From Streptomyces sp. 71268 (lineage in GTDB: Bacteria; Actinomycetota; Actinomycetes; Streptomycetales; Streptomycetaceae): a stretch of 64,000 nucleotides of DNA. Location: positions 5,301,001-5,365,000 of the forward strand of contig NZ_CP114200.1 of NCBI RefSeq assembly GCF_029392895.1, read 5' to 3'. Positions 1 through 64,000 of this stretch are shown one piece after another; positions within the stretch are counted from its first letter, which is position 1, and the number at the start of each line of letters is the position of its first letter. The notes beneath the pieces were generated by a model. It saw nothing but the letters and a program-made list of their open reading frames with translations, searched no databases and had not been told where the DNA came from. A program made the translations under genes and the position numbers.

Positions 1-795
1 GCCAGCGCCGACAACATGCTGCGCGTGCTGGCCGGCTCCGGGCTGACGGGTCATCACCAGGACGACGCGCCCCGGGTGCAGGACGCGTACTCCATCCGCT
101 GCGCGCCGCAGGTCGCCGGCGCCGGCCGGGACACCCTGGCGCACGCGCGCCTGGTGGCCGAGCGTGAACTGGCCGCCGCGGTGGACAACCCCGTGGTGCT
201 GCGCGAGGCCGACGGCACGGGCCGGGTCGAGTCCAACGGCAACTTCCACGGCGCGCCGGTCGGCTACGTCCTGGACTTCCTCGCCATCGCCGTCGCCGAC
301 CTCGGCTCCATCGCCGAACGGCGCACCGACCGACTCCTGGACAAGAACCGCTCGCACGGCCTGCCGCCGTTCCTCGCCGACGACGCGGGCGTGGACTCCG
401 GCCTGATGATCGCTCAGTACACGCAGGCCGCCCTGGTCAGCGAGTTGAAGCGGTTGGCGGTGCCGGCCTCGGTCGACTCCATCCCGTCCTCCGCGATGCA
501 GGAGGACCACGTCTCGATGGGCTGGTCGGCCGCGCGCAAGCTGCGTACGGCGGTGGACAACCTGACCCGGATCATCGCGGTCGAGCTGGTCACCGCGACC
601 CGCGCCATCGAACTGCGCGAGGGCATGACCCCGGCGCCGGCCACCCAGGCCGTGCTCGCCGCCGTGCGCGCGGCCGGTGTCGAGGGCCCCGGGGCGGACC
701 GTTTCCTCGCCCCTGACCTGGCCGCGGCCGAGGCGTTCGTGCGCTCGGGGGCGCTCATCGAGGCCGTGGAGCCGGTGACGGGCCCGCTGGCCTGA
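1..795 (+). CDS. hutH: Histidine ammonia-lyase, C-terminal part (truncated by window edge)
   Basis: HutH deaminates L-histidine to trans-urocanate, the first step of histidine utilisation, in the cytoplasm. The reading frame is open from base 1 and continues a gene that begins outside the window. Visible landmarks of the aromatic amino acid lyase family are SHGLPPFL, MIAQYTQAAL (the conserved Tyr of the catalytic loop) and SSAMQEDHVSMG with the conserved Glu. The Ala-Ser-Gly triad that forms the MIO cofactor lies upstream and is not seen. It ends at TGA 793-795. The remaining ~265 residues are about half of a normal 510-residue HutH. I am confident of the family; HAL is favoured over tyrosine or phenylalanine lyases by the QEDHVSMG block. 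Confidence 0.93.
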   Translation, partial: ASADNMLRVLAGSGLTGHHQDDAPRVQDAYSIRCAPQVAGAGRDTLAHARLVAERELAAAVDNPVVLREADGTGRVESNGNFHGAPVGYVLDFLAIAVADLGSIAERRTDRLLDKNRSHGLPPFLADDAGVDSGLMIAQYTQAALVSELKRLAVPASVDSIPSSAMQEDHVSMGWSAARKLRTAVDNLTRIIAVELVTATRAIELREGMTPAPATQAVLAAVRAAGVEGPGADRFLAPDLAAAEAFVRSGALIEAVEPVTGPLA

Positions 796-856
796 CCCCA
801 CGGGGGCGCGCCCCGAGACGGTCGGGCCCGGCGGACAGCCTGGCCCGACCGGGTGC

Positions 857-1141
857 TCAGTGGGCGCGCGAGCGGCGCAGCGAGACGGTGACCATCGCCG
901 CGCCGAGGCCGAGGAAGCCGACGCCGCCCACCACGTACGGGGTGGTGTCGATGCTGCCGGACTCGGCCAGCCGCGCCTGGCCGGCGGGGGCGTTCGGGCC
1001 CGCGGCGGGGACCGGTCGGGACGAGGGCTGACGGTTCTCGGGGCCGTCCTCCGTCGCCTTGGCGGAGGGCACGAACCACAGAGCACACAGCAACGCGCCG
1101 GCGGCAGCGGCGGTGAGCAGTGGTCGGCGTGCGGTGGTCAC
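857..1141 (-). CDS. Small secreted protein with LAxTG-like sorting signal
   Basis: A 94-residue protein starting at GTG 1141, chosen because a GGGGGAT purine run lies just upstream and a clean signal peptide follows. It has a hydrophobic N-terminus ending near PSAKA, a short Pro/Gly-rich middle, then LAESGS, a second hydrophobic span of about 20 residues and the basic tail LRRSRAH. This order (motif, membrane span, positive tail) is that of a sortase substrate; Streptomyces class E sortases prefer LAxTG, so LAESG is a variant with Ser for Thr. It is likely anchored to the wall or held in the membrane. It is convergent with hutH and divergent from the acidic protein at 1251. Function unknown. 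Confidence 0.7.
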   Translation of the reverse strand: MTTARRPLLTAAAAGALLCALWFVPSAKATEDGPENRQPSSRPVPAAGPNAPAGQARLAESGSIDTTPYVVGGVGFLGLGAAMVTVSLRRSRAH

Positions 1142-1237
1142 GTAGGAGATCCCCCTTGTGCTGGCGGCCAATTGGCCCTGTATCGGCCGATGGTAGTGAC
1201 CGCTGCGGGTCGCGCGGAAGGCTGGGCGCGGGCCGCC

Positions 1238-1243
1238 TACGCT
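1238..1243 (+). promoter_or_regulatory. -10 element of a leaderless promoter
   Basis: TACGCT fits TANNNT and ends 7 nt before the ATG at 1251. No Shine-Dalgarno sequence is present, so the transcript probably begins at or very near the start codon. Confidence 0.55.
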
Positions 1244-1250
1244 CCGGAAC

Positions 1251-1718
1251 ATGAGCACTCCGGAAACATCCACGTTCGTACGGCTTCGCGTGGAGCTCGT
1301 ACTCGACATCAACGACGCCGAACAACTCGCCGTCGCCGCGCGGGAACAGATCGACGGCGACGCGTTCATGCCCGAGGAGGAACGCGCGCACGCGCGGGTG
1401 GCCATCCGCGACGACCAGGCCGAGGCGCTCGCCTACCTCATCGATCCGTACGCCCTGGTCAAGGAGGTGCCCGGGATCGAGCTGGCCCAGGCGTCGTGGA
1501 GCAGCGAGCCCGTCGACTTCGACCCGGACGCCCAGGTGTGGGGCCTGGACGACGACGAGGACCTGTACGACGACGACCTGCCGGACGACCGTGACGATGA
1601 GGACGGCGCCGGCCACGACGTGGGGCTCGGCGGGCGGATCGACGCCGCGGCGGACGACCCCGACGCCACCTACGACCCGGCCGGCGGCTGGGCCGCCGGT
1701 GGCTACCGGCAGCCGTGA
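1251..1718 (+). CDS. Conserved acidic hypothetical protein
   Basis: A 155-residue cytoplasmic protein of unknown function. The first ~80 residues look folded (VRLRVELVLDINDAEQLA, then DAFMPEEERAHARVAI). The second half is strongly acidic, with repeated Asp/Glu around DDDEDLYDDDLPDDRDDED, and ends Gly/Ala-rich. The start ATG 1251 has no ribosome binding site but a TANNNT box 7 nt upstream, pointing to a leaderless mRNA. I know similar proteins as conserved hypotheticals in streptomycetes but know no function. Confidence 0.8.
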   Translation: MSTPETSTFVRLRVELVLDINDAEQLAVAAREQIDGDAFMPEEERAHARVAIRDDQAEALAYLIDPYALVKEVPGIELAQASWSSEPVDFDPDAQVWGLDDDEDLYDDDLPDDRDDEDGAGHDVGLGGRIDAAADDPDATYDPAGGWAAGGYRQP

Positions 1719-2098
1719 GGCGCCCGCCGCGCGCCGATCCGCCCCGCACCCGCGCCGGGCGGCGCGAACCCGGGCCCGCGCGCCGCGCGGCTGGGCGCTG
1801 CGCGGGAGGAGCGGGAGGATGCCGGCTGGGCAGGGCGGGAAGATGCTGGGTGGGCGAGGCGGGAGGGTAACGAAACCGATGCGGGAAGGGGGCGGCGGAC
1901 GCTGACCCGTACCACCGGAGCCCCGGTCAGGCATATGGTCTGACCGGGGTCTTTTGGTGAGTGGCCTTGCCCACAGTTTCACTGGTAGTGGAACGGGCCA
2001 AAAGGTGCACGCGTTCATATGCAGTGGCCGGTACGCGTGTCTGCCCGACCGTCCGGCTCGGGGATTGACGGGGTTCAGCAGTAATGGAGAAGCGTGTG
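1719..2098. other. Intergenic region with terminator
   Basis: 380 bases without a credible gene. It contains a purine-rich stretch (1800-1890), the Rho-independent terminator listed separately, and the leader of the L,D-transpeptidase gene. Confidence 0.6.
1921..1955 (+). terminator. Rho-independent terminator
   Basis: Arms CCCCGGTCAG (1921-1930) and CTGACCGGGG (1940-1949) pair perfectly over 10 bp around a 9-nt loop, followed by TCTTTT. A T-run is unusual at this GC content, so this is a strong call. It lies 200 nt past the acidic gene and 150 nt before the transpeptidase gene, so it could end the former or act as an attenuator for the latter. Confidence 0.75.
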
Positions 2099-3355
2099 AT
2101 GACGGACGGCAAGCGCCGCAAGGGCCTCGTGGCCGTGGCTGCGCTGCTCGGCGGCGTACTGACCCTCTCCGCCTGTGGCGGGGACGACGGTGGCGACGGC
2201 GGTGGCGACAAGGAGAAGCCGGGCAAGTCGCAGGCCCAGGTGGACAAGGCCGCGGCCAAGGACGCGTCCGACGCGCACATCAAGATCACGCCGAAGGACG
2301 GCGCCGACAACGCCGGCATCAACAGTGACGCCAAGGTCACCGTGAGTGGCGGCAAGCTGTCCGAGGTCAGCATGACCAGCGCCGCGGGGACCGAGGTCCC
2401 CGGCGTGATATCCCCGGACGGCACCTCCTGGAAGCCGAGCGGGCAGCTTGAGCGCTCGACCGTGTACAAGATCAAGGCGACCGCGCAGGACTCCGAGGGC
2501 CGCAAGGCCACGGAGAACACGTCCTTCACGACCGTCTCCCCGAGCAACAGCTTCATCGGGAACTTCACGCCCGAGGACGGCTCCACGGTCGGCGTCGGCA
2601 TGCCCGTGTCGATCAACTTCGACAAGCCCGTGACGAACAAGAAGGACGTGCAGTCCGCGATCAACGTCACGAGCACCAGTGGCCAGGAGATCGTCGGCCA
2701 CTGGTTCAGCGCCAACCGCCTCGACTTCCGGCCCAAGGAGTACTGGAAGGCCGGGTCGCAGGTGACGATGAAGATGAAGCTCGACGGCGTCGAGGCGTCC
2801 AACGGCGTCAAGGGCGTCCAGGACAAGACCGTCAGCTTCAAGATCGGCCGCTCGCAGGTCAGCACGGTGGACGCGAAGACCAAGCGGATGACCGTGGTGC
2901 GCGACGGCAAGAAGATCAAGGACATCCCGATCTCGGCGGGCAGCGCCGAGAACCCGACCTACAACGGCCAGATGGTGATCTCCGAGAAGTTCAAGGAGAC
3001 CCGGATGGACGGCTCGACGGTCGGCTTCACCGGCAAGGACGGCAAGGGCGAGTACGACATCAAGGACGTGCCGCACGCCATGCGGCTGTCCACGTCGGGC
3101 ACCTTCATCCACGGCAACTACTGGGGCTCCGACTCGATCTTCGGCGCCGCCAACACCAGCCACGGCTGCATCGGCCTGAACGACGCCAAGGGCGCGGGCG
3201 ACCCCTCGCAGGACGGCGCCTGGTTCTACGAGCAGACCATCCTCGGCGACGTCGTCGTGATGAAGAACTCCCCGGACAAGACCATCAAGCCGGACAACGG
3301 GCTCAACGGCTGGAACATGGACTGGAACGAGTGGGTCGCGGGCAGCGCCGTCTGA
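2099..3355 (+). CDS. L,D-transpeptidase (YkuD) lipoprotein with Ig-like domains
   Basis: Forms 3-3 crosslinks in peptidoglycan or attaches proteins to it, outside the membrane. I start it at ATG 2099 (418 aa) because GGAGA at 2086-2090 is 8 nt ahead; an in-frame ATG at 2084 has no such site. The N-terminus is a lipoprotein signal, LTLSAC with the acylated Cys at ~26, followed by a Gly/Asp linker. Two Ig-like domains (~60-270) precede the YkuD domain, which carries HGNYWG and the catalytic SHGCIGLN (Cys ~357). The Trp-rich tail NGLNGWNMDWNEW is usual for actinobacterial Ldt proteins. A 19-bp hairpin follows the gene. Confidence 0.93.
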   Translation: MTDGKRRKGLVAVAALLGGVLTLSACGGDDGGDGGGDKEKPGKSQAQVDKAAAKDASDAHIKITPKDGADNAGINSDAKVTVSGGKLSEVSMTSAAGTEVPGVISPDGTSWKPSGQLERSTVYKIKATAQDSEGRKATENTSFTTVSPSNSFIGNFTPEDGSTVGVGMPVSINFDKPVTNKKDVQSAINVTSTSGQEIVGHWFSANRLDFRPKEYWKAGSQVTMKMKLDGVEASNGVKGVQDKTVSFKIGRSQVSTVDAKTKRMTVVRDGKKIKDIPISAGSAENPTYNGQMVISEKFKETRMDGSTVGFTGKDGKGEYDIKDVPHAMRLSTSGTFIHGNYWGSDSIFGAANTSHGCIGLNDAKGAGDPSQDGAWFYEQTILGDVVVMKNSPDKTIKPDNGLNGWNMDWNEWVAGSAV

Positions 3356-3689
3356 CTCTCCCACCAGCCGGCTGAACCCCACCCGCTGAACTCCACCCGG
3401 GTCCGCGCCTCCGCGCGCTGACCCACCCGGGCCGACGGCCCGACCCCCTCCCCGCCGCCGGGCGGCGATCGGCTCCCCGCCGATCGCCGCCCGGCGGACG
3501 TCGTATCGCCCCCAGCGGCGCCGTCCCCCTCGGACGGGCCTGGCGGCCCTGGCGGTCGGGTGCCGGTGTGGTGGAGTGGGGCGCGTACGGGCGGGACGGT
3601 CGGGCGGCAGGAGCAGGCGGGCGGCAGGGGCGGGCCGGCGGTGTGGGTGGGCAAGCGGCAGAGGCGGGCAGGCGTGACGGCGGGAGGCT
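3356..3689. other. Intergenic region with hairpin
   Basis: 334 bases. It contains the 19-bp inverted repeat at 3455-3497 and a low-complexity G/C stretch before the DUF2786 gene; no gene seen. Confidence 0.6.
3455..3497 (+). terminator. Long GC hairpin after the L,D-transpeptidase gene
   Basis: Arms 3455-3473 and 3479-3497 are perfectly complementary over 19 bp with loop TCCCC. There is no T-run, which is common for streptomycete terminators. It lies 98 nt after the stop codon. Confidence 0.7.
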
Positions 3690-4991
3690 GTGGTGGGTGA
3701 GCGCGAGGAGACCGGCGCGCTGGTGGAGCGGGTGCTGCGGGAGGTGCTGGGCGTGCCGGCCGGCGCCGACGCGGACGCGGTGGACCTGGCGCTGGACGCC
3801 GGCGCGTCCGCCCTCGCCGCCGCGCCCGGCGGCGCCCCGGTGGTCAGCCGCGCGCTGCTGCGCGCCGCGCGTGCCAGCCTCGCCCGGTGCTGGGGGAGTG
3901 GCTGGGACCCGGCGGACGTGGTGCGGCTGCTACGCCGCGAACGCCCCGCCGACCGGGCCGGGTTGGTCCTCGACCTGATCGCCGAGGACACCCGCCGCCG
4001 CCCGCCCGCCGAACTGCCCGAGCGCTGGTCGGCCCAACTGCGGGCGCCGGAGGCCCGGGTGTGGTGGGACGGCGGCGCCGCCGGCTACCTGGACGCCCTG
4101 GCGCGCCGGGAGCGGGCCAGCCGCTTCGAGGTGGCGCACCGCGCCCTCGACGTGCTGCGGTTCGTCGGCCAGTTGCCGCCGCTGACCCCCGTCGGCCCGC
4201 CGCCCGGCCCGTACGCCGGCGCGCGCGGCGGCCCGCGCCCCACCGGCGGCGCTCCCGCGCGCGATGCCCAGCGGGGCGCCGACCCGCGCTTCCTGGAGCG
4301 GGTACGGGCGCTGCTGGCCAAGGCGGAGTCGACGGAGTTCCCCGAGGAGGCCGAGGCGCTCACGGCCAAGGCCCAGCAACTGATGGCCCGGCACAGCATC
4401 GACGAGGCCCTGCTCGCGGCCCGGGACCCGGCACGGCCGGGCGGCCCCGGGGCGCTGGACGACGACGGGCCGCGGGCGTGCCGGATCGGCGTGGAGGGCC
4501 CGTACGAGTCGGCCAAGGCGCTGTTGCTCGACGCGGTGGCCGAGGCTAACCGCTGCCAGGCCGTGTGGTCCGCCGAGTTCGCCTTCTCCACGGTCGTGGG
4601 CTACCCCGCGGACCTGGAACTCGTGGAGTTGCTGCACACCTCGCTGCTGGTGCAGGCGACGACCGCGATGCGACGGGCCGGCGACCGCCACCACGCCGGC
4701 GGCCGGGCCCGCCGCACCCGTGACTTCCGCGAGTCGTTCCTGATCGCCTACGCGGGCCGCATCCGCGAACGGCTGGCGGGCGCCGCCCGGCAGGCCGAGC
4801 GGGAGGCGGCGCACGAGGCGGCGCGGGAGCGGACGGCCGACCCGCTGCCGGTGCTCGCGGCGCGCGAGGTGAGCGTGGGCGACGCGGCCGAGCGGATGTT
4901 CCCGCGGACCGTCTCGCACCGGCTCAGGGGGCGCGACGCGCACGGCTGGGCCTCGGGCCTCGCGGCGGCCGACGAGGCGCGGCTGCGCTAG
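3690..4991 (+). CDS. DUF2786 domain protein
   Basis: A 433-residue protein of unknown function. The DUF2786 signature is visible around residue 205-245 (RVRALLAKAESTEFPEEAEA followed by AKAQQLMARHSIDEALLAAR). The N-terminal ~180 residues are helical and Ala/Arg-rich; the C-terminal half includes a possible metal-binding or nuclease-like region (RAGDRHHAGGRARRTRDFRE). GTG 3690 abuts GGGAGG at 3682-3687; the second GTG at 3693 has better spacing and may be the true start. DUF2786 proteins are common in actinobacteria and some phages; no reaction is established to my knowledge. Confidence 0.85.
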   Translation: MVGEREETGALVERVLREVLGVPAGADADAVDLALDAGASALAAAPGGAPVVSRALLRAARASLARCWGSGWDPADVVRLLRRERPADRAGLVLDLIAEDTRRRPPAELPERWSAQLRAPEARVWWDGGAAGYLDALARRERASRFEVAHRALDVLRFVGQLPPLTPVGPPPGPYAGARGGPRPTGGAPARDAQRGADPRFLERVRALLAKAESTEFPEEAEALTAKAQQLMARHSIDEALLAARDPARPGGPGALDDDGPRACRIGVEGPYESAKALLLDAVAEANRCQAVWSAEFAFSTVVGYPADLELVELLHTSLLVQATTAMRRAGDRHHAGGRARRTRDFRESFLIAYAGRIRERLAGAARQAEREAAHEAARERTADPLPVLAAREVSVGDAAERMFPRTVSHRLRGRDAHGWASGLAAADEARLR

Positions 4992-5095
4992 CCGCCCCGC
5001 CGGCCGCGCTCCCGCTCAAGGGAAAGTACCCGCCCCGGGAAAGCACTGGTCCCGGGGGAGCGCTGGCCACGAGGATGACCGGGCCAGCGGCTGAC

Positions 5096-5515
5096 TCAGA
5101 GGTCGAGGATCTTCGGGTCGGCGCCGAGGTCGCGCAGGCAGCCGCGCGGGTCGGCCACCATGCGGCGCTCGGCGAGGTCGAGCATGCCGACCACGCTGCG
5201 CAGTTCGGCGGCGACCGCGCCGTCCCGCTTGGTGATGGTCTGCTCGATGCCGAACGTCTTCCGCTCGCCCCACACGACCGCGCAGCTCACCTCGACCTCG
5301 TCGCCGGCGCGCAGTTCGCGCAGGTACTTGATGTTGGTCTCCAGGTTGACCGGCCCCACGCCCGCCTTGAGCAGCGCCGCCTGCGTCAGCCCCGCGGCCT
5401 GGAACAGGCCCCACCGGGCGTGCTCCGCGTACTGGATGTACACGCTCATGTTGAGGTGTCCCTGCGAGTCCGTCTCATAGCCACGTACGGTGATCGGCAC
5501 GGTGATCGGCTGCAT
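5096..5515 (-). CDS. Acyl-CoA thioesterase, 4HBT/hotdog family
   Basis: A 139-residue single hotdog domain that probably hydrolyses acyl-CoA thioesters in the cytosol. The motif TDSQGHLNMSVYIQYAEHAR is the 4-hydroxybenzoyl-CoA thioesterase pattern (Asp, His-x-Asn, Tyr, Glu), followed by FGIEQTITKRDGAVAAEL strands. I start at ATG 5515 because GAGGGG sits 4 nt upstream and the family begins here. It is transcribed alone, 210 nt downstream of the DUF2079 gene on the same strand. Substrate unknown; FadM/YbgC-like enzymes are the closest I recall. Confidence 0.88.
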   Translation of the reverse strand: MQPITVPITVRGYETDSQGHLNMSVYIQYAEHARWGLFQAAGLTQAALLKAGVGPVNLETNIKYLRELRAGDEVEVSCAVVWGERKTFGIEQTITKRDGAVAAELRSVVGMLDLAERRMVADPRGCLRDLGADPKILDL

Positions 5516-5725
5516 GGGACCCCTCGTTCGGTTCTCGTCTGCCGGGCCGTGGCGGCCCGTTCTGCCAGACCTGCGTGGTCGGTTGACCACCCGTGACTAT
5601 CGCCGGTGCCGGGTCGCCAGGCAAACGCCGGACGGTGTGGCCCTGCGCACAGCCACCGGGCCGCGCGCCCCGTACGCCCCGCCCCGCACGCCCCCGGCGC
5701 CGCCGCCCCGGGCACCGTCCGGCCG

Positions 5726-7228
5726 CTATGCCGTGGCCTGGCCCGCGCCGCCGACCCGGGCCAGCAGTTCGACACCGCCCGCGCTGCCGACGTGCGCGTA
5801 CCGCGCGGTGGGGTGCAGTTGGCGGGCGTAGTCGACGAGTTGGTCCGGGGTGCGGCCGTTCGGCTCGTGCAGGGCGATGTAGTCCGGCAGCACGCCTCGG
5901 GTGTCGCCGATCCACAGCACCCGGCAGCGCTGCGTGAGGCGGCTGATCGGCCCTATGTTGGCCTCCACCGTGGCATCGTCGGGGACGCGGTCGAGCAGCT
6001 GCTCCGCCTCGTTGACCCAGGCCGGCTTGCGGTAGGTGTCCGCCTCGGTGAGCCCGGCCATCGGCAGCGCCGTGCACAGCGCCAGGCCCGCGGCGGCGGC
6101 CGCGGCCGGCAACTGGTCGGCGTAGCCGCGCAGCCAGCCGCGCCGGCTGCGCCGCGAGCGGTGGACCGCGTCCACGAGGGCGAGGAAGACCACCGGCATC
6201 AGCACGGCGCTGTAGTGCCAGTCGGTGCCCCAGTAGTGCTCCTCGTGCGAGACGAACCGCCACCCCAGCGTCGGCAGCGCCACGAGCAGCAGCGGCGAGC
6301 GCAGCGCGAGCAGCCCGGTGGTGGGCACCAGGACCCAGGCCAACGTGCGCAGCGCCGTCTCCAGCGGGATGGTGGGGGCCGGGCCGCCGCCCTCGGCGTC
6401 GATCTTGTTCCAGTAGTCGTACGAGCCGCTGGTGTTGAACTCCGGGATCACCACGCCGAGCGCGAACGCCGAGGCCAGTACGCCGAATCCGATCAGGCCC
6501 AGGGCCAGCGGCGTCACCTTCTCATGCGCGCGGCGCCCGCGCAGGAACAGCACCACGCCGATCGCCGCGACGGTGGCCCCGAGGTCCTCCTTGACCAGCA
6601 CCAGCGGCGCCGCCCAGCACGCCGCCGCCAGCCAGCGCTCGCGCAGCAGCGCCTCAAGGGCGAAGGCGATCAGCGGGACGGCGAAGCAGATCTCGTGGAA
6701 GTCGAAGTCCACGGCCCGCTGCACGCCCCACGAGACGCCGTACGCGACGCCGACGGCCAGGCCACGGCGGCGGCCGAGCAGGCGCGCCGCGACCCGGGTG
6801 ACCGGCACGACCGAGACGGCGAACAGCACGGCCTGCGCCACCAGCAGCGTCACCGGGCTGGGGAAGACCCGGTAGAACGGCGCGAGCAGCGCGGTGACCG
6901 GGCTGAAGTGGTCGCCGAGCACGTTGGTGCCCGGCCCCTTGAGGTCGACGATGGGCGCCTGGAGGTGCGCGTAGGAGCGCACCGCCTGCTCGAATATCCC
7001 CAGGTCCCAGGACATCGACGCGAACCGGCGGTACCGGGTGACCGACAGCGTCGCGTACGCCACGAACAGCGCGGCGGCCAGCCAGTACGGGTCGAACCTG
7101 GCCTCCCCCAGCCGCCGCGCGAAGCGCCGGAGTCGGTGCCCGGTGGGCTGCGCGTCGGCGGCGTCGTCGGGGGAGCCGTCGGGCACCGCCGACTCGGCTG
7201 AGGCGGCGACGGAGGGGGCCGAATCCAT
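5726..7228 (-). CDS. DUF2079 polytopic membrane protein
   Basis: A 500-residue integral membrane protein. After a ~45-residue hydrophilic N-terminus it carries about 10 membrane spans; SWDLGIFEQAVRSYAHLQAP and FDFHEICFAVPLIAFALEAL are typical of DUF2079, which resembles GT-C glycosyltransferases. The LVKEDLG acidic loop and SHEEHYWGTDWHYSA are conserved-looking and could form the catalytic face. ATG 7228 has AAAGGA 7 nt upstream; the open frame further upstream lacks coding character. Role is inferred only: transfer of a lipid-linked sugar outside the membrane, or transport. Confidence 0.85.
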   Translation of the reverse strand: MDSAPSVAASAESAVPDGSPDDAADAQPTGHRLRRFARRLGEARFDPYWLAAALFVAYATLSVTRYRRFASMSWDLGIFEQAVRSYAHLQAPIVDLKGPGTNVLGDHFSPVTALLAPFYRVFPSPVTLLVAQAVLFAVSVVPVTRVAARLLGRRRGLAVGVAYGVSWGVQRAVDFDFHEICFAVPLIAFALEALLRERWLAAACWAAPLVLVKEDLGATVAAIGVVLFLRGRRAHEKVTPLALGLIGFGVLASAFALGVVIPEFNTSGSYDYWNKIDAEGGGPAPTIPLETALRTLAWVLVPTTGLLALRSPLLLVALPTLGWRFVSHEEHYWGTDWHYSAVLMPVVFLALVDAVHRSRRSRRGWLRGYADQLPAAAAAAGLALCTALPMAGLTEADTYRKPAWVNEAEQLLDRVPDDATVEANIGPISRLTQRCRVLWIGDTRGVLPDYIALHEPNGRTPDQLVDYARQLHPTARYAHVGSAGGVELLARVGGAGQATA

Positions 7229-7494
7229 GGTGCGGTCCTTTGGCTGCGAGCGGCGGTGACGGTGCGCGGCGCGGTGCGCGGTGCCCGCGCGCGGGGACGA
7301 AGGAGCCCACCCCCGCCGCAAAGATACGCGAATCGGACCCGCTCCCAGCAGGGGTGTCACCGGCCCGGACCGAGGTCCGGACGGCGGGTCCGCGCCGATC
7401 GCGTCGCCCCGGCCACCTCGCGCCGCGCCAGCCCGTACCGTGATGCCGCCCACGGCACACCCACGCCCCACGCCTGACGAACGGACAGCACCCC

Positions 7495-8223
7495 GTGATA
7501 CGCGCCCGCCGCACCGCCCTGCCCGCCGCGGCCCTCGCCGCGCTGCTCGCGCTCACCGGCTGCTCGCCCGACCAGGACGGGTCGGACAAGGGCGGGTCGC
7601 CGAGCGGCGGGCCCGCGCCGAGCGCTGGCACGGCCAGCGCGCTGCGGGCCCTGGACGACCTGGCGGTCAAGGGGCGCGCGCCCAGGACCGGGTACGAGCG
7701 CGGCCAGTTCGGCCGGGCGTGGACCGACACCGACCGCAACGGCTGCGGCACCCGCGACGACATCCTCCGGCGCGACCTGAAGGACGTGCGGTTCCGCGAC
7801 GGCAAGTGCGTCGTCGTCGCCGGCACCCTGGCCGACGACCCGTACACCGGCCGCGACATCGCCTACCGGCGCGGCCGCAGCAAGGTGGACATCGACCACG
7901 TCGTCGCGCTCTCCGACGCCTGGCAGAAGGGCGCCGGCCGGTGGCCGCGCGGCAAGCGGATCGCCTTCGCCAACGACCCGCTCAACCTGATCGCGGTCGA
8001 GGCGTCGGCCAACCGCCGCAAGAGCGACGGCGACGCCGCGACCTGGCTGCCGGCCAACACCGGCTACCGCTGCCCGTACGTGGCGCGGCAGGTCGCGGTG
8101 AAGAAGAAGTACGGGGTGTGGGTCACGCGCGCCGAGAAGGACGCGATGGCCCGGGTGCTGCGCGGCTGCCCGACGACGGCCCTGCCGGTGGGCACCGCCC
8201 CCACCGACGCGCCGGGCCGCTGA
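7495..8223 (+). CDS. Secreted HNH nuclease-like lipoprotein (DUF1524 type)
   Basis: A 242-residue secreted protein. The signal ends in the lipobox LTGC (Cys ~23), followed by a Gly/Ser linker. The catalytic part has VDIDHVVALSDAW (the DH/HV pair of the betabeta-alpha-metal fold), then FANDPLNLIAVEASANRRKSD, the DUF1524/GmrSD-C pattern with Asn and Arg-Lys-x-Asp. Two Cys pairs suggest disulphides outside the cell. Such proteins are frequent in Streptomyces and are presumed secreted nucleases for nutrient DNA or competition. The gene stands alone and is followed by a 12-bp hairpin. Confidence 0.9.
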   Translation: MIRARRTALPAAALAALLALTGCSPDQDGSDKGGSPSGGPAPSAGTASALRALDDLAVKGRAPRTGYERGQFGRAWTDTDRNGCGTRDDILRRDLKDVRFRDGKCVVVAGTLADDPYTGRDIAYRRGRSKVDIDHVVALSDAWQKGAGRWPRGKRIAFANDPLNLIAVEASANRRKSDGDAATWLPANTGYRCPYVARQVAVKKKYGVWVTRAEKDAMARVLRGCPTTALPVGTAPTDAPGR

Positions 8224-8267
8224 GCCGGCGGGCCGGGGCGGACGCGCCGAGCCGCTGGGCCGACGCG

Positions 8268-8293
8268 CCGCCCCGGCGGGCCCGCCGGGGCGG
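8268..8293 (+). terminator. GC hairpin after the HNH lipoprotein gene
   Basis: CCGCCCCGGCGG and CCGCCGGGGCGG pair over 12 bp with a 2-nt spacer, 45 nt after the stop codon. No T-run. Confidence 0.55.
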
Positions 8294-8502
8294 GGCGAAG
8301 GGCGGGCGCGCGGGCGGTGATCCGTCCGCTAATTCGCCCGTACGTCCCGCTCGCGCATCCCAACCGAACACGAATCGTTGGTCGAACCAGTGGCTACCGC
8401 CGCTGCGACTCCTTACCATCGATCAACGCCAGGTCGATGCGCACACCCCTGGAGGGGTTCCGCCCGCCCCTCCTCAGGTCTTGAACCTTGCCGGGAGGCT
8501 CC

Positions 8503-9147
8503 ATGCTGCGTTCGCTTCGAAGCCCCAGGACCGCGCGGAGCCGTAGGCCCGCGCTCGCCGTCTCCGCCGTGGCACTGCTCGGCACGGTGCCGCTGCTCAC
8601 CGGCTGCGGAAGCGAGGCGCACCCCGGGGCGGCGGCCGTGGTGGACGGTGACCGGATCACCGTCTCGCAGCTCCAGTCGCAGGTCAGGGACGTACGGGAC
8701 GCCCAGCGTGACTCCCCGCAGGGCACCGAGCTGATCGCGCGCTCGGGGCAGCTCAGCCGGGACACGCTGATCCGCATGATCCACACCAGGGTGGTGGAGC
8801 GCGCCGCCAAGGACAACGGCATCAAGGTCACGCCGCGCGAGGTGCAGCAGGAGGTCAAGCGGGCCGAGAACCGGCCGGGCGGCGCCAAGGCGCTGCGCGC
8901 CGTCTTCCTTGAGCAGGGCATCGCGCCGCAGCAGATCAACGCCACGATGCGGGTCGAGCTGCTGCGCATGAAGCTGATCCAGCAACTCGGTGAGGGCCCC
9001 GCCGTGACCGCGTTCCAGTCCACCTCCAAGCGCCTTGGCATCGACGTGAACCCGCGTTACGGCAGTTGGGACAGCCTGCAGGGCCGGGCCGTGCCGACCA
9101 AGGAGCCGTGGATCAAGGTCAACGAGCCGGAGCGGCGCCCGGCGTAG
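8503..9147 (+). CDS. SurA N-terminal domain lipoprotein
   Basis: A 214-residue exported protein. The N-terminus is Arg-rich, then hydrophobic, ending with lipobox LTGC (Cys ~32). It continues with AAVVDGDRITVSQLQSQVRD, the SurA/trigger-factor-like chaperone N-domain, and a helical region with QQEVKRAENRPGG. No parvulin prolyl-isomerase domain follows, so it is likely a chaperone or scaffold at the outer face of the membrane. ATG 8503 was chosen over 8488 because GGGAGG precedes it at proper spacing. The next gene is mazG, only 31 nt away, as I remember for Streptomyces. Confidence 0.87.
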   Translation: MLRSLRSPRTARSRRPALAVSAVALLGTVPLLTGCGSEAHPGAAAVVDGDRITVSQLQSQVRDVRDAQRDSPQGTELIARSGQLSRDTLIRMIHTRVVERAAKDNGIKVTPREVQQEVKRAENRPGGAKALRAVFLEQGIAPQQINATMRVELLRMKLIQQLGEGPAVTAFQSTSKRLGIDVNPRYGSWDSLQGRAVPTKEPWIKVNEPERRPA

Positions 9148-9166
9148 CCGGCTCCCCCGGGTGGGT

Positions 9167-9172
9167 TACGTT
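9167..9172 (+). promoter_or_regulatory. -10 element of leaderless mazG promoter
   Basis: TACGTT fits TANNNT and ends 6 nt before GTG 9179. The purines next to the GTG are too close to serve as a ribosome binding site. Confidence 0.6.
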
Positions 9173-9178
9173 CGAGGG

Positions 9179-10288
9179 GTGAACGCTCCTCGAACGTCGG
9201 CCCCCCAGGCCGCCCCCGGCACCGGCCGACTCGTCCTGCTCACCACCACCCACCGGGTCGCGCCGGGCCTGTTGTCCTGGCCCGCGTGGCAGACGCTGCG
9301 CGCGGCGGACCGGGTGCTGTGCGCCGACGCGGACCACCCCCAACTCCCGTACCTGCGGGACGCGGGGATCGCCGTCGAGATCGCCGAGGCCGACGCCCGC
9401 ACCCTGGTGGCGTACTGCGTCGCCGACGCCCCCGCCGCCGCTGACGGTGGGGCGCATGCCGATGATCGGGCTCATGGCGACGATGAGGCCGAGGCGACCG
9501 CCGGCGGGCACACCGTCGTCGTGGTGACCTCGGCCGCCGGCGAGTCCGCCCTCACCAACGAGCTGGCCGCCCTCGCCGGCTCGGGCCGCGCCGCCGTGCC
9601 CGACCTGGAGCTGCTGCCCGGCTCGTACGACCTGCCCGGGGCGCGCCTCCTGGACCTGGTGCAGATCATGGACCAGATCCGGCTCGCCTGCCCGTGGAGC
9701 AGCCAGCGCACCCACCAGGACCTGGCCAAGTACGGCATCGAGGAGGCGTACGAGCTGGTCGAGGCCATCGAGGCCGGGGACCGCGACGAGCTGCGCGAGG
9801 AACTCGGCGACGTGCTGCTCCAGGTCGTCTTCCACGCCCGCGTCGCGCAGGACGACCCGGCGGAGCCGTTCGGCATCGACGACGTCGCGGCCACCATCGT
9901 GGACAAGCTGGTCCGCCGCCACCCGCACATCTTCGGCGACGCGACCGCGCGCACGCCCGAGGAGGTCAAGGAGCTGTGGCTACGGACCAAGGCGGTCGAG
10001 AAGCAGCGCGGCTCGGTCACCGAGGGCGTCCCGCTCGGTCAGCCCGCGCTCGCGCTGGCCGCCAAGCTCGCGCTGCGGGCCCGTAAGGCCGGCATCTCCG
10101 CGTTGCCCGAGGGCCCCGGTGTCGGCTACGAGCTGCTGGCGCTCGCGGCCCGCGCCGAGGCGGCGGGCATCGACCCCGAGACGGCGCTGCGGGCCGCCGC
10201 GCGCACCTACCGGGACGCGATCCGCGCGGCGGAGGAGTCCGACGGGCGGGCGTCGGGCGCCACGGGGGCCGGGGAGTCGGCTGAGTAG
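9179..10288 (+). CDS. mazG: Nucleoside triphosphate pyrophosphohydrolase MazG
   Basis: Hydrolyses non-canonical or excess NTPs to NMP and pyrophosphate in the cytosol. Residues ~1-150 are the actinobacterial N-terminal extension (LLTTTHRVAPGLLSWPAWQT). The MazG fold follows, with LVEAIEAGDRDELREELGDV (the EExxE/ExxD metal site) and PHIFGDATARTPEEVKELW. I start at GTG 9179 (369 aa), which has a TANNNT box 6 nt upstream; an in-frame GTG at 9161 would add six residues. An Asp/His/Ala-rich insert (~85-110) separates the two halves. It is convergent with the MFS gene, 30 nt apart. Confidence 0.92.
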   Translation: MNAPRTSAPQAAPGTGRLVLLTTTHRVAPGLLSWPAWQTLRAADRVLCADADHPQLPYLRDAGIAVEIAEADARTLVAYCVADAPAAADGGAHADDRAHGDDEAEATAGGHTVVVVTSAAGESALTNELAALAGSGRAAVPDLELLPGSYDLPGARLLDLVQIMDQIRLACPWSSQRTHQDLAKYGIEEAYELVEAIEAGDRDELREELGDVLLQVVFHARVAQDDPAEPFGIDDVAATIVDKLVRRHPHIFGDATARTPEEVKELWLRTKAVEKQRGSVTEGVPLGQPALALAAKLALRARKAGISALPEGPGVGYELLALAARAEAAGIDPETALRAAARTYRDAIRAAEESDGRASGATGAGESAE

Positions 10289-10318
10289 CCGCCGCCCGGG
10301 CCCGCGCGGCGCCGCCCG

Positions 10319-11803
10319 TTACGGGCTCGGCGCGGCGGCCCGGGGCGCGGGCGGTGCCGCGAGGAGCAGCGCGCCGGCCGCGAGGGCCGCGCCCGCCACG
10401 CAGGTCGCCGGCCAGCCGCCCGCGGCCCACACGCCCGACGTGATCGCCGACCCCGCCGCGCCGCCGGCGAAGTAGCTGCTCATGTAGGCGGAGTTGAGCC
10501 GGTTACGGGCCTCGGGGCGCACCGCGTACACCAGGTTCTGGTTGCTGATGTGGACGCCCTGCACGGCCAGGTCCAGGGTCAGCACGCCGAGCAGCAGCGC
10601 GGCCACCGCCCACGGGCCGCCGGGGCCCGCGGCGAGCAGCGGCCCCCAGGAGAGCAGCAACAGCAGCGCGCCGACGCGGCTCACCTGGTGGGCCAGGCCA
10701 CGGTCGGCCAGCCGGCCGCTGATCGAGGCGACGAGGGAGCTGGCCGCCCCCACCAGGCCGAGGAGTCCGATCGCCGAGTCGGACCAGCGGTAGTCGGGCC
10801 CGGAGAGCAGAAAGGTCATCGCGGTCCACAGGACGCTGAACGAGCCGAACGTCAGCGCCCCGATCGCCGCCCGCCGCCGCAGTACCGGCTCCTGCCCGAG
10901 CAGCGCGGCCGTCGAGCGCAGCAGCGCCGGGTAGCGGAGCGTGGAGGTGGGCCGCAGCCGGGGCAGGTAGCGGTGGAGCAGCACCGCGAGAATCGCCATC
11001 AGGGTGGCGTTGACCCAGTAGACGGTGCGCCAGCCACCGAGGTCGGCCAGCACGCCGGCCGCCGTGCGGGCCAGCAGGATGCCGAGCAGCAGCCCGGACA
11101 TGACGGTGCCCACGGTGCGCCCGCGCTCGTGCGGCGCGGCGAGGGTGGCCGCGTACGGGACGACGACCTGGGCCGCGACCGAGGTGAAGCCGGTCAGAGC
11201 GGTGCCGACGAGGAGCAGGACCCCGTTCGGGGCGCTGGCGGTCACGGTGAGGAAGGCGGCGGTGGCCGCGGTGAGGCCGACCGCGAGCCGCCGCCGCTCG
11301 ACCAGGTCACCGAGCGGGACCAGCAGGACCAGGCCGAGCCCGTAGCCCACCTGGGCCACCGTGACCACGAGCGCGGCCAGCGAGGAGCCGAGGCCCAGGT
11401 CGTCGCCGATGGTGTCGAGGAGGGGCTGGGCGAAGTAGTTGCCCGCCACGGACAGGCCGGCCGCCACCGACATCAGCAGCAACAGGCCGCGCCCGACGCC
11501 CGGCGCGCCCGCCTCCGGCTCGGCGCCGCCCGGCCCGTCGCCGCCTGAACCGGCCGCGTCCCGCACGGTGCCTCCCGTCCCGGCCGCTCGCGACCCGTCC
11601 TCGCGCGGTCCGCTCCCGTGCGACCCGGTCGCGTGTGACCCGCTTCCGCGCGCCCCGGTCGCGGGCGGCTTGGCCGCGTGTGACCCGCTTCCGCGCGCCC
11701 CGGACGCGTGGGTCTCGCTTCCGCGCGTCCCGGTCGCGGGCGGCCTGGCCGCGTCCGGCGCCGTCCTCCGTACGCCGTCGTCCCGCATGTTCTCCTCCGC
11801 CAT
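10319..11803 (-). CDS. MFS transporter with repetitive N-terminal extension
   Basis: A 494-residue 12-span major facilitator, probably a drug or sugar exporter of the arabinose-efflux type (PLGDLVERRRL is the loop 2-3 motif; VTVAQVGYGLGLVLLVPLGD). The first ~95 residues are cytosolic low complexity built from repeats of GSGSHA/TGxRGS, encoded by imperfect DNA repeats near 11630-11750. ATG 11803 heads the longest frame; ATG 11788 has GGAGGAG directly upstream and could be used instead. It diverges from the DUF6479 gene. Substrate cannot be told. Confidence 0.87.
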   Translation of the reverse strand: MAEENMRDDGVRRTAPDAARPPATGTRGSETHASGARGSGSHAAKPPATGARGSGSHATGSHGSGPREDGSRAAGTGGTVRDAAGSGGDGPGGAEPEAGAPGVGRGLLLLMSVAAGLSVAGNYFAQPLLDTIGDDLGLGSSLAALVVTVAQVGYGLGLVLLVPLGDLVERRRLAVGLTAATAAFLTVTASAPNGVLLLVGTALTGFTSVAAQVVVPYAATLAAPHERGRTVGTVMSGLLLGILLARTAAGVLADLGGWRTVYWVNATLMAILAVLLHRYLPRLRPTSTLRYPALLRSTAALLGQEPVLRRRAAIGALTFGSFSVLWTAMTFLLSGPDYRWSDSAIGLLGLVGAASSLVASISGRLADRGLAHQVSRVGALLLLLSWGPLLAAGPGGPWAVAALLLGVLTLDLAVQGVHISNQNLVYAVRPEARNRLNSAYMSSYFAGGAAGSAITSGVWAAGGWPATCVAGAALAAGALLLAAPPAPRAAAPSP

Positions 11804-12039
11804 CCTCGCCGCGCGCCTCCTGTCGGGCCGGTCGTGCCCCGCGCGTCGGGGCGCGGCGCCCGCCCGACCCTCCCCCGACGAGCACGGGGGCGTCCAGCGC
11901 TTAATCGCCCCGTCCGTCCTGCTCGCCGACGGTGGCCGGGGCGCCCGGGAGCCGCGTGCGGGCGGGGGAACCCGAGGCGCGTGCGCCGTTTTGTCCAGTT
12001 GGGCCGACTGAGCACGGACAAGAGGGGTACCCGTGGCCC

Positions 12040-12489
12040 ATGAACATCCAGAGCATGGCCCCCACCACCGGTTATCCGACGGGCTCGGCCTCCGACGTGG
12101 TCGTCGAGCTCGCCGTCAAACGCGACCACCTGGTCGGCATCGCGCCCTTCGTGGCCGGGCTCGCCGTCGTCGCCGTGCTGATCCTGGCCGTGGTCTACGG
12201 TCTCCGCCGTCGAGACCGCGAGCCGCCGCCCCCGCAGGAGCCCCAGCGGCGCTCCGGCGCGTGGGAGACCTCCGAAGAACACCGCTCCGGCCACTGCCCA
12301 CCGGACCACGGCCCCGGCCACCAGGAGGGTGAGGAGACCGGCTACGAAACCCAGCATCGGGTGCCGGACGAGGTGCCGAAGCACGACGGGCGGCACCGGA
12401 TGATGCCGTACGAGTTCAAGGACCACGGCAACGAGGGCACCAGGCCCGCCCGCGAGGGCGAGTACACCGGCCGGCGCCGCCGCAAGTAA
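12040..12489 (+). CDS. DUF6479 family single-span membrane protein
   Basis: A 149-residue protein with a short outside N-terminus (MNIQSMAPTTG), one membrane span (VGIAPFVAGLAVVAVLILAV), then the basic stop RRRDREPPPPQEPQRRS and a long hydrophilic cytosolic tail rich in His, Glu and Arg. This layout and the PPPPQEPQRRSGAWE block are what I recall for DUF6479, a Streptomyces family of unknown role. ATG 12040 was chosen because coding character and the family start there. GAGGGG at 12022-12027 is somewhat far (12 nt). Confidence 0.8.
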   Translation: MNIQSMAPTTGYPTGSASDVVVELAVKRDHLVGIAPFVAGLAVVAVLILAVVYGLRRRDREPPPPQEPQRRSGAWETSEEHRSGHCPPDHGPGHQEGEETGYETQHRVPDEVPKHDGRHRMMPYEFKDHGNEGTRPAREGEYTGRRRRK

Positions 12490-12563
12490 CCCGCCGCTCC
12501 GCCGCCCCTTCGCCCGGCCGCCCCGGCGCCGCGCCACCGCGCCGGGGGCCGGCGCGGGGCGAG

Positions 12564-12569
12564 TAGCGT
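12564..12569 (+). promoter_or_regulatory. -10 element of possible leaderless P450 promoter
   Basis: TAGCGT (TANNNT) lies 6 nt before GTG 12576. The intervening GGAGG touches the start codon, too close to work as a Shine-Dalgarno site. Confidence 0.5.
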
Positions 12570-12575
12570 CGGAGG

Positions 12576-14150
12576 GTGCCCGAAGAAACCGCTCCCCGCC
12601 CGCCGGCCCCGACCTGCCCGCTGGCCCAGACCCCCGACCAGACCGCCGCGCGGGCCGCCGCCCACCACCCGCTCACCGACCCGCCGGCCCACGAGCCGCT
12701 GCCCGGCGGGGCGGCGCCCGACGCCCCCGGGCACCGCCCACCAGGCCCGCACACCCCCGAGTCGGACGCGTCCGGCTCAGCCGGACCGGGCTCAGAGGCG
12801 CCGGGCTCACGGTCGCCCGGCCCAGGGGCGCCCGGCTCAGGGGCGCCGGGCTCGGCCGGGTCGGGCCCGGCCGCGCCGGAGGCGGGCGCGTCGGGGGTCG
12901 GCGTGCCGCCGATGCCGCCGCTGTTCACGTGGGAGTTCGCCAGCGACCCGTACCCCGCGTACGCCTGGCTGCGCGAGCACGCCCCCGTCCACAAGACCAC
13001 GCTGCCCAGCGGCGTCGAGGCGTGGCTCGTGACGCGGTACGCCGACGCCAGGCGGGTGCTGGCCGATCCGCGGCTGTCGAAGAACCCGCTGCGGCACAGC
13101 GCCGCCGCGCACGCCAAGGGACGGGTCGGCATTCCGGGGGAGCGCGGCGCCGACCTGATGACGCACCTGCTCAACATCGACCCGCCGGACCACACGCGGC
13201 TGCGCCGGCTGGTCTCCACCGCGTTCACACCGCGCCGCGCCGCCGAGTTCGCGCCGCGCGTGCGGGAGCTGACCGACCAGTTGATCGACGCGTTCGCCGA
13301 GCGCGGCAGCGCCGACCTGATCCACGAGTTCGCCTTCCCGCTCCCCATCTACGCCATCTGCGACATGCTCGGCGTCCCGCCCGAGGACCAGGACGACTTC
13401 CGGGACTGGGCGGGCATGATGATCCGGCACGGCGGCGGCCCGCGCGGCGGCGTGGCCCGCGCGGTGAGGAAGATCCGCGACTACCTCGCCGACCTCATCC
13501 ACCGCAAGCGCGAGAACCTGGGCGACGACCTGATCTCCGGGCTCATCAGGGCCAGCGACCACGGCGAGCACCTGACCGAGAACGAGGCCGCGGCCATGTG
13601 CTTCGTCCTCCTGTTCGCCGGGTTCGAGACGACCATCAACCTCATCGGCAACGGCACCCTGGCCCTGCTGCGCCACCCCGCCGAGCGGGCCAGGCTCCAG
13701 GCCGCGCTGGCCACGGGGGACACCACGCTCCTGGACACCGGCGTGGAGGAGCTGCTGCGGTACGACGGGCCGGTCGAGCTGGCGACCTGGCGGTTCGCCA
13801 CCGCGCCACTGACCATCGACGGGCAGCACGTCGCGACGGGCGAACCGGTCCTGGTGGTGCTCGCCGCCGCCGACCGCGACCCGCGCCGCTTCCCCGACCC
13901 CGACCGGCTCGACCTCTCCCGCCGCGACAACCAGCACCTGGGCTACGGCCACGGCATCCACTACTGCGTGGGCGCCCCGCTGGCCCGCATCGAGGCGCGC
14001 ACCGCGATCGGCACCCTGCTGACCCGGCTGCCCGACCTCCGGTTGGACGCCGACCCGGACGAACTGCGCTGGCGCGGCGGCCTCATCATGCGCGGCCTGC
14101 GCACCCTGCCGGTCACCTTCACCCCACCCGGCGCTCCGGCCTCCTCTTAG
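12576..14150 (+). CDS. Cytochrome P450
   Basis: A heme monooxygenase of bacterial class I, needing ferredoxin and reductase not present here. Visible marks are the I-helix LLFAGFETTINLIGNG, K-helix EELLRYDGPVE (ExxR), and heme-ligand loop GYGHGIHYCVGAPLAR with the Cys thiolate. The P450 core begins near residue 112 (MPPLFTWEFASDPYPAY). The ~107 residues before it are a Pro/Gly/Ser/Ala repeat region unlike normal P450 N-termini. In-frame starts at GTG 12903 and ATG 12912 would give an ordinary ~415-residue enzyme, while the promoter-like box favours GTG 12576. CYP107-like by look; substrate unknown. Confidence 0.92.
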   Translation: MPEETAPRPPAPTCPLAQTPDQTAARAAAHHPLTDPPAHEPLPGGAAPDAPGHRPPGPHTPESDASGSAGPGSEAPGSRSPGPGAPGSGAPGSAGSGPAAPEAGASGVGVPPMPPLFTWEFASDPYPAYAWLREHAPVHKTTLPSGVEAWLVTRYADARRVLADPRLSKNPLRHSAAAHAKGRVGIPGERGADLMTHLLNIDPPDHTRLRRLVSTAFTPRRAAEFAPRVRELTDQLIDAFAERGSADLIHEFAFPLPIYAICDMLGVPPEDQDDFRDWAGMMIRHGGGPRGGVARAVRKIRDYLADLIHRKRENLGDDLISGLIRASDHGEHLTENEAAAMCFVLLFAGFETTINLIGNGTLALLRHPAERARLQAALATGDTTLLDTGVEELLRYDGPVELATWRFATAPLTIDGQHVATGEPVLVVLAAADRDPRRFPDPDRLDLSRRDNQHLGYGHGIHYCVGAPLARIEARTAIGTLLTRLPDLRLDADPDELRWRGGLIMRGLRTLPVTFTPPGAPASS

Positions 14151-14235
14151 TACGGCGACCCGCGACCGGGACCTCCTCCTGGTACGGCGGCCCGCGCGGG
14201 CGGCCTCCCCTTAGTACGGCGGCCCGCGCGGGCCG
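14132..14235. repeat. Direct repeats after the P450 gene
   Basis: Three imperfect copies of the pattern CCTCCxCTTAGTACGGCGxC run from the end of the P450 gene into the gap, the first containing its TAG stop. Duplications in this gap probably arose by slippage. Confidence 0.6.
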
Positions 14236-14695
14236 ACTCCAGCGGCGTCGGCCTCCAACGGGGGCCTCCAGCGAGGTGACCTCCAGCCGGGCCGGGCCCG
14301 TGCGGTCGGCTACGTAGGGCGCGTACGGCGATGGGAGGAGGCGCCGTTGACGCGCCCGGGTGCCGGAAAGGGGCGGTGGGCGCCCCGTGCGCCGGCCGTT
14401 CGACGTGCCGGGCAGCGCGACGCCGACCGCCACTGCCGACCCCGCGCGCCCCGTGCCCCGTTCCTGACCTCCCGCGCCCCTCGGTACGGCCGCGCGCCGG
14501 GCCTTCGGCCGGCCGCCCGCGAGCGCGTTACGGCCCTGTGCTAGAGGGGCGGGCAAACGGGCGCGCACATCCGCGAACTGACGTACCGTCAGAGGTGTGA
14601 TCGCCGCGTGACCTCCGCTACATCAGCTTGTGACGGTCCCGGGCCGGCAGTATGTTCGACCGTCAAAATCTGCCGCCAACCTGAGAGGCCACCGC
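14151..14695. other. Intergenic region upstream of LysM transglycosylase
   Basis: 545 bases. It holds the direct repeats above, GC-rich non-coding sequence (14240-14540) and the 15-bp palindrome at 14578-14592. No gene with proper codon bias was seen. Confidence 0.55.
14578..14592. promoter_or_regulatory. Palindrome resembling a TetR-type operator
   Basis: CTGACG-TAC-CGTCAG is a perfect 6+3+6 dyad. TGACG-N3-CGTCA resembles streptomycete TetR-family operators. It lies 104 nt before the transglycosylase ATG, with no TetR gene in the window. Confidence 0.4.
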
Positions 14696-15811
14696 ATGCG
14701 ATCCGGCAACGGCAAACATCGCCGCCCCCGTCAGGCCCCGGCCATCGTCGTCGCCGCGGGGGTGACCGGCGCGGGAATCGCCCTCCCGCTGCTCGGCGCC
14801 ACCAGCGCCGGCGCCGCCGACACGGCCACCTGGGACCGCGTTGCCGAGTGCGAGAGCGGGGGCACCTGGAGCGCCAACGAGGGCAACGGGCGCTACGGCG
14901 GCCTCGGCCTGAGCCTGGACGCCTGGCAGCTCTACGGCGGCACGGACCACGCGCCCCGTCCGGACCTGGCCAGCCGCGCGCAGCAGATAGCCATCGCCCA
15001 GACGATCCTGTCCGAGCGCGGCCCCGTGGCGTGGAACGACTGCGCGCAGACGGCCGGCCTGACCGAGGACGGCGAGATCCCGGACGTCAACCCCGGCGAC
15101 CCCAGCCACGACGACCGGGGCACCGACCGGGGCGACTACGGCCACGCCCCGAGCCCGAAGCCGGACGCGACCCCGGACGCGAAGCCCACCCCGGACGACG
15201 CCAAGCCGACCCCGACCGACGAGCGGGGCCCGGACGCCGAGTCGACGCCGGACGCCACGCCAGCCCAGGACAAGGCGCCCAGCCGGGGCGGCGAGCCCAG
15301 CCCCGACGCGTCCGCGCCCAGCGACGACGCGGAGCCCGCCGGGACGCCCCGTACCACCCCGAGCCCGAACCGGGGCGAGGAGCGGCCCGCCGACCGAGGC
15401 GAGGCCGGGCGCGAGACGCCCGACGCGCCGCGTGGCGACGGGGAGCGGCCCGGCGCCGGCGAGGGGGCGCGCGAGGACGGCGCGGGCACCGGCAAGCACC
15501 GCGGCGAGCCCCGCGAGGAGCCCGCCGACGCCCCGGGCCGCCCCGACGGCCGGGACGACGACCGACAGCGCCCCGAGGGCCGGCACGCCGACCGCAGCGA
15601 GCGCGGGCGCGTGGGCGACCGGTCGGACGGGGAGACGCGGAGTGAGCACCGGGTCCGGTCCGGTGACACGCTGTGGGCGATCGCCGAGCAGCACGAGACG
15701 CCGGGCGGTTGGCCGGCGCTCTACGAGGCCAACGAGAGCGTCATCGGGGACGACCCCGACCTGATCCTGCCCGGCCAGAAGCTCGACCTGGAGGCCACGG
15801 CGGACCGCTGA
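14696..15811 (+). CDS. Resuscitation-promoting-factor-like transglycosylase with LysM
   Basis: A 371-residue secreted muralytic enzyme that would cleave the MurNAc-GlcNAc bond and help spore germination or growth resumption. Signal peptide 1-41 ends ATSAGA|ADT; the Rpf domain ~42-120 has ECESGGTWSANEGNGRYGG with the catalytic Glu ~53. A long Pro/Asp/Lys/Arg/Glu-rich linker of ~190 residues leads to a C-terminal LysM domain (HRVRSGDTLWAIAEQHETPG, then DLILPGQKLDL). ATG 14696 has GAGAGG 7 nt upstream. It precedes rpfA in tandem but lacks the c-di-AMP riboswitch. The linker is much longer than in rpfA. Confidence 0.9.
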   Translation: MRSGNGKHRRPRQAPAIVVAAGVTGAGIALPLLGATSAGAADTATWDRVAECESGGTWSANEGNGRYGGLGLSLDAWQLYGGTDHAPRPDLASRAQQIAIAQTILSERGPVAWNDCAQTAGLTEDGEIPDVNPGDPSHDDRGTDRGDYGHAPSPKPDATPDAKPTPDDAKPTPTDERGPDAESTPDATPAQDKAPSRGGEPSPDASAPSDDAEPAGTPRTTPSPNRGEERPADRGEAGRETPDAPRGDGERPGAGEGAREDGAGTGKHRGEPREEPADAPGRPDGRDDDRQRPEGRHADRSERGRVGDRSDGETRSEHRVRSGDTLWAIAEQHETPGGWPALYEANESVIGDDPDLILPGQKLDLEATADR

Positions 15812-16049
15812 TCGGTCGTCACTTTGGGTGTTTCACCCAGGTGTGCACCGATTCGCGAAAGTGAGACATGGGTCTCGTTCGATCTCCGGCGTGTCGTGCT
15901 TGTCCGTCCATCAGGTGCACTGTCTGACCTGCGGTGATGTGATTTTCTTGCGGGTAAACCCCACTGACTTTCCAGGGATGTTGGGGTTTGAGCACCCCGG
16001 GGATCTGTGATTACGGTCTTCATCGCTCGCCACCGCGGGCGCCACTGGT
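15812..16049. other. Promoter region of rpfA, low GC
   Basis: About 240 bases of clearly lower GC than the surroundings. It carries a small dyad (TGGGTG-TTT-CACCCA near 15824-15838) and an inverted repeat GAGAC-ATGG-GTCTC at 15863-15876. I recall that rpfA is activated by the cAMP receptor protein in S. coelicolor, but I could not find a clean TGTGA-N6-TCACA site here. Confidence 0.5.
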
Positions 16050-16241
16050 CGTCACGCCGAATCCTGCCGGCGGCCGGGGGGAACCGACGCGTCAAGCGCC
16101 GAAGGCAGGAGCGGGGGAACCACAGGTAAGTGCCGGACGGTCCGTGAAACGAGGGGGCTGAACGGCTTGGGGTGAAGCCGCGGGAAACCGCGGCCGGGCA
16201 ACTCACAGTCCGAACCCGACAGCTCACCTCGTAGGCGTCGG
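16050..16241 (+). ncRNA. c-di-AMP riboswitch (ydaO/yuaA type)
   Basis: Conserved ydaO blocks can be read in order: GGGGGGAACCGACGCG, AAGCGCCGAAGGCAGGAGCG, GGGGGAACCACAGG, GGGGTGAAGCCGCGGGAAAC, CGGGCAACTCACAGTCCGAA and CCCGACAGCTCACCTCGTAG. It ends just before the rpfA start. This class binds cyclic di-AMP and is known upstream of rpf and other wall-hydrolase genes in actinobacteria. Binding is expected to reduce expression, possibly by forming a terminator; no T-rich terminator is obvious here. Boundaries are approximate. Confidence 0.9.
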
Positions 16242-16254
16242 TGAGGAAACCAAC

Positions 16255-18832
<2,578 letters not shown>

Positions 18833-18882
18833 GCCGGGCCGCGCCGCGCCCACCGCACGGCGAGCCCACCGCTTTTCCGTCC

Positions 18883-18917
18883 GTCCCCGGCCCCGGTCCC
18901 GTACCGTGGCCGGGGAC
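18883..18917 (+). terminator. Hairpin after eno
   Basis: GTCCCCGGCC (18883-18892) and GGCCGGGGAC (18908-18917) pair over 10 bp around a 15-nt loop, 50 nt after the stop codon. Confidence 0.55.
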
Positions 18918-19077
18918 GCACGTGTGTGCTGGCGGCGCGCGTTCGGCGGCCGGCGCACGCCGACCGACCAGGCGCACCCGTCCGAGCGCGCCCGGCTGAC
19001 CGGTTGACGACGGCTGACCGCCGTCGTACGGCCGCTGACGGCCGCTCACGGACGACCTACGGACGAAGGGGTAAGAC

Positions 19078-19548
19078 GTGCCCGCGGACCGGTTCTCCAC
19101 CGCGACCAGGCTGAGGGCGCTCGGCGAGAACGCCGCGGCCCGGGTCTACCGGGCCCGCACCCGGGCCAGGCCGCCCCGCCGCGGCCGGCTCACCGGCCGC
19201 GCCGCGCTCCTCGCGCTCGTCGTCTGCTCGCTCGTCGTCGCGCTCGCGTACCCGATACGGCAGTACGTGTCGCAGCGCTCCGACATCGCCGACCAGCGCC
19301 GGCAGGCCGAGCGGATCCGTGAGGACGTCGAGCGGCTGCGCGACCGCAAGGCCCGCCTCGAGGACCCCGCGTATGTCGAGCGCCTGGCCCGCGAGCACCT
19401 GCACTACCTGCGCCCCGGCGAGACCGGGTACAGCATGCTGGGCCCGGGCGACGACGACGCCGAGCGCTCCGACGAGGACCGCTCCGCCGACCAGCCCTGG
19501 TACGGCAACCTGTGGGGCGAGGTCGACACGGCCGACGCCCAGCGCTGA
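19078..19548 (+). CDS. divIC: Septum formation initiator DivIC/FtsB family
   Basis: A 156-residue bitopic membrane protein of the divisome. Basic cytosolic N-terminus (RARTRARPPRRGR), one span (ALLALVVCSLVVALAYPI), then an outside coiled coil (DIADQRRQAERIREDVERLR) and the conserved AREHLHYLRPGETGY. The tail is acidic. In Streptomyces, DivIC supports sporulation septation with FtsL and FtsQ and is not essential for growth. GTG 19078 has AAGGGG at good spacing. Downstream are DUF501 and ppx genes, the usual order. Confidence 0.93.
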   Translation: MPADRFSTATRLRALGENAAARVYRARTRARPPRRGRLTGRAALLALVVCSLVVALAYPIRQYVSQRSDIADQRRQAERIREDVERLRDRKARLEDPAYVERLAREHLHYLRPGETGYSMLGPGDDDAERSDEDRSADQPWYGNLWGEVDTADAQR

Positions 19549-19696
19549 CCCACGGCGCCGGCCACCCCTCCCGTAACCCGCCCCACCACACCTGCCACGC
19601 CGCACCAGCCACCCCGTACCCGCCCCACCCGCCACCTCCGCCGCGCCCGTCGCATCCGGCGCGGCGGCCCGACGAACCGAAGAGAACCCTGCTCGC

Positions 19697-20311
19697 ATGG
19701 AAACGCCCCCTCCGCAGACCGCACCCGCCGCCCCGACCGACGCGGACGTCGCCGCCGTCGGTGACCAGCTCGGCCGGGTCCCGCGCGGCCTGCGCGCGAT
19801 CGCCCACCGCTGCCCGTGCGGCAACCCGGACGTCGTCGAGACCGCGCCCCGGCTGCCGGACGGCACGCCGTTCCCGACGCTGTACTACCTGACCTGCCCG
19901 CGCGCCGCCTCCGCCATCGGCACGCTGGAGGCCGAGGGCGTCATGAAGGAGATGACGGCGCGGCTGGCCACCGACCCGGAGCTGGCCGCCGCCTACCGCG
20001 CGGCCCACGAGGACTACATCGCCCGCCGGGACGCCGTCGAGGTCCTGGAGAACTTCCCGAGCGCCGGCGGCATGCCCGACCGAGTCAAGTGCCTGCACGT
20101 CCTCGTCGGCCACTCGCTGGCCGCCGGCCCCGGCGTGAACCCGCTGGGCGACGAGGCGATCGCGCTGCTGCCCGAGTGGTGGCGCAAGGGCCCGTGCGTC
20201 ACCCCGTGCGCCGACGGCGGCACCCGCGACTCCGCGGCGTCCGCGAACCCCGGCACCGCCGGAGCCGATGCCGGTGCCGATGCCGAAGCCCCCGAAGGAG
20301 ACCGCGAGTGA
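19697..20311 (+). CDS. DUF501 domain protein
   Basis: A 204-residue cytosolic protein of unknown biochemical function. The DUF501 core covers ~15-160, with VPRGLRAIAHRCPCGNPDVV, TPFPTLYYLTCPRAASAIGT and DRVKCLHVLVGHSLAAGPGV, where Cys and His residues could bind metal. The C-terminal ~30 residues are Ala/Gly/Asp-rich. Its stop overlaps the GTG of the exopolyphosphatase gene, so both are translationally coupled. The divIC-DUF501-ppx order is widely conserved in actinobacteria, suggesting a link to envelope or phosphate metabolism. Confidence 0.93.
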   Translation: METPPPQTAPAAPTDADVAAVGDQLGRVPRGLRAIAHRCPCGNPDVVETAPRLPDGTPFPTLYYLTCPRAASAIGTLEAEGVMKEMTARLATDPELAAAYRAAHEDYIARRDAVEVLENFPSAGGMPDRVKCLHVLVGHSLAAGPGVNPLGDEAIALLPEWWRKGPCVTPCADGGTRDSAASANPGTAGADAGADAEAPEGDRE

Positions 20312-21330
20312 AGCGCGTCGCCGCCATCGACTGCGGCACCAACTCCATCCGGCTGCTGGTCGCCGACATCGACCCGGACACCGGCGCCCTGCACGAGCTG
20401 GACCGCCGCATGACCATCGTCCGGCTCGGCCAGGACGTGGACCGCACCGGCCGGCTGGCCCCCGAGGCGCTGGAGCGCACGTTCGCCGCGTGCCGCGAGT
20501 ACGCCGAGGTCATCAGGGAGCACGGCGTCCCGGGCGGCCCGAACCCCGCGCTGCGCTTCGTCGCCACCTCCGCCTCGCGCGACGCCTCCAACCGCGAGGA
20601 CTTCGTCCGTGGCGTACGCGACATCCTCGGCGTCGAACCCGAGGTCATCACCGGCGACGAGGAGGCCGCCCTCTCCTTCGCCGGCGCCACCCGCGAACTG
20701 ACGGCCCACCAGGACCCGGCTGACCGGACCCAGGGCCAGTCCCCGGCCGGCGCCGGCCCCTACCTCGTGGTGGACATCGGCGGCGGCTCCACCGAGTTCG
20801 TCGTCGGCGACCGCACGGTGCGCGCCGCGCGCAGCGTGAACGTCGGCTGCGTCCGCATGACCGAACGCCACCTCGCCGACGCCACCGGCCAGGTCCCCGA
20901 ACCCGGCACCCCGACCGAGGCCCAGATCGCCGCGATACGGGCCGACGTGGAGGCCGCCCTCGACACGGTCGAACAAACGGTCCCGCTCCGCCCCGCCGAC
21001 GGCAGCTACACCCTGGTCGGCCTGGCCGGCTCGGTCACCACGATCGCCGCCATCGCACTCGACCTGCCCGCGTACGACTCGGCCGCCATCCACCACGCGG
21101 TCATCCCGCTCGACCGCGTCCGCGAGATCACCGACCGCCTCCTCAACTCCACCCACGCCGAACGCGCCGCCATCCCGGTCATGCACCCGGGCCGCGTGGA
21201 CGTCATCGGCGCGGGCGCACTGGTCCTGCTGGCCCTGATGGAACGCGCGGGCGCGCACGAGGTGGTCGTGAGCGAGCACGACATTCTGGACGGGATCGCG
21301 TTCGGGGTGGCGGAACGCGCCGGGGGGTGA
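20308..21330 (+). CDS. ppx: Ppx/GppA family exopolyphosphatase
   Basis: A 340-residue ASKHA-fold phosphatase that releases phosphate from polyphosphate or hydrolyses pppGpp. GTG 20308 overlaps the DUF501 stop by 4 nt and has GAAGGAG upstream. Visible motifs: AAIDCGTNSIRLLVADID (phosphate 1 loop), FVATSASRDASNREDF, VITGDEEAALSFAGA, VVDIGGGSTEFVVG (phosphate 2), and LVGLAGSVTTIAAIAL (adenosine-like loop). Actinobacteria commonly carry two Ppx proteins; this short form matches the one next to DUF501. The minus-strand CRISPR array ends 28 nt after its stop. Confidence 0.94.
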   Translation: MKRVAAIDCGTNSIRLLVADIDPDTGALHELDRRMTIVRLGQDVDRTGRLAPEALERTFAACREYAEVIREHGVPGGPNPALRFVATSASRDASNREDFVRGVRDILGVEPEVITGDEEAALSFAGATRELTAHQDPADRTQGQSPAGAGPYLVVDIGGGSTEFVVGDRTVRAARSVNVGCVRMTERHLADATGQVPEPGTPTEAQIAAIRADVEAALDTVEQTVPLRPADGSYTLVGLAGSVTTIAAIALDLPAYDSAAIHHAVIPLDRVREITDRLLNSTHAERAAIPVMHPGRVDVIGAGALVLLALMERAGAHEVVVSEHDILDGIAFGVAERAGG

Positions 21331-21358
21331 TGGTGGGGCGGGGGCGATGTCGGGTGCG

Positions 21359-21568
21359 GGGGCCAGCCCCGCGTGTGCGGGGACCAGATGAGGTACAGGC
21401 GGCCGGCCTGGTGCGGCATGGGACCATCCCCGCACGCGGGGACCGGCCTAGGCTCGCCGTGCTCGACCCGCTAGCGTTGGGACCATCCCCGCACGCGCGG
21501 GGACCAGGCACGGGCCCAAGGGGAAGTGGGCATAAAGAAGGGGCCATCCCCGCACGCGCGGGGACCAG
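21359..21568 (-). CRISPR. CRISPR array 1, type I-E-like, 4 repeats
   Basis: Repeats lie at 21359-21387, 21420-21446, 21479-21507 and 21540-21568, with three 32-nt spacers. On the plus strand the repeat reads GGGACCATCCCCG followed by CACGCGCGGGGACCAG. The complement, with CCCCGC...GCGGGG and ending in ATGGTCCC, matches E. coli-like I-E repeats, so the crRNA is on the minus strand. The 21359 copy is degenerate (distal end) and the 21420 copy is 2 nt short, as expected if the leader is at the high-coordinate end. No cas genes are in the window. Confidence 0.92.
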
Positions 21569-21645
21569 AGCAATTGACCTGCGGCTTTATCGCGCGGAAC
21601 CCTAGTTTCCTGCAACTTCCACTGATCGCGACCTATCGCCCAATC
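21569..21645 (-). promoter_or_regulatory. CRISPR array 1 leader
   Basis: AT-richer sequence next to the best-conserved repeat. It aligns with 24887-24963 at about 78% by eye, sharing TGACCTGC, CTTTA, CGCGCGG and TGCAACTTCC. It probably carries the pre-crRNA promoter and adaptation signals. Confidence 0.7.
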
Positions 21646-21750
21646 TAGCCAAATCGCTCACGCAGGGTCTATGCGAGCGAGTGGGCCCTTCAGCCCACGG
21701 TGCCGCCCGAAGCGCCCGCTGCGCTGCCGCAGTGAACCGGAACGCGTACG

Positions 21751-22032
21751 TCACGCCGCGCCCGCATCGCGCTCGCTGAACAGGTCCGCCAGCAGTTCGG
21801 CCATCGTCGCCGCCGGCCCGCCCTCGGCCAGGACCGCCTCCGCCTCATGCACCAAGAACACGTCGGCCGCTTCCTCCAGTTCCTCCAGCGCTTCGAGGTC
21901 CGAGATCGGGACCAGGGCCGCCACCGATACGCCGTCGCGCGTGATGACGGTCGGAACGCCCTCTTCGGCCCGGTTGATGTAGTCCGCCAAACGCGCGCGG
22001 GCTTCCCGTACGGTCACGGTGATCTCAACCAT
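21751..22032 (-). CDS. Phd/YefM-type antitoxin, no toxin partner seen
   Basis: A 93-residue protein. Its N-terminus (ITVTVREARARLADYINRAE, then EGVPTVITRDGVSVAALVPI) is the Phd/YefM DNA-binding fold; the C-terminal half is acidic and helical, where these antitoxins wrap their toxin. ATG 22032 lies 6 nt after TACGCT, so the mRNA is probably leaderless. Normally a RelE/Doc/YoeB or PIN toxin gene overlaps the 3' end, but 21646-21750 has no such frame. It lies between the leader of CRISPR array 1 and a divergent GlxA-type regulator. It may be orphaned, act as a plain repressor, or work with a distant toxin. Confidence 0.85.
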   Translation of the reverse strand: MVEITVTVREARARLADYINRAEEGVPTVITRDGVSVAALVPISDLEALEELEEAADVFLVHEAEAVLAEGGPAATMAELLADLFSERDAGAA

Positions 22033-22038
22033 GAACTC

Positions 22039-22044
22039 AGCGTA
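22039..22044 (-). promoter_or_regulatory. -10 element of leaderless antitoxin promoter
   Basis: TACGCT on the minus strand, 6 nt before ATG 22032. Confidence 0.55.
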
Positions 22045-22157
22045 CGTAGCCGCGCGTACACGCGGCGGGATTCGGGCGGACTGGCCCAACGGCCGCCGAG
22101 CTGCCCGGCTCACCCGCCCCGCGCAGCGGCAAACGTAGGACCTGCCGACACCCCACG

Positions 22158-22163
22158 TAACCT
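22158..22163 (+). promoter_or_regulatory. -10 element of leaderless GlxA-type regulator promoter
   Basis: TAACCT, 6 nt before GTG 22170. Together with 22039-22044 it forms a divergent leaderless pair about 140 bp apart. Confidence 0.55.
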
Positions 22164-22169
22164 CTCCCT

Positions 22170-23126
22170 GTGCCCGCACCCCGTCTTCACCGCGTCGCCG
22201 TCCTCGTGCTCGAAGGGGCGAAGCCGCTCGACGTCGGGATTCCCGCGCAGGTCTTCACGACCCGCGCGAGCATGCCGTACGAGGTGCGGGTGTGCGGGGC
22301 CGCGCCCGGTCGGGTGACCGGTGGTGACGGCCTCGCGTACGACGTCGCCCACGGCCTCGACGCGCTCGCCTGGGCCGACATCGTCTTCGTCCCCGGTTAC
22401 CGGTTTCCGGACCGCGACGACCCGCCGTCAGCCGTGGTCGAGGCGCTGGTCGACGCGCACGGGCGGGGCGCGCGGCTGGCCGCCATCTCGACGGGTGCCT
22501 TCGCGCTGGCCGCCACGGGCCTGCTCGACGGCCGGCGCGCCACCACGCACTGGCACTACACGCGCGCCCTCATGGCCAGGTACCCGCAGGTCAAGGTGGA
22601 CGAGAACGTGCTGTTCGTGGACGAGGGCAGCGTGCTCACCTCAGCCGGCGCGGCCTCCGGCATCGACCTGTGCCTGCACATCCTGCGCGGCGACCTCGGC
22701 GTGGCCGCCTCCAACCACGCGGCCCGCCGCCTGGTCGCGGCCCCCTACCGCAGCGGCGGCCAGGCCCAGTACGTACCGCGCAGCGTGCCCGAGCCGCGCG
22801 GCGAACGGTTCGCCGCAACGCGCGAGTGGGCGCTGTACCGGCTCGGCGAGCCGCTGACCCTCGACGTCCTGGCGCGGCAGGCGGGAGTCTCGCCGCGCAC
22901 GTTCTCCCGGCGCTTCGTCGAGGAGACCGGTTACACGCCCATGCAGTGGGTGATGCGCGCCCGCATCGACCTGGCCCGCGAACTGCTGGAGCGCTCGCAA
23001 CGCAGCGTCGAGCAGATCGCCGCCGACACCGGACTCGGCACCGGCGCCAACCTGCGCCTGCACTTCCAGCGCATCCTCGGCACCACGCCGAGCGAGTACC
23101 GGCGCACCTTCACCCGGGGCGAGTAG
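22170..23126 (+). CDS. GlxA-type transcription regulator (DJ-1/PfpI plus AraC HTH)
   Basis: A 318-residue regulator. Residues 1-~185 form a DJ-1/PfpI-like amidotransferase-fold sensor (RVAVLVLEGAKPLDVGIPAQ); at the nucleophile elbow it reads AAISTGAFALAATGLLDGR, with Thr where catalytic family members have Cys, so it is probably only a ligand sensor. Residues ~215-318 are a double HTH of AraC type (LARQAGVSPRTFSRRFVEET and IAADTGLGTGANLRLHFQRI). Start GTG 22170, leaderless. It lies divergent from the antitoxin and 270 bp upstream of gap, which it might regulate. A 39-bp tandem repeat follows. Confidence 0.92.
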   Translation: MPAPRLHRVAVLVLEGAKPLDVGIPAQVFTTRASMPYEVRVCGAAPGRVTGGDGLAYDVAHGLDALAWADIVFVPGYRFPDRDDPPSAVVEALVDAHGRGARLAAISTGAFALAATGLLDGRRATTHWHYTRALMARYPQVKVDENVLFVDEGSVLTSAGAASGIDLCLHILRGDLGVAASNHAARRLVAAPYRSGGQAQYVPRSVPEPRGERFAATREWALYRLGEPLTLDVLARQAGVSPRTFSRRFVEETGYTPMQWVMRARIDLARELLERSQRSVEQIAADTGLGTGANLRLHFQRILGTTPSEYRRTFTRGE

Positions 23127-23222
23127 CCCGCCCGGTACGTCGCGGCCGGCCCCCGTACGGCGCGCCCCGCCCGGTACGTCGCGGCCGGCCCCCGTACGGC
23201 GCGCCCCGTCCGGTGCGACGCG
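23127..23222. repeat. 39-bp tandem repeat, two copies and a partial third
   Basis: Units 23127-23165 and 23166-23204 are identical by eye; 23205-23222 is a diverged partial third. The unit begins CCCGCCCGGTACGTCGCGG. It lies between the GlxA-type gene and gap and includes two CGTACGG words. Confidence 0.8.
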
Positions 23223-23398
23223 TTCTGCCCCGTACGGCCTGGTCCGCGCGGTCCGCGCGGTGTGGCACGGCCCGTCCCGGTGGGGTGGCGCGATCCTTGT
23301 GAACCATGGCGATCCCGCCACTGTCAGGGGCGCTGGCCGCGCGCGAGGCTGGTGGGGAAGGAAACGAGCCCGGGTGTGAAAGGGAAGGGACGTCACTC

Positions 23399-24397
23399 AT
23401 GACTCGCATCGCCATCAACGGATTCGGCCGCATCGGGCGCAACGTGCTGCGCGCACTGCTGGAGCGCGACAGCGCCCTTGAGGTCGTGGCCATCAACGAC
23501 CTGACCGAGCCCACCGCCCTCGCCCGGCTGCTCGCCTATGACAGCACCTCCGGCCGACTCGGTCGCCCGGTGACCGTCGACGGGGACGTCCTCGTCGTGG
23601 ACGGCCGCCGGATCAAGGTGCTGGCCGAGCGCGAGCCGGCGCAGTTGCCGTGGTCCGAACTCGACGTCGACATCGTCCTGGAGGCCACCGGCCGCTTCAC
23701 CGCGGCCAAGGCCGCGCGGGCCCACCTGGACGCGGGCGCGCGCAAGGTGCTCGTCAGCGCGCCGTCCGACGGCGCCGACGTGACGCTCGCGTACGGCGTC
23801 AACACCGACGCGTACGACGCGGCCGCGCACACGATCGTCTCCAACGCCTCCTGCACCACGAACGCCCTCGCGCCGCTGGCCGCGGTCCTGGACGAACTCG
23901 CGGGCATCGAGCACGGCTTCATGACGACGGTGCACGCCTACACGCAGGAGCAGAACCTCCAGGACGGCCCGCACCGCGACCCCCGCCGCGCCCGTGCCGC
24001 CGGCGTCAACATCGTCCCGACCACGACCGGTGCCGCGAAGGCCATCGGCCTGGTCCTGCCGCAGCTCGACGGCAAGCTGTCGGGCGACTCGATCCGCGTC
24101 CCGGTACCGGTCGGCTCGATCGTCGAACTCAACACGACCGTCTCCCGCGACGTGTCCCGCGACGACATCCTGGCGGCCTACCGCAAGGCAGCCGAAGGCC
24201 CCCTCGCCGGCGTCCTGGAGTACTCGGAAGACCCCCTGGTCTCCTCCGACATCACGGGCAACCCCGCCTCGTCCATCTTCGACTCGGCCCTCACCCGGGT
24301 GGACGGCCGCCACGTGAAGGTGGTCGCCTGGTACGACAACGAGTGGGGCTTCTCGAACCGCGTGATCGACACGCTGGAGCTGCTGGCGGCCGGATGA
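23399..24397 (+). CDS. gap: Glyceraldehyde-3-phosphate dehydrogenase
   Basis: Oxidises glyceraldehyde 3-phosphate to 1,3-bisphosphoglycerate with NAD(P) in glycolysis. Full length at 332 residues. NAD fold ITRINGFGRIGRN-like (RIAINGFGRIGRNVLRALLE); active site SNASCTTNALAPL with catalytic Cys but Ala in place of the second, non-catalytic Cys usual in CTTNC; HAYTQEQ; PTTTGAAKAIGLVLP; WYDNEWGFSNR. ATG 23399 follows AGGGAAGGGA. It stands alone between two CRISPR arrays, away from pgk/tpi, so it may be a paralogue of the main glycolytic gene. Confidence 0.95.
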   Translation: MTRIAINGFGRIGRNVLRALLERDSALEVVAINDLTEPTALARLLAYDSTSGRLGRPVTVDGDVLVVDGRRIKVLAEREPAQLPWSELDVDIVLEATGRFTAAKAARAHLDAGARKVLVSAPSDGADVTLAYGVNTDAYDAAAHTIVSNASCTTNALAPLAAVLDELAGIEHGFMTTVHAYTQEQNLQDGPHRDPRRARAAGVNIVPTTTGAAKAIGLVLPQLDGKLSGDSIRVPVPVGSIVELNTTVSRDVSRDDILAAYRKAAEGPLAGVLEYSEDPLVSSDITGNPASSIFDSALTRVDGRHVKVVAWYDNEWGFSNRVIDTLELLAAG

Positions 24398-24497
24398 CGG
24401 CCCCTGCCGCCGTCGTCAGCGAGTGAGCTGGTCTCGGCAACGTTTGTGAGCGCTCTGGTTGGCCATGCGGGCCGACCGGGGCGCTCGGTCGTGGGGT
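24398..24497. other. Gap between gap gene and CRISPR array 2
   Basis: About 100 bases with no gene or clear signal. The trailer end of the minus-strand array begins at 24498. Confidence 0.5.
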
Positions 24498-24886
24498 GGG
24501 GTCTCCCCGCACGCGCGGGGGCCAGCCCGGAGATCGGCCGTGCGATCGGTACGGATCGCGGACCATCCCCGCGCGCGGGGATCAGGGGTCGTCACCATCG
24601 CGGCCGAACTCGATGCCGGGACCATCCCCGCGCGCGCGGGGACCAGGCCCGCCAGAGCGCGACTGAGAGGCGCCCTCAGGGGCCATCCCCGCGCGCGCGG
24701 GGACCAGCCCGCCATCGCCGTCGCCATGCAGGAACTCGAAGGACCATCCCCGCGCGCGGGGACCAGGATTTCGCGTGTTCCTTGCCGATGCCCAGATGGG
24801 GACCATCCCCGCGCGCGCGGGGACCAGAGCAGCAGCGGGTTGAAGGCGCCGAGCACCTTGGGACCATCCCCGCGCGCGGGGACCAG
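24498..24886 (-). CRISPR. CRISPR array 2, type I-E-like, 7 repeats
   Basis: Repeats at 24498-24525 (degenerate), 24559-24585, 24618-24646, 24679-24707, 24740-24766, 24799-24827 and 24860-24886, separated by one 33-nt and five 32-nt spacers. Several copies are 29 nt and others 27 nt, differing by one CG in the loop (GCGCGCGCG against GCGCGCG). Centres differ slightly from array 1 (GCGCGC against GCACGCGC). The degenerate copy is at the low-coordinate end, placing the leader at 24887, so crRNAs read on the minus strand. No cas genes in the window. Confidence 0.94.
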
Positions 24887-24963
24887 AGCAACTGACCTGC
24901 ACCTTTACCGCGCGGTACCCCGGTTTTTTGCAACTTCCGCGAACTCCGACCTACCACCCAAGC
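24887..24963 (-). promoter_or_regulatory. CRISPR array 2 leader
   Basis: Homologous to the array 1 leader (AGCAACTGACCTGCACCTTT here, AGCAATTGACCTGCGGCTTT there), with an added T-run GGTTTTTTGCAACTTCC. Its conservation beside the leader-end repeat supports minus-strand transcription. Confidence 0.7.
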
Positions 24964-25072
24964 CCGGCATACGACTCACATCCCCATCCCGGCAAGACAG
25001 CGCTCGCAGCCTATCCAGTAGACGGCCCCACAACCGGCACGGCCCGTCTCCTCGCCCACCAACTTCGCGCCG
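24964..25072. other. Gap after CRISPR leader 2
   Basis: About 110 bases, lower GC than usual, no feature recognised. Confidence 0.4.
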
Positions 25073-25354
25073 TTACGGTGCGGTCGGCCCGATGTCCTCG
25101 CCGGGTGTGACCAGCCATCGCAAGGTCACGTGGGCGGTGTAGCGGAGATGGCGGCCGTCGGGGTGGTCGCGGGCCGCGTGGCTCGTACACCAGCGCTGAG
25201 CCCGCTGGTGTTGCCCGGTGATGGACTCCGACGGTTCGGGTTCCGGGGACTGTTCGGCGCAGGTCAGGCACGTGGCGCGGACGGTGTACGGATCGGCTGT
25301 CGGATCAGGGGCCAGGTTCATTTCGACGTAGCGGTAACGGCGTCGGTGGGTCAT
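25073..25354 (-). CDS. DUF7848-like small protein
   Basis: A 93-residue protein with MTHRRRYRYVEMNLAPDPTA, a CLTC pair (VRATCLTCAEQSPE), and WCTSHAARDHPDGRHLRYTA. The Cys-x2-Cys and the later Cys/His could bind zinc. I associate this pattern with DUF7848, found with XRE regulators in Streptomyces; function unknown. ATG 25354 is 5 nt after the TAA of the preceding gene, so it is the last gene of the XRE-linked unit. Confidence 0.75.
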   Translation of the reverse strand: MTHRRRYRYVEMNLAPDPTADPYTVRATCLTCAEQSPEPEPSESITGQHQRAQRWCTSHAARDHPDGRHLRYTAHVTLRWLVTPGEDIGPTAP

Positions 25355-25359
25355 GGCGG

Positions 25360-25785
25360 TTACCGGTTGTTGTGGGGGCCGTGGGCGGCGTGGACGGCGG
25401 GGGCGAGGGCGGCGGCCAGGTAGGCGGGCTCGGTGAGGTAGCGGCCGGACCAGTTGTGCGGCACGTACCAGTGCAACCCCGGGCCCGTACGCCGGTGCGC
25501 GGGCGGGATGCCGACGTAGTGCGTACCGGGCCTGGCCGGGAGCACGGCCACGTGGGGGTGCAGGCGCTGCCAGTGGATGAAGTCGTGTGCCTCGCCCGGT
25601 GGCAGGAGCCAGTACGTGGCACAGGCGTACGGGTCCACGATGGCCGCGCTCTCGTGCGGGCCGCTGAGGATGGGGAAGGCCCAGCGTGCGGTGGCCGCGT
25701 CGGCGCGTACGGCGTCCCAGTCCCGGCCGGCGGGCAGCAGTGAGACGCTGTCGCTGGGTGGTGGGCACCAGTCGGGGTGGGTCAC
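25360..25785 (-). CDS. Hypothetical protein of XRE-linked operon
   Basis: A 141-residue protein of unknown function. It starts at GTG 25785, overlapping the upstream stop (TGA 25784-25782) by 4 nt, a strong sign of coupling. Readable stretches are MTHPDWCPPPSDSVSLLPAG, YWLLPPGEAHDFIHWQRLHP and GPGLHWYVPHNWSGRYLTEP, rich in Trp, His and Pro. It ends in TAA, unusual at this GC. No domain recognised. Confidence 0.75.
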   Translation of the reverse strand: MTHPDWCPPPSDSVSLLPAGRDWDAVRADAATARWAFPILSGPHESAAIVDPYACATYWLLPPGEAHDFIHWQRLHPHVAVLPARPGTHYVGIPPAHRRTGPGLHWYVPHNWSGRYLTEPAYLAAALAPAVHAAHGPHNNR

Positions 25786-26195
25786 GGCCGAACTCCCGGG
25801 CGCAGTACGGCGATTGCCTTGACCAGCCGGTCGGCGTCGGTCAGGAGGCGGCCCGGGCTTGGAGGGATGCGCCACCAGACCAAGCGGGCACGGGCCATGC
25901 CCGGCACGAACAGATACGACCCATCGTCACCGGCGATGGTGATCTCCTCGTGGTCTCCGAGGTGTTGCACGGCCGGGGCCTTGGGCTCGATCAGCCACAC
26001 CAGCCGCGCCGGAACGTCCTCCTCGATGACCGCCCCGCTCGCCTCCCCGAGCCCCGCCAGCACCCGATTGCCCAGGTAGCACGGCAGCGACAGCGCGTGC
26101 CAACCCAGTTCGCCCACCCGCGTCCACCGCACCCCACCCCCAGGCGGCACCCAGTCATAGGGCGAGGGAGAGGTGTACTCGGCTCCGATGGGCAT
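25782..26195 (-). CDS. Hypothetical protein, first small gene after XRE regulator
   Basis: A 137-residue protein without a family I recognise. It begins MPIGAEYTSPSPYDWVPPGG and has a strand-rich middle (DVPARLVWLIEPKAPAVQHL) and an Arg/Pro C-terminus (IPPSPGRLLTDADRLVKAI). ATG 26195 has GGAGG about 9 nt upstream. It follows the XRE gene by 113 nt, across a 13-bp inverted repeat, and is coupled to the next gene. Small partner genes of XRE regulators often modulate development or antibiotic production in Streptomyces; this is inference only. Confidence 0.75.
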   Translation of the reverse strand: MPIGAEYTSPSPYDWVPPGGGVRWTRVGELGWHALSLPCYLGNRVLAGLGEASGAVIEEDVPARLVWLIEPKAPAVQHLGDHEEITIAGDDGSYLFVPGMARARLVWWRIPPSPGRLLTDADRLVKAIAVLRPGVRP

Positions 26196-26268
26196 GGCGC
26201 AGCCTCCGGTGTCATCAGGGGTGATCGCGTGATGACTGACCGTAAGGGGGTTGTGCGTGCCTATGCCA

Positions 26269-26302
26269 TGACACCTTGAGCGGGGCATCGCTCTAAGTGT
26301 CA
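26269..26302 (-). promoter_or_regulatory. Imperfect 13-bp inverted repeat between XRE gene and small genes
   Basis: TGACACCTTGAGC and GCTCTAAGTGTCA match in 11 of 13 positions around an 8-nt loop. It begins 7 nt past the XRE stop. There is no T-run, so it could be an operator for the small genes as well as a terminator; the minus strand also shows TTGACA here. Confidence 0.45.
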
Positions 26303-26308
26303 AGTCGT

Positions 26309-27496
26309 TTACAGGGGTAGCCCCACAGTGTCGGCGAGGCGCCGCATCTCGGGCGTCAGTGTGCGGCGTCGCTTGACCACGTCGCTGAGTATGTCCTTGG
26401 CGTACCGCTGCTGGGCCAACCACTCCGGAACCCGAGCGTGCACCCCTGACAGAACCTTCACGGCCTGGGCGTGGTGACGCATGCGGATGTGCGCTGCTGC
26501 CACGTCGAGTTGGTGGCGGTTGAAGCCGTTCTGCACTCGGCCCGCGTCACTCGTGTGCGCCTCGGTGCCTTCCGCGATCTCCAGCACTTTGTCCGGGCGG
26601 TCCACGATCATGTGCCGCTCCGCGCGCTTGTAGGCGACCGTCAACGGCCCCCACGACGCCATCCGACGTCCGACCGGCAGTTCGTGGCCGGTCATCACCG
26701 CAGCCGCTTGCGCGAACCTCAACGCGTCGGCGGCTTCGCCCGGTCGGTTGTCGCGCACGCAGGCTGCGGCCAGGTGAAGCAGCAGCGCGCCCCAGGCCGC
26801 CAAATCCTCCGGCGTGGCCCGACTCACCCTCGGCTCGATGTCGTCCGCCCACCGCGTCGCGAGCGTACGAGCCTGCGTCAGCTTGCCTTGCCTGATGGCG
26901 AGCCAGCACATAGTTGCGGCGATGGAAGCGCTCCGGTGCTGCCCTTGAGCGGCGTCCAGGGCACGCCGAAGCGCCGTCTCGGCCGCGTCGTACTGCCTGG
27001 TCTGCGTCAGGAGAGAGCCGGCGAGTTGGAGCACGTAGGCGTGTACGCCGCGCCCCTCGTCTCCGAGCGCCTCCGCGTCGCGCAGCGCGGGCGGAAGCAG
27101 CGTGGCGGCTGTGGCGAGTTGGTTGGTGGCCCGAGCCGCCCCCACGGCATCCGCCGCCGCTTGGACGCCTTCCAGGGTGGGTGCTTCGGTGGCGGCGTCC
27201 GTCGGCGGACGCTCCACGGCGTGCCGGACCGGGGCCCACACCTCGGCGTCCGGTGACGCATCGGGGTCGGCGCCTTCGGGGGATTCGCGACGGTCGAGGA
27301 GGTGCGTCGTCGGGACGCGAAGGGCGGCGGCCAGCTTGTGAGCGGTCTCCAGGCGCGTGTGATCGAGCTGCTCCTGCTCCAGCTTTCTGATCAGGGAGAG
27401 GGAAACGCCGCTGGCCTCGGACAGCGCCTTCTGCGAGAGGCCGCGCCGCTTGCGGATGTCGCAGAGAGTCGCGCCCATGCTGATGCTCTCGGACAT
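26309..27496 (-). CDS. XRE-family regulator with TPR-like C-terminus
   Basis: A 395-residue cytosolic DNA-binding protein. HTH_XRE spans ~8-65 (ATLCDIRKRRGLSQKALSEA, then SGVSLSLIRKLEQEQLDHTR). Residues ~100-390 are helical TPR-like pairs (GSLLTQTRQYDAAETALRRA, EAADALRFAQAAAVMTGHEL), which in such regulators bind peptides or small partners. ATG 27496 has GGAG 8 nt upstream; ATG 27478 is a weaker alternative. A nested dyad sits immediately upstream, suggesting autoregulation. The three small genes downstream are probably its functional partners. Confidence 0.88.
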   Translation of the reverse strand: MSESISMGATLCDIRKRRGLSQKALSEASGVSLSLIRKLEQEQLDHTRLETAHKLAAALRVPTTHLLDRRESPEGADPDASPDAEVWAPVRHAVERPPTDAATEAPTLEGVQAAADAVGAARATNQLATAATLLPPALRDAEALGDEGRGVHAYVLQLAGSLLTQTRQYDAAETALRRALDAAQGQHRSASIAATMCWLAIRQGKLTQARTLATRWADDIEPRVSRATPEDLAAWGALLLHLAAACVRDNRPGEAADALRFAQAAAVMTGHELPVGRRMASWGPLTVAYKRAERHMIVDRPDKVLEIAEGTEAHTSDAGRVQNGFNRHQLDVAAAHIRMRHHAQAVKVLSGVHARVPEWLAQQRYAKDILSDVVKRRRTLTPEMRRLADTVGLPL

Positions 27497-27504
27497 ATAA
27501 CACT

Positions 27505-27529
27505 CCGTTCAGGCTCGTCACGAGAACGG
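27505..27529 (-). promoter_or_regulatory. Nested dyad upstream of XRE gene
   Basis: Outer arms CCGTTC/GAACGG (27505-27510, 27524-27529) enclose CTCGT-C-ACGAG (27514-27524). It lies just before the ribosome binding site, a plausible autoregulatory operator. Confidence 0.4.
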
Positions 27530-27741
27530 TACCTCTGCCCCAAGCGGTCGGGCCATGATGGGCGGTCGCAAGATGCGGCTGTGGTAGGAGAGTTGAGGGA
27601 GGCGCACAGGCAAGACGATTGGCTCGGCGAACTGACGCAGCGGGTCGGCGGCACTGGCTAAGGCGGATTCGTCCCCAACGAGCCGGGTCACCGCCTCTGT
27701 CCCCGCACCTGCCCCCCCCGCGCTCCCCGCCCCACCCACCG

Positions 27742-28317
27742 TCACCCCCCGTCAGCACAGGGCGTGTCGACCCACGGCGACGGGAGAGGGGTTCGGGGGA
27801 GGAGGGTCAGGGGCGAGAGGTGAGGGAGAGGGCGGTCGCTGGGGGCTTCGTCGTGGGTGGTGAGTCGGGTGGCGAGTTCGGTGAGTCCCTGGGCCAGGGC
27901 GAGGCGTTGGTGGGCGGCCATGCCGTGGAGGGCCTCGTGGAGCACGTTCTCGCGCTCCTCGCGGACGCGCTGGAGGTGGCCGCGGCCCGCCGCGCTGAGC
28001 CTCAGCGCGACCTCGCGCCCGTTGTCGGGGCAGGGGAGGCGTTCCAGGAAGCCGAGGGTCTGTAGCCGGTCGCACATGCGGCTGACGTTCGGTGGCGAGG
28101 AGGCCAGCAGTTGGCACAGCCTGCGCATCCGCATGCCGTCCTGCCGGTCGACGACGTACATCAAGCGCAACTGCGAGACGGACGCGGGTGCGGTGGCGCG
28201 CGCGGTGGCGTCTCTCGCGCGTTCCCACATGACGTCGAGGAGTTCGGCGATGCCGCTGACGGCGTCGGTGGTCTCCGAACAGCAGGCGCTGTCGGGGCCG
28301 GCGTCTGGTGCGGGCAT
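27742..28317 (-). CDS. MarR-family regulator
   Basis: A 191-residue winged-helix regulator. The HTH reads RMRRLCQLLASSPPNVSRMC, then DRLQTLGFLERLPCPDNGRE (wing). A Cys-Cys (SACCSE) near the N-terminus and a Pro/Leu-rich C-tail of ~35 residues are unusual. ATG 28317 has GGGGAG close by; ATG 28356 would add 13 residues without a site. It lies 50 nt after the STAS gene on the same strand, probably the last gene of the PP2C-B12-STAS operon. Confidence 0.87.
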   Translation of the reverse strand: MPAPDAGPDSACCSETTDAVSGIAELLDVMWERARDATARATAPASVSQLRLMYVVDRQDGMRMRRLCQLLASSPPNVSRMCDRLQTLGFLERLPCPDNGREVALRLSAAGRGHLQRVREERENVLHEALHGMAAHQRLALAQGLTELATRLTTHDEAPSDRPLPHLSPLTLLPRTPLPSPWVDTPCADGG

Positions 28318-28367
28318 GGCTCCCCGTCGGCTGGTGCTTGTGCCCGGTGGTGGCACCGGGAAGTGGC

Positions 28368-28799
28368 TCAGGTGCTGCTGTGGGGCCCGGTGGGGCGAGC
28401 CGATCTCGTCTCCGCCTCGGTCGCGAGGGGTGGTGCCGTGACCTGGTGCGGGGTCGCGGCGCCGGCGGGGGGTGGCGCCGTGAGGTGTTCGAGCGTACCG
28501 GTGATGGTGAGGAGCCGGTCCAGTTTCGGGGGCCGGTCGTCCAGGCGCAGGCGCACTCCCGCCGCGGTCGCACGGCGGTGGATCATCAGCAGGGCCGACA
28601 GGCCCGTGGAGTCGACGACGCCGACCCGGGCGAAGGACAGCCGCAGGCTGTCCAGGTCGCTCCGGGCCGCAAGGCGGGCGGTGGCCTCCTCCAGGAGGCG
28701 GTCGGCGCTGTCGTAGTCGAGGTCTCCGGTGATCTCGATGCGGACGCCGTCCTCGGCTTCGACCGTGGTCAGGCGCAGGGTGGGGGGCGGGGTGGTCAT
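28368..28799 (-). CDS. STAS-domain anti-sigma factor antagonist
   Basis: A 143-residue partner-switching protein of the SpoIIAA/RsbV type. The STAS fold covers ~8-110: GVRIEITGDLDYDSADRLLE and GVVDSTGLSALLMIHRRATA, where Ser64 in DSTGLS is the expected phosphorylation site controlled by a kinase/anti-sigma factor and a PP2C phosphatase. The last ~30 residues are a disordered Pro/Thr tail. Its ATG overlaps the stop of the cobalamin-protein gene by 4 nt. The phosphatase is two genes upstream; the cognate anti-sigma kinase is not in the window. Confidence 0.93.
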   Translation of the reverse strand: MTTPPPTLRLTTVEAEDGVRIEITGDLDYDSADRLLEEATARLAARSDLDSLRLSFARVGVVDSTGLSALLMIHRRATAAGVRLRLDDRPPKLDRLLTITGTLEHLTAPPPAGAATPHQVTAPPLATEAETRSARPTGPHSST

Positions 28800-29890
28800 G
28801 CGTGTCGTCCGGCGTCGGTGAGTGAGTCGGTGGTCAGGGCCTCGGAGCCGCGCTCCAGCAGGCGGACGGCCCGGGGGAAGTCCTTCAGCTCACGGGCGAA
28901 GAGGCCGAGGGCGGCCGGCAGGGACCGCGTGGGCACCCCGCGCGCCACCAGGATCTGTTCGGTCCAGGTGAGGAACCGTACGAACAGGTCCTCGTCGCCG
29001 AGGTAGAGGGACGTGCCGAGGAACTCCACGATGTGCGCGAGGTCTTCGGCCGTACGCTCCCGCTGGGCCTCGTCGTACTCCCGCATGAGGGGCAGGGCGT
29101 CCTCCAGCGCGTGGAAGACGGCCCGTACGAGAGCGTCGCTGTTGCGGACGACCATCGTGTACTCCTGGTCGGCCAGGTGCGGCAGGTCGTCCATCTGCTG
29201 GTGGTCGGGCCGTGGTTGCGGGAGCGGCCCCATGGCCAGGATGTCGGCGGCGGTACGGGCGTCGGGCGCCCACGCCTGGGCGCCCAGCAGGTGTGCGTAC
29301 CGGCCGTCCGGGCCGAACGCGGCGCCGCCGACCAGGACGGGCACGCCCACGGCCTGGCACGCGGTGATCGCCGCGTGCGCGGTGGGCAGCCGGGTGGCGA
29401 TGGAGCTGGAGAGCGCGACCGCGTCGGCGTCGGTGTGGTGCAGGTGCGAGATCAGGCGGGAGGAGGGGACCTGGGCGCCGAGGTAGTCGACCTGCCAGCC
29501 GCGCAGCGTCAACACCTCGGCGACCAGGCGGGCGGGCAGCGCGTGCCATTCGCCGTCGACGCAGGCCACCGTGACCCGGCCCAGGTGCCCGGTCCCGCGC
29601 GCGGCGGGGTGCGTGGCGAGCGCCGCGACCACGCGCTCGTTGATGGCGGTGGCGGCGTGTTCCTGGGCGACGCTGATCCGGGCGGCGGCCCACTCCTCAC
29701 CGACCTTGCCCTGCACCGAGGCGATGACGTCCAGGAGGACGGACTCGGGGTCGACGCCCTCGTCAAGGGCGCCCATGACGACCTCGGTGGCCGAGTGCTC
29801 GTCCTTGGCCGTCACGCTCTCCCACAGTCGGTCGGCCAGTTCGTCGAGGTGGGCGTCGCGGGGGAGCCGGGACGGGGTGCTCGTGATCAT
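28796..29890 (-). CDS. Stand-alone cobalamin-binding protein with W-x9-EH photoreceptor motif
   Basis: A 364-residue soluble protein. Residues ~15-95 are the helical cap of B12 domains, with W67-x9-E77-H78 (EEWAAARISVAQEHAA), the signature of CarH/LitR adenosylcobalamin light sensors. Residues ~105-225 are the Rossmann B12 domain: VACVDGEWHALPARLVAEVL with His116 in the place of the lower axial ligand, LGAQVPSSRL and VLVGGAAFGPDG. Instead of a MerR DNA-binding domain there is a C-terminal helical domain (~245-350) that resembles stressosome or sensor bundles. It overlaps the PP2C stop and the STAS start by 4 nt each, so it probably senses light or B12 for the partner switch. Confidence 0.9.
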   Translation of the reverse strand: MITSTPSRLPRDAHLDELADRLWESVTAKDEHSATEVVMGALDEGVDPESVLLDVIASVQGKVGEEWAAARISVAQEHAATAINERVVAALATHPAARGTGHLGRVTVACVDGEWHALPARLVAEVLTLRGWQVDYLGAQVPSSRLISHLHHTDADAVALSSSIATRLPTAHAAITACQAVGVPVLVGGAAFGPDGRYAHLLGAQAWAPDARTAADILAMGPLPQPRPDHQQMDDLPHLADQEYTMVVRNSDALVRAVFHALEDALPLMREYDEAQRERTAEDLAHIVEFLGTSLYLGDEDLFVRFLTWTEQILVARGVPTRSLPAALGLFARELKDFPRAVRLLERGSEALTTDSLTDAGRHA

Positions 29891-31578
29891 GCGGTGTACC
29901 TGCCCCGGGTGTGTCCGCCCACCGCGCTCAGGTGGTGAGTGCGGGGCGCCGAGATGGCGACCACGGCCATGTCGTCGTGGCGGCGCTGTCCGAGCCACTG
30001 GGAGGCCAGCATCTGGAGGTGCTCCACGACGCCTTCCGAGGGCATCCCGGCGCATTCGGACAGGGCTCGTCTGAGGCGTTCCTCGCCGAACTGGGCGTCG
30101 CCCATCGGGCCGCCCTTGGCCTCGGTGAAGCCGTCGGTGTAGAGGATGCAGGTCTCTCCGGGGGAGAGGGTGACCGTGGCGGTACGGGCCGGAACCTTCG
30201 GCACCACCCCGACCAGGGTGCCGCGGGTGTCGACCTCCTCCACGGCCCCGTCCGCCCGGATGACCAGCGGACTGGGGTGGCCGGCGCTGGTCAGTTTCAC
30301 CTCGACGCCGTTGCCCTCGCGGACGGCGGAGGCCAGCACCAGCGTGGCGAAACGGGTGTGATGGGAGTTCAGCAGCGCGGTGTTCAGCAGGGTGAGCATC
30401 CGCTGGTGGTCGTCGGCCATGGGGAGCAGGGCGTGCAGGGTGTTACGGATCTTGCCGGTGAGGACGGCGGCTTCGAGGCCCTTCCCGCAGACGTCCCCGA
30501 GAGCGACGAGAGAGGGTTGGCCCTCCACGGCGGCGGGGTGCACGTCGTAGAAGTCCCCGCCGATCCGCTCGTGGTCCGAGGAGGCGCGGTAGCCGCCGGC
30601 GAAGTCCACCCCGGAGACCTGACGCAGCGTCGGCGGGAGCAGCTCCCGCATCAACACCTCGGTGACGCCCGTCTGCTCGGCGTACAGACGGGCCGCGGAC
30701 ATGGCCGCACCGGAGCGGGCGGCGAAGAGGCGGGCGAAGACCTCCTCCTCGTCGGTGAAGGAGGCGCTGCCCACCTTGCGGAGCAACACCAGGGCGCCCG
30801 CGGGAACGCCGTGCCCGGGCAGCGGGGTGATGACGATCGAGCCGACCGGGCCGAACCCGTCCGGGATCATCCAGTCCGGGGCCGAGGCGGGGTCGATCCA
30901 CCGGGAGGGCACCGGGGGGAAGCCGCGCAGCGCCTCGCCGAGGCCGGGGACGTCCTCGGGCTCCACCTCCTCCTGCGACGTGCGGGGGGAGTCGCCGCGC
31001 AGGCAGGTCACCACGGGCAGCCGGTGGCCCCGGGACGGCGCGATGGCCAGCGCGGCATCGGCGAGGTGCTCGGCGGCCATCCGCGCGGTCACCTCCATGC
31101 AGCGGCCCAGGTTGAGGCTGGAGAGCAACAGGCTGGACGCCTTCGCCAGGAACGCGGTCCGCTCTCGCTGTGTGCGGAGCGCTTCACGGACGAGTCGGTG
31201 GTTGGTGTCATCCACCAGCCACCACGCGACGGTGCCGTCGGCGCACAGGGTGGAGTGCGCCTCGAAGTGGAGCCCGTCGATCTCGCCGGACGCCGGGGCC
31301 GGTGCCTTCGACCCTCGCTCGCCCCGCGCGTCGGGCGCGGCCACCGCCCGGTGGGCCGTGGCCAGCCAGAGGGGGGCCACGTCGGTCAGGTGCGCGCCAG
31401 GGTGGGCCGCGGGCAGCAGCGCCCGAGCCGCGTCGTTGCGCTGGACGAGGATGCCCGACCCGTCAGCTACCAGTACCGGGTACGGGGCCTGGGCCCATGG
31501 GAAGTTCGGCTCCGCGTGCGTGACGGTGTCCGCTTGGGTGGAGACCACATTGGAGGACCCGCTGAGCGAATCCCTCAC
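29887..31578 (-). CDS. SpoIIE/RsbU-type PP2C phosphatase with PAS- and GAF-like domains
   Basis: A ~563-residue protein that would dephosphorylate a STAS antagonist, here probably the product two genes downstream. N-terminal PAS-like sensor ~30-130 (YPVLVADGSGILVQRNDAAR), GAF-like ~140-300, PP2C domain ~320-550 with GGDFYDV, GDVCGKG, SAGHP, YTDGFTEA and RHDDM metal-site motifs. The start is uncertain: I chose GTG 31578, where coding character begins; it lacks a ribosome binding site, and CTAGTT lies 6 nt upstream. The stop overlaps the B12-protein ATG (ATGA), so phosphatase, sensor and STAS protein are made together. Confidence 0.92.
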   Translation of the reverse strand: MRDSLSGSSNVVSTQADTVTHAEPNFPWAQAPYPVLVADGSGILVQRNDAARALLPAAHPGAHLTDVAPLWLATAHRAVAAPDARGERGSKAPAPASGEIDGLHFEAHSTLCADGTVAWWLVDDTNHRLVREALRTQRERTAFLAKASSLLLSSLNLGRCMEVTARMAAEHLADAALAIAPSRGHRLPVVTCLRGDSPRTSQEEVEPEDVPGLGEALRGFPPVPSRWIDPASAPDWMIPDGFGPVGSIVITPLPGHGVPAGALVLLRKVGSASFTDEEEVFARLFAARSGAAMSAARLYAEQTGVTEVLMRELLPPTLRQVSGVDFAGGYRASSDHERIGGDFYDVHPAAVEGQPSLVALGDVCGKGLEAAVLTGKIRNTLHALLPMADDHQRMLTLLNTALLNSHHTRFATLVLASAVREGNGVEVKLTSAGHPSPLVIRADGAVEEVDTRGTLVGVVPKVPARTATVTLSPGETCILYTDGFTEAKGGPMGDAQFGEERLRRALSECAGMPSEGVVEHLQMLASQWLGQRRHDDMAVVAISAPRTHHLSAVGGHTRGRYTA

Positions 31579-31852
31579 CTCGTTAACTAGAACGGAATAG
31601 TTGCCTTCTGGAAACCATCCCCCACGGGCCGGCGTGCTGACAAGCCGCGCCCGTGCCCTCCCGAGATCCACACGACGGTGAACGCGGCGTGCGCGTGGGT
31701 GACGACCGAGTGGCGCGTACGAGCCGGTCCAAACCGGAGGGGCCGCGGGCGACCCGGTGTTCCCTGGCCCACGCCGCGACCGGCGTGAGGTGCGCGCGGC
31801 GTTCACCGGCCGCGTCGTCGGCCCCGTCCCGCCAGCCGCGCCCGGCTCGGAC

Positions 31853-31900
31853 GGCGGCCCGGGGCGAGCGTGCTCGGCCTCGCGCTCGCCCCGGGCCGCC
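31853..31900. terminator. 18-bp perfect hairpin in a divergent gap
   Basis: Arms 31853-31870 and 31883-31900 are fully complementary around a 12-nt loop; the left arm starts GGCGGCCCGGGGCG. The flanking genes point away from it, so it would end an unrecognised transcript or insulate the two promoters. Confidence 0.5.
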
Positions 31901-31975
31901 AGGGCCCCATTCGGGGCCGAAACCGGGGCGTTTGGCGCTCTCCGGGCGGCCCCGAATCCTCGCCCGCGAGAAAGT

Positions 31976-31993
31976 TCGTGAAACTCTTCACAT
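31976..31993 (+). promoter_or_regulatory. Rex-like operator, distal
   Basis: TCGTGAAACTCTTCACAT has a perfect GTGAA-N4-TTCAC core and differs from TTGTGAA-N4-TTCACAA at two outer positions. Rex represses NADH-oxidising respiratory genes and releases DNA when NADH is high. It lies 317 nt before the ndh ATG. Confidence 0.55.
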
Positions 31994-32258
31994 GAAAAAG
32001 GTCCCGGTGAGGGCTCCGAAGAGGCCCTGAGGGCCGGTTCTCGGGGGCGTGGCCACCCGATGTCGGACCGCGCCCTGTTTCGGCCGAGTTAAACGTGAGA
32101 TACAGACCGCCCGCGGGGGACGCTTATTTACTCCGGAGTAGCGCGACAGGGCCTGATCAGTGGGGGTGGGGAACGCTCCGGGGCGTCCTCCGGTTCCCCC
32201 GGGGCCGTATGGGATCGGTCACGAGGGCCGCGCAGTGTAACAGACCCAGTTGCCCTCC

Positions 32259-32276
32259 TTGTGAAGGGGCTCACGA
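32259..32276 (+). promoter_or_regulatory. Rex-like operator, ndh-proximal
   Basis: TTGTGAAGGGGCTCACGA matches TTGTGAA-N4-TTCACAA except for two positions in the right arm. It lies 34 nt before the ndh start, a good repressor position. Confidence 0.6.
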
Positions 32277-32309
32277 GCAACCCCCCTGAGGGTGCTGGAT
32301 ACTCGAATC

Positions 32310-33707
32310 ATGAGCACCACGGAGCGTCCCCGAATCCTCGTTGTAGGCGGTGGGTACGTAGGTCTGTACGCGGCACGCCGCATCCTGAAGAAGATGCGGT
32401 ACGGCGAGGCGACCGTCACGGTCGTCGACCCCCGGTCGTACATGACCTACCAGCCCTTCCTTCCCGAAGCTGCTGCCGGCAGCATCTCCCCGCGCCACGT
32501 CGTGGTTCCGCTGCGACGGGTGCTCCCGAAGGCGGAGGTCCTCACGGGCCGCGTCACGACCATCGACCAGGACCGCAAGGTCGCCACGGTCGCCCCGCTG
32601 GTCGGCGAGGCGTACGAGCTGCCCTTCGACTACCTCGTCATCGCGCTCGGCGCCGTCTCCCGCACCTTCCCGATCCCCGGCCTGGCCGAGAACGGCATCG
32701 GTATGAAGGGTGTGGAGGAGGCCATCGGCCTGCGGAACCACGTCCTGGAGCAGCTCGACAAGGCCGACTCGACGACCGACGAGGAGATCCGCCGCAAGGC
32801 GCTCACCTTCGTCTTCATCGGCGGCGGGTTCGCCGGCGCCGAGACCGTCGGCGAGGTCGAGGACATGGCCCGGGACGCGGCCAAGTACTACCCGAACGTC
32901 AAGCGCGAGGACATGCGCTTCGTGCTGGTCGACGTCGCCGACAAGATCCTGCCCGAGGTCGGCCCGAAGCTGGGTGCCTGGGGCAAGGAGCACCTGGAGA
33001 GCCGGGGCGTCGAGGTCTACCTCAAGACCGGCATGGACTCCTGCGTCGACGGCCACGTGGTGCTCAACAACGGCCTTGAGGTGGACGCCAGCACCATCGT
33101 GTGGACCGCGGGCGTCAAGCCCAACCCGGCGCTGGCCCGCTTCAACCTCCCGCTGGGCCCGCGCGGGCACGTGGACACCGCCGCCACCCTCCAGGTGCAG
33201 GGCAGCGACTACATCTGGGCCGCCGGCGACAACGCGCAGATCCCCGACCTCGTGGGGCGCGCGGCCGGCAACGAGAACGCCTGGTGCCCGCCGAACGCGC
33301 AGCACGCGCTGCGGCAGGCCAAGGTCCTCGGCGACAACGTGATCTCGGGCATGCGGGGCTTCCCGCAGCGCGAGTACAAGCACGCCAACAAGGGTGCGGT
33401 GGCGGGCCTCGGCCTCCACAAGGGCGTCGCGATGATCGTCATGGGCAAGATGAAGATCAAGCTCAAGGGCCGGCTCGCCTGGTACATGCACCGTGGCTAC
33501 CACGGCATGGCCATGCCGACCTTCAACCGCAAGATCCGCGTGTTCGCCGACTGGACGCTCGGGATGTTCCTCAAGCGTGAGGTCGTCTCGCTGGGCGCCA
33601 TCGAGAACCCGCGCGAGGAGTTCTACGAGGCGGCGTCCCCCGTCTCGGCCCGCGCCGCCGCGCCGGCGGACAAGGACGACGCCAAGGCCGCCAAGGCCAA
33701 GGCGTAG
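32310..33707 (+). CDS. ndh: Type II NADH dehydrogenase
   Basis: A 465-residue non-proton-pumping NADH:menaquinone oxidoreductase at the inner face of the membrane. FAD site RILVVGGGYVGLYAARRILK at the N-terminus; NAD site FVFIGGGFAGAETVGEVEDM ~170; second FAD motif YIWAAGDNAQIPD; C-terminal amphipathic region (FADWTLGMFLKREVVSLGAI) for membrane attachment and an Ala/Lys tail. ATG 32310 was preferred to 32292 because the family starts MSTTERPRILVV. Two Rex-like operators upstream suggest control by the NADH/NAD ratio. A hairpin follows. Confidence 0.95.
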   Translation: MSTTERPRILVVGGGYVGLYAARRILKKMRYGEATVTVVDPRSYMTYQPFLPEAAAGSISPRHVVVPLRRVLPKAEVLTGRVTTIDQDRKVATVAPLVGEAYELPFDYLVIALGAVSRTFPIPGLAENGIGMKGVEEAIGLRNHVLEQLDKADSTTDEEIRRKALTFVFIGGGFAGAETVGEVEDMARDAAKYYPNVKREDMRFVLVDVADKILPEVGPKLGAWGKEHLESRGVEVYLKTGMDSCVDGHVVLNNGLEVDASTIVWTAGVKPNPALARFNLPLGPRGHVDTAATLQVQGSDYIWAAGDNAQIPDLVGRAAGNENAWCPPNAQHALRQAKVLGDNVISGMRGFPQREYKHANKGAVAGLGLHKGVAMIVMGKMKIKLKGRLAWYMHRGYHGMAMPTFNRKIRVFADWTLGMFLKREVVSLGAIENPREEFYEAASPVSARAAAPADKDDAKAAKAKA

Positions 33708-33720
33708 CGACCCGGTCGCC

Positions 33721-33742
33721 GAAGCCCGTTCGTACGGGCTTC
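33721..33742 (+). terminator. Hairpin after ndh
   Basis: GAAGCCCG and CGGGCTTC pair over 8 bp with loop TTCGTA, 14 nt past the stop, followed by CCCC rather than T. Confidence 0.6.
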
Positions 33743-33883
33743 CCCGCCGGCCGCACACCGAGCGGGCCGTCAGGCCCGCGACCAGCACGCGTCGAGGGCG
33801 TCCACCAATCCGTGGGGTGGGCGTCCTCGGCGCGTGCGCGCGTTCCGTGGCCGTGGCCGTGCCGACGCTCGGCGGGAGCCCGC

Positions 33884-33930
33884 GCGGCCGGGCGCGCGGG
33901 ATGTTCGCGGCCGGGCGCGCGGGATGCTCG
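33884..33930. repeat. Short direct repeat downstream of WYL gene
   Basis: GCGGCCGGGCGCGCGGGATG occurs twice in tandem (period ~23-24), just before the stop of the minus-strand WYL gene. Probably slippage. Confidence 0.5.
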
Positions 33931-33933
33931 CGG

Positions 33934-34938
33934 TCAGGTCTGGCGGGCGTGGGACGCGAGGCGGTCGGCGAGCGCGGTGACGAGGTGGCGAAGCTCGTCG
34001 GGGCGTTCGATGACGAACGGCCGGTCGAGCGCGGCGAGCACCGGGGGCAACCAGTCGAGCCGCTCCGCCCGCAGCTCGACGCGCAGCCAGCGCTCGGCCG
34101 TCCGGTCCGGGGCCCGGTCCCCCCGATCCGGAGCGGGCTCGTGTTCCGCCAGACTCGCGACGGTGGCGGGCAGGTGGGCGCGCACGTGCTCGACCGTCCC
34201 GTAGACCCGCAGGGACACCGCGTGCCGGTACGCGGCCGTGGCCAGCGCGGACACCACGCGCCGCGCCGGGTCGACGCCCGCGGGCGCCTCGAAGGAGCCG
34301 GGCAGGGCGCGCGCGTCCGCGACGCGGTCCAGCCGGAGGGTGCGGTCCTCGCCGATCCCGGCGTCCTCGCCGGTGACGTACCAGTGGCCCGCGTGCGCGA
34401 CGATCCCGTACGCGTGCAGCGTGCGTTCGCCGCGCCGCCCGGCGCGGTCGGTGTAGCGGATCGAGAGCGGTCGGCGGTGGCGTACCGCGTCGGCGACGGT
34501 CAGCAGGATCTCGGCGTCCGGCGGGTCGAGCCGCCCGGGCTGGTCCGTGAAGGCCAACGACTCCAGGAGGGTGTCGAGCCGGCGGGCGATGTGCCGGGGG
34601 AGCACCCGCCGGATCTTCGCCGAGGCCGTCTCGTTCGCCGTGCGCTGCGCCGGGCTCAGCCCCGCCCGGCGGCCGGCGACCAGACCGAGCAGCACGGCCA
34701 GCGCCTCGTCGTCGCCGAGCATGAGCGGCGGCAGGCGGTACCCGGGCGCTAGCCGGTAGCCGCCGTAGCGGCCCCGTACCGACTCCACGGGCACGTTCAG
34801 GTCGATCAGGTGGTCCACGTACCGGCGCACGGTGCGCCCCTCGACGCCGAGCCGGTCGGCGAGTTCGGCCACGGTCCGGGTGCCGCCCGACTGCAGCAGT
34901 TCCAGGAGGGTCAGCACGCGGGCGGTGGGTCGGGACAT
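33934..34938 (-). CDS. WYL-domain YafY-type transcription regulator
   Basis: A 334-residue regulator. N-terminal winged helix (VLTLLELLQSGGTRTVAELA, then DRLGVEGRTVRRYVDHLIDL); central WYL domain ~140-215 (PLSIRYTDRAGRRGERTLHA, then YGIVAHAGHWYVTGEDAG), where the WYL signature appears as HWYV; C-terminal WCX domain. ATG 34938 is preceded by TAGATT with a 6-nt spacer, a leaderless arrangement. It is divergent from a VOC gene, a pairing very common in Streptomyces, and probably represses both from the dyad at 34957-34981. Confidence 0.93.
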   Translation of the reverse strand: MSRPTARVLTLLELLQSGGTRTVAELADRLGVEGRTVRRYVDHLIDLNVPVESVRGRYGGYRLAPGYRLPPLMLGDDEALAVLLGLVAGRRAGLSPAQRTANETASAKIRRVLPRHIARRLDTLLESLAFTDQPGRLDPPDAEILLTVADAVRHRRPLSIRYTDRAGRRGERTLHAYGIVAHAGHWYVTGEDAGIGEDRTLRLDRVADARALPGSFEAPAGVDPARRVVSALATAAYRHAVSLRVYGTVEHVRAHLPATVASLAEHEPAPDRGDRAPDRTAERWLRVELRAERLDWLPPVLAALDRPFVIERPDELRHLVTALADRLASHARQT

Positions 34939-34944
34939 GGCCGC

Positions 34945-34950
34945 AATCTA
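34945..34950 (-). promoter_or_regulatory. -10 element of leaderless WYL promoter
   Basis: TAGATT on the minus strand, 6 nt before ATG 34938. Confidence 0.55.
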
Positions 34951-34956
34951 ACGCGC

Positions 34957-34981
34957 ATACGGGACCGTTTCTGTCCGGTAT
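34957..34981. promoter_or_regulatory. Operator-like inverted repeat between WYL and VOC genes
   Basis: ATACGGGAC-N7-GTCCGGTAT, arms matching 8 of 9. It covers the space between the WYL -10 box and a TAGCCT box (34988-34993) for the VOC gene, as expected for autorepression. Confidence 0.6.
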
Positions 34982-35031
34982 TGCTTCTAGCCTGCGCGGT
35001 GCACGCCTTCCGCACGGCCAAGGAGATCCCC

Positions 35032-35430
35032 ATGGAGTTCGTCTCGATCCGCGTCATCACCGGCGACGTGGCACGCCTCGTCGACTTCTACGAGCGGGCC
35101 ACCGGGGTGCGGGCGAGGTGGGCCACCGAGGACTTCGCCGAACTCGACATCGCGGGCGCCACCCTGGCGATCGCCGGCACCCGCACCGTCCCGCTGTTCG
35201 CCCCGGGCTCCGCCCGCCCGGCGGCCAACCAGAGCGTGATCACCGAGTTCCGCGTCGACGACGTGGACCGCGTGCACCGGAACCTGACCGGCCTCGTCAC
35301 CGACTTCGTCAGCGGTCCCACCACGATGCCCTGGGGCAACCGGTCGCTGCTCTTCCGCGACCCCGACGGCAACCTCGTCAACTTCTTCACCCCGGTCACG
35401 CCGGCGGCCATCGAGAAGTTCGCCCGCTGA
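35032..35430 (+). CDS. VOC-family (glyoxalase/bleomycin resistance-like) protein
   Basis: A 132-residue protein with two betaalphabetabetabeta units: FVSIRVITGDVARLVDFYER and ATTMPWGNRSLLFRDPDGNL-like strands ending FRDPDGNLVNFFTP. Family members bind a metal for isomerase or dioxygenase chemistry or simply bind small ligands; the reaction cannot be told. ATG 35032 follows AAGGAGA at 5 nt. It is controlled in all likelihood by the divergent WYL repressor. Confidence 0.92.
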   Translation: MEFVSIRVITGDVARLVDFYERATGVRARWATEDFAELDIAGATLAIAGTRTVPLFAPGSARPAANQSVITEFRVDDVDRVHRNLTGLVTDFVSGPTTMPWGNRSLLFRDPDGNLVNFFTPVTPAAIEKFAR

Positions 35431-35641
35431 CCTCGCACGGCAGGCCGGAGGCCCCGGCGGCGGGCCCCGGTCCGGCCGGGCGGTCGGGTCCGGTCGGGTC
35501 CGGCCGGGCGGTCGGGTGATTTTGCCGTTTCCTCAACCGTGTGCGGGACTGCCGCACGGGCGATCGGTGTTTTACGTGGCAGGTGAACCTTTCTGAGGTG
35601 TGCCGACACAACATCACCGCGTCTCCCTGGAGGTGTGCGAC

Positions 35642-37084
35642 ATGGCCGATGCCGCTGGACGGCTCTCCGCGCTCGCTGAGGAGGTCCTCGGGACCCCGTT
35701 CCCGGTCCGTATCCGGGCCTGGGACGGCAGCGAGGCGGGACCCCCGCCCGGCCCGTCACCCGACACCGGAGACACCGGAAGCCCCCGAGACACCGGCGAC
35801 GCCGGAGACACAGCGGACGCGGCGGCCACAGCGATCGCCGCCCCGAAGCCGCCCACGCTCGTGGTGCGCAACCGCAGGGCCGTCCGCAGACTGCTGTGGC
35901 GGCCGGGCGAACTCGGCCTCGCCCGTGGCTGGGTGGCCGGCGACCTGGACATCGACGGCGACCTGTACGCGGCCCTCGACCTGCTCTCCGGGGTGCTCTG
36001 GGAGCGCGGCGAGGAGTCGACGCCGCGACGTAACCTGCGCTCCGCCCTGAACGCGGCCCGCGACCCCCGGCTGCGCTCCGCCGCCCGCGACCTGCTCACC
36101 ATCGCCGGCCCGTGGCCGCCCCCCAAGCCGCCCGTCGAGGAGGTACGCGCGCGCCGCGGCCCGCTGCACACCCTGCGCCGGGACCGGGCCGCCATCAGCC
36201 ACCACTACGACGTCGGCAACGACTTCTACGAGCTGGTCCTCGGCCCGTCCATGGTCTACTCCTGCGCGTACTGGCCCGACGCCGCGTCCGGGCCTGCCGC
36301 GTCCGGGCCCGCCGCGACCGCGGACCTGACGCGGGCCCAGCGCGACAAGCTCGACCTGGTCTGCCGGAAGCTGGGCCTGGAGCCCGGGCAGCGGCTGCTC
36401 GACGTGGGCTGCGGCTGGGGCTCGATGGTGCTGCACGCGGCCCGCGAGTACGGCGTACGGGCCGTCGGCATCACGCTCTCCCAGGAACAGGCCGAGTACG
36501 CCCGCAAGCGGGTCGCCGACGCGGGGCTCACCGACCGGGTCGAGATCCGGGTCCAGGACTACCGCCGGGTGAGCGACGGCCCGTACGACGCGATCTCCTC
36601 CATCGGCATGGCCGAACACGTGGGCGCCGTGCGGTACGGGGAGTACGCGGCGCTGCTGTACGGGCTGCTGCGGCCCGGCGGTCGGCTGCTCAACCACCAG
36701 ATCGCCCGGCCGCCGCAGCGCCACGAGGACGCCTACCGGGTGGACGAGTTCATCGACCGCTACGTCTTCCCGGACGGCGAACTGGCGCCCGTGGGGCGGA
36801 CGGTGAGCCAGTTGGAGGAGGCCGGGTTCGAGGTGCGCGACCTGGAGTCGCTCCGCGAGCACTACGAGCTGACGCTGCGGGCCTGGGTCGGCAACCTGGA
36901 GCGGAACTGGACGCAGGCGCTCCGGTACGTCTCGCCGGGCCGGGCCCGGGTCTGGCGGCTGTACATGGCCGCGAGCGCGCTGGCCTTCGAGCGCAACCGC
37001 ATCGGCGTCAACCAGGTCCTCGCCGTCCGCACCCCGGAGCCCGGCACCTCCGGTCTGCCGCTGCGCACCCGCACCTGGAACTGA
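35642..37084 (+). CDS. Cyclopropane-fatty-acyl-phospholipid synthase family methyltransferase
   Basis: A 480-residue SAM-dependent enzyme acting on unsaturated acyl chains of membrane phospholipids. The N-terminal domain (~1-170) carries an Asp/Gly/Thr-rich insert (DTGDTGSPRDTGDAGDTADA). The catalytic domain has AISHHYDVGNDFYELVLGPS, the SAM loop LLDVGCGWGSMVLHAAREYG, GITLSQEQAEYA, SIGMAEHVG with the active-site Glu/His, and YVFPDGELAPVG. ATG 35642 follows GGAGGTG. It has the full length of CFA/Mtf-type enzymes in Streptomyces; cyclopropanation against 10-methylation cannot be decided. Confidence 0.93.
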   Translation: MADAAGRLSALAEEVLGTPFPVRIRAWDGSEAGPPPGPSPDTGDTGSPRDTGDAGDTADAAATAIAAPKPPTLVVRNRRAVRRLLWRPGELGLARGWVAGDLDIDGDLYAALDLLSGVLWERGEESTPRRNLRSALNAARDPRLRSAARDLLTIAGPWPPPKPPVEEVRARRGPLHTLRRDRAAISHHYDVGNDFYELVLGPSMVYSCAYWPDAASGPAASGPAATADLTRAQRDKLDLVCRKLGLEPGQRLLDVGCGWGSMVLHAAREYGVRAVGITLSQEQAEYARKRVADAGLTDRVEIRVQDYRRVSDGPYDAISSIGMAEHVGAVRYGEYAALLYGLLRPGGRLLNHQIARPPQRHEDAYRVDEFIDRYVFPDGELAPVGRTVSQLEEAGFEVRDLESLREHYELTLRAWVGNLERNWTQALRYVSPGRARVWRLYMAASALAFERNRIGVNQVLAVRTPEPGTSGLPLRTRTWN

Positions 37085-37157
37085 CCGCCCCTCGCCGGGC
37101 CGGCCCGTCGAGCGTACGCCGTACCGGGCGGGCCCGGGGCGGCGCACTCGGAAACGG

Positions 37158-37198
37158 CCGGGGCCCCGGGGCGACGTGGTGTCGCCCCGGGGCCCCGG
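37158..37198. terminator. Strong bidirectional hairpin between CFA gene and ABC permease
   Basis: An 18-bp perfect stem (37158-37175 with 37181-37198, loop GTGGT) lies midway between the convergent genes. Confidence 0.75.
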
Positions 37199-37219
37199 GT
37201 CTGCGTACCGCTCGGCGGG

Positions 37220-39748
37220 TTACTCCGCCTTGATCGCCGTGAGCATGTTCAGCTTCGCGGCCCGGCGGGCCGGCCACAGCGCGGCCAGCACGCCGACCAG
37301 CGCGGCGAGGACGAGGAAGAGACCCATCCGGCCCCACGGCAGGACCAGTTCGTACGTGCCCAGGCTCGGGCCGATCAGCTCGCCGGCGGCCCAGCCGAAG
37401 AACACGCCGAGACCGATGCCGAGCACGCCGCCGAAGAGCGAGATGACCAGCGACTCCAGCCGCACCATCCGCTTGATGCCCTTGCGGTCCAGGCCGATGG
37501 CCCGCAGCATGCCGATCTCCTGCGACCGCTCGAAGACCGACATGGCCAGCGTGTTGACCACTCCGAGCACCGCGACGATCACGGCCATCGCGAGCAGCCC
37601 GTAGAGCATGTTCAACATCAGGTTGATCAGCTTGGCTATGTCGTTGGAGACGTCGTCCATCGTCTGGACCTTGACGGCCGGGTTGTCACCCAGCGCCTTC
37701 TCCAGCGACTTCTTGGTGTCGTCGCTCAGGCCGCCCTTGGTCTTCAGCAGGACCTGGAAGTCGGCGATGTCCTTCACGTGCGGGGTGAGGGTGGCGTTGT
37801 CGATCATCACGCCGGAGATGATCACGTTGCCCTCGTAGACGCCCGACACCACCAGGCGGCTCTTCTTGCCGTCCTCGAAGGTCGTGGTCAGCGAGGAGCC
37901 GACCTTCCAACCGCGGTCCTCGGCGAGGTCCTTGTCGACGACGACCCGGTTGCCGCCGAGCCCGGCGAAGGAGCCCTCGGTGAACTCCAGCTTCGTCAGG
38001 TCGCCGATGGCCTTGCCGTTGACGCCTGCCAGGTCCGTCTTCTTGCCGTCGATCCGGGACGGCGACAGCCGCAGCGGGCTGGACTTCTCGACCTCGGGCT
38101 GCCTCTCCAGCTTCTCGCCCACCTCGGGGGCGAGCGGGGTCATGCTGGCCATGCTGACGATGTAGTCGGCCTTGAGCGAGTCCCGGGCCATCTTGTCGAT
38201 GGCGTTCTGTATGCCACCGGCGATCACGGTCAGGCCGGTGATCAGGGTCAGGCCGATCATCAGCGCGGAGGCCGTGGCGGCCGTGCGGCGCGGGTTGCGC
38301 ACCGCGTTCTGCCGGGCGAGCTTGCCGGGCATCCCGAAGATCCGCAGCACCGGTGCAGCGGCCGCGATCAGCGGACGGGAGAGCAGCGGCGTCAGGACGA
38401 AGACGCCGATCATCAGCAGCCCGGCGCCCAGACCCATCGGACCCTTGCCGTCGTCCATGGTGGTCGCGGCCAGGACCAGGGCGATGCCGACACCGGCGAA
38501 GAGCGCGCCGATGCTGTTGCGCACCACCAGGCCACGCGTGGTCGGCGGGGCGTGCACGCTGCCCATCGCGGCGATCGGCGGGATCTTCGCCGCGCGGCGG
38601 CCGGGCAGCCAGGCGGCCAGCACGGTCACCACGATGCCGACGAAGAGCGAGGCGCCGATCGTCGTGGGCGTGATCACCAGCGGGCCGTCCGGGACGGTGG
38701 CGCCGCTGGAGTTCAGCAGCGAGCGCAGCCCGGCGCCGATGCCGATGCCGGCGAGCAGGCCGGTCACGGCGGCGATCGAGCCCACGACCGTCGCCTCGAT
38801 GAGCACCGAGCGGGTCACCTGGCGGCGGCTGGCGCCGACCGCGCGCATCAGCGCCAGCTCCTTGGTGCGCTGCGCGACGAGCATGGTGAAGGTGTTGGCG
38901 ATGATGAAGATGCCGACGAACAGGGCGATCCCGGCGAAGGCGAGCATGCCGGTCCGCATGCCGCTCAGTTCGTTCTCGATGTCCTTGGCCTGGTCGTCCG
39001 CGAGCTTCTCGCCGGTCTCGACCTCGGTCCGCTCCGGCAGGACCTTCTCGACCTGCGCCTTGAGCGCCTCCTGCGTGGTGCCCGGCTTGGCCTTCAGCTC
39101 GATGCCGGTGAACTTGCCGGGCTCCGCGTACAGCTTCTGCGCGGTCTTGGTGTCGAACAGCGCGAGGCTGCCGCCCGCCGCGACGTTGCCGTCGTCGGTG
39201 GTGAAGATGCCGACGACCTTCTGCTTCAGGACGGGGCCGTCGACCGACACGTCGATGCTGTCGCCGATCTTGTAGTCGGCGCGGTCCGCGGTCCGGGAGT
39301 CGAGCGCCACCTCACGCACGTTGGTCGGGCCGTGGCCCTCCTTCATCGTGTAGCGCGCGTCCTTGCCGTCCTTGGACGGGAAGTAGTTGCCGCCGGAGGA
39401 GGTGAACCCGTCGCCGACGAGCTTGCCGTCCTTGTCGGGTATCGCGGCGAAGCCCGTCACGGTGCCGGTCGCGGACTCCGCGCCCGGCAGCTTCGTCACC
39501 TGGTCGAGCAGGGACTGGCTCAGCTTGGGCGCGTCGCCCGGGTTGTCCCTGTCGTCGGCGTCGTCGGGGCTGATCGCGACGTCGACGTTGGTGAACCCCT
39601 TCTCGGAGCTCTTCTGGTACGCGTCGGAGATGGTCGAGGTGAAGACCAGGGTGCCGGCGACGAACGCCACGCCGAGCAACACGGCGAGGACGGTCATCAG
39701 CAGTCTGGCCTTGTGCGCGAGCACGTTGCGCAGGGCGGTACGGAACAT
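37220..39748 (-). CDS. ABC transporter permease, FtsX/MacB family
   Basis: An 842-residue membrane protein. It has an N-terminal span (LLMTVLAVLLGVAFVAGTLV), a large extracytoplasmic MacB-PCD-like domain (~50-240), two FtsX modules with three spans each (~255-400 and ~715-840), a second external domain, and internal spans near 420-470. Such permeases work mechanically on envelope lipoproteins or export peptides and antibiotics. It is encoded after its ATPase (48-nt gap) on the same strand. Substrate unknown. Confidence 0.94.
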   Translation of the reverse strand: MFRTALRNVLAHKARLLMTVLAVLLGVAFVAGTLVFTSTISDAYQKSSEKGFTNVDVAISPDDADDRDNPGDAPKLSQSLLDQVTKLPGAESATGTVTGFAAIPDKDGKLVGDGFTSSGGNYFPSKDGKDARYTMKEGHGPTNVREVALDSRTADRADYKIGDSIDVSVDGPVLKQKVVGIFTTDDGNVAAGGSLALFDTKTAQKLYAEPGKFTGIELKAKPGTTQEALKAQVEKVLPERTEVETGEKLADDQAKDIENELSGMRTGMLAFAGIALFVGIFIIANTFTMLVAQRTKELALMRAVGASRRQVTRSVLIEATVVGSIAAVTGLLAGIGIGAGLRSLLNSSGATVPDGPLVITPTTIGASLFVGIVVTVLAAWLPGRRAAKIPPIAAMGSVHAPPTTRGLVVRNSIGALFAGVGIALVLAATTMDDGKGPMGLGAGLLMIGVFVLTPLLSRPLIAAAAPVLRIFGMPGKLARQNAVRNPRRTAATASALMIGLTLITGLTVIAGGIQNAIDKMARDSLKADYIVSMASMTPLAPEVGEKLERQPEVEKSSPLRLSPSRIDGKKTDLAGVNGKAIGDLTKLEFTEGSFAGLGGNRVVVDKDLAEDRGWKVGSSLTTTFEDGKKSRLVVSGVYEGNVIISGVMIDNATLTPHVKDIADFQVLLKTKGGLSDDTKKSLEKALGDNPAVKVQTMDDVSNDIAKLINLMLNMLYGLLAMAVIVAVLGVVNTLAMSVFERSQEIGMLRAIGLDRKGIKRMVRLESLVISLFGGVLGIGLGVFFGWAAGELIGPSLGTYELVLPWGRMGLFLVLAALVGVLAALWPARRAAKLNMLTAIKAE

Positions 39749-39796
39749 GGGTCTGTCAGTCCTGGGGGTGGGGGCCGGTGGTCGGGGTCGCCTGGA

Positions 39797-40567
<771 letters not shown>

Positions 40568-41341
40568 GGTCGAACTCCTGTCGGTGCGGTGCCTGGGGAC
40601 ACCACTATCTTCACCGGCCTTTCGTCCCGGGCCATCAGCCCCTGCGCCCGTTCCCGGCGAGACTCACGAGGTACACCGGAGGACGCGACTCATCCTTGGG
40701 GAGGAGAAGAACCCCGAGAGGGGCAGCCTGTCGCGGGCGGCGCCCCCGCGTCACCCTGAGCCCCTGAGCCGACCGCGCGCTCCGGCCTTCCCCTGCTCCT
40801 GGCCGCCCCCGGCCGCCTCCGGCTGCCTGGCGGCTGTCGCCGCCCCGGCGACGAAGACGTACGGCGGGGGACGGCGACCAGCGAGGGGCTGGGGCTGGGG
40901 TGGGTCGTGATGCGTACGATTCCGTGTCTCGTAGCGGGGGCTTTTGCTCCGTTTCGATTTCTGCTAGTGCGGGCGCTTTGGGATGTGCCGACAGGCCCTG
41001 GCGGGGGCGGGGTTGTGGCCCTCGGCGCGGCTCGGCGCGTACGGGAGGTGTACGGCCTACGGGTGGAGGACCGGAAGCGCGTTCGTCACTTTTCTCAACG
41101 CTGCGTCGAGTTTCCGTCATTTCGGTCTGATGGGCGTGACGTACCGCACCAACAGTGCTGATGGGCCAGCGGCATGTGCCAGTGGCGAGTTCGCCCTACT
41201 GATGCTCCCTCAGTTGCCAATAAAATAAGACAACGGCGATCGACCGTTCAGCCGTTCGTGGCGCCTTCCCCGGCTAGGCTCGTCCTGCTCTCCTTTGAGG
41301 GGACGGCCGTACGCCGTATGTGCGGCAGCGAGAGCGCCCCT
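40568..41341. other. Intergenic region upstream of bldA
   Basis: 774 bases. GC-rich, non-coding-looking to ~40900, then distinctly lower in GC to the tRNA, including an AT patch CAATAAAATAAG (41218-41229). TAGGCT at 41275-41280 could be the bldA -10 box, but no good -35 is seen. Short plus-strand frames (40900-41230) lack codon bias and I do not call them genes. Confidence 0.5.
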
Positions 41342-41426
41342 GCCCGGATGGTGGAATGCAGACACGGCGAGCTTAAACCTCGCTGGCCTACGGGCCGTGC
41401 CGGTTCAAGTCCGGCTCCGGGCACCA
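41342..41426 (+). tRNA. bldA: tRNA-Leu(UAA), bldA
   Basis: Acceptor GCCCGGA pairs with TCCGGGC; discriminator A and encoded CCA (41424-41426). Anticodon stem GCGAG/CTCGC encloses loop CTTAAAC, giving anticodon UAA that reads UUA, the rarest codon in Streptomyces. Long variable arm (GGCC-TACG-GGCC) as in class II tRNA-Leu; T-arm GCCGG-TTCAAGT-CCGGC. bldA is the known translational switch for aerial growth and antibiotic production. By eye I found no in-frame TTA codons in the genes of this window. Confidence 0.97.
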
Positions 41427-41943
41427 CTCCGCTCGTCCGGTCTGACCTGGAGAAACGGCCCGTAGCCCGGGCCCGCCCGCGCGCCTGCGGCGTCGCGCGG
41501 CACTGCTGCCCGCGCGCGCCACCCACCGCCACTCGCCGCCGATCCGGGCGAACTCCCCGCCGGGACGCGCTACCACCGCGCGCGATGGGGCGCCCGTCCC
41601 GCTCCGACGGCTTTCTCGGTGCGGCGCGCGCCCTGTGTCGCGCCTCACCCGCGGCCAGTTGGGCGTGCGCGGGGCGCGACCGCGCCCCGCGAGGAGGGCG
41701 TGACGAGACGGGTCCTCCCTTCTGGGGATTTGCCGGATTTCCCGAACTTTCCCAAGAATGAGCCGCCTTGGCCCGCCCCCTGACCCTCATCGCGTCGCGG
41801 TCACCCCGCCCGCCGAAGCGACCGGTTCACTTCGGGTTCCGAACGCGGCGTCACAGCGGGCCTCCTGCGCGGGCCCGTACCGGAACTCGTACGCCATCCC
41901 CGAGCCCGAACCCGTACGCCACCCCCGGGTCCGGACCCGAGCG
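41427..41943. other. Intergenic region downstream of bldA
   Basis: 517 bases between the tRNA and the stop of the minus-strand RhtA-like gene. GC-rich, with repeated GTACGCCA/CCCGAACC words at 41875-41930. No convincing gene or terminator seen. Confidence 0.45.
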
Positions 41944-42963
41944 TCACCCCGACCGAGGGCCCGGCCGCGGGCCCGTGCGCCGGCCCGAGCGCGGCCGGGG
42001 GCGCTGCCTTGCCTTCGGTGTCGTCGCCGTCCGGACGGCGCCCGCGCTGGCGGCCACCACCAGCGCGATGGCCGCGACTTCCGGTACTGCCAGGCCCTGG
42101 TGGAGGACCAGGTACCCGGCGAGAGCGGCGACCGCCGGCGACAGGCTCATCAGGACGGAGAACGCGGCGGGCGCCAGGCGGCGCAGCGACAGCAGCTCCA
42201 GGGTGTAGGGGAGCACCGACGACAGCAGGGCCACCGCGCCCCCGAGGACCAGCGCCGCCGGGTCGAGCAGGGCGCCGCCCGCGCCGGCCACCCCGAGCGG
42301 CAGGCTCAACAGCGCGCCGCAGGCCATCGCCAGCGCCAGCCCGTCCACGCGCGGGAAGCGGCTGCCGGCCCGGGCCGACAGCAGGATGTACGCCGCCCAC
42401 AGCGCGCCCGCGCCCAGCGCGCAGCCCGCCCCGGCCGCGTTCAACTCGCCGAACCCGCCGCGCCCGAGCAGTGCCACGCCGGCCAGCGCGAGCCCGGCCC
42501 ACAGCCAGCGGCCCGGGCCGCGCGCCGTGACCACCGACAGCGTCAGCGGGCCCAGCACCTCCAGGGTCACGGCGGTGCCCAGCGGGATGCGGTCGATGGC
42601 CTGGTAGATCAGCGTGTTCATGCCGGCCAGCGCCACCCCGAAGCCCACGACCACGGCCCAGTCGGCGCGCCCGTAGCCGCGTACGGCCGGACGGCAGACG
42701 AGTAGCAGCACCAGCGCGGAGACGGCCAGCCGCAGCGAGACCACGCCGAGCGCGCCGACCCGGGGGAAGAGCGAGGCGGCCACCGCCGCCCCGAACTGTT
42801 GCGAGCAGATGCCGCCGGCCACCAGGCCGACCCCGACCAGCCCGGCGGCCCGCTCGCCCTGCCCGGCCCCGGCCGGCCCGGTGCGGCCCGCCGTCCCGGC
42901 CGGGGCGGCGGGGCCGCCCGCGCTCGGTTCGGCGGTGGGGGCGGGGGCGCGCAGATCGGTCAC
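41944..42963 (-). CDS. EamA/RhtA-family exporter
   Basis: A ~339-residue 10-span drug/metabolite transporter, resembling RhtA threonine/homoserine exporters (GMNTLIYQAIDRIPLGTAVT, LEVLGPLTLSVV, LPYTLELLSLRRLAPAAFSV). The N-terminal ~45 residues are a Pro/Gly/Ala tail before the first span. I start at GTG 42963 because TAGCGT lies 7 nt upstream; GTG 42972 would overlap that box. The C-terminus is very basic (RQRPRPRSGRRTGPRPGP). It is divergent from a LysR gene that is probably its regulator. Confidence 0.9.
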   Translation of the reverse strand: MTDLRAPAPTAEPSAGGPAAPAGTAGRTGPAGAGQGERAAGLVGVGLVAGGICSQQFGAAVAASLFPRVGALGVVSLRLAVSALVLLLVCRPAVRGYGRADWAVVVGFGVALAGMNTLIYQAIDRIPLGTAVTLEVLGPLTLSVVTARGPGRWLWAGLALAGVALLGRGGFGELNAAGAGCALGAGALWAAYILLSARAGSRFPRVDGLALAMACGALLSLPLGVAGAGGALLDPAALVLGGAVALLSSVLPYTLELLSLRRLAPAAFSVLMSLSPAVAALAGYLVLHQGLAVPEVAAIALVVAASAGAVRTATTPKARQRPRPRSGRRTGPRPGPRSG

Positions 42964-42970
42964 ACCGACC

Positions 42971-42976
42971 ACGCTA
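42971..42976 (-). promoter_or_regulatory. -10 element of leaderless RhtA-like promoter
   Basis: TAGCGT on the minus strand, 7 nt before GTG 42963. Confidence 0.55.
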
Positions 42977-43018
42977 GGCAGCGCGGGCCGCGCGGGGAAA
43001 TGCCGGTTGAGCGGTGGT

Positions 43019-43024
43019 TATGCT
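43019..43024 (+). promoter_or_regulatory. -10 element of LysR gene promoter
   Basis: TATGCT, 8 nt before ATG 43033; a leaderless or nearly leaderless transcript. Confidence 0.45.
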
Positions 43025-43032
43025 TGCCCGTC

Positions 43033-43902
43033 ATGACCGTGGAGCTGCGTCATCTGCGCCACTTCCTCGCCATCGCCGACGAGGCCAACCTGACCCGCGC
43101 CGCGGCCCGGCTCCACCTCACCCAGCCCGCCCTGTCCCGCTCCCTGCGCCAGCTCGAAGCCCACCTCGGGGTGCGGCTCGCCGACCGTTCCACGCACCAC
43201 CTGCGCCTCACCGACGCCGGTCGCGCCTTTCGGGCCAGGGCCGCCACCGCGCTGGCCGCCGTGGACGCGGCCCTGGACCCGAGCCGCCTGGGCGCCTGGC
43301 CGCTGCGGCTCGGGCACGCCTGGTCGGCGCTGGGCATCCTCACCACGCCGCTGCTCCGCCGCTGGCGCCAGACCCACCCCGACACGCCGCTGGAACTGCT
43401 GCGCATCGACGACCGCAGCGCCGGCCTCACCGCGGGCAAGGCCGACGCCGCGCTGCTGCGTGGGCCGCTGGCCGAGCCCGGGCTGCGGAGCGCGTACCTG
43501 CTCAGCGAGGAGCGGGTCGCGGCGCTGCCCGACGACAGCCCGCTGGCCGGGCGCGCCGCACTGACGCTGGCCGACCTCGCCGACCAGAGCGTCACCCTCA
43601 ACACGGTCTCCGGCACGACGAGCAGCGAGCTGTGGCCGCCCGGGAGCGGGCCGTCCGCGACCGTACGGGTCGGCAACACCGACGACTGGCTGGCCGCCAT
43701 CGCGGCCGGCCGCGCGGTCGGCGTCAGCACCTCGGCCACCGCCGCCCTCCACCCGCACCCGGGCGTCACCTACCGGCCGCTGACCGACGCCCCGCCCGTG
43801 CCGGTCTACCTGGCCTGGACCGACCCGCCGAGCCACCCGGCCGTGGCCGACCTCGCGGCCCTCGCCCGGGAGGTGACGCGCCAGCGCCCGCCCGCCGGAT
43901 GA
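43033..43902 (+). CDS. LysR-family transcription regulator
   Basis: A 289-residue regulator. HTH at the N-terminus (LRHLRHFLAIADEANLTRAA, then ARLHLTQPALSRSLRQLEAH) and the LGVRLADRSTHHLRLTDAG wing. Residues ~90-285 form a periplasmic-binding-like effector domain, with LRIDDRSAGLTAGKADAALL. Divergent from the RhtA-like exporter with ~70 bp between starts, so it likely controls that exporter in response to an amino acid or drug. Confidence 0.94.
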   Translation: MTVELRHLRHFLAIADEANLTRAAARLHLTQPALSRSLRQLEAHLGVRLADRSTHHLRLTDAGRAFRARAATALAAVDAALDPSRLGAWPLRLGHAWSALGILTTPLLRRWRQTHPDTPLELLRIDDRSAGLTAGKADAALLRGPLAEPGLRSAYLLSEERVAALPDDSPLAGRAALTLADLADQSVTLNTVSGTTSSELWPPGSGPSATVRVGNTDDWLAAIAAGRAVGVSTSATAALHPHPGVTYRPLTDAPPVPVYLAWTDPPSHPAVADLAALAREVTRQRPPAG

Positions 43903-43910
43903 CGTACGGG

Positions 43911-43960
43911 CCACACGTCGGGCGACGGGTGTTACGGACCACACGTCGGGCGACGGGTGT
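43911..43960. repeat. 22-bp direct repeat, two copies
   Basis: CCACACGTCGGGCGACGGGT followed by GT occurs at 43911-43932 and 43939-43960 (28-bp period), between the convergent LysR and MmyB-like genes. The two identical copies might help terminate or be slippage. Confidence 0.6.
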
Positions 43961-44018
43961 GCGCCGGGAGCCGCGCCGGTCACGCGGGCGCCGTTGGTCG
44001 GTCGTACGCGCCGTGGGC

Positions 44019-44909
44019 TCAGGTCCGGGCGGCCGGGCCGGGGGCGGGCGACGCCGTCGGGTGTCGGCGCCGCGCCTGGGCCAGCAGCGTCAGCGCGTGC
44101 TGGGACGCCGAGTCGGCGGCGGCGGTGACCAGCACCAGGGACTGCCCGGGCGACCTCGGCAGCGGCAGGTTCTGCTGGGTGACCGTGAGCGGGCCGACGA
44201 CCGGGTGGCGCAGCTCGTAGACGTCGCCCTCACACGGGTGCACGCGGTGGTCGGCCCAGAGCGCGGCGAACTCCAGGCTGCCGATCGACAGCTCACCGAT
44301 CAGCGCGGCCAGGCCGGCGTCCCCGGGGTGGCGGCCGGTGACGTGCCGCAGGTTGCTCACCATGGCGCGGGCCTTGCGCCACCGGTCGACGTACAGGTCG
44401 CGGCCGTGCGGGTCGAGGAAGAGGAGCCGGGCCAGGTTCGGCCGGTCGGCAGGGCGTTCGGGGCTGGTCGGGTCGAGGTGGCCGGCCAGCAGGGCGTGGC
44501 CCAGGCCGTTCCAGGCGAGCACGTCCGCGCGCCGCCCCACCACGAGCGCGGGCACCTCGCCCACCGCGCCCAGCAACTCCCGGGTCGCGGCCGACACCCG
44601 CTCCGGGCCCGCGTCCGGGCCCGGCTCCGGTCGCCGCGCCGGTCGGCTCAGGTGGTCGAGGTGGGCGCGCCCGTGCGCGTCGAGCCCGAGCACCCGGGCG
44701 ATGGCGTCCAGCACCTCGGGCGAGGCGTTGTGCGCCTGTCCCTGTTCGAGCCGGGTGTAGTACGAGACGCCGACCCCGGCCAGCAACGCCAGCTCCTCCC
44801 GCCGCAGCCCGGGCACCCGACGCCGCCCCGCGTCGGGCAGCCCGACGTCCTCGGGCCGCACCCGGGCCCGCCGCGCGCGCAGAAACTCACCGAGCCGCCT
44901 GTCGTCCAT
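44019..44909 (-). CDS. MmyB-like helix-turn-helix regulator
   Basis: A 296-residue regulator. HTH ~5-85 with RRVPGLRREELALLAGVGVS and YYTRLEQGQAHNASPEVLDA, the classic streptomycete arrangement, followed by the MmyB-like ligand-binding domain ~105-275 (VPALVVGRRADVLAWNGLGH, then ALLAGHLDP; GDVYELRHPVVGPLTVTQQN), which resembles PAS folds and may bind a fatty acid. ATG 44909 was picked where the family starts. Divergent from the MBL-fold hydrolase, its probable target. Confidence 0.94.
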   Translation of the reverse strand: MDDRRLGEFLRARRARVRPEDVGLPDAGRRRVPGLRREELALLAGVGVSYYTRLEQGQAHNASPEVLDAIARVLGLDAHGRAHLDHLSRPARRPEPGPDAGPERVSAATRELLGAVGEVPALVVGRRADVLAWNGLGHALLAGHLDPTSPERPADRPNLARLLFLDPHGRDLYVDRWRKARAMVSNLRHVTGRHPGDAGLAALIGELSIGSLEFAALWADHRVHPCEGDVYELRHPVVGPLTVTQQNLPLPRSPGQSLVLVTAAADSASQHALTLLAQARRRHPTASPAPGPAART

Positions 44910-45048
44910 CCCCCAAGCCTCGCGCCCCCCGCCCACGCGAGCCAGCCCCTGCCAGGGGTGGGCACGGGCGGGGCTGGTCCGCGGCGCGCGCCGGCCAGAG
45001 CCTGAACGGGTCCGACCCACCCCACCCCAGGCGTCCGCAGGAGGCCCC

Positions 45049-46026
45049 ATGAACGACACAGCCCCGAACACCACAGCCCCCAACGCGTCAGCCGCGAGCG
45101 CGTCAGCCGTACCCGAGACCGCCGTGCACGAGATCGTCCTCGGTGACGTCACGATCACCCGGGTCACCGAGTACTACGGGTCCGTCCGCATGAGTCCGCG
45201 GGAGTTCTTCCCGGACAGCCCCGAGACCGCCTGGGAGGCCCACCGGCCCTGGCTGGTCCCCGACTTCCTGGCCGCCGACACGGACATCTGCCAGTCCGCG
45301 GTGCAGACCTGGGTGGTGCGCAGCGAGGGCCGGACCATCCTGGTGGACACGGGCGTCGGCAACCACAAGGAGCGTCCGTACGCACCGGTCTGGAGCCATC
45401 TGCGCACCGGGTACCTGGACAACCTGGCGCGCGCCGGCGTACGCCCCGACGACGTGGACCTGGTCATCAACACCCACCTGCACGTCGACCACGTCGGCTG
45501 GAACACCTTCCTGGACGGCGGCGTGTGGACGCCGACCTTCCCGCGCGCGACGTACCTGATGCCGCGCCGCGACTTCGAGTTCTGGGACCCCGCGCGCGGC
45601 CACAGCCCCCGCCTCGGGCGGGGCAACCAGAACGTGTTCGAGGACAGCGTGGCGCCCGTGCACGAGGCGGGGCAGACCCTGCTGTGGGACGAGGGCCACA
45701 CCATCGACGCGAACCTGCGCCTCGAACTCGCCCCAGGCCACACCCCCGGCTCCGCGGTGCTGAAGCTCGCCTCGGGCGGGGACCGCGCGGTGTTCGTCGG
45801 CGACCTGCTGCACACGCCGCTCCAGTTCGTCGAGCCCGACGTCAACAGTTGCTTCTGCGAGGACCCGGCGCGGGCCCGCGCCTCCCGACACCGGCTGCTG
45901 GGCTGGGCCGCCGACCAGCGCGCCCTGGTCCTGCCGGCCCACCTCGGCGGGCACGGCGGCGCGGAGGTCAGCCGGCGCGGCGCCGGCTTCGCGATCAGGA
46001 AGTGGGCCCCCTTCTCCCGCCTCTGA
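45049..46026 (+). CDS. MBL-fold metallo-hydrolase
   Basis: A 325-residue metallo-beta-lactamase-fold enzyme. Metal ligands in NTHLHVDHVGWNTF (HxHxDH), LELAPGHTPGSAVLKLASGG, VFVGDLLHTPLQ and LVLPAHLGGHGG. An inserted segment (FPRATYLMPRRDFEFWDPAR) near the active site resembles quorum-quenching lactonases or related hydrolases, so lactone or ester hydrolysis is likely. ATG 45049 has GGAGG at good spacing. Divergent from the MmyB-like regulator and followed by an esterase gene; both may serve one catabolic step. Confidence 0.93.
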   Translation: MNDTAPNTTAPNASAASASAVPETAVHEIVLGDVTITRVTEYYGSVRMSPREFFPDSPETAWEAHRPWLVPDFLAADTDICQSAVQTWVVRSEGRTILVDTGVGNHKERPYAPVWSHLRTGYLDNLARAGVRPDDVDLVINTHLHVDHVGWNTFLDGGVWTPTFPRATYLMPRRDFEFWDPARGHSPRLGRGNQNVFEDSVAPVHEAGQTLLWDEGHTIDANLRLELAPGHTPGSAVLKLASGGDRAVFVGDLLHTPLQFVEPDVNSCFCEDPARARASRHRLLGWAADQRALVLPAHLGGHGGAEVSRRGAGFAIRKWAPFSRL

Positions 46027-46159
46027 CCCGCCGAGCCCATCCAAACGAACACCCCCCAGCGAGCACCCGAGCACCCACCGAGTGCCGCCCGGGCCGCCGA
46101 CCGGCCGAACCAGGCCGACCCGCGAACCCGGACCGGCAGACCGGACGGAACGAGCAGCC

Positions 46160-47656
46160 ATGACCCACCACGACCCACACCCCCCGTCGCCGACCGTCGA
46201 GACCGCCTCCGGCACGCTGCGCGGACGCGGCGCCGACGGCGTCCAGCGCTTCCTCGGCGTCCCCTACGCCGGCCCGCCGCAGGGCGCCGCACGCTTCGCA
46301 CCGCCCGCGCCGGTCACGCCGTGGCCGGGCGTACGGGACGCGGGCGCGCACGGCCCGACGGCGCCGCAGCCACGCCGGGACGCCTTCGGCGGCCTCGACA
46401 TGTCGCCCTACTTCGGCCCCGGCTGGGTGCCGGGGCCCGACTACCTCACCCTCAACGTCTGGGCCCCCGCGCCCCCGGCGCCCGGCCGCGGGCTGCCGGT
46501 GCTGGTCTTCGTGCACGGCGGCGGCTTCGTCGCCGGCTCGGGCCGCGCGCCGCTGTACGACGGGGAGCAGTTCGCCCGCGACGGTGTCGTGCTCGTCACC
46601 GTCAACTACCGGCTCGGCATCGCCGGCTTCCTCGACCTGCCCGGGGCCCCGCCCAACCGGGGGCTGCTCGACGTGGCGGCGGCCCTGCGCTGGGTACGGC
46701 GGCACGCGACGGCCTTCGGCGGCGACCCGGACAACGTCACCCTGTTCGGCCAGTCCGCCGGCGCGAGCCTGGTCGCCGCCCTGCTGGCCGACGACGCGGC
46801 GGCCGGCCTGTTCCGGCGGGCGATCGTGCAGAGCGGCAACGGGCTCGGCGCGCACACCCCCGAGCAGGCGGCCCGCGTCACCCGGGCGGCGGCCGACGCG
46901 CTCGGCGTCGCGCCCACCGCCGCGGCCTTCGCCGAGCTGCCCGACGAGCGCCTGGTGGCGGCCCTCGGCGCGCTCGCCGGCCTCGACCTGCGCACCGCGA
47001 CCGAGGGTGACCCACTCCTCGGCCTCAGCCCCCTCAGCCTGACCCTCGCCCGCCAACCGGCCGAGACCCTCGCGGCCACGGCGGCCGGCGCCGACGTCAC
47101 CCTGATGGTCGGCACCAACGCCGACGAGGGGAACCTCTACGTCGTCCCGCAGGGACACCTGACCAGCACCACGCGCGCGGAGCTGACCGCCACCGCCGCC
47201 CTGGCCCACCCCGCGGGCCGGCACGCCGACGCGGCTCGCGACATCGCGGCGGCCCGCGCCCGCAGGCCCGGGGCCGGCGACGGCGAGCTGCGGGCGGCGG
47301 TCCTGGGCGAGGCGCTGTTCGGCCGTGGCAGCAGGCGGCTGACCCAGGCGCACGCCGCGCACGGCCGCGCCGCGACGTACGCGTACGAGTTCGGCTGGCG
47401 CTCTCCCGCGCTGGGGGGCGCGCTGGGCGCGGCGCACGCCGTGGAGCTGCCGTTCGTCTTCGCGCGCACCGCCCTGCCGGCGCTGCGCGGCGAGGGCGGC
47501 CTGCTCGGCCCCGCCGAACCGGCGCACGAACTGGCCGCCCGGGTGCACCGCGCCTGGGTCTCCTTCGCCCGCGACGGCGACCCGGGCTGGGCCCCGTACG
47601 ACCCGCGACGCCAGCACGTCGAGGCCGTCGGCGCGGAGGCGGACACTGAGTGGTGA
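46160..47656 (+). CDS. Type-B carboxylesterase
   Basis: A 498-residue alpha/beta-hydrolase. Oxyanion VFVHGGGFVAGSG, nucleophile elbow TLFGQSAGASLVAALL (Ser ~190), acidic residue in GTNADEGNLY, and catalytic His in LGAAHAVELPFVF. Family start PTVETASGTLRGRGADGVQR, FLGVPYAGPP. No signal peptide, so probably cytosolic. ATG 46160 is 133 nt after the MBL gene and has only a weak site (ACGGAACGAG), so both may be one operon. It hydrolyses esters of unknown identity. Confidence 0.94.
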   Translation: MTHHDPHPPSPTVETASGTLRGRGADGVQRFLGVPYAGPPQGAARFAPPAPVTPWPGVRDAGAHGPTAPQPRRDAFGGLDMSPYFGPGWVPGPDYLTLNVWAPAPPAPGRGLPVLVFVHGGGFVAGSGRAPLYDGEQFARDGVVLVTVNYRLGIAGFLDLPGAPPNRGLLDVAAALRWVRRHATAFGGDPDNVTLFGQSAGASLVAALLADDAAAGLFRRAIVQSGNGLGAHTPEQAARVTRAAADALGVAPTAAAFAELPDERLVAALGALAGLDLRTATEGDPLLGLSPLSLTLARQPAETLAATAAGADVTLMVGTNADEGNLYVVPQGHLTSTTRAELTATAALAHPAGRHADAARDIAAARARRPGAGDGELRAAVLGEALFGRGSRRLTQAHAAHGRAATYAYEFGWRSPALGGALGAAHAVELPFVFARTALPALRGEGGLLGPAEPAHELAARVHRAWVSFARDGDPGWAPYDPRRQHVEAVGAEADTEW

Positions 47657-47807
47657 GGGCGTCGCCGAGCGTTCGCCGCATGGCCGGGTGCCGTGCGGGT
47701 AGCGGCTAAAGAGGGGCGAAAAGATCCTCCCCTGGCACTAGGGTGATTGTTTTGCTTACCCATTACCCTTGACTCAAGGTCGCGCAGGGCGGCCATGGAG
47801 GAGTGAG

Positions 47808-48692
47808 ATGAGGAGCAGCAACCCGGTCTTCTCGCGACGGGGCTTCAGCCGCGACAACGCCTACGCGGGCTTCAACACGCCGCCGCAGGCCGGGGGCCCC
47901 ACCGCGACTCAGGGCAACCCGTACGCCACTGGTGCTCAGCCCACCAACCCGTATGCCCCGGGCGCGCAGGACCTGACCCCCGAGCAGATGCAGCAGCTCT
48001 ACGGCGGACAGGTGGCGCCGCCACGGGCCGATCGCATGACGATGGACGACGTCGTCATGCGGACCGCCATGACGCTCGGCACCGTCATCGTCGGTGCCAT
48101 CGTCGCGTGGGCCGCACTGCCGGTGTCCAGCAAGAGCTACGGCATCGCGATCGGCGCCGCGCTCGTCGCGATGGTGCTCGGCCTGGTCCAGGCGTTCAAG
48201 AGCAAGCCCGTCCCGGCCCTGATCATTGGGTACGCGGCGTTCGAGGGTGTCTTCCTCGGCGTGATCAGCGAGATGTTCAACGCTCGCTGGTCCGGTATCC
48301 CGATGCAGGCGGTGCTCGGCACCATGGCGGTCTTCGCCGGTGTGCTGATCGCGTACCGCACCCGTCTGATCCGCGTCAACGCCCGCTTCCAGCGCTTCGT
48401 GATGGCGGCGGCGATCGGCTTCGTGCTGCTGATGGCGGTCAACCTGCTGTTCGCGGCCTTCGGTGGCGGCGACGGCCTCGGCTTCCGCAGCGGCGGCCTC
48501 GGCATCGTCTTCGGCATCGTGGGCGTGGTCCTCGGCGCGGCCTTCCTCGCCATGGACTTCAAGCAGGTCGAGGACGGCGTGGCGTACGGCGCGCCGCGTG
48601 AGGAGTCGTGGCTGGCCGCGTTCGGCCTCACGCTGACGCTGGTGTGGATCTACCTGGAGCTGCTGCGGCTGATCGCCCTGTTCCGGGAGTAG
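47808..48692 (+). CDS. BAX inhibitor-1/YccA family membrane protein
   Basis: A 294-residue protein. The first ~80 residues are cytosolic, Gly/Pro/Asn/Gln-rich (YATGAQPTNPYAPGAQDLTP), followed by seven spans (MTLGTVIVGAIVAWAALPVS ... LGIVFGIVGVVLGAAFLAMD) with the acidic DFKQVEDGVAYGAPREESW segment whose Asp residues line the pore of BI-1 calcium leak channels. ATG 47808 follows GGAGG. Monocistronic, ended by the strong hairpin at 48803. Confidence 0.94.
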   Translation: MRSSNPVFSRRGFSRDNAYAGFNTPPQAGGPTATQGNPYATGAQPTNPYAPGAQDLTPEQMQQLYGGQVAPPRADRMTMDDVVMRTAMTLGTVIVGAIVAWAALPVSSKSYGIAIGAALVAMVLGLVQAFKSKPVPALIIGYAAFEGVFLGVISEMFNARWSGIPMQAVLGTMAVFAGVLIAYRTRLIRVNARFQRFVMAAAIGFVLLMAVNLLFAAFGGGDGLGFRSGGLGIVFGIVGVVLGAAFLAMDFKQVEDGVAYGAPREESWLAAFGLTLTLVWIYLELLRLIALFRE

Positions 48693-48802
48693 CCGCGAGG
48701 GCGCGGCCGACCCCGGCCGCGCCCCGCACCACGGGGGACGGCACGACCGCCCGAGTCAGCGGCCCGAGGCCCCCCTCGACGCACCACGCGTGACGCACGA
48801 CC

Positions 48803-48833
48803 AGAGCCCCGGAGGCATCGCCTCCGGGGCTCT
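48803..48833. terminator. Bidirectional terminator hairpin
   Basis: A 14-bp perfect stem (AGAGCCCCGGAGGC with its complement, loop ATC) midway between the convergent BI-1 and DUF4287 genes; the minus strand continues with GGTCG, the plus strand with GTCGCTG. Confidence 0.8.
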
Positions 48834-48862
48834 GTCGCTGTTCGGCGCGCGGCCGGCGCTGT

Positions 48863-49093
48863 CTACCGCAGCTTGCGTGCCGCACGTCGCAGGTCGTGCT
48901 CATGGATGATCGCCTTGGCGTGTCCGTAGGCGAGCTGGTGCTCACCGCGCAGCCAGTTGACCTTCTCCTCGAATCGGAAGAGGGCGGGGCCATCGTCCAC
49001 CGTGCGCAGCCAGTCGGCCACGGCGCGGCCCGTGCAGTGGGGGATTCGGGAGAGTAGGTTCCGGTGGGTCTCTTCGGAGAAGACTTGGGACAT
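48863..49093 (-). CDS. DUF4287 small protein
   Basis: A 76-residue protein reading FSEETHRNLLSRIPHCTGRA then VADWLRTVDDGPALFRFEEK and AYGHAKAIIHEHDLRRAARK, the helical DUF4287 pattern (a small family sometimes fused to DUF5655). Function unknown. ATG 49093 has GGAGG 8 nt upstream. It is single, facing the BI-1 terminator. Confidence 0.88.
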   Translation of the reverse strand: MSQVFSEETHRNLLSRIPHCTGRAVADWLRTVDDGPALFRFEEKVNWLRGEHQLAYGHAKAIIHEHDLRRAARKLR

Positions 49094-49201
49094 CGGCGCC
49101 TCCGGCGTTGTCCTGGTCGCTGCGCCACGACGTGGCCCAGCAGTCCTTCACCTCACCGTGCCTGAGCGTTTGGGCGTTGGCAACAGTCCGCGGGGGGTGC
49201 G

Positions 49202-49207
49202 TAGAGT
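49202..49207 (+). promoter_or_regulatory. -10 element of leaderless promoter
   Basis: TAGAGT, 6 nt before GTG 49214. Confidence 0.6.
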
Positions 49208-49213
49208 CGCGGC

Positions 49214-49570
49214 GTGGATGATGTGACCGCCTTCCTGGCCGACGTGGACCGCCTCGCCGACCGACTGCGGGCCCTGCCCCAGTCCCGACTCGGCCAGGGA
49301 CCGGCCGCCGAAGGGCTGGCGCTGGCGCGCGAGTTGGCGCTGCGCGCCCAGCGCCTCGAGGAGCCGGACAGCGCGCCTCGTACGGTGCCCGACGCGGGCA
49401 TGTTCGTGGTGGCCGACCAGGTGGCCGTGGCCGGGCACGACCTCGCGCACGCCCTCGGCTGGGAGCCGGCCGACATCGGCCGGGAGCGGACGTTCCCCGC
49501 CGCGACCCGGCACGCGGCACAGGAGGCCGCGGCGCTGGTGCGACAGGCCCGGGCGCGCTGCGGGCTCTAG
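49214..49570 (+). CDS. Conserved hypothetical protein, helical
   Basis: A 118-residue, mostly helical protein (VTAFLADVDRLADRLRALPQ, LARELALRAQRLEEPDSAPR, VVADQVAVAGHDLAHALGWE). Function unknown; I recall similar conserved hypotheticals in streptomycetes. GTG 49214 has no ribosome binding site but TAGAGT 6 nt upstream, so it is very likely leaderless. Confidence 0.82.
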   Translation: MDDVTAFLADVDRLADRLRALPQSRLGQGPAAEGLALARELALRAQRLEEPDSAPRTVPDAGMFVVADQVAVAGHDLAHALGWEPADIGRERTFPAATRHAAQEAAALVRQARARCGL

Positions 49571-49679
49571 CGGCGCCTCGCGGCGCGCGGGCCACGGCGA
49601 GTTGGCGGTTGGGCGGGCCGGCGCTCGTCGGCGGACGGGTGGCGCCGGGGCGCCCGGAACGCGGCGCCCGGCGCGCGGG

Positions 49680-50588
49680 TCAGAGCGAGGCGATGACGCG
49701 GTCGGCCAGGACGTAGACGTTGGTGTCGCCGTAGCCGAAGGTCAACGTGTACGCGCCGGCGACGCCGGAGCCGCCGAGCAGCACGGGGGCGTCGCCCTCC
49801 CGCAGGGCCCGCGCGAGCTGGTCGGCCGTCTCGCGGTGACCGGGGGTCATGCAGACCGTGGTGCCGTCGGCGAAGACGTAGACGTCGAGGGTGCCGAGCG
49901 GGCCGGGGCGCACGTCGACCAGCGGAGTGTGGGAGTCGGCCAGTTCACCCAGGAGCGCGACCGTGCGCTCGTGGCCGACGACGGCCGACTGCTGCGCGCC
50001 GTCGCCCGCGCCGTGCGACGGGTGCGAGGGATGGCGGCGGCGGGCCGCGGCCAACTCGGCCGCCTCCGGGCCCTCCGGCTCGCCGGCCAGGTCGAGCGCG
50101 GGGTCGAGCACCGCGTCCAGCGCGGGGTCGAACGCCGCCTCGAGCGCGGCGTCGAGCAACTCGGCCTCAAGGGCCGACGGCGGGCCGGCGAGGTCGGGCT
50201 GACGGGGCACGTACGGCGTCGGGTCCATGGACGGCTCGTCGCCGAACCCGGCCAACCCGCCGAGCAGCGCGGACCCCTCGTGTCCGGAGGCCGCGTCGCG
50301 GGCCTCCTGGGCGGCCCAGAACGCGCGGGCCTCGGCCAGTTCGCGCTCGCGTTCCTCGGCGAGCGCGTCGGCGACGGCCGCGCGTATCTCCTCGGCCGGG
50401 CTCTGGCGGGCGGCGGGCACGTCGGCGGAGCCGGCCCGGGCGCCGACGGCCGTGGCGGTGGCGACGTCGGCGCGCAGGGCGGCGATCTGGCGGCGCAGCC
50501 CGCGAGTGGTGTGCAGGGCCGCGACGCCGACGGCCGTGGCGATGCCCGCGGCCAGCAGTACGGCTAGGGACGTAGCGCTCACTGACAT
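49680..50588 (-). CDS. Hypothetical single-span membrane protein with acidic low-complexity middle
   Basis: A 302-residue protein. One N-terminal span (VSATSLAVLLAAGIATAVGV) is followed by a coiled-coil-like stretch (RRQIAALRADVATATAVGAR, AEERERELAEARAFWAAQEA), a repeat-like acidic region (EAELLDAALEAAFDPALDAV, LDPALDLAGEPE) and a folded C-terminal domain (~205-302, HERTVALLGELADSHTPLVD, VYVFADGTTVCMTPGHRE, GYGDTNVYVLADRV). I do not recognise the family. ATG 50588 has GGGAG upstream. Confidence 0.82.
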   Translation of the reverse strand: MSVSATSLAVLLAAGIATAVGVAALHTTRGLRRQIAALRADVATATAVGARAGSADVPAARQSPAEEIRAAVADALAEERERELAEARAFWAAQEARDAASGHEGSALLGGLAGFGDEPSMDPTPYVPRQPDLAGPPSALEAELLDAALEAAFDPALDAVLDPALDLAGEPEGPEAAELAAARRRHPSHPSHGAGDGAQQSAVVGHERTVALLGELADSHTPLVDVRPGPLGTLDVYVFADGTTVCMTPGHRETADQLARALREGDAPVLLGGSGVAGAYTLTFGYGDTNVYVLADRVIASL

Positions 50589-50996
50589 ACTCCCGGTTGC
50601 TGTGGGTCCCCCGAATTCCTACCTCAGCTTGGCCGGTGGCGTCGCCCCGTGTCAGTGCACAACGTCATGGATTGGGTGGGTATAAAGACCCAGACAGTCT
50701 GTACCGAACACCCCTGACCTGCGCGATCGGTTCCGCTCGGCGGTATAGGTCACATCCTGGGGGAGATTCGGTCACGGCCCGGTGGGCGGACACCGCCCCG
50801 ACGCTGCCCTGGCCCTTGCCCCGTGCCCCGCCCCGGCCCCGCTCCGCGCCGGGCGGCACGGGACGGGGCGTCGCGCGTGGTCACGCGGGGGGCGCGCGGC
50901 GGGGCGTGCGAGCCGCGCATGGTCGGGACGGGCGCGCCCGGCGGTGGCACGGCCGAGACGGGGCCCGTCGACAACCGGGCCCCTCGCGGTCCGGGC
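50589..50996. other. Intergenic region, possible promoter
   Basis: 408 bases between a minus-strand gene start (50588) and the thiolase stop (50997). A lower-GC part around 50680-50770 contains GGTATAAAG and GGTATAGGT words that look like -10 boxes on the plus strand, but no plus-strand gene follows. The rest is GC-rich. No gene called. Confidence 0.45.
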
Positions 50997-52220
50997 TCAG
51001 CTCAGCCGCTCGATGACCATGGCCATGCCCTGGCCGCCGCCCACGCACATGGTCTCCAGGCCGAACTGCTTGTCGTGCCACTGGAGCGAGTTGATCAGGG
51101 TGCCGGTGATCCGCGCCCCGGTCATGCCGAAGGGGTGGCCGACGGCGATGGCGCCGCCGTTCACGTTGAGCCGGTCCAGGTCGATGCCGAGATCCCGGTA
51201 GGACGGGATGACCTGGGCCGCGAACGCCTCGTTGATCTCGACCAGGTCGATGTCGCCGATCGTCAGCCCCGCCCGCTTGAGGGCCCGCTGGGACGCCTCG
51301 ACCGGGCCGTACCCCATGATCTCGGGGGACAGGGCGGAGACGCCGGTGGAGACGATACGAGCGAGCGGGGTCAGGCCCAGCTCGCGCGCCTTGGTGTCGG
51401 ACATGATCACCAGGGCCGCGGCGCCGTCGTTGAGCGGGCAGCAGTTGCCGGCGGTGACCAGCCCGTCGGGGCGGAAGACGGGCTTGAGGCCCTGTACGCC
51501 CTCCAGCGTCACACCCGCGCGCGGGCCGTCGTCCTTGCTGACGACCGTGCCGTCGGGCGTGGTGACCGGGGTGATCTCGCGCTCCCAGAAGCCCGCCGCG
51601 ATGGCCTGCTCGGCCAGGTTCTGCGAGCGCACGCCGAAGGCGTCCATGTCCTCGCGCGTCACGCCCTTGGCGCGCGCCAGGTTCTCGGCGGTCTGACCCA
51701 TCGCGATGTACGCGTCGGGCACCAGCCCGTCCTCGCGCGGGTCGTGCCAGCCCTCGCCGCCGTGCTCGGCCCGGTGCGCGGTGCGCGCCTCGGCGTCGGC
51801 GAACAGCGGGTTGTGGGTGCCGGGCATGCCGTCGGACGAGCCGTTGACGCTGCGCGAGACGGTCTCGACACCGGCCGAGACGAACACGTCGCCCTCGCCG
51901 GCCTTGATGGCGTGCAGGGCCATCCGCGAGGTCTGCAACGAGGACGCGCAGTAACGGGTGATGGTGCAGCCCGGCAGGTGGTCCATGCCCAACTGGACGG
52001 CGACGATCCGCCCCAGGTTGTGACCCTGCTCCCCGCCGGGCAGGCCGCAGCCGAGCATCAGGTCGTCGATGTCACGCGGGTCGAGCTCGGGCACCTTGGC
52101 GAGCGCGGCCCCGACGATCTGGGCGGTCAGGTCGTCGGGCCGTACCTCCTTGAGCGACCCCTTGAAGGCGCGACCGATGGGGGAACGAGCGGCTGAGACG
52201 ATCACTGCTTCGGTCATCAC
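50997..52220 (-). CDS. Acetyl-CoA C-acetyltransferase (thiolase)
   Basis: A 407-residue thiolase that condenses two acetyl-CoA or cleaves 3-ketoacyl-CoA. Acyl-accepting Cys91 in ITRYCASSLQTSRMAL, catalytic His in IAVGHPFGMTGAR, and second Cys in TMCVGGGQGMAM. ATG 52220 is followed by another ATG, either usable. Transcribed alone on the minus strand, downstream of the SGNH gene and its palindromic terminator. It serves beta-oxidation or acetoacetyl-CoA supply. Confidence 0.95.
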   Translation of the reverse strand: MMTEAVIVSAARSPIGRAFKGSLKEVRPDDLTAQIVGAALAKVPELDPRDIDDLMLGCGLPGGEQGHNLGRIVAVQLGMDHLPGCTITRYCASSLQTSRMALHAIKAGEGDVFVSAGVETVSRSVNGSSDGMPGTHNPLFADAEARTAHRAEHGGEGWHDPREDGLVPDAYIAMGQTAENLARAKGVTREDMDAFGVRSQNLAEQAIAAGFWEREITPVTTPDGTVVSKDDGPRAGVTLEGVQGLKPVFRPDGLVTAGNCCPLNDGAAALVIMSDTKARELGLTPLARIVSTGVSALSPEIMGYGPVEASQRALKRAGLTIGDIDLVEINEAFAAQVIPSYRDLGIDLDRLNVNGGAIAVGHPFGMTGARITGTLINSLQWHDKQFGLETMCVGGGQGMAMVIERLS

Positions 52221-52464
52221 GGCTCCAGAGGGCGAAGGCGGGCACTGCGTCGGAAGCTACCCGCCCGTAGCCACGAGGTCACGGGCCGGGCGCTGTGATG
52301 CGGGCCTCTTTTCTAAGCGCTTGCTCACCCGGTGGCACGGGCGGTTTCCGGCCACCCCATCTGTTCCCCTACCCGCACGCGCCGCGTACGTAGCCGCCGG
52401 TCGCGTACCGGCGCGCGCCCGCGTACGGGACGACGGCGCGCGGGGCCCGTACGCGAGGACGTAC

Positions 52465-52490
52465 GGGCGCCCACCGGCCGGTGGGCGCCC
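52465..52490. terminator. 26-bp perfect palindrome after SGNH gene
   Basis: GGGCGCCCACCGG is followed directly by its exact complement, giving a 13-bp self-complementary stem without unpaired bases. It lies 16 nt past the SGNH stop. Confidence 0.6.
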
Positions 52491-52506
52491 ACGGGTCGGC
52501 GGGCGG

Positions 52507-53739
52507 TCAGCCGCTGAGGGCGGCGGACGCCGGGTCGGCCGGCAGGCGGCGGCGTCGGCGCCGGAAGAGCTGGGCCCAGGGGCCACGGGCCGCCGCGACC
52601 TCCGTGCCGCCCTCGTCCGCCGCCTTGGCCGCCGCCTGCGCCACCGGCCAGAACCCCTCGCGGCGGGCCGGGTCCGGCCGCTCCTCCTCCGGCCACAGCC
52701 CGAGCGCCGCGCACAGGGTCGGCAGGATGGCCATCGCGGCCGTCATGTATCCCTCGGCCGAAGGGTGGTAGTTGTCCGGCCCGAACAGCTCCGTCGGGTG
52801 GGCCGCGAACTCGGGGCCGAGCAGATCGCCGAGGGAGACCGTGCGCCCGCCGTGCTCGACGACGGCGATGGTCTGCGCGGCGGCCAACTGCCGGCTCAGC
52901 CGCCTGGCGACCCAGCGCAGCGGTTGGTAGACGGGCTCGATCGTGCCGAGGTCGGGACAGGTGCCCACGACCACCTCACACCCGGCGGCGCGCAGCGCGC
53001 GCACCGCGTCGGCGAGCAGCCGCACCGACTCCGCGGGCGGCATCCGGTGCGTGACGTCGTTGGCGCCGATCATGATCACGGCGATGTCGGGACACCGGAC
53101 GGCCTGCGGCCCACCACCCTCGCCGCCGGGCAGCCCGACCACGGCACCGTCCGTCCCCGCGCCGTACACCCCCGTGCCACCCACCGCCGCGCCGTCCATC
53201 CCCGCACCACCCGCCGCCGCGCCCACCGCCCCGGGACCCGCCAGGGCCGGGCCCGCCTCCACGGCCTCCACGGTGTTCAGGGCCTCCACCGTCGCCCCCA
53301 CCGCCAGGGCGCCGGGCCCCTCGGCGTCGGCCGGCGGGCCGAGCAGCAGCGCCACCTGCCGGGCCAGGTCGTCGGACTGCGCGCCGGACCGCGCCGCCAC
53401 GCGCAGCTCCACCGGGCGCTCGGCCACGGCGGCAAGGCCCGAGGCCAGCAGCGCGCCCGGCGTCTGGTGCGCGTGGCGTACGCCCTGGCCGGCGGCGGTC
53501 GAGTCGCCGAGGAAGGCCAGACGCAGGGGCGGGGCGGCGCTCTCGTGGTCGAAGGCCGTGCCGTACCGTCCGTCGGCCCCCGGTGGCTCGTCACCGGAGC
53601 CACCCACCACGCGTCTGGCCAGCCGCACCTCGGTGAGCAGCAGCCCGACGGCCGCGCCGCCCAGCAGCCCGATCCCGCCGCCCCCGTACGCCGCCGCGGT
53701 CGCGATCCGCCGCGCTACCCGCGCTCTCGACATCGACAT
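52507..53739 (-). CDS. SGNH/GDSL hydrolase with internal Gly/Ala insert
   Basis: A 410-residue esterase-fold protein, probably exported: an N-terminal span (ATAAAYGGGGIGLLGGAAVG) precedes the domain. Block I RLAFLGDSTAAGQG (Ser80), block III IMIGANDVTHRM (Asn227), block V FGPDNYHPSAEGY with catalytic Asp/His. Between blocks I and III about 75 residues (~137-212) are Gly/Ala/Val-rich repeats (GPGAVGAAAGGAGMDGAAVG) not found in ordinary SGNH enzymes. The C-terminus is basic (FRRRRRRLP). ATG 53739 was chosen because GGAGG lies upstream; the frame extends to 53805. Confidence 0.9.
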   Translation of the reverse strand: MSMSRARVARRIATAAAYGGGGIGLLGGAAVGLLLTEVRLARRVVGGSGDEPPGADGRYGTAFDHESAAPPLRLAFLGDSTAAGQGVRHAHQTPGALLASGLAAVAERPVELRVAARSGAQSDDLARQVALLLGPPADAEGPGALAVGATVEALNTVEAVEAGPALAGPGAVGAAAGGAGMDGAAVGGTGVYGAGTDGAVVGLPGGEGGGPQAVRCPDIAVIMIGANDVTHRMPPAESVRLLADAVRALRAAGCEVVVGTCPDLGTIEPVYQPLRWVARRLSRQLAAAQTIAVVEHGGRTVSLGDLLGPEFAAHPTELFGPDNYHPSAEGYMTAAMAILPTLCAALGLWPEEERPDPARREGFWPVAQAAAKAADEGGTEVAAARGPWAQLFRRRRRRLPADPASAALSG

Positions 53740-53906
53740 GGGCCCGCTCACCTCCGTGCTCTCTCGCGTGCGTAGGTCTCCCGGGCCAGTCCGGCGGATG
53801 CGCACCGCCGGTCGGGCCTACTGCTGTGTTGCCCGGTCGGCGCCGGATCGCAACGCGCCCATCGGGCGGTCCCGCCGCACGTCGCGGCGTGGGCGGGGCG
53901 CGGTGT

Positions 53907-53964
53907 GGGTGCGGTACGGGCGCTGCGCGGGTGCGGTACGGGCGCTGCGCGGGTGCGGTACGGG
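53907..53964. repeat. 22-bp tandem repeat, 2.6 copies
   Basis: GGGTGCGGTACGGGCGCTGC followed by GC is repeated at 53907-53928 and 53929-53950, with a partial third to 53964. Copies are identical by eye, suggesting recent expansion. Confidence 0.8.
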
Positions 53965-54097
53965 GGACTGGTCGGGGGTCGGCTGGCGGGAATCCGCCCC
54001 CCTCCGTCCTGGCCGAAAACCGGTCGACCCCGGGCGGGGTGTGGGCCGGGTGGGGGATGCCGTCGTCGCCCGATCGCCGGGACGCGGTTGCGCTGAG

Positions 54098-54106
54098 TTA
54101 TCCACA
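54098..54106 (+). promoter_or_regulatory. Isolated DnaA-box-like sequence
   Basis: TTATCCACA equals the E. coli consensus DnaA box; the streptomycete form is usually TTGTCCACA. It is alone, ~30 bp before the cbs -10-like box. It might allow DnaA control of cbs or be chance. Confidence 0.35.
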
Positions 54107-54208
54107 GGGCAGTGGTCGCCAGGCCGTGGCGCAATAGGCTTAAGGAGTGGGCCCGCGCCGGCGGCAGCCCCTTGACCCGCGGAGACCCCGCTGAACCTGG
54201 AGTAGGGC

Positions 54209-55597
54209 GTGCAGTTTCACGAATCGATGATCGACCTGGTGGGCAACACCCCGCTGGTGAAGCTCAACAGCGTGGCCGAGGGGATTCAGGCCACCGTCCT
54301 GGCGAAGGTGGAGTACTTCAACCCGGGCGGGTCGGTCAAGGACCGGATCGCCGTGCGGATGATCGAGGCCGCCGAGGAGTCGGGGGCGCTCCAGCCCGGT
54401 GGCACGATCGTCGAGCCGACCTCGGGGAACACCGGCGTGGGCCTGGCGATGGTCGCCCAGCGCAAGGGGTACAAGTGCGTCTTCGTCTGCCCGGACAAGG
54501 TCTCCACGGACAAGATCAACGTGCTGCGGGCGTACGGGGCCGAGGTCGTGGTCTGCCCGACCGCCGTCGACCCCGAGCACCCGGATTCGTACTACAACGT
54601 CTCCGACCGCCTGGTGCGCGAGATCCCCGGCGCCTGGAAGCCCGACCAGTACAGCAACCCGGACAACCCGCGCTCGCACTACGAGTCCACCGGGCCCGAG
54701 CTGTGGCAGCAGACCGATGAGCGGATCACGCACTTCGTCGCGGGCGTCGGCACCGGCGGCACGATCAGCGGCACCGGCCGGTATCTCAAGGACGTCAGCG
54801 ACGGCCGGGTCAAGGTGATCGGCGCCGACCCGGAGGGCTCGGTGTACTCCGGCGGCTCCGGCCGCCCGTATCTGATCGAGGGCGTCGGCGAGGACTTCTG
54901 GCCGAGCGCGTACGACCAGACCGTCGCGGACGAGATCGTGCCGGTCTCCGACAAGGACGCCTTCCAGATGACGCGCCGCCTCGCCAAGGAGGAGGGCCTG
55001 CTCGTCGGCGGCTCCTGCGGGATGGCGGTCGTGGCCGCCCTGCGCGTCGCCGAGCGGCTCGGCCCCGACGACGTGGTGGTCGTACTGCTGCCGGACAGCG
55101 GGCGGGGGTACCTCTCGAAGATTTTCAATGATGAATGGATGGCGGACTACGGTTTCCTGGAGGAGGCCGGGCCCGCCGTGCGCGTCGGCGACGTGCTGCG
55201 CGGCAAGGAGGGCGGGCTGCCCTCGCTGGTGCACATGCACCCGGAGGAGACCGTCGGCGAGGCGATCGAGGTGCTGCGCGAGTACGGCGTCTCGCAGATG
55301 CCCATCGTCAAGCCCGGCGCGGGCCACCCGGACGTGATGGCCGCCGAGGTCATCGGCTCGGTCGTCGAGCGCGAGCTGCTGGACGCGCTGTTCGCGCAGC
55401 GCGCGGCGCTCACCGACCCGCTGGAGAAGCACATGAGCCCGCCGCTGCCGCAGGTGGGCTCCGGCGAGCCGGTCTCGGACCTGATGGCCGTGCTCGGGGC
55501 GGCGGACGCCGCCGTCGTGCTGGTGGAAGGCAAGCCGACCGGGGTCGTCAGCCGGCAGGACCTGCTGGCCTACCTGGCCAAGGGAGCGGCCAAGTAG
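54209..55597 (+). CDS. cbs: Cystathionine beta-synthase
   Basis: A 462-residue PLP enzyme that joins serine and homocysteine to cystathionine (reverse transsulfuration). Catalytic core ~1-320: GNTPLVKLN, NPGGSVKDR with the PLP Lys44, PTSGNTGVGLAMVA, GVGTGGTISGTGRYL, VGGSCGMAVVAAL. C-terminal CBS-domain pair ~340-460 (HMHPEETVGEAIEVLREYGV, PTGVVSRQDLLAYL) for regulation. No heme domain, as usual in bacteria. Start GTG 54209 after GGAG. Monocistronic. Confidence 0.95.
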   Translation: MQFHESMIDLVGNTPLVKLNSVAEGIQATVLAKVEYFNPGGSVKDRIAVRMIEAAEESGALQPGGTIVEPTSGNTGVGLAMVAQRKGYKCVFVCPDKVSTDKINVLRAYGAEVVVCPTAVDPEHPDSYYNVSDRLVREIPGAWKPDQYSNPDNPRSHYESTGPELWQQTDERITHFVAGVGTGGTISGTGRYLKDVSDGRVKVIGADPEGSVYSGGSGRPYLIEGVGEDFWPSAYDQTVADEIVPVSDKDAFQMTRRLAKEEGLLVGGSCGMAVVAALRVAERLGPDDVVVVLLPDSGRGYLSKIFNDEWMADYGFLEEAGPAVRVGDVLRGKEGGLPSLVHMHPEETVGEAIEVLREYGVSQMPIVKPGAGHPDVMAAEVIGSVVERELLDALFAQRAALTDPLEKHMSPPLPQVGSGEPVSDLMAVLGAADAAVVLVEGKPTGVVSRQDLLAYLAKGAAK

Positions 55598-56029
55598 CCG
55601 GGCCGCCGGCGCCGCCCGTGTCAGGGGCGCGTTACGGAAAGCCGCGTGGGCGCCCCTTCGCGTAAGCGGTACGTATGCGTCACGCGCCAGCAGCACGCAT
55701 TTAACACGCGTCCGGCACATTGGTGGACGTCGGCAGGACGACACCGACACCCGATGTGCGGCGACACGGACCTCCGGAGCGGCTCCCGGACCTCCATGGT
55801 CGCCCGGACGCGGCGAGACCGGCCCAAGGCCCGTCCCGCGTCCTCCGCGGGGACCGTCGTCGTCCCGCCCCCGGCGAGTGCGCCGGGGTGCGGCGGTCCC
55901 CGCGTACGCCGGCGGTGGCCCGCGACCCTCCCGGTCGCGGGCCACTCGCGCGTACGGGCGCACCCGGGCTCGGGTCCGGGCCGGCGGCTACCGCCGCGTC
56001 ACCGCCGCCCGCTCACGCTGCCCGCCCGC
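55598..56029. other. Intergenic region cbs-eno2
   Basis: 432 bases between convergent genes, GC-rich on the eno2 side and more mixed at 55620-55720 (CGCATTTAACACGCG). No gene with codon bias, RNA or clear terminator found. Confidence 0.45.
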
Positions 56030-57535
<1,506 letters not shown>

Positions 57536-57564
57536 CACCTCGGCGGCCTTGCTGGTCAGCGGGG

Positions 57565-57570
57565 TAAAGT
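57565..57570 (+). promoter_or_regulatory. -10 element of marR
   Basis: TAAAGT, 5 nt before ATG 57576; leaderless-type arrangement. The last repeat unit ends 30 bp upstream, at the -35 region. Confidence 0.5.
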
Positions 57571-57575
57571 GCCCT

Positions 57576-57998
57576 ATGCCCACCTCGGAAGCCGCCGCCA
57601 TCGCCGCTGAACTGCGCACCGCGATGGGCAAGCTCACCCGACGCGTGACCCACGAGGACCGCATCCCGCTGGGCCAGGTCGCCGTGCTCGGCGCGCTCGA
57701 CCGCAACGGCGCCATGACCACCAGCGACCTCGCCGCCGACCAGCGCGTACGCCCGCAGTCGATGGCCCGCGCGGTGGGGCTGCTGATGGAGCAGGGCCTG
57801 ATCACGCGCCGGGCGCACCCCACGGACGGCCGTAAGTCGCTGGTGGAACTCTCGGACGCTGGCCGGACCGCGCTCGAAGCGGAGCGGGGCCGCCGGGTGG
57901 GTTGGCTCGCGCAGGCCATCGAGGCCGAACTCACGGACGAGGAGCGGGAGTTGCTGGCGCGCAGCGCCACCCTGTTGGAGCGGCTCGCCACGCGTTAG
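57576..57998 (+). CDS. MarR-family regulator
   Basis: A 140-residue winged-helix regulator: GAMTTSDLAADQRVRPQSMA recognition region, then LLMEQGLITRRAHPTDGRKS wing and a C-terminal dimer helix (ELTDEERELLARSATLLERL). ATG 57576 was chosen because family homology starts here (MPTSEAAAIAAELRTAMGKL) and TAAAGT precedes it. The tandem 13-bp repeats upstream are the obvious candidates for its binding sites; eno2 on the other side would then be a target. Confidence 0.93.
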   Translation: MPTSEAAAIAAELRTAMGKLTRRVTHEDRIPLGQVAVLGALDRNGAMTTSDLAADQRVRPQSMARAVGLLMEQGLITRRAHPTDGRKSLVELSDAGRTALEAERGRRVGWLAQAIEAELTDEERELLARSATLLERLATR

Positions 57999-58209
57999 CG
58001 GCCTGCGGCCTGCGGCCTGACGTGTGGCGAGCCGTACGCCCCGGCTGCGGCTGCGGGACTGGCACGGGTGCGGGGGAGCGCCCCGGCCGCGGGCACTGGC
58101 ACGGGTGCGGGCCAGCCCGGCGTGAGGTCGGGGTCCTGTCGGACGGTGGTGGTGGCGGGCGTCGCCGCGTACGGGAGGCCGTGACGGAGCCGTGAGGACG
58201 CCGGGGTCG

Positions 58210-58647
58210 TCAGTCCCAGTCGCTGGTGGACTTCTTCCGCTCCCGGTGCAGGAACGCGAAGCCGCCGAAGGAGTGCACCGCGTTCACGCCGACGATCCCG
58301 CCCCAGGCGACGAGCAGCCCCGACAGCCCCTCGTTGACCACGGCGATCGCCGACAGCGGGATGGCCAGCACCAGCGAGACCGCGACGAAGCCGAACCGCT
58401 CGCCGAGGCCGATCCCGGTGGCGTTGGCCGAGCCCGCCCCCGCCGGCGAGCGCACGCCGCGCGCGGCGGACATCTGCTGTTCGGCCAGTTGCCGGCGTAC
58501 GTGCCGGTCGGCGGTGTCGTTGAAGCGCTGCTCGACCTTCTCCATGAAGGAATCGACCAGTTCCGACTCGTACTCAGGACCGAGCTCCTTGCGGGTCTGC
58601 AAGATCGCGTCGAGTTCCTTCTTCACCTCTGGGTCGCGGGCGTCCAT
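58210..58647 (-). CDS. Conserved two-span membrane protein
   Basis: A 145-residue protein. Helical charged N-terminus (PEVKKELDAILQTRKELGPE, DSFMEKVEQRFNDTADRHVR) and two spans (FVAVSLVLAIPLSAIAVVNE and GLLVAWGGIVGVNAVHSFGG) followed by a basic end (HRERKKSTSDWD). Function unknown; similar proteins are conserved in actinobacteria. ATG 58647 follows TAGCGT with a 7-nt spacer, so it is probably leaderless. Confidence 0.87.
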   Translation of the reverse strand: MDARDPEVKKELDAILQTRKELGPEYESELVDSFMEKVEQRFNDTADRHVRRQLAEQQMSAARGVRSPAGAGSANATGIGLGERFGFVAVSLVLAIPLSAIAVVNEGLSGLLVAWGGIVGVNAVHSFGGFAFLHRERKKSTSDWD

Positions 58648-58654
58648 GGTGCCT

Positions 58655-58660
58655 ACGCTA
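58655..58660 (-). promoter_or_regulatory. -10 element of leaderless promoter
   Basis: TAGCGT on the minus strand, 7 nt before ATG 58647. Confidence 0.55.
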
Positions 58661-59032
58661 CGGGTAACCGCCGGTGGTGTAAGTAGGGTCAGCCCCCCTA
58701 TCGGGCCGGGGGTTCAGCCCCCGGACCGGCCCGTGACCAGGCGAACTCCGCCCCGGCCCCGCCCCGAGCCCCGCTCGCCGGGCCGCGCCGGGACCGCCGG
58801 ACGCCCGCCGTTCACCGGGGCGAAGCCCGCCGGCCTCCCGCCGCCCGGGCCGGGTCCGGCCAGCGAGCGGCCCGCGCACGGGACGGGCGGGCGAGTGGGT
58901 AACGTCGCCCCCGGCGGCGTACGACACGCGCGGCGTACGACACACACGCGGCGTACGAAGCGCACGGCGTACGAAACGCACGGCGTACGACACACGCGGG
59001 GCGCGATGTGGCCCGAAGGAGAGGAAACGCTG
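58661..59032. other. Divergent intergenic region before MatB-like gene
   Basis: About 370 bases; GC-rich, ending with the 16-18-bp tandem repeats and the ribosome binding site of the synthetase. The open frame running in phase upstream of the synthetase is not coding. Confidence 0.5.
58916..58997. repeat. 16-18-bp tandem repeats with CGTACG cores
   Basis: GGCGTACGA recurs at 58916, 58932, 58950, 58966 and 58982, each followed by an ACxCxC-type tail. Five copies end 36 bp before the start codon of the synthetase, so they span its promoter or leader. Confidence 0.75.
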
Positions 59033-60466
59033 GTGAGCAAGGCTCTGTTGGCGGCCCTGGCAAGCGCGGGCGAGGACCGGCCCGACGCACTGACCATCGC
59101 CGGGCGCCCCTGTTCCCGGGAGGAGCTGCTGGGGGCCGCGGGCGCGGTGGCGGCCCGGATCGCGGGCGCGCCGGTGGTGGCCGTGCGGGCGGAGGCCACC
59201 CTGGAGACCGTGGTGGCCGTGGTGGGCGGGCTGCTGGCCGGCGTACCGGTGGTCCCGCTGCCGCCCGACTCCGGGCCGGCCGAACGCGATCACATCCTGC
59301 GCGACTCGGGCGCGACCCTGCTGCTCACCGGGGTCGGCGGGGCGGACGACGCCGCCGGGCCGGGCGAAGGCGCGGGCGGCGCGGGCGGCCCGGGCGGTCA
59401 GGGCGTCGAGGTGGTGCCCGTCGACACGGCCGAGCGCGCCGACTGGGCGAAGCCGGAGCCGGACGAGGCCGCCACCGCTCTCATCCTCTACACCTCGGGC
59501 ACCACCGGCGCGCCCAAGGGCGCCCTCATCTCGCGGCGCGCCGTCGCCGCCGGCCTGGACGGCCTGGCCGACGCCTGGTCCTGGACCCCCGACGACACGC
59601 TCGCCCACGGCCTGCCGCTGTTCCACGTGCACGGCCTGGTCCTCGGTGTCCTCGGCGCGCTGCGCGTCGGCAGCCGCCTGGTGCACACCGGCCGGCCCAG
59701 GCCGCAGGCGTACGCGGCGGCGGGCGGCACGCTCTACTTCGGTGTGCCCACCGTGTGGAACCGGGTCGCCGGCGACCCGGCCGCGGCCCGGGCGCTGCGC
59801 GGCGCCCGACTGCTGGTCTCCGGCAGCGCGCCGCTGCCCACGCCGGTCTTCCGCGGGCTGGCGGAGCTGACCGGGCACCAGGTGGTGGAGCGGTACGGCA
59901 TGACCGAGACGCTGATCACCGTGGCGACCCGCGCGGACGGCGAGCGGCGCCCCGGCCACGTCGGCGTCCCGCTGCCCGGGGTCCGGACCCGGATCGTCGC
60001 CGAACCGGGCGCGGAGATCGGCGAGTTGGAGGTGACCGGGCCGACCCTGTTCGACGGTTACCTGAACCGGCCGGAGGCCACGGCCACCTCGTACACCGCC
60101 GACGGCTGGTTCCGTACGGGCGACATCGCCGCCATCGAGCCGGACGGCACGCACCGCATCGTCGGCCGGGCCTCGACGGACATGATCAAGTCCGGGGGGT
60201 ACCGCATCGGCGCCGGCGAGGTCGAGAACGCGCTGCTCGACCACCCGGCCGTGCGCGAGGCGGCGGTCGTCGGCGCGCCGCACGAGGACCTCGGGCAGGA
60301 GATCGTGGCGTACGTGGTGGCCGACGGGGTGGGCGAGGCGGAGCTGATCGACTTCGTCGCCGGTCACCTGTCGGCCCACAAGCGCCCGCGCAAGGTGCGC
60401 TTCCTGGAGGCACTGCCGCGCAACGCGATGGGCAAGCCGCAGAAGCGCCTGCTGCCACCGGCGTGA
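59033..60466 (+). CDS. Acyl-CoA synthetase, MatB (malonyl-CoA synthetase)-like
   Basis: A 477-residue ANL-family enzyme that adenylates a carboxylic acid and transfers it to CoA. P-loop ILYTSGTTGAPKG, GLPLFHVHGLVLGVLGALRV and ERYGMTETLITVATRADGER, RTGD, A8 hinge STDMIKSGGYRIGAGEVEN, and A10 Lys in LPRNAMGKPQKR. The HVHGLVLGVLG and YGMTETLIT blocks are what I recall for MatB, which makes malonyl- or methylmalonyl-CoA for polyketides. A Gly-rich insert lies ~108-125. GTG 59033 follows GAAGGAGAGG. Preceded by tandem repeats. Confidence 0.93.
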   Translation: MSKALLAALASAGEDRPDALTIAGRPCSREELLGAAGAVAARIAGAPVVAVRAEATLETVVAVVGGLLAGVPVVPLPPDSGPAERDHILRDSGATLLLTGVGGADDAAGPGEGAGGAGGPGGQGVEVVPVDTAERADWAKPEPDEAATALILYTSGTTGAPKGALISRRAVAAGLDGLADAWSWTPDDTLAHGLPLFHVHGLVLGVLGALRVGSRLVHTGRPRPQAYAAAGGTLYFGVPTVWNRVAGDPAAARALRGARLLVSGSAPLPTPVFRGLAELTGHQVVERYGMTETLITVATRADGERRPGHVGVPLPGVRTRIVAEPGAEIGELEVTGPTLFDGYLNRPEATATSYTADGWFRTGDIAAIEPDGTHRIVGRASTDMIKSGGYRIGAGEVENALLDHPAVREAAVVGAPHEDLGQEIVAYVVADGVGEAELIDFVAGHLSAHKRPRKVRFLEALPRNAMGKPQKRLLPPA

Positions 60467-60580
60467 GGCGCGGGCCTCGGGGGCGCGCGGCCGGGCGACC
60501 CGCGTGGCGCGCCCCGAGCAGCCGGTCCGAGCCACCGTCCGCGTCGCCGGCCTGGGCTGTCGGTCCGAGTCGCCTGCCCG

Positions 60581-61627
60581 TCACTCCGGGGCGCGGTCGC
60601 CGGTGAGCTGCCAGGCGGCGAGGGCGAGTCGGGCCCGCACCAGCCCGGCGGGCTCGGTGAGGTCGAGGTCCAGGGCCTTGCCGAGCGGTTCGAGGCGGCG
60701 GGCGACGCTGCTGTGGTGCAGGTGGAGCAGGTCGGCGGCCCGCCGCAGGGAGCCGGCGGCGCAGTAGGTGTCCAGCGTCTCCAGATCCCGCGGGTTGTCG
60801 GCGAGGCGCGCGATCGCGGCCACGTCCGTGTTGGCGCGCAGGGCGTCCGGCGGCACCTGCGCGAGCAGCGCGAGCGCCCCCAACTCGCCGTAGCGCACGA
60901 CCGGTTGGCGGGCCGTTGCGAAGCGCAGCGCGGTGCGGGCCTGCTGCCAGGACAGCTCGGGCCGCTCGGCCGCGCCGATGCCCGCGCGCACGTCAGCCGG
61001 GAGCCGGGCCGGGTCCGCGTGGCTGGCCAGGATGACACCCACGCCGGTCAGCGGCGCGGCCTTCACCTGGTGGGCCGGGCAGAGCAGGCCGGCGACCCGG
61101 TCCAGCGGGAGCCGGGCGCGCACGGCCAGCACGTGGACCGGCCGTCCGACGGCGAAGCCCAGCAGCCGCAGCGCCCGGGCTCGGGCCGCCTCGTCGCTGT
61201 CGGCGCTGATCACCAGCTCGACCAGGGCGGGGTCGGCCATGGTGGTGCGGGCCGGGCCGTACCGCTCGACCACCGCCGCTGCGGCGATGGCCAGCCGGTC
61301 CAGGACCACCTCATCCAGCGGGTTCGGCGGCCCGGGGCGCTCCAGCCACACCGTGCCGATCTCCTCCTCGTCCAGGACGATCGGCGCCCGGCTGGACGCG
61401 GGCGCCGGCGGGCCGGGCGCCGGCTGGCCGTCGGGCGCGAGCCGGACCGCCCGCCCCGTGCTGTGCAGCCGCACCCCCGCCACGCACTCGGCCAGGCCGG
61501 CCGACGCGCGGGCGAGCGCCGTCAGGTCCACGCGGCGGCGCATCAGCGTGTCGTAGAACATGACGACCCGGATCGCGCCCTCGACGTGCGTGTCCAGTCG
61601 CGACAGCCGTACGGCCAGTGCCTCCAT
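60581..61627 (-). CDS. PucR-type helix-turn-helix regulator
   Basis: A 348-residue regulator. The C-terminal PucR-type HTH is clear (LETLDTYCAAGSLRRAADLL, HLHHSSVARRLEPLGKALDL); the middle has a GGDEF-like fold remnant (VLAVRARLPLDRVAGLLCPA ... GVGVILASHADPARLP), and the N-terminus is a ligand-sensing region. ATG 61627 is preceded by TATCCT at 6 nt (leaderless). Divergent from the HSL-type hydrolase with ~96 bp between starts, so probably its regulator. Convergent with the MatB-like gene. Confidence 0.92.
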   Translation of the reverse strand: MEALAVRLSRLDTHVEGAIRVVMFYDTLMRRRVDLTALARASAGLAECVAGVRLHSTGRAVRLAPDGQPAPGPPAPASSRAPIVLDEEEIGTVWLERPGPPNPLDEVVLDRLAIAAAAVVERYGPARTTMADPALVELVISADSDEAARARALRLLGFAVGRPVHVLAVRARLPLDRVAGLLCPAHQVKAAPLTGVGVILASHADPARLPADVRAGIGAAERPELSWQQARTALRFATARQPVVRYGELGALALLAQVPPDALRANTDVAAIARLADNPRDLETLDTYCAAGSLRRAADLLHLHHSSVARRLEPLGKALDLDLTEPAGLVRARLALAAWQLTGDRAPE

Positions 61628-61633
61628 GGCCGC

Positions 61634-61639
61634 AGGATA
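61634..61639 (-). promoter_or_regulatory. -10 element of leaderless PucR promoter
   Basis: TATCCT on the minus strand, 6 nt before ATG 61627. Confidence 0.6.
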
Positions 61640-61723
61640 GGCGCCGATCGGCGCGCTGCGTGGGCCGGTTGTCCGACGGCTGGCGGATGACCTCGGTGGT
61701 CGGCCGTCGCGAGGATGGTCGGC

Positions 61724-62620
61724 ATGGACCCAGAACTCGAAGCGTTCCTGCCGCTGCTTCCCCGAGCCAAGCTGACCGACCCGGTCGCCGAGCGCGCGAA
61801 CTTCGCCGCGCTGGCCGCCTCGGTGCCGGGGCCCGACGTCACCGGCATGGACGTCGAGGACCGCGCGGTGGGCGCGGACCCGGCCGTGCCCGTGCGGATC
61901 TACCGCCCGCACGGGGCGCGCGGCGCCATCGTGTGGCTGCACGGCGGCGGTTGGGTGATGGGCGACGTGGACACCGAGCACCCGTGGGCCGCCCGACTCG
62001 CGTCGGCCTCCGGCGCGACGGTGATCTCGGTGGGCTACCGGCTGGCCCCCGAGCACCCGTTCCCGGCCGCCTTCGACGACGCGTACGCCGTACTGACCTG
62101 GGCCAGCGAACACGCGGCCGAACTCGGCGCCGAAGCGGACCGGATCGCGGTCGGCGGGCACAGCGCCGGCGGGGGACTCGCGGCCGGACTCGCGCTGCGC
62201 GCCCGCGACGAGCAGGGGCCGCCGATCCGCTTCCAACTCCTCAACCAGCCCGGGCTCGACGACCGCCAGGTCACCTGGTCGAGCCGGAACTTCACGGACA
62301 CGCCCTGGATGAACCGGGACACGGTCGCCGCCGCCTGGAAGCACTACCTGGCCGGCCAGGCAGCCACCCCGTACGCCGCCCCCGCCCGCGCCACCGACCT
62401 GTCCGGGCTACCACCGGCCTACGTCGCCTCCGCGGAACTCTGCCCGAACCGCGACGAGAACATCGACTACGCGCTGCGCCTGCTCCAGTCCGGCGTGTCG
62501 GTCGAACTCCACCAGTGGGCCGGCACCTTCCACGGCTCGCAGGCCATCCTGTCCGCCGAGATCTCCCAACGACAGTTCACCGAACTCGGCGGCGCGCTGC
62601 GCCGCGCCCTGGACGCGTGA
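61724..62620 (+). CDS. HSL-type alpha/beta hydrolase lacking the usual catalytic Asp
   Basis: A 298-residue esterase/lipase-fold protein. Oxyanion VWLHGGGWVMGD, nucleophile VGGHSAGGGLAAGLAL (Ser147), and catalytic His270 in AGTFHGSQ are present. At the place of the acid residue the family has AExDPLRDE, but this protein reads ASAELCPNRDEN with Cys240 for Asp, so activity may be altered unless a neighbouring Asp/Glu replaces it. ATG 61724 was chosen over 61715 for the GAGG upstream. Divergent from the PucR-type regulator. Confidence 0.92.
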   Translation: MDPELEAFLPLLPRAKLTDPVAERANFAALAASVPGPDVTGMDVEDRAVGADPAVPVRIYRPHGARGAIVWLHGGGWVMGDVDTEHPWAARLASASGATVISVGYRLAPEHPFPAAFDDAYAVLTWASEHAAELGAEADRIAVGGHSAGGGLAAGLALRARDEQGPPIRFQLLNQPGLDDRQVTWSSRNFTDTPWMNRDTVAAAWKHYLAGQAATPYAAPARATDLSGLPPAYVASAELCPNRDENIDYALRLLQSGVSVELHQWAGTFHGSQAILSAEISQRQFTELGGALRRALDA

Positions 62621-62854
62621 GCCGGCCGTGATCGTACGGACACGGGGCTCGGAGCACCGACCGTACGGACCCGGGGTCCGGAATCCTGGCCGTACGGGCC
62701 CGGTCCTGACCGTACGGGCCAAGCCTCCGGTACGCGGGAGCCGGCACCGGCCGTCGGAGGGCGGCGCCCTCCGCGTACGACCAACCAACCCCACCACCCC
62801 CTCGCGCACGACCCTGACCCCAGAGAACCTGATCCCAGAGACGGAGCCCTCGCC

Positions 62855-63265
62855 ATGACCGCGACCCCGATCGACCCCGCCGCCCCCATCCGTCCCGTCG
62901 ACCTCTTCGCCTCCTTCCTCCACCTGCACCAGGACGGCCGAGCCCGGGCGGCGGAGCCCGTGTTCCAACACGAGGGAGAGGGCTGGCAGTTGATGACCTT
63001 CCACGTGGAGACCGACGCCGACGTCCACGGCGACCACTGGGAGGTGCACCCCGAAGCGGAGGAGGTCGTGGCCTGCCTCGCCGGCGGGATACGCCTGTAC
63101 TTCCGCCCGGAGCGCCCGGACGAGGCCGAGGAGGAGGTCGCGGTGGCGGCCGGCTCCGCGGTCATCGTCCCGCGCGGCCGCTGGCACCGCATCGCCCTGG
63201 ACGGCCCGAGCGACATCATGTCCCTCACCGTGCCGCGGGGCAGCCGGTTGGAGAAGCGGGAGTGA
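62855..63265 (+). CDS. Cupin-domain protein
   Basis: A 136-residue single cupin. Motif 1 is visible as HGDHWEVHPEAEEVVACLAG (His, His, Glu pattern), motif 2 as GSAVIVPRGRWHRIALDGPS with the third His. It probably binds a metal; whether enzyme or sensor is unclear. ATG 62855 follows CGGAGCC. The 234-bp gap before it carries repeated CGTACGG words. It is separate from the hydrolase but on the same strand. Confidence 0.9.
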   Translation: MTATPIDPAAPIRPVDLFASFLHLHQDGRARAAEPVFQHEGEGWQLMTFHVETDADVHGDHWEVHPEAEEVVACLAGGIRLYFRPERPDEAEEEVAVAAGSAVIVPRGRWHRIALDGPSDIMSLTVPRGSRLEKRE

Positions 63266-63313
63266 GGGGGGCGGAGCCCCGTAAGCCCACCCGTTTCGCG
63301 CCACCCCCACCTG

Positions 63314-63331
63314 CTGCATATATTCATGCAG
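63314..63331 (+). promoter_or_regulatory. AT-rich palindrome upstream of RpiR gene
   Basis: CTGCAT-ATATTC-ATGCAG, 6-bp perfect arms in an AT-rich island, 111 nt before the RpiR ATG. TGCAT/ATGCA half-sites resemble streptomycete ArgR (ARG box) sites; it could also be the RpiR protein's own operator. Confidence 0.55.
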
Positions 63332-63441
63332 AGTCAGCCGTAGCTGAATGAGCGGCGCTGGCCGGCGCCGGTCCGACCGGTGCCGGTTCGGTGTCGGTGG
63401 GCGAGCGCCCGTGGGGCGCCGATGTCGCCGGGAGGGCACGA

Positions 63442-64000
63442 ATGGACGAGACGCCGGACGCGAGTGGGGCAGCCGCGCGGCTCCAGAAGCTCTTCGAGGG
63501 GCACCGGCTCACGCCCACCCAGCGCCGCATCGCCCACTGCATGGTGCGCCGCGCCGCCGACGCGCCCTTCCTGTCCAGCGTGGAACTCGCCGAACTCGCC
63601 GGCGTCAGCCAGCCGTCCGTGACCCGCTTCGCGGTGGCGCTCGGCTTCGACGGTTACCCGGGGCTCCGCAAGCACCTGCGCGACGTCGCCCCGACCGAGC
63701 GGAGCGGCGACCAGGCGGGGGTCAACGAGTACCAGCAGGCGGTCCAGGCCGAGATCGACAACCTGCGCCACCTGGCCACGCTGCTGGCCGACCCGGAGCC
63801 CGTCGCCCGCGCCGGCCGGCTGCTGGCCGCCTCCCGGCCGCTGCCCGTGCTCGGACTGCGCGCGGCCTCGGCGCAGGCCGCCGGGTTCAGCTACTTCGCG
63901 CGCAAGGTGCACCCGGACGTACGACTGCTCGACGAGGGCGGCACGATGCTCGCCGACCGCATCGACGCCGCCACCGCCGCGGGCGCCAGCGCCCTGCTGT
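63442..64000 (+). CDS. RpiR/MurR-family regulator, N-terminal part (runs off window)
   Basis: An open frame from ATG 63442 to the window end (186 codons, no stop). ATG has GGGAGG 8 nt upstream. The RpiR HTH is readable: GHRLTPTQRRIAHCMVRRAA, LSSVELAELAGVSQPSVTRF, AVALGFDGYPGLRKHLR. From ~125 it enters the SIS sugar-isomerase domain (RLLAASRPLPVLGLRAASAQ), which senses phosphosugars. The full protein is normally ~290 residues. Possible link to histidine or amino-sugar metabolism cannot be tested here. Confidence 0.9.
   Translation, partial: MDETPDASGAAARLQKLFEGHRLTPTQRRIAHCMVRRAADAPFLSSVELAELAGVSQPSVTRFAVALGFDGYPGLRKHLRDVAPTERSGDQAGVNEYQQAVQAEIDNLRHLATLLADPEPVARAGRLLAASRPLPVLGLRAASAQAAGFSYFARKVHPDVRLLDEGGTMLADRIDAATAAGASALL

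Follow-up and report, generated by a model that had tools for sequence, protein, structure and literature searches.

A stand-alone photocobilin encoded with a PP2C phosphatase and a STAS protein in Streptomyces: a candidate light-controlled partner switch

In Bacillus subtilis the PP2C phosphatase RsbP is switched by a separate protein, RsbQ, and the output is a STAS protein and the RsbW kinase. RsbU of the same organism is likewise switched by a separate protein, RsbT, through a coiled-coil linker, with an N-terminal domain and helical linker controlling dimerisation and, again, a STAS protein and the RsbW kinase as the output (PMC12143880). Light- or globin-type sensing is also coupled to STAS/PP2C switching in the RsbR globins, to which photoglobins are homologous (PMC10151467), and in LOV-STAS and LOV/SpoIIE proteins; the LOV and RsbR systems, however, are described as fusions or stressosome parts (PMC10151467, PMC4844311). 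The closest relatives of the sensor reported here are the photocobilins of Zhang et al. 2024 (PMC10979010), namely SasPcob of Saccharothrix syringae (structures 8J2W and 8J2X) and AbDPcob, which have the same full-length fold and chromophore residues, occur in stand-alone form, and control an enzyme by protein contact. According to these authors the function of the stand-alone members is less clear. In their work a stand-alone photocobilin altered its partner enzyme's activity by contact, and with both chromophores present the test enzyme was more active in the light state, whereas SasPcob carrying only adenosylcobalamin (AdoCbl) did the reverse. STAS, SpoIIE and PP2C proteins were predicted partners of SasPcob in a STRING network in the same paper, so that the idea of a STAS/SpoIIE link is not wholly new, and an initial statement that no system with this architecture had been described was too strong. 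Among open-licence PMC papers we found nothing further on a photocobilin-PP2C/STAS link.

Compared with these systems, the operon found in the window (the whole 64,000-nucleotide stretch of Streptomyces sp. 71268 DNA that was analysed) differs in several respects. Its separate protein is a B12/bilin photoreceptor, in contrast to the alpha/beta hydrolase RsbQ and the kinase-like RsbT, and its phosphatase, unlike RsbP and RsbU, carries a PAS-like plus a GAF-like domain. The sensor is a stand-alone subunit for which two chromophores are expected, unlike the LOV and RsbR arrangements. With CarH and LitR it shares the AdoCbl light-sensing core, the W-x9-EH motif and the axial His, but it has no helix-turn-helix (HTH) domain, and its output is expected to pass by protein contact. 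Finally, the published photocobilin output was a diguanylate cyclase used as a test enzyme (PMC10979010), whereas in the present loci it is a PP2C phosphatase that recurs as partner, its operon here also holding STAS and MarR genes (Table 1).

Table 1. Genes and predicted regulatory elements of the operon, in positions of the window.
Feature	Position	Strand	Basis or description
PP2C (SpoIIE-type) phosphatase gene	29887..31548	-	PF07228, E 5e-41
Stand-alone photocobilin gene	28796..29890	-	phmmer to 8J2W/8J2X, residues 22-353, E 8e-81
STAS anti-sigma-factor-antagonist-type gene, Ser in D-S-T-G-L	28368..28799	-	PF13466/PF01740
MarR-family regulator gene	27742..28317	-	PF01047, E 8.7e-10
Predicted promoter TTGTCA-N18-GATGGT(T)	31613..31643	-	pattern TTGNCA-N16-20-GATNGTT
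16-bp palindrome GTTTCC-AGAA-GGCAAC overlapping the -10 region	31600..31615	-	near-match to GTTGCCN4GGCAAC
Conserved 5'-leader hairpin	31554..31574	-	flanked by a GAGGTGA box (Shine-Dalgarno-like) and by the probable start of PP2C

All four genes are carried by the minus strand. The junction sequences bear out the three ORFs joined by 4-nt ATGA overlaps, with a fourth 50 nt on, that were noticed at first sight: the PP2C stop and B12-protein start meet in GCATGATC, the B12-protein stop and STAS start in GCATGACC, and the MarR ATG (28317) lies 50 nt past the STAS stop, with an alternative GTG start at 28356. We moved the PP2C start, first annotated at GTG 31578, to the GTG at 31548, which is probably the right one because GTG 31578 is out of the PP2C frame in 47/47 relatives that keep its surrounding box (this box is absent from 32 of the 79 relatives used in the start comparison).

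Based on sequence alignment to the solved structures 8J2W/8J2X, the middle protein is a full-length photocobilin, with a B12 four-helix cap (B12-binding_2, residues 18-91 in Pfam), a Rossmann B12-binding domain (104-204) and a C-terminal bilin-binding photoglobin in the order typical of this family, whose photoglobin domain has five helices. The sequence-only reading had singled out W67-x9-E77-H78 together with an axial-type His116; this motif occurs once in the protein and falls inside the cap helix bundle, and in the alignment H116 corresponds to His108, the axial His of SasPcob. The Pfam search found no HTH, in agreement with a sensor devoid of a DNA-binding domain. What had been taken for a mere C-terminal helical bundle is instead, by its match to 8J2W/8J2X, the biliverdin-binding globin of the photocobilin family, and two chromophores are therefore expected in the sensor. 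Hence, of that first interpretation, the CarH-type core without an HTH and its genetic tie to PP2C and STAS stand, while the bundle had to be given up and the claim of novelty toned down. A plain CarH assignment was also discarded, as an HTH is lacking and the photoglobin half of 8J2W is what the C-terminal domain resembles; the NCBIfam CarH model, in fact, scored 55 bits on this protein against a cut-off of 400.

The residues expected of a light-responsive photocobilin are largely in place. Besides the W-x-EH and E/DxH motifs, the sequence carries the reported light-responsive signature GxxW, EH, GxxH, GxxxP (PMC11796333) as G64-x2-W67, E77-H78, G113-E-W-H116 and G138-x3-P142, whose residues G64, W67, E77, H78, G113, H116, G138 and P142 are all invariant in 14 close relatives. 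A 76% relative, P0047, is recorded for S. venezuelae. Across 120 relatives W67, E77, H78 and H116 are identical in 120/120 and G64 is constant as well, while G113 varies in the distant set; because the peptide patterns used to collect the 80 near relatives include E77-H78 and G113-E114-W115, W67 and H116 are the freer test in those 80, the other 40 having come from whole-protein searches. The biliverdin pocket of SasPcob is formed by Asp270, Trp296 and His137 (PMC10979010). The two main residues are kept as D283 and W309, both present in 80/80 near relatives, and the His137 position, His in 80/80 near relatives, is R145 here and still basic. The Cys reported for the photoglobin motif (PMC10151467) is absent from this protein, as it is from the SasPcob pocket (PMC10979010). 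By analogy, we infer that the protein would bind AdoCbl and biliverdin and undergo green- and red-light photolysis. A heme oxygenase, the source of biliverdin, is encoded in the same genome, but its co-occurrence is uninformative, being found in 70/74 photocobilin genomes and in 181/199 genomes of the genus overall.

The phosphatase is modelled by AlphaFold (mean pLDDT 83.5, pTM 0.53) as a PAS-like domain, a GAF-like domain, a long helix and the PP2C domain. The top PDB fold match of this model is 3ke6, the RsbU domain of Rv1364c, and RsbU and SpoIIE domains are among the further matches; the protein resembles SiaA as well as RsbU. Its catalytic metal aspartates D342, D362, D482, D535 and D536 are invariant in 25 sequences. 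The STAS protein aligns to RsbV (6m36), the DSTGL segment being common to both. When relatives were re-read, the phosphosite Ser after Asp was seen in 77/81 downstream STAS proteins, 4/81 being without it, and in 14/15 upstream, kinase-side ones; a pattern requiring the Gly had given 73/81 and scored 10/15 of the upstream proteins as without the motif.

A genome search for the gene triplet and for a linked anti-sigma kinase, both suggested by the sequence-only reading, turned out to be productive. What is new here is that a PP2C gene lies directly 5' of the photocobilin, on the same strand, in 112 of 120 actinomycete loci (79/80 near, 33/40 distant), that a STAS gene lies directly 3' in 81/120 (73/80 near and 8/40 distant, with none detected in the other 32/40), and that STAS, RsbW-like kinase, PP2C and photocobilin genes stand on one strand in 14/120 (9/80 near, 5/40 distant). 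An RsbW-like kinase gene is found within 6 kb in 44/120 loci (34/80 near, 10/40 distant), an example being the Amycolatopsis cassette L070, which also has its own STAS. In three of the 112 (L059, L092, L143) PP2C is broken over frames or partial, and 7/40 distant loci are without it. The profiles for PP2C, STAS, kinase and MarR were derived from the 80 near loci themselves; the PP2C of the window, used as query, returned the same 79/80 near loci. They represent the best 80 out of 392 matches that were confirmed, from 76 genomes (four give two loci), and lean to close relatives as they were taken through two peptide patterns covering E77-H78 and D112-W115, whereas the 40 distant loci were hand-picked from the lower part of the match lists, several coming from one genome and short fragments being excluded; 30 belong to the class sample (23 with PP2C) and the other 10 to that of the genus (all 10 with PP2C). 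In another fifteen loci of the class sample, taken with 1.5-kb flanks, PP2C was present in 15/15; they were kept out of the totals because some of their genomes may already be among the 80. The pairing is lineage-bound, since PP2C is present in 0/9 loci outside the class (the full-length same-phylum matches listed, one of them, L173, with 1.1 kb of upstream sequence); in two of these nine a diguanylate cyclase gene lies beside the photocobilin. No PP2C-photocobilin fusion was seen among 129 loci; the sole candidate with a shared frame, L092, has a broken PP2C and was not counted. The photocobilin match starts no more than 60 nt from the PP2C stop in 72/79 loci, the divergence of the two proteins is correlated (r 0.78, 79 loci), and in the four two-cassette genomes PP2C and photocobilin have the same nearest neighbour in 8/8 cases. 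In one of these genomes the two copies are each other's nearest.

In the light of these data we consider it likely that the operon is a light-controlled partner switch, with the photocobilin as a separate subunit setting phosphatase activity; since the phosphatase that accompanies the light sensor comes with its likely target, a regulator of stress type is probably under the control of light. Weighing against this reading are the kinase linked in no more than 44/120 loci, the distant loci in which no downstream STAS was detected, the lineage-bound pairing, R145 and the missing Cys. The photocobilin would bind AdoCbl and biliverdin, and the Co-C bond would be broken by green light on AdoCbl, or by red light on biliverdin coupled to AdoCbl. 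Judging from SasPcob, shown to be a dimer in the dark and a monomer in the light, the same transition may occur here, although AbDPcob opens in light but remains dimeric (PMC10979010). The photocobilin may bind the co-translated PAS/GAF/helix/PP2C phosphatase, probably at the N-terminal or linker-helix region, and set its activity in the manner of RsbT on RsbU or of RsbQ on RsbP, thus serving an RsbU-like phosphatase as its separable light-sensing subunit. PP2C would then remove the phosphate from the STAS serine, and dephosphorylated STAS would capture an RsbW-like kinase, freeing the target which that kinase holds, a sigma factor of SigB/F type or another; the light gating and its sign are putative, as are the kinase and the sigma target. 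We regard as evenly balanced the wider proposal that, across Actinomycetes, a B12 and biliverdin photoreceptor is a detachable subunit of a dedicated RsbU-type phosphatase through which most of the visible spectrum would feed sigma-factor partner switching, and that in Streptomyces the module would roam as a cassette, equipped with a MarR-operator promoter of its own and with a structured leader setting phosphatase translation. If the mechanism is right, green and red light become inputs to partner switching in antibiotic-producing actinomycetes, and optogenetics gains the photocobilin as a light control that can be plugged into phosphatases as a separate part. The recurrent natural partner makes stand-alone photocobilin function directly testable by a known kind of assay on two purified proteins.

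The alternative that survives best, which we nonetheless regard as rather unlikely, is a light-driven switch whose output is not a sigma factor, with STAS regulating some other target, such as a cyclase, or the kinase having another client. A STAS-type protein with a cyclase as its target is known in SiaC. The resemblance of PP2C to SiaA and the cyclase genes adjoining two of the nine outside-class photocobilins are in keeping with such an output, and so is the scarcity of SigB/F/G genes near the cassette, seen in at least 5/120 loci; this count is a lower bound because it relies on three sound queries (L152, L157, L158), and a 30% match in L046 was left out of it. The cassette of the window has neither a kinase nor a sigma gene; in favour of the main reading, its genome encodes seven SigB/F/G factors above cut-off, none in the cassette, and 46 HATPase_c_2 matches. 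Against a non-sigma output, on the other hand, speak the linked RsbW-like kinases, two of which were checked by Pfam, and the four-gene locus L127, where a SigB-type sigma gene lies about 0.5 kb before STAS and overlaps a HATPase gene.

We give still less credit to the explanation that the photocobilin signals the state of its cofactors (AdoCbl and/or biliverdin, or cobalt redox) rather than light, the switch being metabolic and its light sensitivity incidental. AdoCbl binding alone lowered AbDPcob activity, and the dark/light effect of SasPcob was reversed without biliverdin (PMC10979010); heme oxygenase, hence biliverdin, is moreover widespread in the genus. However, W67, E77 and H78, which surround the photolabile adenosyl group, are identical in all 120 relatives (E77-H78 being subject to the caveat on the patterns), and the two solved relatives that have them are photoactive (PMC10979010). 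That chance or hitch-hiking has placed photocobilin and PP2C side by side, without joint action, is very improbable in spite of the missing fusions and the seven distant loci without PP2C, given a pair kept in 112 loci at such short spacing and with correlated divergence, in a neighbourhood where, besides cassette-type genes (PP2C, STAS, kinase, MarR), no family occurs in more than seven of the 80 near sets.

Upstream of the operon, TTGNCA-N16-20-GATNGTT is found in 35/80 regions (79 relatives and the window), including 24 of the 30 whose locus has a MarR gene, and in 0/8000 base shuffles, and GTTGCCN4GGCAAC with at most one mismatch in 26/30 regions with MarR (29 relatives and the window) vs 14/50 without and in 1/4000 shuffles; the odds for both are optimistic, as the promoter pattern was written after seeing these regions, the palindrome consensus was taken from the sequences then scored, and the comparison is with single-base shuffles. 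Exact GTTKYCN4GGCAAC occurs in three places in the genome, the other two being inside predicted genes. The palindrome is a probable MarR operator and MarR a probable autoregulator of the operon, whose promoter, judging from conservation, it would repress at this site. The MarR gene lies directly 3' of STAS in 30/80 near loci and 0/40 distant ones, and the palindrome is perfect in 8 cassettes without MarR. In a survey of 19 genomes for MarR in trans, 7/8 palindrome genomes (at most one mismatch) without a cassette MarR have a P0004 relative of at least 39% identity, vs 1/8 genomes without the palindrome, a contrast that kinship alone could explain because all eight of the latter are outside Streptomyces. 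The palindrome genome without such a relative is that of L088, and in the genome of L106, whose cassette has a palindrome and no MarR, there is another cassette, L108, that includes a MarR of its own. Autoregulation of SigB type was considered and found without support, since G-N-TT-N14-18-GGG[AT]A occurs in 2/79 upstream regions (78 relatives and the window) against a shuffle mean of 2.9.

An Rfam search gave no family above the gathering score in the leader, and elsewhere in the stretch one weak, chance-level match. In the conserved leader hairpin all eight base pairs are formed in 44/48 leaders, and 351/360 cells are paired over 45 distinct rows vs a maximum of 344 in 1000 shuffles, with base-pair replacements of A-U/G-C and U-G/U-A/C-G.

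The operon proposed in the sequence-only reading was confirmed when re-read in the sequence: four minus-strand genes in the order PP2C, B12 protein, STAS and MarR, ATGA overlaps at the PP2C/B12 and B12/STAS junctions, and MarR 50 nt beyond STAS. The encoded proteins match the Pfam families SpoIIE (E 5e-41), B12-binding, B12-binding_2, STAS and MarR, the window sits in one 8.38 Mb contig, and gene order, family membership and linkage can be taken as established from the sequence. The B12 protein, whose closest relatives are mainly Streptomyces among the best 120 of 2236 matches, had been described as ending in a helical bundle; the bundle is there, but it is the biliverdin-binding globin of photocobilins, because a search of solved structures returned SasPcob (8J2W, 8J2X; residues 22-353, E 8e-81) and AbPcob (8J2Y; E 8e-40) far ahead of the entries named CarH (best E 2e-7).

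Coordinates of the features discussed (window positions unless a locus is named; L numbers are photocobilin loci)
Feature	Position	Remark
PP2C	29887..31548 (probable start)	minus strand
Photocobilin (B12 protein)	28796..29890	minus strand
STAS	28368..28799	minus strand
MarR	27742..28317	minus strand
Codon of photocobilin residue 145	29456-29458	
Leader hairpin	31546-31581	
PhdYeFM-type antitoxin gene	21751-22179	
Short GC-rich repeats	24497-24891	7 copies, 59-62 nt spacing
Sigma/kinase/photocobilin module	L127:3487-9337	
Photocobilin and heliorhodopsin genes	L174:6924-8772	outside class Actinomycetes

Through the solved-structure alignment, SasPcob residues W61, E71-H72, H108, D270, W296 and H137 (numbering of PMC10979010) correspond to W67, E77-H78, H116, D283, W309 and R145 of the window protein, respectively. 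The first three, which had been picked out earlier as photoreceptor signatures, are confirmed by this correspondence and, together with E114, by invariance in 120/120 relatives; W67 and H116 weigh most in the 80 near ones, which were collected via patterns covering E77-H78 and E114. D283 and W309 are also invariant in all 80 near relatives, but among the 33 PP2C-bearing distant ones 19 still have D283 and 23 still have W309 (Phe in the remaining 10), so that part of the family may no longer use biliverdin while retaining its B12 site. Residue 145, whose SasPcob equivalent His137 contacts biliverdin (PMC10979010), is Arg in the window and His in 80/80 near relatives, so the Arg is a private change that keeps the basic character. 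At two loci (L115, L116), two tandem photocobilin genes lie between PP2C and STAS, which suggests sensor heterodimers.

Gene presence was counted at 80 near loci (the best 80 of 392 confirmed matches) and 40 distant ones, with profiles built from the cassette family itself. The triplet singled out in the earlier reading does recur: PP2C lies directly upstream of the photocobilin, on the same strand, at 79/80 near (likewise 79/80 by tblastn) and 33/40 distant loci, being broken or partial in three of the 112 pairs (L059, L092, L143), and STAS lies directly downstream at 73/80 and 8/40. MarR directly follows STAS at 30/80 near and 0/40 distant loci. The anti-sigma kinase whose linkage had been envisaged was found in part, as an RsbW-like gene within 6 kb of the photocobilin at 34/80 near and 10/40 distant loci and not at the others; as a rough guide this is a large excess, because 46 HATPase_c_2 matches in the window's own genome (8.38 Mb) give about 0.07 expected per 12-kb stretch. 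STAS, kinase, PP2C and photocobilin share one strand at 9/80 near and 5/40 distant loci, namely in Amycolatopsis (L070, L073, L077, L087, L097, L102), Actinacidiphila (L078), Streptomyces acidipaludis (L083), Nocardia vaccinii (L109) and, further, L122, L123, L124, L127 and L138. The fullest module among the loci examined is that of L127, where within 6 kb a SigB-type sigma gene overlaps a HATPase gene and is followed, about 0.5 kb on, by STAS (by profile), kinase, PP2C, photocobilin and a second STAS. SigB/F/G genes occur at at least 5 of the 120 loci (L041, L065, L104, L108, L127), and regular membership of a sigma factor in the cassette therefore lacks support. Antisense artefacts of the simple gene caller aside, every further gene family is confined to at most 7 of the 81 near-locus sets: the cassette stays intact while its genomic location shifts. 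Divergence of PP2C and photocobilin is correlated (r 0.78, 79 loci), the nearest PP2C is found among the three nearest photocobilins at 63/79 loci, and in the four two-cassette genomes both proteins have the same nearest neighbour in 8/8 cases.

PP2C is absent by profile at 7/40 distant loci (L132, L135-L137, L139-L141) and from all nine full-length photocobilin loci outside the class, so the pairing was met only inside Actinomycetes. Outside it, where ten neighbouring proteins were looked up, some photocobilins adjoin a stand-alone GGDEF gene (L166, L167), are fused to GAF-ANTAR (L173) or are directly followed by a heliorhodopsin gene (L174); as these neighbours are other signalling parts, the sensor is a plug-in serving several outputs. 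Photocobilin matches at E 1e-20, some spanning only part of the protein, occur in 48/296 class-sample and 74/199 genus-sample genomes, both samples including the window's own.

The AlphaFold model of PP2C (25 sequences, mean pLDDT 83.5, pTM 0.53) places a PAS-like (~35-123) and a GAF-like domain (~157-268), labels that are our reading of the predicted fold, ahead of the PP2C domain, from which they are separated by a single long helix (276-312); Pfam also matches GAF in the PP2C of L127 and, at the cut-off, in that of L070. The top hit of the fold search was the RsbU domain of Rv1364c, and the list also held RssB, SiaA and SpoIIE PP2C domains. D342, D362, D482, D535 and D536 are invariant in the 25 sequences, and at the sequence level the pocket residues, the catalytic residues and the serine are established as conserved. 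The layout is one for which control of activity by a helical linker and dimerisation has been described (PMC12143880).

The box AGGTGAGGG precedes PP2C in 47/79 relatives and its GTG is out of the PP2C frame in 47/47, being in frame in the window alone, and PP2C therefore probably starts at GTG 31548. Between the GAGGTGAGG box and this start lies a hairpin in which all eight pairs form in 44/48 leaders, with base-pair replacements affecting both sides; it may serve to place the GAGGTGA box near the start codon, or it may adjust how much PP2C is made. Upstream, a 16-bp palindrome covers the 3' end of a predicted promoter, TTGTCA-N18-GATGGT. Scored with patterns derived from these very regions, the promoter occurs in 35/80 upstream regions, 24/30 of the MarR-bearing ones and 0/8000 shuffles, and the palindrome (at most one mismatch) in 26/30 MarR-bearing and 14/50 MarR-less regions and 1/4000 shuffles; conservation of promoter, palindrome and hairpin is established from the sequence. 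GTTKYCN4GGCAAC is found at three places in the window's genome, the operon copy alone lying outside predicted genes. MarR operators are typically inverted repeats of 16-20 bp (PMC6739363), and of the palindrome-positive genomes without a cassette MarR, 7/8 have a related one elsewhere (at least 39% identity), against 1/8 palindrome-negative genomes, all eight outside Streptomyces. We read the palindrome, short of proof, as a putative site of MarR autoregulation.

The earlier view that no such system had been described was too strong, as the photocobilin family and, in one sentence drawn from STRING, a predicted STAS/SpoIIE link of one member, SasPcob, are already published (PMC10979010). Photocobilin photochemistry and control of a cyclase by contact (PMC10979010) and linker control of RsbU (PMC12143880) have been demonstrated; we infer that the window's photocobilin would sense light inside the cell and act on the operon's PP2C, and the direction in which it does so is putative as well, as are the kinase and the end target of the switch. 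The family itself is known, and what is new relative to the open-licence PMC literature searched, where we did not find them, are the near-constant PP2C pairing with its class boundary, the one-strand kinase modules, the putative operator and a hairpin in the leader. Elsewhere in the window we observed a PhdYeFM-type antitoxin gene and a GC-rich repeat of about 28 nt (GGACCATCCCCGCGCGCGCGGGGACCAG type) that looks like a short CRISPR array.
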